Assembly: GCA_009702465.1 (NCBI GenBank)
Contig: WLHY01000022.1
Location: forward strand, 1-10,571
DNA: 10,571 nt
Direction: 5' to 3'
Source of the DNA: Actinomycetota bacterium
GTDB lineage: Bacteria; Actinomycetota; Actinomycetes; Nanopelagicales; Nanopelagicaceae
The notes beneath the pieces were generated by a model, which was given only the letters and a program-made list of their open reading frames with translations, made no database searches and was not told the DNA's origin. The first letter of the stretch is position 1; each line of letters begins with the position of its first letter. Below, in pieces: positions 1 through 10,571 of this stretch. Position numbers and translations under genes: made by a program.

Positions 1-2
1 AG

Positions 3-233
3 GTTGCAAAGCAACTTTATCTAGCTCTAAAACTTGATCGAGCGAGAATTAGGTTGGTGGGAGTTTCATTAGAAGGGTTAACCCCTGCCGAGGAGGCGGC
101 TGAGCAGTTACTGATTGGACAGCGCGATATTGGTTGGCGACAGGCAGATTCAGCGATCGATCGAGTTAAGGCAAAATTTGGTCGTGGCAGCGTCCGCCCA
201 GCGCGGTTGGTCTCACCAAGTGATGAGGATTAA
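3..233 (+). CDS. dinB: DNA polymerase IV, C-terminal fragment (5' end outside window)
   Basis: Open from the left edge (first full codon at base 3) to TAA at 231-233, giving the last 76 residues. The translation carries RIRLVGVSLEGL, then an acidic/glutamine segment (EEAAEQLLI), then a tryptophan-containing W-x-x-x-x-x-AIDRVKAKFG helix and a VRPARL end. This is the typical C-terminus of the little-finger domain of Y-family DinB polymerases, in which a final helix 'A-[IV]-D-[RK]-[IV]-R-x-[KR]-[FY]-G' precedes the last strand. The family performs error-prone translesion synthesis, and this part contacts DNA and the sliding clamp rather than catalysing. The catalytic palm and fingers lie outside the window, so activity cannot be judged. 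No terminator follows it. Pol IV fits better than UmuC because of the short end and the actinobacterial context near mraZ. Confidence 0.82.
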   Translation, partial: VAKQLYLALKLDRARIRLVGVSLEGLTPAEEAAEQLLIGQRDIGWRQADSAIDRVKAKFGRGSVRPARLVSPSDED

Positions 234-254
234 TTCAGGGCAGCCCAAATTTGG

Positions 255-284
255 TTTCCATAGATTTGAAATCTGCTCTATATT
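255..284 (+). promoter_or_regulatory. Putative leaderless promoter of the DUF3040 gene
   Basis: A good -10 hexamer, TATATT (279-284, 5 of 6 matches to TATAAT), lies exactly 6 bases before the ATG at 291. A weaker -35-like hexamer, TTTCCA (255-260), precedes it with an 18-base spacer. There is no purine-rich Shine-Dalgarno sequence before the ATG. A -10 box 6-7 bases from the start codon with no ribosome-binding site is the known signature of leaderless transcripts, which are common in Actinobacteria. The transcription start would be at or next to A291. A palindrome-like AGATTTGAAATCT (262-274) sits between the two hexamers and could be an operator. No experimental support is available here. 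Confidence 0.5.
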
Positions 285-290
285 TCGAAT

Positions 291-647
291 ATGGGTTTAA
301 CAGATCACGAGCGCAAGGTACTTGCCGAGATGGAGGCCGCCCTGGGGGCGGAGGATCCAAAGCTGCAATCAACCTTGACTGGCAAGGCCCGAACCAAAGA
401 GTCATCTAAGGCATTAATCGGTGTCGCAACATTTTTTCTGGGCGTAATAACTCTGATAACCGCCTTGGTTGCAAAATCCACTCCAATAGGAGTTGTAGCC
501 TTCCTACTCTCACTAATTGGCTTGATCTTGATCCTGAGTAATTTATCGCTAGGTGGAGTAAGCCCCCGAGGCCCTAAAAAGGCGAAGAGACCAGGCTGGT
601 CAGCGAGCTTAAATGAGCGCTGGGATCAACGTGGTGAGGATCGATAG
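291..647 (+). CDS. DUF3040 family small membrane protein
   Basis: A 118-residue protein of unknown biochemical function. The N-terminus, MGLTDHERKVLAEMEAALGAEDPKL, is the hallmark of DUF3040: an L-[ST]-x-x-E-x-[RK]-x-L-x-x-[IM]-E-x-x-L-x-x-[ED]-DP helix at residues 3-25. Two hydrophobic segments (about 41-61 and 65-84) separated by a short turn look like a transmembrane hairpin. The last 30 residues are basic and hydrophilic (PRGPKKAKR, then WDQRGEDR) and probably cytoplasmic. The ATG at 291 places the family motif immediately at the N-terminus, which supports this start. It has its own candidate promoter and is followed by a terminator, so it appears to be transcribed separately from mraZ. 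The family is frequently found next to mraZ in Actinobacteria, hinting at an envelope or division role, but that is association only. Confidence 0.85.
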   Translation: MGLTDHERKVLAEMEAALGAEDPKLQSTLTGKARTKESSKALIGVATFFLGVITLITALVAKSTPIGVVAFLLSLIGLILILSNLSLGGVSPRGPKKAKRPGWSASLNERWDQRGEDR

Positions 648-671
648 ATCAGTTAGATAAAGCTTCAAATC

Positions 672-697
672 AACCGCCCGCCTAGGGCGGTTTTTTT
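672..697 (+). terminator. Intrinsic terminator after the DUF3040 gene
   Basis: An 8-bp perfect stem (AACCGCCC at 672-679 with GGGCGGTT at 685-692) with a 5-base loop GCCTA is followed by an uninterrupted T run at 691-697. It lies 24 bases after the DUF3040 stop codon. The GC-rich stem plus seven T residues is a textbook Rho-independent terminator on the + strand. It insulates the dcw operon from upstream transcription, so mraZ needs its own promoter downstream. Confidence 0.88.
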
Positions 698-747
698 ATG
701 CCCAAAACCAAAGCCCTGACCTATCTGCAGATACAAGGGGGAGAGTG

Positions 748-812
748 TGGAGGATTTGGAGGAGAAGTGGGTGAGGGGGGTTGAAAGTGGGGAAAAAGGG
801 AGTAAAGTGGTG
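748..812 (+). promoter_or_regulatory. MraZ-box array (10-bp phased TGGGN-like repeats)
   Basis: Guanine-rich pentamers recur at a strict 10-base period: TGGAG at 748, GGAGG at 758, TGGGT at 768, GGGGT at 778, TGGGG at 788, GGGAG at 798 and TGGTG at 808. Three of them sit in a stronger AAGTGG context spaced exactly 20 bases apart (765, 785, 805). MraZ in other bacteria is known to bind direct TGGGN repeats separated by 5-base spacers, the same 10-bp period, in front of its own operon. The array overlaps the candidate promoter at 781-808, which fits autorepression by occlusion. The 768, 788 and 808 units are the most convincing; the intermediate ones are degenerate. Confidence 0.72.
781..808 (+). 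promoter_or_regulatory. Putative promoter of the dcw operon
   Basis: TTGAAA (781-786, 5 of 6 to TTGACA), a 16-base spacer and TAAAGT (803-808, 4 of 6 to TATAAT) form a sigma-70-like promoter. It would start transcription near 815, leaving a leader of about 35 bases before mraZ. It lies downstream of the terminator at 672-697 and inside the MraZ-box array, a sensible place for autoregulation. The hexamers overlap the repeat units, so part of the match could be coincidental. An AT-rich alternative near 722-735 scored worse. Confidence 0.42.
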
Positions 813-834
813 ACCTGAGCTTTTTACTGAGCGT

Positions 835-843
835 GAAAGGGGG
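835..843 (+). promoter_or_regulatory. Ribosome-binding site of mraZ
   Basis: GAAAGGGGG ends 6 bases before the ATG at 850 and resembles the GAAAGGAGG complement of the actinobacterial 16S rRNA 3' end. It fixes the mraZ start. Its GAAAGGGG core is repeated exactly in front of rsmH. Confidence 0.8.
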
Positions 844-849
844 TCATCA

Positions 850-1281
850 ATGTTCTTAGGTACTCATGAACCAAAGCTTGATGAGAAGGGTCGTTTGATC
901 CTGCCCGCCCGATTCCGCGATGAGTTATCAGAGGGTTTAGTAATTACTAAGGGTCAAGAGCGCTGTCTCTATGTATTTCCGGCAAATGAGTTCTCTCTAA
1001 TTACTGAGCGTTTGCGGCAAGCACCAGTCACTGAGAAAAAATCACGAGATTACTTACGTGTGATGTTTGCCGGTGCTCATGATGAGGTTCCAGATAATCA
1101 AGGTCGAGTCACTATTCCATCAGCTCTTCGTACCTACGCCTCACTTGAAAAAAATTGTGTAGTTATTGGTGCTAACACCAGATTAGAGATTTGGGATTCA
1201 ACAACTTGGAACGCCTACTTATCAGATCGTGAAAAAACTTTCGCAGATGTATCTGAGGAGGTACTACCCGGACTGTTCTAG
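850..1281 (+). CDS. mraZ: Transcriptional regulator MraZ
   Basis: A 143-residue protein, the normal family length. It contains the two tandem SpoVT/AbrB-like half domains with the two family signatures: DEKGR followed by LILPARFR (residues 11-22), and DNQGR followed by VTIPSALR (residues 82-94). These DxxxR loops form the DNA-binding surface of the ring-shaped oligomer. The start is supported by the canonical N-terminus [11 protein letters not shown] and by the strong ribosome-binding site. MraZ is known to bind repeats upstream of its own gene and to repress the dcw operon, and a matching phased array lies 38-102 bases upstream. Unlike the rest of the operon, it is separated from the next gene by a 209-base structured spacer. 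That spacer's outer stem begins on the last base of the mraZ TAG, so a ribosome terminating on mraZ would cover it. Confidence 0.96.
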
Positions 1282-1490
1282 ATATCAATTTCGGCCACCG
1301 CCACTCACTAAAGATTCGCGGCGCCACTTCCCCGGTGCCGCGCATAACTTTAAAGAGTTCGACTCCGTCGGCCTGATCTAGCGGATTTATTCGCCAGATC
1401 TTTCAAGCCACCTAGTGGCGGTGACCAAAGTTGATATCAAATCCTTAAAAAGTAAGTAAATACAGATGTTCTAGATGAAAGGGGAAGTTA
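1281..1490 (+). ncRNA. Structured cis-regulatory leader of rsmH (mraW RNA motif candidate) with anti-Shine-Dalgarno loop
   Basis: Outer stem P1 pairs 1281-1305 with 1414-1438: 22 Watson-Crick pairs, one G-U (1289/1430) and two C-A mismatches (1292/1427, 1295/1424). Inside, hairpin P2 pairs 1317-1325 with 1334-1342 (9 bp, one G-U) and closes the 8-base loop ACTTCCCC at 1326-1333. Hairpin P4 pairs 1375-1379 with 1396-1400 and 1381-1385 with 1390-1394 around one A-C mismatch, with loop TTTA. Between them are two mutually exclusive 4-bp hairpins (1355-1365 or 1360-1370). The P2 loop is the exact reverse complement of 1481-1488, the core of the rsmH ribosome-binding site, predicting a pseudoknot that blocks translation. 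The folded block is 83/158 G+C by hand count, whereas the following linker 1439-1490 is 15/52. An 'mraW RNA motif' has been described at this position in Actinobacteria; identity with that family is inferred from position, not matched. No U run follows P1, so it is not a terminator. Confidence 0.75.
1477..1484 (+). promoter_or_regulatory. Ribosome-binding site of rsmH, complementary to the upstream hairpin loop
   Basis: GAAAGGGG ends 6 bases before the ATG at 1491 and decides that start. Bases 1481-1488 (GGGGAAGT) pair perfectly with loop 1326-1333 of the leader, so access to this site may be switched. Confidence 0.82.
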
Positions 1491-2444
1491 ATGAATGCAG
1501 AGTTAAATCATGTACCAGTTGCATTAGAGCGTTGCATTCAGTTATTAACTCCGGTAATTGAACAAAATCCAAATGCAGTAGTAATTGATTGCACCCTTGG
1601 CGCAGGTGGTCATGCCAAGCTTTTACTAGAAAGATTTAGCGATCTGCACTTAATTGGAATCGATCGAGATCAATCAGCGCTAGATCTTGCAGCTGCCAAC
1701 CTATCGTCATATGCAGATCGCATAACCTTGCTTCACTCTACTTATGATCAAATCGAGGAAATACTTTCAAGCCTAAATATTGCAAAGGTAGATGGCATTC
1801 TCTTTGATCTAGGCGTTTCATCAATGCAGCTGGATAATGCAGCACGCGGCTTTGCCTACTCACAAGAGGCTTCACTAGATATGCGTATGGATCAAAGCGC
1901 ACCGCTAACTGCGGCGATAATTCTAAATACCTACTCGCATGGTCAATTAGCCAAGTTGTTGCAGCGATTTGGTGAAGAGAAATTTGCTAGCAAGATTGCC
2001 GAAAACATTATCAAAGCCAGAACTTCTGGAAATCTAAACACAACTAAAGATCTAGCCGAGATTGTGAAGGATTCAATTCCAGCCCCAGCTCGGCGCACAG
2101 GTGGAAATCCAGCCAAGCGCACCTTTCAGGCACTACGCATTGAGGTCAATCAAGAGTTATCAATCTTAGAGAGTGCAATTCCAGCAGCACTTAACTCCTT
2201 AAAGGTTGGTGGCCGAATAGTGGTTATGTCATACCAATCTTTAGAGGATCGGATAATCAAAAGGTTATTTGCCGAAGCAACCCAAGGATCTACCCCACTT
2301 GGTTTACCAATGGATCTACCTAACTCTGCTGCAAAATTTAAATTACTTTTGAATGGCAGTGAAGGTGCTGATTTAGCTGAACAGGATTTAAATCCGCGCT
2401 CTCAATCTATGCGTTTGCGCGCTATCGAGCGGGTGGCTGCATAA
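1491..2444 (+). CDS. rsmH: 16S rRNA (cytosine1402-N4)-methyltransferase
   Basis: A 317-residue protein (family usually about 310-330) that transfers a methyl group from S-adenosylmethionine to N4 of C1402 in the 16S decoding centre. It begins with HVPVALERCI (7-16), as the family does. The SAM-binding loop is VIDCTLGAGGHAKLL (31-45), followed by GIDRDQSAL (56-64). DGILFDLGVSSMQLD (101-115), RGFAYS, LDMRMD (129-134), NPAKRTFQALRIEVNQEL (206-223) and SYQSLEDRIIKRLF (247-260) are the diagnostic motifs. The C-terminal NPRSQSMRLRAIER is intact. The start is fixed by the strong upstream ribosome-binding site, the only good one until mraY. The stop TAA shares its last base with the ATG of the next gene (TAATG), so the genes are translationally coupled. 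The upstream RNA element may control its initiation. Confidence 0.97.
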   Translation: MNAELNHVPVALERCIQLLTPVIEQNPNAVVIDCTLGAGGHAKLLLERFSDLHLIGIDRDQSALDLAAANLSSYADRITLLHSTYDQIEEILSSLNIAKVDGILFDLGVSSMQLDNAARGFAYSQEASLDMRMDQSAPLTAAIILNTYSHGQLAKLLQRFGEEKFASKIAENIIKARTSGNLNTTKDLAEIVKDSIPAPARRTGGNPAKRTFQALRIEVNQELSILESAIPAALNSLKVGGRIVVMSYQSLEDRIIKRLFAEATQGSTPLGLPMDLPNSAAKFKLLLNGSEGADLAEQDLNPRSQSMRLRAIERVAA

Positions 2445-2833
2445 TGGCAATCTTTGATTTTGCACCTGCCATCGAGCGGTCCCGGAAGGTAGTCAGTAAA
2501 AACACGACCAAAGTGGTTCTTCGCTTGGTGCCAGAGCTGCAAAATGGAAAAAAGGCTGACAGTCATACCTTTGGATTTATAGTGGGCGGAGTTTTCATTG
2601 GGGGATTGATCTCGCTACTAATTATCAATACCGCCCTTACGCAGGATGCATTTAAATTGCAGGAGTTAAAGATCGAAGCTACTACTTTGGCCGATCAACG
2701 AGAAGCTATTTTAAGAGAGGTAGCAGCGAAATCCTCTCCTCACAAGCTAGCGCAAAGTGCAGTAGAGATGGGCATGATAGTAAACATAAATCCAAGATTT
2801 CTAGACCTTACAGCAAGTGAGATTAAGCCATGA
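2444..2833 (+). CDS. ftsL: FtsL-like septum protein
   Basis: A 129-residue bitopic membrane protein. A basic cytoplasmic N-terminus (about 1-42) precedes one hydrophobic segment (about 43-64, FGFIVGGVFIGGLISLLIIN). A periplasmic helix of about 30 residues (68-98) rich in L, E, K and Q fits a short coiled coil of the FtsL/DivIC type. The tail has the 'A-x-x-x-G-M-x-x-N-x-x-x-x-F' pattern (106-120: AVEMGMIVNINPRF) typical of FtsL proteins of actinobacterial dcw clusters. FtsL proteins diverge strongly in sequence, so position between rsmH and ftsI is part of the argument. The expected role is to join FtsQ and FtsB (DivIC) and activate the FtsW-FtsI septal synthase. A GGGTGG ribosome-binding site lies in the end of rsmH (2431-2436). 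The stop overlaps the ftsI start (ATGA). Confidence 0.85.
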   Translation: MAIFDFAPAIERSRKVVSKNTTKVVLRLVPELQNGKKADSHTFGFIVGGVFIGGLISLLIINTALTQDAFKLQELKIEATTLADQREAILREVAAKSSPHKLAQSAVEMGMIVNINPRFLDLTASEIKP

Positions 2834-4638
2834 GTAAATTTCATTCAACCCAACAACAATTAGTACAAGATCGCATTCGCAAGGTAGTAGCAATCGCCCT
2901 TGTAATACTTATGTTATTTTCCCTTCGTCTAATTGATTTACAAGCGGTCAGAGCAGCAGGTTTTGTGGAACGCGCCCAAGATGAGCTAACAAAATCAGGC
3001 ACCTTACTTGCACCCCGCGGAACTATTTACGATAAAAATGGCATCGAGTTAGCTAGAAGTGTTTCTGCCATCAATATTGCAGTGGATCAACTTTTGATAA
3101 ATGACCCACAAACAGCTGCGAATTTAGTAGCACCTATTTTGGGAGTGGATAAAGAGCTGCTTCTACCTCAGCTAACTGGCGAAAGACGTTATGTCTTAAT
3201 TGCAAAGGATGTAGCGCCTGCTATTTGGCGAGAGGTAAACGCGACAATCTCTGCTTACAATAAATCGGTAATGTCAGAGAGCGATGGCATTACGAAGCGA
3301 ATAGGTGGCTTTGTACCAGAGCGTTCATTTATTAGAGATTATCCAAGTGGGCCATTAACCGCCTCCCTTGTCGGAATCATTAATGATCAAGGAGTAGGCG
3401 CCTCTGGTGTTGAATCATCATTAAATCCAATGCTAAGTGGTGTAAATGGTAAGTATCTTTACGCAAATGGTCGTGGCAGCATTATTCCTGGCTCACAACA
3501 GATTCAAGTAGAGGCAAAATCAGGTACCAGTATTAGATTAACAATAGATCGTGATGTGCAATGGGTAGCCCAAAATGCCATCAACCAAGCGGTTTCAAAA
3601 TCAAGGGCTCAATCAGGCACGGTAGTTGTAATGGATCCAAAGACTGGACATATTTTGGCGCAAGCTAGTGCACCTACATTTGATCCAAATGATTCAAAGA
3701 GCATAACCTTAGAAAAGTTAAACAATCCTTCGGTACAAGAGGTTTTTGAACCAGGTTCGACTGGCAAGGTTATAACTGTTGCGGCCGCTCTGGAAGAGAA
3801 GAAGATTAAACCAGATACCGTATTTACCATTCCATACTCAATGAAAATTTATGATCGAACCTTTAGCGATCATGAGAAGCATCCAACTGTAAAGATGACT
3901 ACAACTAAAATGTTGGCGGTATCAAGCAATACTGGTTCTATTCAAGTTGGTCAGATGCTTGGAAAAAATACTCTTTATGATTATCTACGTAAATTTGGAA
4001 TTGGTGAAAGTACAAACTCAAAATTACCTGGTGAATCAGCTGGCATTTTGCATCCAGTTAAAGATTGGTCGGGAGTATCACTACCAACAATCTCATTTGG
4101 TCAGGGTTATTCAGTAACTGCCATGCAAGCCACTTCAGTTTTTGCCACAATTGCAAATAATGGAGTCAGAGTAAATCCGACGATTTTGGCTGGCGTGGTT
4201 GATCAAAATGGTAGGTATACGCCAGCAAAAGCTGCAGATGGGATTCGTGTATTAAGTGATGAAACGGCAGCACAGATGCGACTTATGATGGAGGGGGTTG
4301 TTTCTACAACTGGAACGGCACCATCTGCTGCGATTGATGGTTATCGAGTTGCTGGAAAAACCGGAACAGCCCAGAGATACAACAGTAGATGTGGTTGCTA
4401 CAGCGGATACACCGCCTCCTTTATTGGCTTTGCACCAGCTGATCAACCAAAATATGTTATCAGCGTGACAATTCAAGATCCAAAGGGATTGCACTGGGGT
4501 GGCTTGCTCGCCGGACCAGTATTTAAAAAGGTGATGAGTTTTGTGCTGCAAAATGAGAAGGTTAAACCAACACCTGCAGCTGAAAGTATCTTTGCGCTTC
4601 AAAGTAAATCATCACAAAACAAGAAACAAAGTGAGTGA
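2830..4638 (+). CDS. ftsI: Septal peptidoglycan transpeptidase (penicillin-binding protein, FtsI/PbpB)
   Basis: A 602-residue class B penicillin-binding protein that cross-links septal peptidoglycan, paired with the glycosyltransferase FtsW. A short cytoplasmic N-terminus leads into one membrane anchor (about 17-37). The dimerisation/pedestal domain starts with the family motif LLAPRGTIYDKNGIELA (59-75). The transpeptidase domain (about 235-570) has all three active-site motifs: STGK with nucleophile S310 and K313, SSN at 365-367, and KTG at 510-512. ISFGQGYSVTAMQ (421-433) is also typical. There is no PASTA domain. A CGC motif (521-523) lies just after KTG, and the two cysteines could form a disulphide. 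The start overlaps ftsL by ATGA. The hydrophilic tail rich in Q, S and K overlaps the GTG of murE by eight bases. Confidence 0.96.
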   Translation: MSKFHSTQQQLVQDRIRKVVAIALVILMLFSLRLIDLQAVRAAGFVERAQDELTKSGTLLAPRGTIYDKNGIELARSVSAINIAVDQLLINDPQTAANLVAPILGVDKELLLPQLTGERRYVLIAKDVAPAIWREVNATISAYNKSVMSESDGITKRIGGFVPERSFIRDYPSGPLTASLVGIINDQGVGASGVESSLNPMLSGVNGKYLYANGRGSIIPGSQQIQVEAKSGTSIRLTIDRDVQWVAQNAINQAVSKSRAQSGTVVVMDPKTGHILAQASAPTFDPNDSKSITLEKLNNPSVQEVFEPGSTGKVITVAAALEEKKIKPDTVFTIPYSMKIYDRTFSDHEKHPTVKMTTTKMLAVSSNTGSIQVGQMLGKNTLYDYLRKFGIGESTNSKLPGESAGILHPVKDWSGVSLPTISFGQGYSVTAMQATSVFATIANNGVRVNPTILAGVVDQNGRYTPAKAADGIRVLSDETAAQMRLMMEGVVSTTGTAPSAAIDGYRVAGKTGTAQRYNSRCGCYSGYTASFIGFAPADQPKYVISVTIQDPKGLHWGGLLAGPVFKKVMSFVLQNEKVKPTPAAESIFALQSKSSQNKKQSE

Positions 4639-6139
4639 ATTGAGCGCAGTACTACCAACGCCAAAGATCGCTGCCAAGAATTTGGCAGATTTTAACCCTG
4701 CAATATTTACGCAAGATCTTTTGATCACCGGCGTTAAATTAAATGCTCAAGCAATACAACCGGGTGATTTATTCATCGCATTGCCTGGCGCCAAAACTCA
4801 TGGTTTAAATTTTGCTGACTTAGCCATTAAAAATGGAGCGGTCGCAATACTCTCCGATAAATCCCAGCAGGCAGCAGAGATTAAGGTGCCGCACTTTGTT
4901 GCATCTAATCCGCGAGAGCTAGTTGGTGAGATAAGTGCTTGGTTGTATGACTCACCATTTAAATCATTAATTGCAGTTGGTATCACCGGTACCAATGGAA
5001 AAACAACTACCTCAAATCTCGTTAAGCAGTTATGGCAGTTGGCGGGCCTTTCAGCTGGTGTGATTGGAACACTTGGAGTAGAGGTAGGAAGCGATAAGTT
5101 TGAATCAAGCAGAACCACCCCAGAAGCAAGTGATCTCCAATCGATTGCAGCGATGATGGTACAAAAGAATGTAAGCCATCTGGCAATGGAGGTTTCTAGT
5201 CATGCATTAGAGCTTGGTCGAGTAAATGGTGCACACTTTCAAATTGGCGCATTCTCAAATTTAACTCAAGATCATCTAGATTTTCATGGCAATATGGAGA
5301 GCTACTACCTAGCTAAGGCAAAATTATTTGATCAAAAGCTAAGTAACAAGATGGTGGTAAATATTGATGATCCGTACGGTAAGCGCCTTCAATCTGAAGT
5401 GAAAAACCCCATTATTACTGTCGCTCGTCAAAGCAAAACGGCTGACTGGAGTTATGCATCCTACGAATCACAGATAAATGGATACAAACTCTCGATCTCA
5501 CACCTTGGTGTTGAAGTAATTAATTGTGATTACAACTTATTGGGGGAGTACAACCTAGATAATCTACTTTTGGCGGTAGCCATTGTCTTCGAAACTGGAT
5601 TAACTGCATCTCAAATTGAGCAAGTTATTCCATTGCTGCAAAGTATTCCTGGTCGTCTAGAGAAATTAGAGCTTGGCCAAAGTTTTAATGCCGTGATCGA
5701 TTATGCCCACACACCAGATGCGGTTGATCGAGTGTTAAAGAGCGCCCAGGCTTTTACATCTGGCAAGGTAATTGCCGTGCTGGGATGTGGTGGTGATCGT
5801 GATCAAAGCAAACGCGCCATTATGGGTAACTCATTACTGATCGGATCAGATGTTGCAATCTTTACAAGTGATAATCCACGAGGTGAATCTGCCGAAGCGA
5901 TACTCCTGCAAATGGTGGGTGATAATCAGATAAACACCCCGAATATGGTCGTTACAGATCGAAGAGATGCGATTGCATATGCTGTTTCAGTGGCAGAACA
6001 AGGGGATACGGTGTTAGTGCTCGGTAAAGGTCATGAAACTGGCCAAGAGATAAATGGCGAAGTTCACCCATTTGATGATTTTATTGAGCTCGAAAGTGCA
6101 ATTAAATCAAAGATTAAAAATCAGATTAAGCAGATCTAA
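4631..6139 (+). CDS. murE: UDP-MurNAc-L-Ala-D-Glu : meso-diaminopimelate ligase
   Basis: A cytoplasmic Mur ligase that adds the third stem residue to the peptidoglycan precursor using ATP. From GTG 4631 it is 502 residues, close to the usual 490-510. The substrate domain includes the QPGDLFIALPGAKTHG segment (43-58). The P-loop is GITGTNGKTTT (117-127), with catalytic K124. AMEVSSHALELGR and NLTQDHLDFHG follow in the central domain, along with an AKAKLF lysine site that is usually carbamylated. The C-terminal domain has DNPR at 414-417, the motif that selects meso-diaminopimelate over lysine, so the wall should be DAP-type. An in-frame upstream extension to 4541 lies entirely inside ftsI and looks non-coding; GTG 4631, eight bases inside ftsI, is preferred and suggests coupled re-initiation. 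TTG 4640 is an alternative. No clear Shine-Dalgarno sequence precedes either. Confidence 0.94.
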   Translation: MSELSAVLPTPKIAAKNLADFNPAIFTQDLLITGVKLNAQAIQPGDLFIALPGAKTHGLNFADLAIKNGAVAILSDKSQQAAEIKVPHFVASNPRELVGEISAWLYDSPFKSLIAVGITGTNGKTTTSNLVKQLWQLAGLSAGVIGTLGVEVGSDKFESSRTTPEASDLQSIAAMMVQKNVSHLAMEVSSHALELGRVNGAHFQIGAFSNLTQDHLDFHGNMESYYLAKAKLFDQKLSNKMVVNIDDPYGKRLQSEVKNPIITVARQSKTADWSYASYESQINGYKLSISHLGVEVINCDYNLLGEYNLDNLLLAVAIVFETGLTASQIEQVIPLLQSIPGRLEKLELGQSFNAVIDYAHTPDAVDRVLKSAQAFTSGKVIAVLGCGGDRDQSKRAIMGNSLLIGSDVAIFTSDNPRGESAEAILLQMVGDNQINTPNMVVTDRRDAIAYAVSVAEQGDTVLVLGKGHETGQEINGEVHPFDDFIELESAIKSKIKNQIKQI

Positions 6140-6144
6140 TTCTC

Positions 6145-7548
6145 ATGATTAAAATCTCCGCCAAAGAGTTTGCCCAGATAGTTTCTGGTGAAATAGTTGC
6201 AATTGCAGATGATGAAGTACTTAATCAGTCACCAGTCATAAACTCAAAGATTGCAACTGCTGATAATTTCTTTGCTGCATTTGTTGGCGAAAATGCGGAT
6301 GGCCATGATTACGTTGCGGAGGCATTATCAAATGGTGCAAAATTTGCCTTAGTTTCAAAGCGGGTATCTCAACCATCAATTCTAGTAAAGGATGTTGGTG
6401 CGGCACTTTTACAATTGAGTAAAGCGGTACGGGATCGACTACCCAACATGAAGGTAATTGGAATTACTGGATCACAGGGCAAGACCACAACTAAGGAGTA
6501 TCTCGCCTCAATTCTTAGCCTTGTTGGCGATACTGTGGCAACAAAAGGAAATTTCAATACCGATATTGGCTTGCCGTTAACCATCTTAAGAGCAGATGAG
6601 AATACTCAATTCTGTATTCTCGAAATGGGAGCAAGGCATGCTGGTGATATTGATTTACTAACCAAAGTTAGCTCGCCAAATGTTGGCGTTGTTCTCGTCG
6701 TGGGAAGTGCGCACCTGTCTGAGTTTGGATCTGTTGAAGGTATTGCTAAAACCAAGGGTGAGTTAATTAGAGCTTTACCAGCTGGGGCCACTGCGGTATT
6801 GGGTAATCAAGATAGGTTCACACCGAAGATGGCTGATGGTTTGGATTTGAAGAGATTGATCATTGGCGAGGATGTACGAGCTGGCAACCTCGAACTGCCT
6901 GGTGGTTATGCCCACTTTGATTTAGTTACACCAACTGGACGGGTACCAGTTTCCCTCGCACAACTAGGAGAGCACCAAGTTCTTAACGCCCTTGCAGCTG
7001 CAACCGCAGCATTTGCTTTAGGAGTAAGTAATGAAAAAATTGCAGATGGATTAACTACATCAGATTCAATGAGCAAATGGCGCATGCAGGTTGAAGAGGT
7101 TGCTGGCATCACCATAATTCATGATTATTACAATGCAAATCCCGAAAGCATGAAGGCTGCCATTAAGAGTTTAGTTGTATTGACTCAGATAAGTGGCGGG
7201 GCATCATGGTCGATACTTGGCAAGATGCATGAATTAGGCAGCACCGAATCAGAGCGCCATCTAGAGGTGCTCAAGTACGGCGCTGAAATGGGTGTAGATC
7301 ATTTTGTGGCGGTGGGATGCGATCTTTATGCTGGTACAGATATTGATAAGAATCAGAATCTTAAAGAAATCCTGGCGCAGATGAGTTTTCATTACTGCCT
7401 AGACCACAACGCTGTTTTACAGTTGGTTAGTAATTTTTCAGCTGGCGATGTTCTGTTACTAAAAGCATCAAGATCTGAAAAATTTGAGGATCTAGCAGAT
7501 CAAATTAAATTGCAGTTACAAAAGAGGCAAGAGGAGGAGAGCTCTTGA
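6145..7548 (+). CDS. murF: UDP-MurNAc-tripeptide : D-alanyl-D-alanine ligase
   Basis: A 467-residue Mur ligase that adds the D-Ala-D-Ala dipeptide to complete UDP-MurNAc-pentapeptide. The N-terminal substrate domain ends in FFAAFVGENADGHDYV, the family's 'F-x-A-x-x-G-x-x-x-D-G-H-[DN]' motif. The usual preceding DSR is NSK here. The P-loop is GITGSQGKTTTKE (106-118), where S-x-G distinguishes MurF from MurD and MurE (T-N-G). GNFNTDIGLPLTIL and LEMGARHAGDI are standard MurF motifs. DYYNANPESMKAA (327-339) is the family signature of the C-terminal domain. The ATG at 6145 is five bases after the murE stop, with no good Shine-Dalgarno sequence, so it probably depends on coupling. The acidic tail EEESS is encoded by the GAGGAGGAGAGC segment that doubles as the mraY ribosome-binding site. 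Confidence 0.95.
   Translation: MIKISAKEFAQIVSGEIVAIADDEVLNQSPVINSKIATADNFFAAFVGENADGHDYVAEALSNGAKFALVSKRVSQPSILVKDVGAALLQLSKAVRDRLPNMKVIGITGSQGKTTTKEYLASILSLVGDTVATKGNFNTDIGLPLTILRADENTQFCILEMGARHAGDIDLLTKVSSPNVGVVLVVGSAHLSEFGSVEGIAKTKGELIRALPAGATAVLGNQDRFTPKMADGLDLKRLIIGEDVRAGNLELPGGYAHFDLVTPTGRVPVSLAQLGEHQVLNALAAATAAFALGVSNEKIADGLTTSDSMSKWRMQVEEVAGITIIHDYYNANPESMKAAIKSLVVLTQISGGASWSILGKMHELGSTESERHLEVLKYGAEMGVDHFVAVGCDLYAGTDIDKNQNLKEILAQMSFHYCLDHNAVLQLVSNFSAGDVLLLKASRSEKFEDLADQIKLQLQKRQEEESS
7531..7539 (+). promoter_or_regulatory. Strong ribosome-binding site for the TTG start of mraY
   Basis: GAGGAGGAG, with perfect AGGAGG at 7532-7537, lies 7 bases before TTG 7545, inside the last codons of murF. 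It is the best Shine-Dalgarno match within the rsmH-ftsW block and justifies a non-ATG start for mraY. Confidence 0.8.
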
Positions 7549-8603
7549 GAGGTATTTTGCTAGCGGGCGGAATCTCCGCCCTTTTTGCATTTTTTGCAAC
7601 TCCAGTACTAATTAAATTTTTAGCAAAAAAGGGTTTTGGTCAATTCATCAGAGAGGATGGACCGACAACTCACCACATAAAACGTGGCACTCCAACGATG
7701 GGTGGCTTGATCCTAATTTCAGCATCCACTCTTGGGTACGGACTAAGTCATCTAATTACCTCAATTGCAATGACAACATCTGCACTTTTGGTTTTGGGCT
7801 TGGTTATCGCACTGGGATTCGTAGGCTTTATCGATGATTATTTAAAGGTGGCAAAGAAGAGATCACTCGGTTTAACCGCTAGGCAAAAGATATTTGGTCA
7901 GGTATTGGCGGCAAGTGGATTTGCCTACGCTGGATTGCAATTTCCAGATAGCGATGGATTGACTCCAATCTCAACCAACCTATCAACTGTTCGTGATACA
8001 TCAATCAAACTCTCAATTTTATTGGTGATCATTTGGGTAGTTTTTATGGTGCTTGGGACAAGCAACGGCGTTAATTTAACTGATGGGCTAGATGGCTTAG
8101 CTACTGGTGCTGCAGTTATGGTTTTCATAGCATTTATTTTGATTGGTGTTTGGGAGTTCGGGCAAAGTTGTGCGATCTCTCCCGGATTAAAGTGTTACAA
8201 CGTTCGAGATCCACTTGATCTTGCGGTACTGGCAGCTGCATTTGCGGGCGCTTGCGGTGGATTTCTCTGGTGGAACGCATCTCCGGCCAAGATATTTATG
8301 GGTGATGTCGGCTCCTTGGCATTAGGTGGTGCGTTAGCGGGAATTGCAATTACATTAAGAATCCAACTTTTATTGGCGGTGCTTGGATTCCTATTTGTTT
8401 TAATCACCGCATCGGTAATTATTCAAGTCGTATATTTCAAAATCAGTGGTGGTAAGCGAGTCTTTAAAATGGCACCACTTCAGCATCATTTCGAATTACT
8501 TGGCTGGGGTGAAGTAACAATTGTTATTCGCTTTTGGATCATTGCCAGCCTAGGTGTTGCAGCTGGACTTGGTTTGTTTTACGCCCAATGGGTGGTTTCA
8601 TAA
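7545..8603 (+). CDS. mraY: Phospho-MurNAc-pentapeptide transferase
   Basis: A 352-residue polytopic membrane enzyme that transfers phospho-MurNAc-pentapeptide from UDP to undecaprenyl phosphate, making lipid I at the inner face of the membrane. The start is TTG, sharing TTGA with the murF stop; the perfect ribosome-binding site supports it, and translation gives the expected short lead into the first helix (MRGILLAGGISALFAF). Motifs in order: DGPTTHHIKRGTPTMGG (38-54), FIDDYLK with D97 and D98, NLTDGLDGLATG (177-188), FMGDVGSLALGG with D254, and PLQHHFELLGWGE (311-323). The acidic residues are the Mg2+ and catalytic set. The loop histidine motif reads QHH rather than HHH. About ten hydrophobic helices are visible, and the length is typical (320-360). 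Confidence 0.96.
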   Translation: MRGILLAGGISALFAFFATPVLIKFLAKKGFGQFIREDGPTTHHIKRGTPTMGGLILISASTLGYGLSHLITSIAMTTSALLVLGLVIALGFVGFIDDYLKVAKKRSLGLTARQKIFGQVLAASGFAYAGLQFPDSDGLTPISTNLSTVRDTSIKLSILLVIIWVVFMVLGTSNGVNLTDGLDGLATGAAVMVFIAFILIGVWEFGQSCAISPGLKCYNVRDPLDLAVLAAAFAGACGGFLWWNASPAKIFMGDVGSLALGGALAGIAITLRIQLLLAVLGFLFVLITASVIIQVVYFKISGGKRVFKMAPLQHHFELLGWGEVTIVIRFWIIASLGVAAGLGLFYAQWVVS

Positions 8604-8604
8604 C

Positions 8605-9984
8605 ATGTCATTTATTGCCCAATTATCGGGCAAGGAGTGTTTAGTAGTTGGTGCCGGAGTTACTGGGCAAGCTGTGGCAAAGGTTTTAATTAGTTATGGC
8701 GCACAGGTTGTTTTTTTTGATGAGAAGGTTAGAGAGTCTCAATCTAAAATTATCTCCGAGATTGATTCGCTGCCAACAAAATTTGATTTGGTGATTGTTT
8801 CACCAGGCTGGCGCAAGGATCACCCAGTTATTAAGAAAATGATTGCCGCTGGTGTTTCAGTAAAAAGTGAGCTGGATTTAGCCTGGCTTATCAAAAAGGA
8901 GATTGCGCCCAATCAAAAATGGGTAGGACTAACTGGAACTAACGGCAAGACGACCACCATTCAGATGGTGCAAAGTATTTTTGATGCAGCAGGGATGAAG
9001 GCGCTTGCATGTGGCAATCTAGGTGAACCAGTGATCTCTGCGGTCTGCCGAACGCCGGCTCTTGAGATTCTGGCACTCGAGCTCTCCTCCTTTCAAATAG
9101 ATTGGAGCGAGTTACCAGAGTATGAATCAATTGCAATCTTAAATATCGCAGAGGATCACATTGATTGGCATGGTTCATTTGAAAATTACGCAAAAGCTAA
9201 GTTAAAACTGCTATCTCAAAGCAAACAGAGCTTCATAAATAAATCAGACCCGTTCTTAGCTAGCCGACATATGAATCAAAGTGGTGTTATTTGGTTTTCC
9301 CTTGATACACCAGCCCCAGGTGAGATTGGATTGGTTGAAGAGTTAATTGTTGATCGCGCATTCTCACCCTCACAACTTCAAGCTGGTGAGATCGCAGAGA
9401 TTGTTGATGTAAAACCAACCGTTCCACATAATATTTTGAATGCAATGGCGGCAGCATCGTTGGCACTATCGCTGAAGATCTCCTACTCCGATATCAAATC
9501 TGGATTGAAATCATTTTCAACAGATCACCACAGAATGGAGATCATCGGAAACTTTAATCAGATTACTTGGATTGATGATTCAAAGGCAACAAATCCACAC
9601 GCCGCAGCCGCTGCCATTATGGCAAATTTAAATGTTATTTGGATTGCTGGTGGACTTGCTAAAGGAGCAAGTATGGATGATTTAGTTAAGAGATGCGCGC
9701 CACGAATTAAGGCAGCTATTTTGATCGGTAAAGATAGAGATTTAATCAAGAGCTCATTAAGCAAATTTGCACCAGATACTCCAACATACCTAATTGATTT
9801 AACGGAGAGTAAAGAGAAAATGCTAATTGAGGTAGTGAAATTAGCTGCCAATTTAGCTAAAGCGGGGGATACCGTATTGCTAGCACCAGCATGTGCATCT
9901 ATGGATCAATTCTCTTCCTATGCAGAACGGGGAGAGTTATTTGCTAATGCAGTCAAGGAGTTGAATTCAGGTGGGTTCAAATGA
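8605..9984 (+). CDS. murD: UDP-MurNAc-L-alanine : D-glutamate ligase
   Basis: A 459-residue cytoplasmic Mur ligase that adds D-glutamate as the second stem residue; it acts before MurE although it is encoded after it. An N-terminal Rossmann-like domain starts with CLVVGAGVTGQAVAK (12-26) and contains IVSPGW. The P-loop is VGLTGTNGKTTT (107-118), with K115. ELSSFQ and NIAEDHIDWHGSFENYAKAK follow. The C-terminal domain has WIDDSKATNPHAA (322-334), IAGGLAKG and the family end motif LLAPACASMDQFSSYAERGELF (425-446). The ATG 8605 lies one base after the mraY stop. A further in-frame extension back to GTG 8554 would lie inside mraY and add 17 residues not expected for MurD, so it was not used. A weak GGGTGG (8590-8595) could serve as ribosome-binding site. 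The stop overlaps the ftsW start (ATGA). Confidence 0.95.
   Translation: MSFIAQLSGKECLVVGAGVTGQAVAKVLISYGAQVVFFDEKVRESQSKIISEIDSLPTKFDLVIVSPGWRKDHPVIKKMIAAGVSVKSELDLAWLIKKEIAPNQKWVGLTGTNGKTTTIQMVQSIFDAAGMKALACGNLGEPVISAVCRTPALEILALELSSFQIDWSELPEYESIAILNIAEDHIDWHGSFENYAKAKLKLLSQSKQSFINKSDPFLASRHMNQSGVIWFSLDTPAPGEIGLVEELIVDRAFSPSQLQAGEIAEIVDVKPTVPHNILNAMAAASLALSLKISYSDIKSGLKSFSTDHHRMEIIGNFNQITWIDDSKATNPHAAAAAIMANLNVIWIAGGLAKGASMDDLVKRCAPRIKAAILIGKDRDLIKSSLSKFAPDTPTYLIDLTESKEKMLIEVVKLAANLAKAGDTVLLAPACASMDQFSSYAERGELFANAVKELNSGGFK
9969..9974 (+). promoter_or_regulatory. Ribosome-binding site of ftsW
   Basis: AGGTGG, 5 of 6 to AGGAGG, lies 6 bases before ATG 9981, inside the end of murD. It supports the ATGA-overlap start. 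Confidence 0.6.
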
Positions 9985-10571
9985 GAAGCACTACTTCAAC
10001 AAAAGGTTATCGGGGAGTTTTCCTTCGCCCTGAGCTACCGTTTTACTTGATTCTTTGGTCAGTCATCGCATTATCTGGCATCGGTTTAACGATGGTGCTT
10101 TCAGCTTCAGCTGTGGAGTCGCTGCAGGACAATGGTTCTACTTATTCAATCTTCATCAAACAATTTCTATTTTTTATCCTGGGCGGAGCCAGCGCTTATT
10201 GGGCGTACCGGGTAAAGGGAGCTATTTGGTTGCTAGTTGCAAGGTACTCATTGCTGCTTTCGATCTTCTTTTTAGCGCTGCCATTTGTTCCAGGTTTAGG
10301 TAAAAATGTAAATGGAAACCGAAACTGGGTTGAGTTTGCAGGCTTTACGTTACAACCATCTGAGTTTGCAAAATTTGCGTTAATTTTATGGTGCGCCCTG
10401 CATCTGCGAAAGAGCGAGAGCAAGAGTGCAGATGGCTTTATCAAGAGTCCACTAATTGTGATTTTGCCAGGAGCGCTAGTAATAGAGAGCTTTGTTTTAT
10501 TTCAACGAGATCTTGGAACTGCAATTCTAATCTTTGGAATTCTAGGTGGGTTACTTTTCGTCTCTGGCGCA
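9981..10571 (+). CDS. ftsW: Septal peptidoglycan glycosyltransferase FtsW, N-terminal part (3' end outside window)
   Basis: An open frame from ATG 9981 to the right edge encodes 197 residues, roughly half of a typical SEDS protein. FtsW polymerises lipid II glycan strands at the septum together with FtsI, encoded upstream. After a short basic cytoplasmic N-terminus (1-19), hydrophobic helices are visible at about 20-42, 57-77, 81-104, 127-143, 156-174 and from 178 to the edge. The SEDS signature NGNRNWVEFAGFTLQPSEFAK (residues 111-131) is intact. QRDLGTA (175-181) is the family's Q-x-D-L-G-T motif. FtsW is preferred over RodA because of its place between murD and the expected murG. The start overlaps the murD stop by four bases and has an AGGTGG ribosome-binding site. 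The catalytic aspartate loop lies beyond the window. Confidence 0.95.
   Translation, partial: MRSTTSTKGYRGVFLRPELPFYLILWSVIALSGIGLTMVLSASAVESLQDNGSTYSIFIKQFLFFILGGASAYWAYRVKGAIWLLVARYSLLLSIFFLALPFVPGLGKNVNGNRNWVEFAGFTLQPSEFAKFALILWCALHLRKSESKSADGFIKSPLIVILPGALVIESFVLFQRDLGTAILIFGILGGLLFVSGA

Follow-up and report, generated by a model that had tools for sequence, protein, structure and literature searches.

The spacer between mraZ and rsmH in the window, the 10,571-nt stretch of Nanopelagicaceae DNA analysed here, carries a structured RNA (1281–1438) that is, on the covariance-model comparisons given below, a divergent mraW RNA (RF01746 type) and not a new element. Its apical CUUCCCC loop is complementary to the ribosome binding site of rsmH, and comparison among relatives shows this putative loop partner at the rsmH ribosome binding site to be retained family-wide. 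Our favoured reading, to which we assign a probability of about two in three, is that a CUUCCCC–GGGGRRG pseudoknot, in competition with the 30S subunit, reduces translation of rsmH and perhaps that of the coupled division genes too. The elements concerned are as follows.

850–1281, plus strand: mraZ (TIGR00242, 136.8 bits; ORF), whose stop codon adjoins the P1 helix
1281–1305, plus strand: 5′ arm of the P1 helix, core GGCCACCGCC (inverted repeat; covarying helix in relatives)
1317–1325, plus strand: 5′ arm of the P2 hairpin (fold; stem covariation in relatives)
1326–1333, plus strand: P2 loop, A-CUUCCCC, in which CUUCCCC (1327–1333) is invariant and the proposed partner of the ribosome binding site, and the first base varies in relatives
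1334–1342, plus strand: 3′ arm of the P2 hairpin (fold; stem covariation in relatives)
1364–1369, plus strand: UCCGUC strand in the segment from P2 to P1 (alignments of Nanopelagicaceae show strong conservation)
1375–1400, plus strand: extra arm P3 (fold; genus alignment)
1414–1438, plus strand: 3′ arm of the P1 helix, core GGCGGUGACC (fold; inverted repeat; covarying helix in relatives)
1439–1480, plus strand: AT-rich linker from P1 to the target (sequence)
1481–1487, plus strand: putative target GGGGAAG in the rsmH ribosome binding site, complement of 1327–1333; T at 1488 would give an eighth pair
1491–2444, plus strand: rsmH (mraW; TIGR00006, 301.5 bits; ORF), the presumed regulated gene

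The two arms of P1 constitute a 25-nt inverted repeat that is 88% complementary, and the fold of 1270–1520 has a z-score of −4.2. RNAalifold on 46 aligned spacers of the family returns P1 and P2, and for 22 of the 28 pairs at least one sequence has both partners changed. In a core set of 35 sequences, none of them from the window's genus, 18 of the 28 P1/P2 pairs are changed on both sides and 97.4% of the cells are paired; no shuffle out of 500 reaches the observed value in any of five measures, and sliding the alignment by 1–3 columns drops the paired cells to 29–57%. This covariation supports a genuine RNA structure. The wobbles place it on the mRNA strand, where they amount to 54 G-U versus 8 A-C cells, and a palindrome acting at the DNA level was rejected, as the wobbles favour one strand. 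The P1 core could be located in 105 of 109 family spacers. Of the genus alignment's 22 rows, only the window and its near relatives L003 and L004 carry the P3 arm. In alignment A4, which is without all rows of the window's genus, L084–L086 and L143, P1 contains a mismatch (columns 14/113) that is C-A in most rows and U-U in L073, L076 and L080; many other families, by eye, have U-A paired there. The mraZ–rsmH spacers of L088 (offsets 87 and 145) and L117 (offsets 43 and 89) each hold a tandem pair of CUUCCCC hairpins, which suggests that function resides in the loop.

At gathering scores no Rfam family is matched in the window. RF01746 reaches 18.9 bits (E 0.19 over 361 bases) versus a gathering score of 50 bits, which we treated as a curated score threshold and not as a structural feature, and its alignment passes through the same CUUCCCC loop. 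A permissive Rfam scan of 1200–1560 gave four matches, of which mraW RNA is the sole cis-regulatory one; a known riboswitch, the SAM type included, was found neither at gathering score in the window nor among these four. Across the class, RF01746 is matched at E ≤ 0.001 in 187 of 296 genomes, with 81 above the cut-off and the window's own genome absent; ten genomes of the family besides the window's attain this E-value, and among the matches listed these score at most 40.6 bits, none above the cut-off. A covariance model, R1, comprising 35 sequences from other genera of the family and none from the window's genus, gives the window 59.6 bits (E 7.8e-12). Of 43 loci from other families, R1 also matches 37 at the spacer loop with E ≤ 0.0022 (27 of 32 families), among them 28 of the 34 that MraZ alone had fetched; L088, L102, L104, L110, L111 and L121 gave no spacer-loop match. 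It is because R1 scores the window high and matches the spacer loops of other families that we assign the element to divergent mraW RNA. In a phylum-wide search R1 picks up 4 of 296 genomes, the window's own included, and misses motif-bearing genomes such as G063, which it matches through the locus L037, so that this count carries no weight.

In agreement with this assignment, the element lies where mraW RNA lies, between the mraZ and rsmH genes and before the rsmH start; the apical CUUCCCC hairpin loop is present at 1326–1333, and so is the outer helix with the GGCC../..GGGACC layout, for which covariation was seen within the family and other families were compared by eye. With the mraW RNA motif described in 2010 by Weinberg et al. 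(PMC2864571) the element shares the mraZ–rsmH position, a long P1, an apical CUUCCCC hairpin and occurrence in actinobacteria. The window copy differs in its sub-cut-off score, its extra arm P3 and its A+T-rich lower P1, and in belonging to a family whose loop complements the rsmH site. The function of mraW RNA was still called unknown in 2017 in the accessible portion of PMC5640933, and PMC9569102 lists it as a putative regulator of peptidoglycan synthesis. Among the matches listed in the open literature, as far as their accessible text extends, there is neither a report of loop-to-rsmH pairing nor a mechanism for mraW RNA.

The original prediction was that the entire loop at 1326–1333 (ACTTCCCC) is the perfect complement of 1481–1488 (GGGGAAGT), that the match ends at the loop boundaries and that a linker of 42 bases (1439–1480) separates P1 from the target. 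The match is indeed listed as a perfect 8-nt inverted repeat with copies 147 nt apart, the loop ACUUCCCC and the site GGGGAAGU (1481–1488) being exact complements; the fold closes exactly an 8-nt loop with P2, and the linker measures 42 nt and is AT-rich. Within the window, GGGGAAGT/ACTTCCCC occurs in these two places only, and since 8 of 200 shuffles (mean 0.25) give at least two occurrences, the match is suggestive but not overwhelming from the window alone. In 0.89 Mb of the window's own, incomplete genome GGGGAAGTNNATG has a single occurrence. Judged by comparison with relatives, the match is far beyond chance for seven pairs (1327–1333 with 1481–1487), not for eight: a complement to the first loop base follows GGGGRRG in only 15 of 97 spacers (6 A-T, 6 C-G and 3 T-A), and the eighth pair was dropped as a signal.

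For this comparison 136 family loci were gathered; removal of L150, L164, L177 and L191 (no rsmH) and of L182 (no start) left 131 loci and 109 distinct spacers. The relatives are mostly metagenome-assembled actinobacteria, including Candidatus Nanopelagicaceae and Planktophila, and the two locus collections overlap. The loop, scored as present when the letters CTTCCCC occur in the spacer (the surrounding hairpin was tabulated for the family and printed for others), is found in all 109 family spacers and in all 64 from 32 other families. As it is invariant in all 173 spacers, covariation or compensatory change between loop and site cannot be observed. At rsmH, GGGGRRG, giving seven consecutive pairs with G-U allowed, lies at most 22 nt before the start in 97 of the 109 family spacers, 41 of the 97 sites being the full Watson–Crick complement GGGGAAG, and eight further spacers offer six pairs. 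By genome the complement is present in 49 of 56 and by genus in 15 of 17, the two genera without it being represented by one genome each; since the family rows are related, the genus count is the safer figure.

The choice of rsmH start favours G-rich Shine–Dalgarno motifs, GGGG included (one candidate start in 54 of the family spacers, two in 36 and three to five in 19). Under a background start choice that likewise favours Shine–Dalgarno motifs, with the same motif scores and its own start rule, two genomes of the family show GGGGRRG before 6 of 329 starts; under plain start choice the figure is 4 of 366 (twenty 20-kb stretches of two family genomes). The background genomes, two of the family and three others, were sampled as stretches only. 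Fisher's test of rsmH versus background gives p ∼2e-75, which is only indicative as the rows are related. Two rsmH starts look wrong, that of L192 (scored as a miss) and that of L182 (left out); at each locus GGGGGAG precedes some other or later start codon, so that their correction would raise the count. The same test at other genes of the family gave 2 of 92 distinct sites for ftsL, 0 of 90 for ftsI, 0 of 23 for murF, 3 of 22 for mraY and 0 of 21 for murD, with murE contributing one site only to this control. Position is equally restricted: GGGGRRG occurs at −30 to −1 in 97 of 109 spacers (shuffle 7.4) and between the loop and −30 in none of 109 (shuffle 3.7). Of 95 sites, 64 have their first G at −10 or −9, which places RRG at −6 to −3, and the conservation of RRG within the spacer before the start codon probably exceeds the need of the Shine–Dalgarno interaction alone.

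Complementarity to the loop is not unique to rsmH, as 67 of 90 distinct mraZ sites of the family possess it too. At these sites a T stands before GGGG in 33 of 67 cases, as in an MraZ box, the complement is spread over −22 to −10, and the window's own mraZ site, GGGGGTC, offers no full pairing; these features speak against the mraZ site as the main loop target. Its complementarity may reflect overlap with MraZ boxes or a second loop target. Upstream of mraZ in the window are three GTGG boxes 20 bp apart (767, 787 and 807) with more G runs between them, and the array at 767–810 resembles the MraZ operator. Such boxes, which are GTGGG-like, and their array before mraZ would favour an account in which GGGG is kept at rsmH through binding of the MraZ repressor to DNA. 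The base before GGGG at rsmH is, however, T in only 12 of 95 sites and A in 67, and with T in 33 of the 67 mraZ sites the MraZ-box reading fits mraZ better than rsmH; as an account of the rsmH site it is extremely improbable.

The energetics of the favoured pseudoknot were computed in silico for the 97 spacers and indicate that the loop is accessible and its pairing with the site energetically plausible. The predicted cost of opening is 0.0–0.12 kcal/mol for the loop and 1.8 kcal/mol (median) for the site, and pairing contributes −10.7 kcal/mol, leaving a median net energy of −9.1 kcal/mol without a pseudoknot penalty, the same value as for the window. The loop lies 70–154 nt upstream of the site; the distance from P1 to the site spans ∼21–104 nt (median 48; 94 relatives, P1 base placed by rule), and ∼21 nt or more is judged enough to reach back. 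Median pairing at rsmH is −12.2 kcal/mol for the loop and −12.5 kcal/mol for the 16S tail, which is slightly better at most sites, the loop being stronger at 25 of 107. With the two so nearly equal, they would compete. Among 18 background starts whose 16S pairing is at least the rsmH median, two match the rsmH median in loop pairing. The 16S tail itself is ordinary in five of six genomes, and the window's own incomplete genome gave no match. The near equality of the energies also implies that the site need not be locked, which would suit a real pairing that aids expression, either by holding the leader for a factor or ribosome to open or by protecting the site from decay. Masking of a ribosome binding site is, however, well established as usually repressive, and we regard an aid to expression as decidedly unlikely.

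Outside Nanopelagicaceae, for which 64 loci were used (30 fetched by RF01746, which favours the loop, and 34 by MraZ), full pairing is found at 4 of 64 rsmH sites, no more than in shuffles (4 versus 4.5); in three other-family genomes seven pairs are available at 2 of 269 background starts. At the level of at least six pairs there is a milder excess, 16 of 64 rsmH sites versus 13 of 269 background starts, with 9 of 20 in one family (f4) and 7 of 44 elsewhere. The best duplex position falls at −20 to +19 in 29 of these 64, a weak result. As the loop is kept class-wide while the sites mismatch, it must also do something else. It could be conserved throughout the class for a different partner, be it a protein or trans-acting RNAs, with the rsmH match in Nanopelagicaceae a side effect of some other constraint on the ribosome binding site. 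That CTTCCCC is present in every other-family spacer while 60 of the 64 rsmH sites lack full pairing speaks for such a partner, as do the conservation of P1 and, within the family, of internal strands, and the two hairpins in each of L088 and L117. It leaves unexplained, however, the 97 of 109 sites at rsmH versus 6 of 329 other starts, and the conserved purines running into the spacer before the start codon; we hold it to be rather unlikely.

The target might also be read by a separate C-rich sRNA of the 6C/B11 kind, binding GGGGRRG at rsmH, and at mraZ, in trans, with the hairpin loop unrelated. According to the accessible text of PMC10470900, the B11 sRNA represses through C-rich loops acting on ribosome binding sites of this kind, which is also a precedent for the pairing we favour, and the target stands on both mraZ and rsmH in the family; 6C (RF01066) was, however, found in 0 of 37 Nanopelagicaceae genomes versus 16 of 23 others, under strict filters that lose weak matches, and we consider this explanation very improbable, though a C-rich RNA other than 6C may exist. 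The absence of 6C from the 37 genomes may represent a lineage loss of a trans-acting C-rich sRNA. The 6C/B11 RNAs likewise present a C-rich hairpin loop to a G-rich ribosome binding site, but B11, as described in the same text, is its own transcript acting in trans, whereas the window's hairpin is on the same mRNA as its putative target.

In the mechanism we favour, the mraZ–rsmH mRNA would fold at 1281–1438 into a long P1 carrying P2 with an exposed CUUCCCC loop, which in Nanopelagicaceae would pair with GGGG(A/G)(A/G)G at the rsmH ribosome binding site. The resulting loop-to-single-strand pseudoknot would have one variable loop base as its short crossing strand, seven pairs and no base between the new helix and P2; such an arrangement, a single unpaired base 5′ of a seven-pair helix that abuts the stem, is that of a classical H-type pseudoknot. 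Loop and 16S tail would compete for the same purines and initiation at rsmH would be lowered, as would that of ftsL and ftsI, each with a start that overlaps the stop of the gene ahead. We infer that the pairing would form in the cell and be repressive, and that the downstream genes would follow. Open reading frames place ftsL and then an FtsI-type gene downstream of rsmH with overlapping ends (the end of rsmH at 2444 is overlapped by the start of ftsL, and ftsI begins at 2830, before ftsL ends at 2833); further ORFs of the window we take, from gene order, to be murE, murF, mraY and murD. SAM, a protein, temperature or translation of mraZ may act as the trigger, for which the UCCGUC strand and the C-A/U-U mismatch of P1 are candidate contact points. 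The pseudoknot switch of the original prediction is sustained as to a structured RNA on the mRNA strand, a loop complement kept family-wide at the ribosome binding site and a plausible energy; it was amended in that the element is not new but a divergent mraW RNA, that the eighth pair is not conserved and that the loop is kept where rsmH sites mismatch.

A scan of 600–2000 found no intrinsic terminator at the P2/P1 hairpin; its sole terminator-like sites are at 672–692, where a hairpin with a T run lies between mraZ and an SCO2097-like gene (291–647; 70 bits, below its cut-off of 110). A mobile repeat was rejected, as the 209-base spacer matches only itself in its own genome, and mimicry of the 16S region modified by RsmH (CACCGCC, CCGUC in P1) was set aside, these strands not being common to other families by eye.

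The masking logic proposed here is that of those RNA thermometers and translational riboswitches in which, as is well established, the Shine–Dalgarno sequence is concealed by pairing. Unlike in those systems, the masking strand in the window would be a pre-formed hairpin loop situated behind another gene, and no ligand or sensor is known for it. The UpsM leader of the Rhodobacter sphaeroides dcw cluster, as far as described in the accessible part of PMC5089854, is likewise an RNA in the leader of a like gene cluster; compared by description, it differs in lying before mraZ, in having a terminator, in yielding an sRNA thought to act in trans and in its lineage. In Corynebacterium glutamicum, an RNAseq start for mraW at 2,266,932 falls inside the motif (2,267,021 to 2,266,916, minus strand) in the accessible data of PMC3890552, downstream of the would-be loop, so that by position such transcripts would lack the loop, which speaks against the favoured reading; in C. 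diphtheriae, the excerpt of PMC5784534 places the motif upstream of the reported transcript start.

A wider proposal, which we offer tentatively and think somewhat doubtful, is that mraW RNA may be a class-wide clamp against ribosome binding sites, whose invariant CUUCCCC mimics the 16S tail and would bind G-rich starts in the same operon or in trans; in Nanopelagicaceae it would have become hard-wired to the rsmH start, an RNA-level control that would distinguish the division genes from mraZ, the gene of their own repressor. The divergent copies show where the Rfam model misses members, and a loop partner kept across one family would make mraW RNA a testable translation switch for a conserved division and cell-wall cluster.
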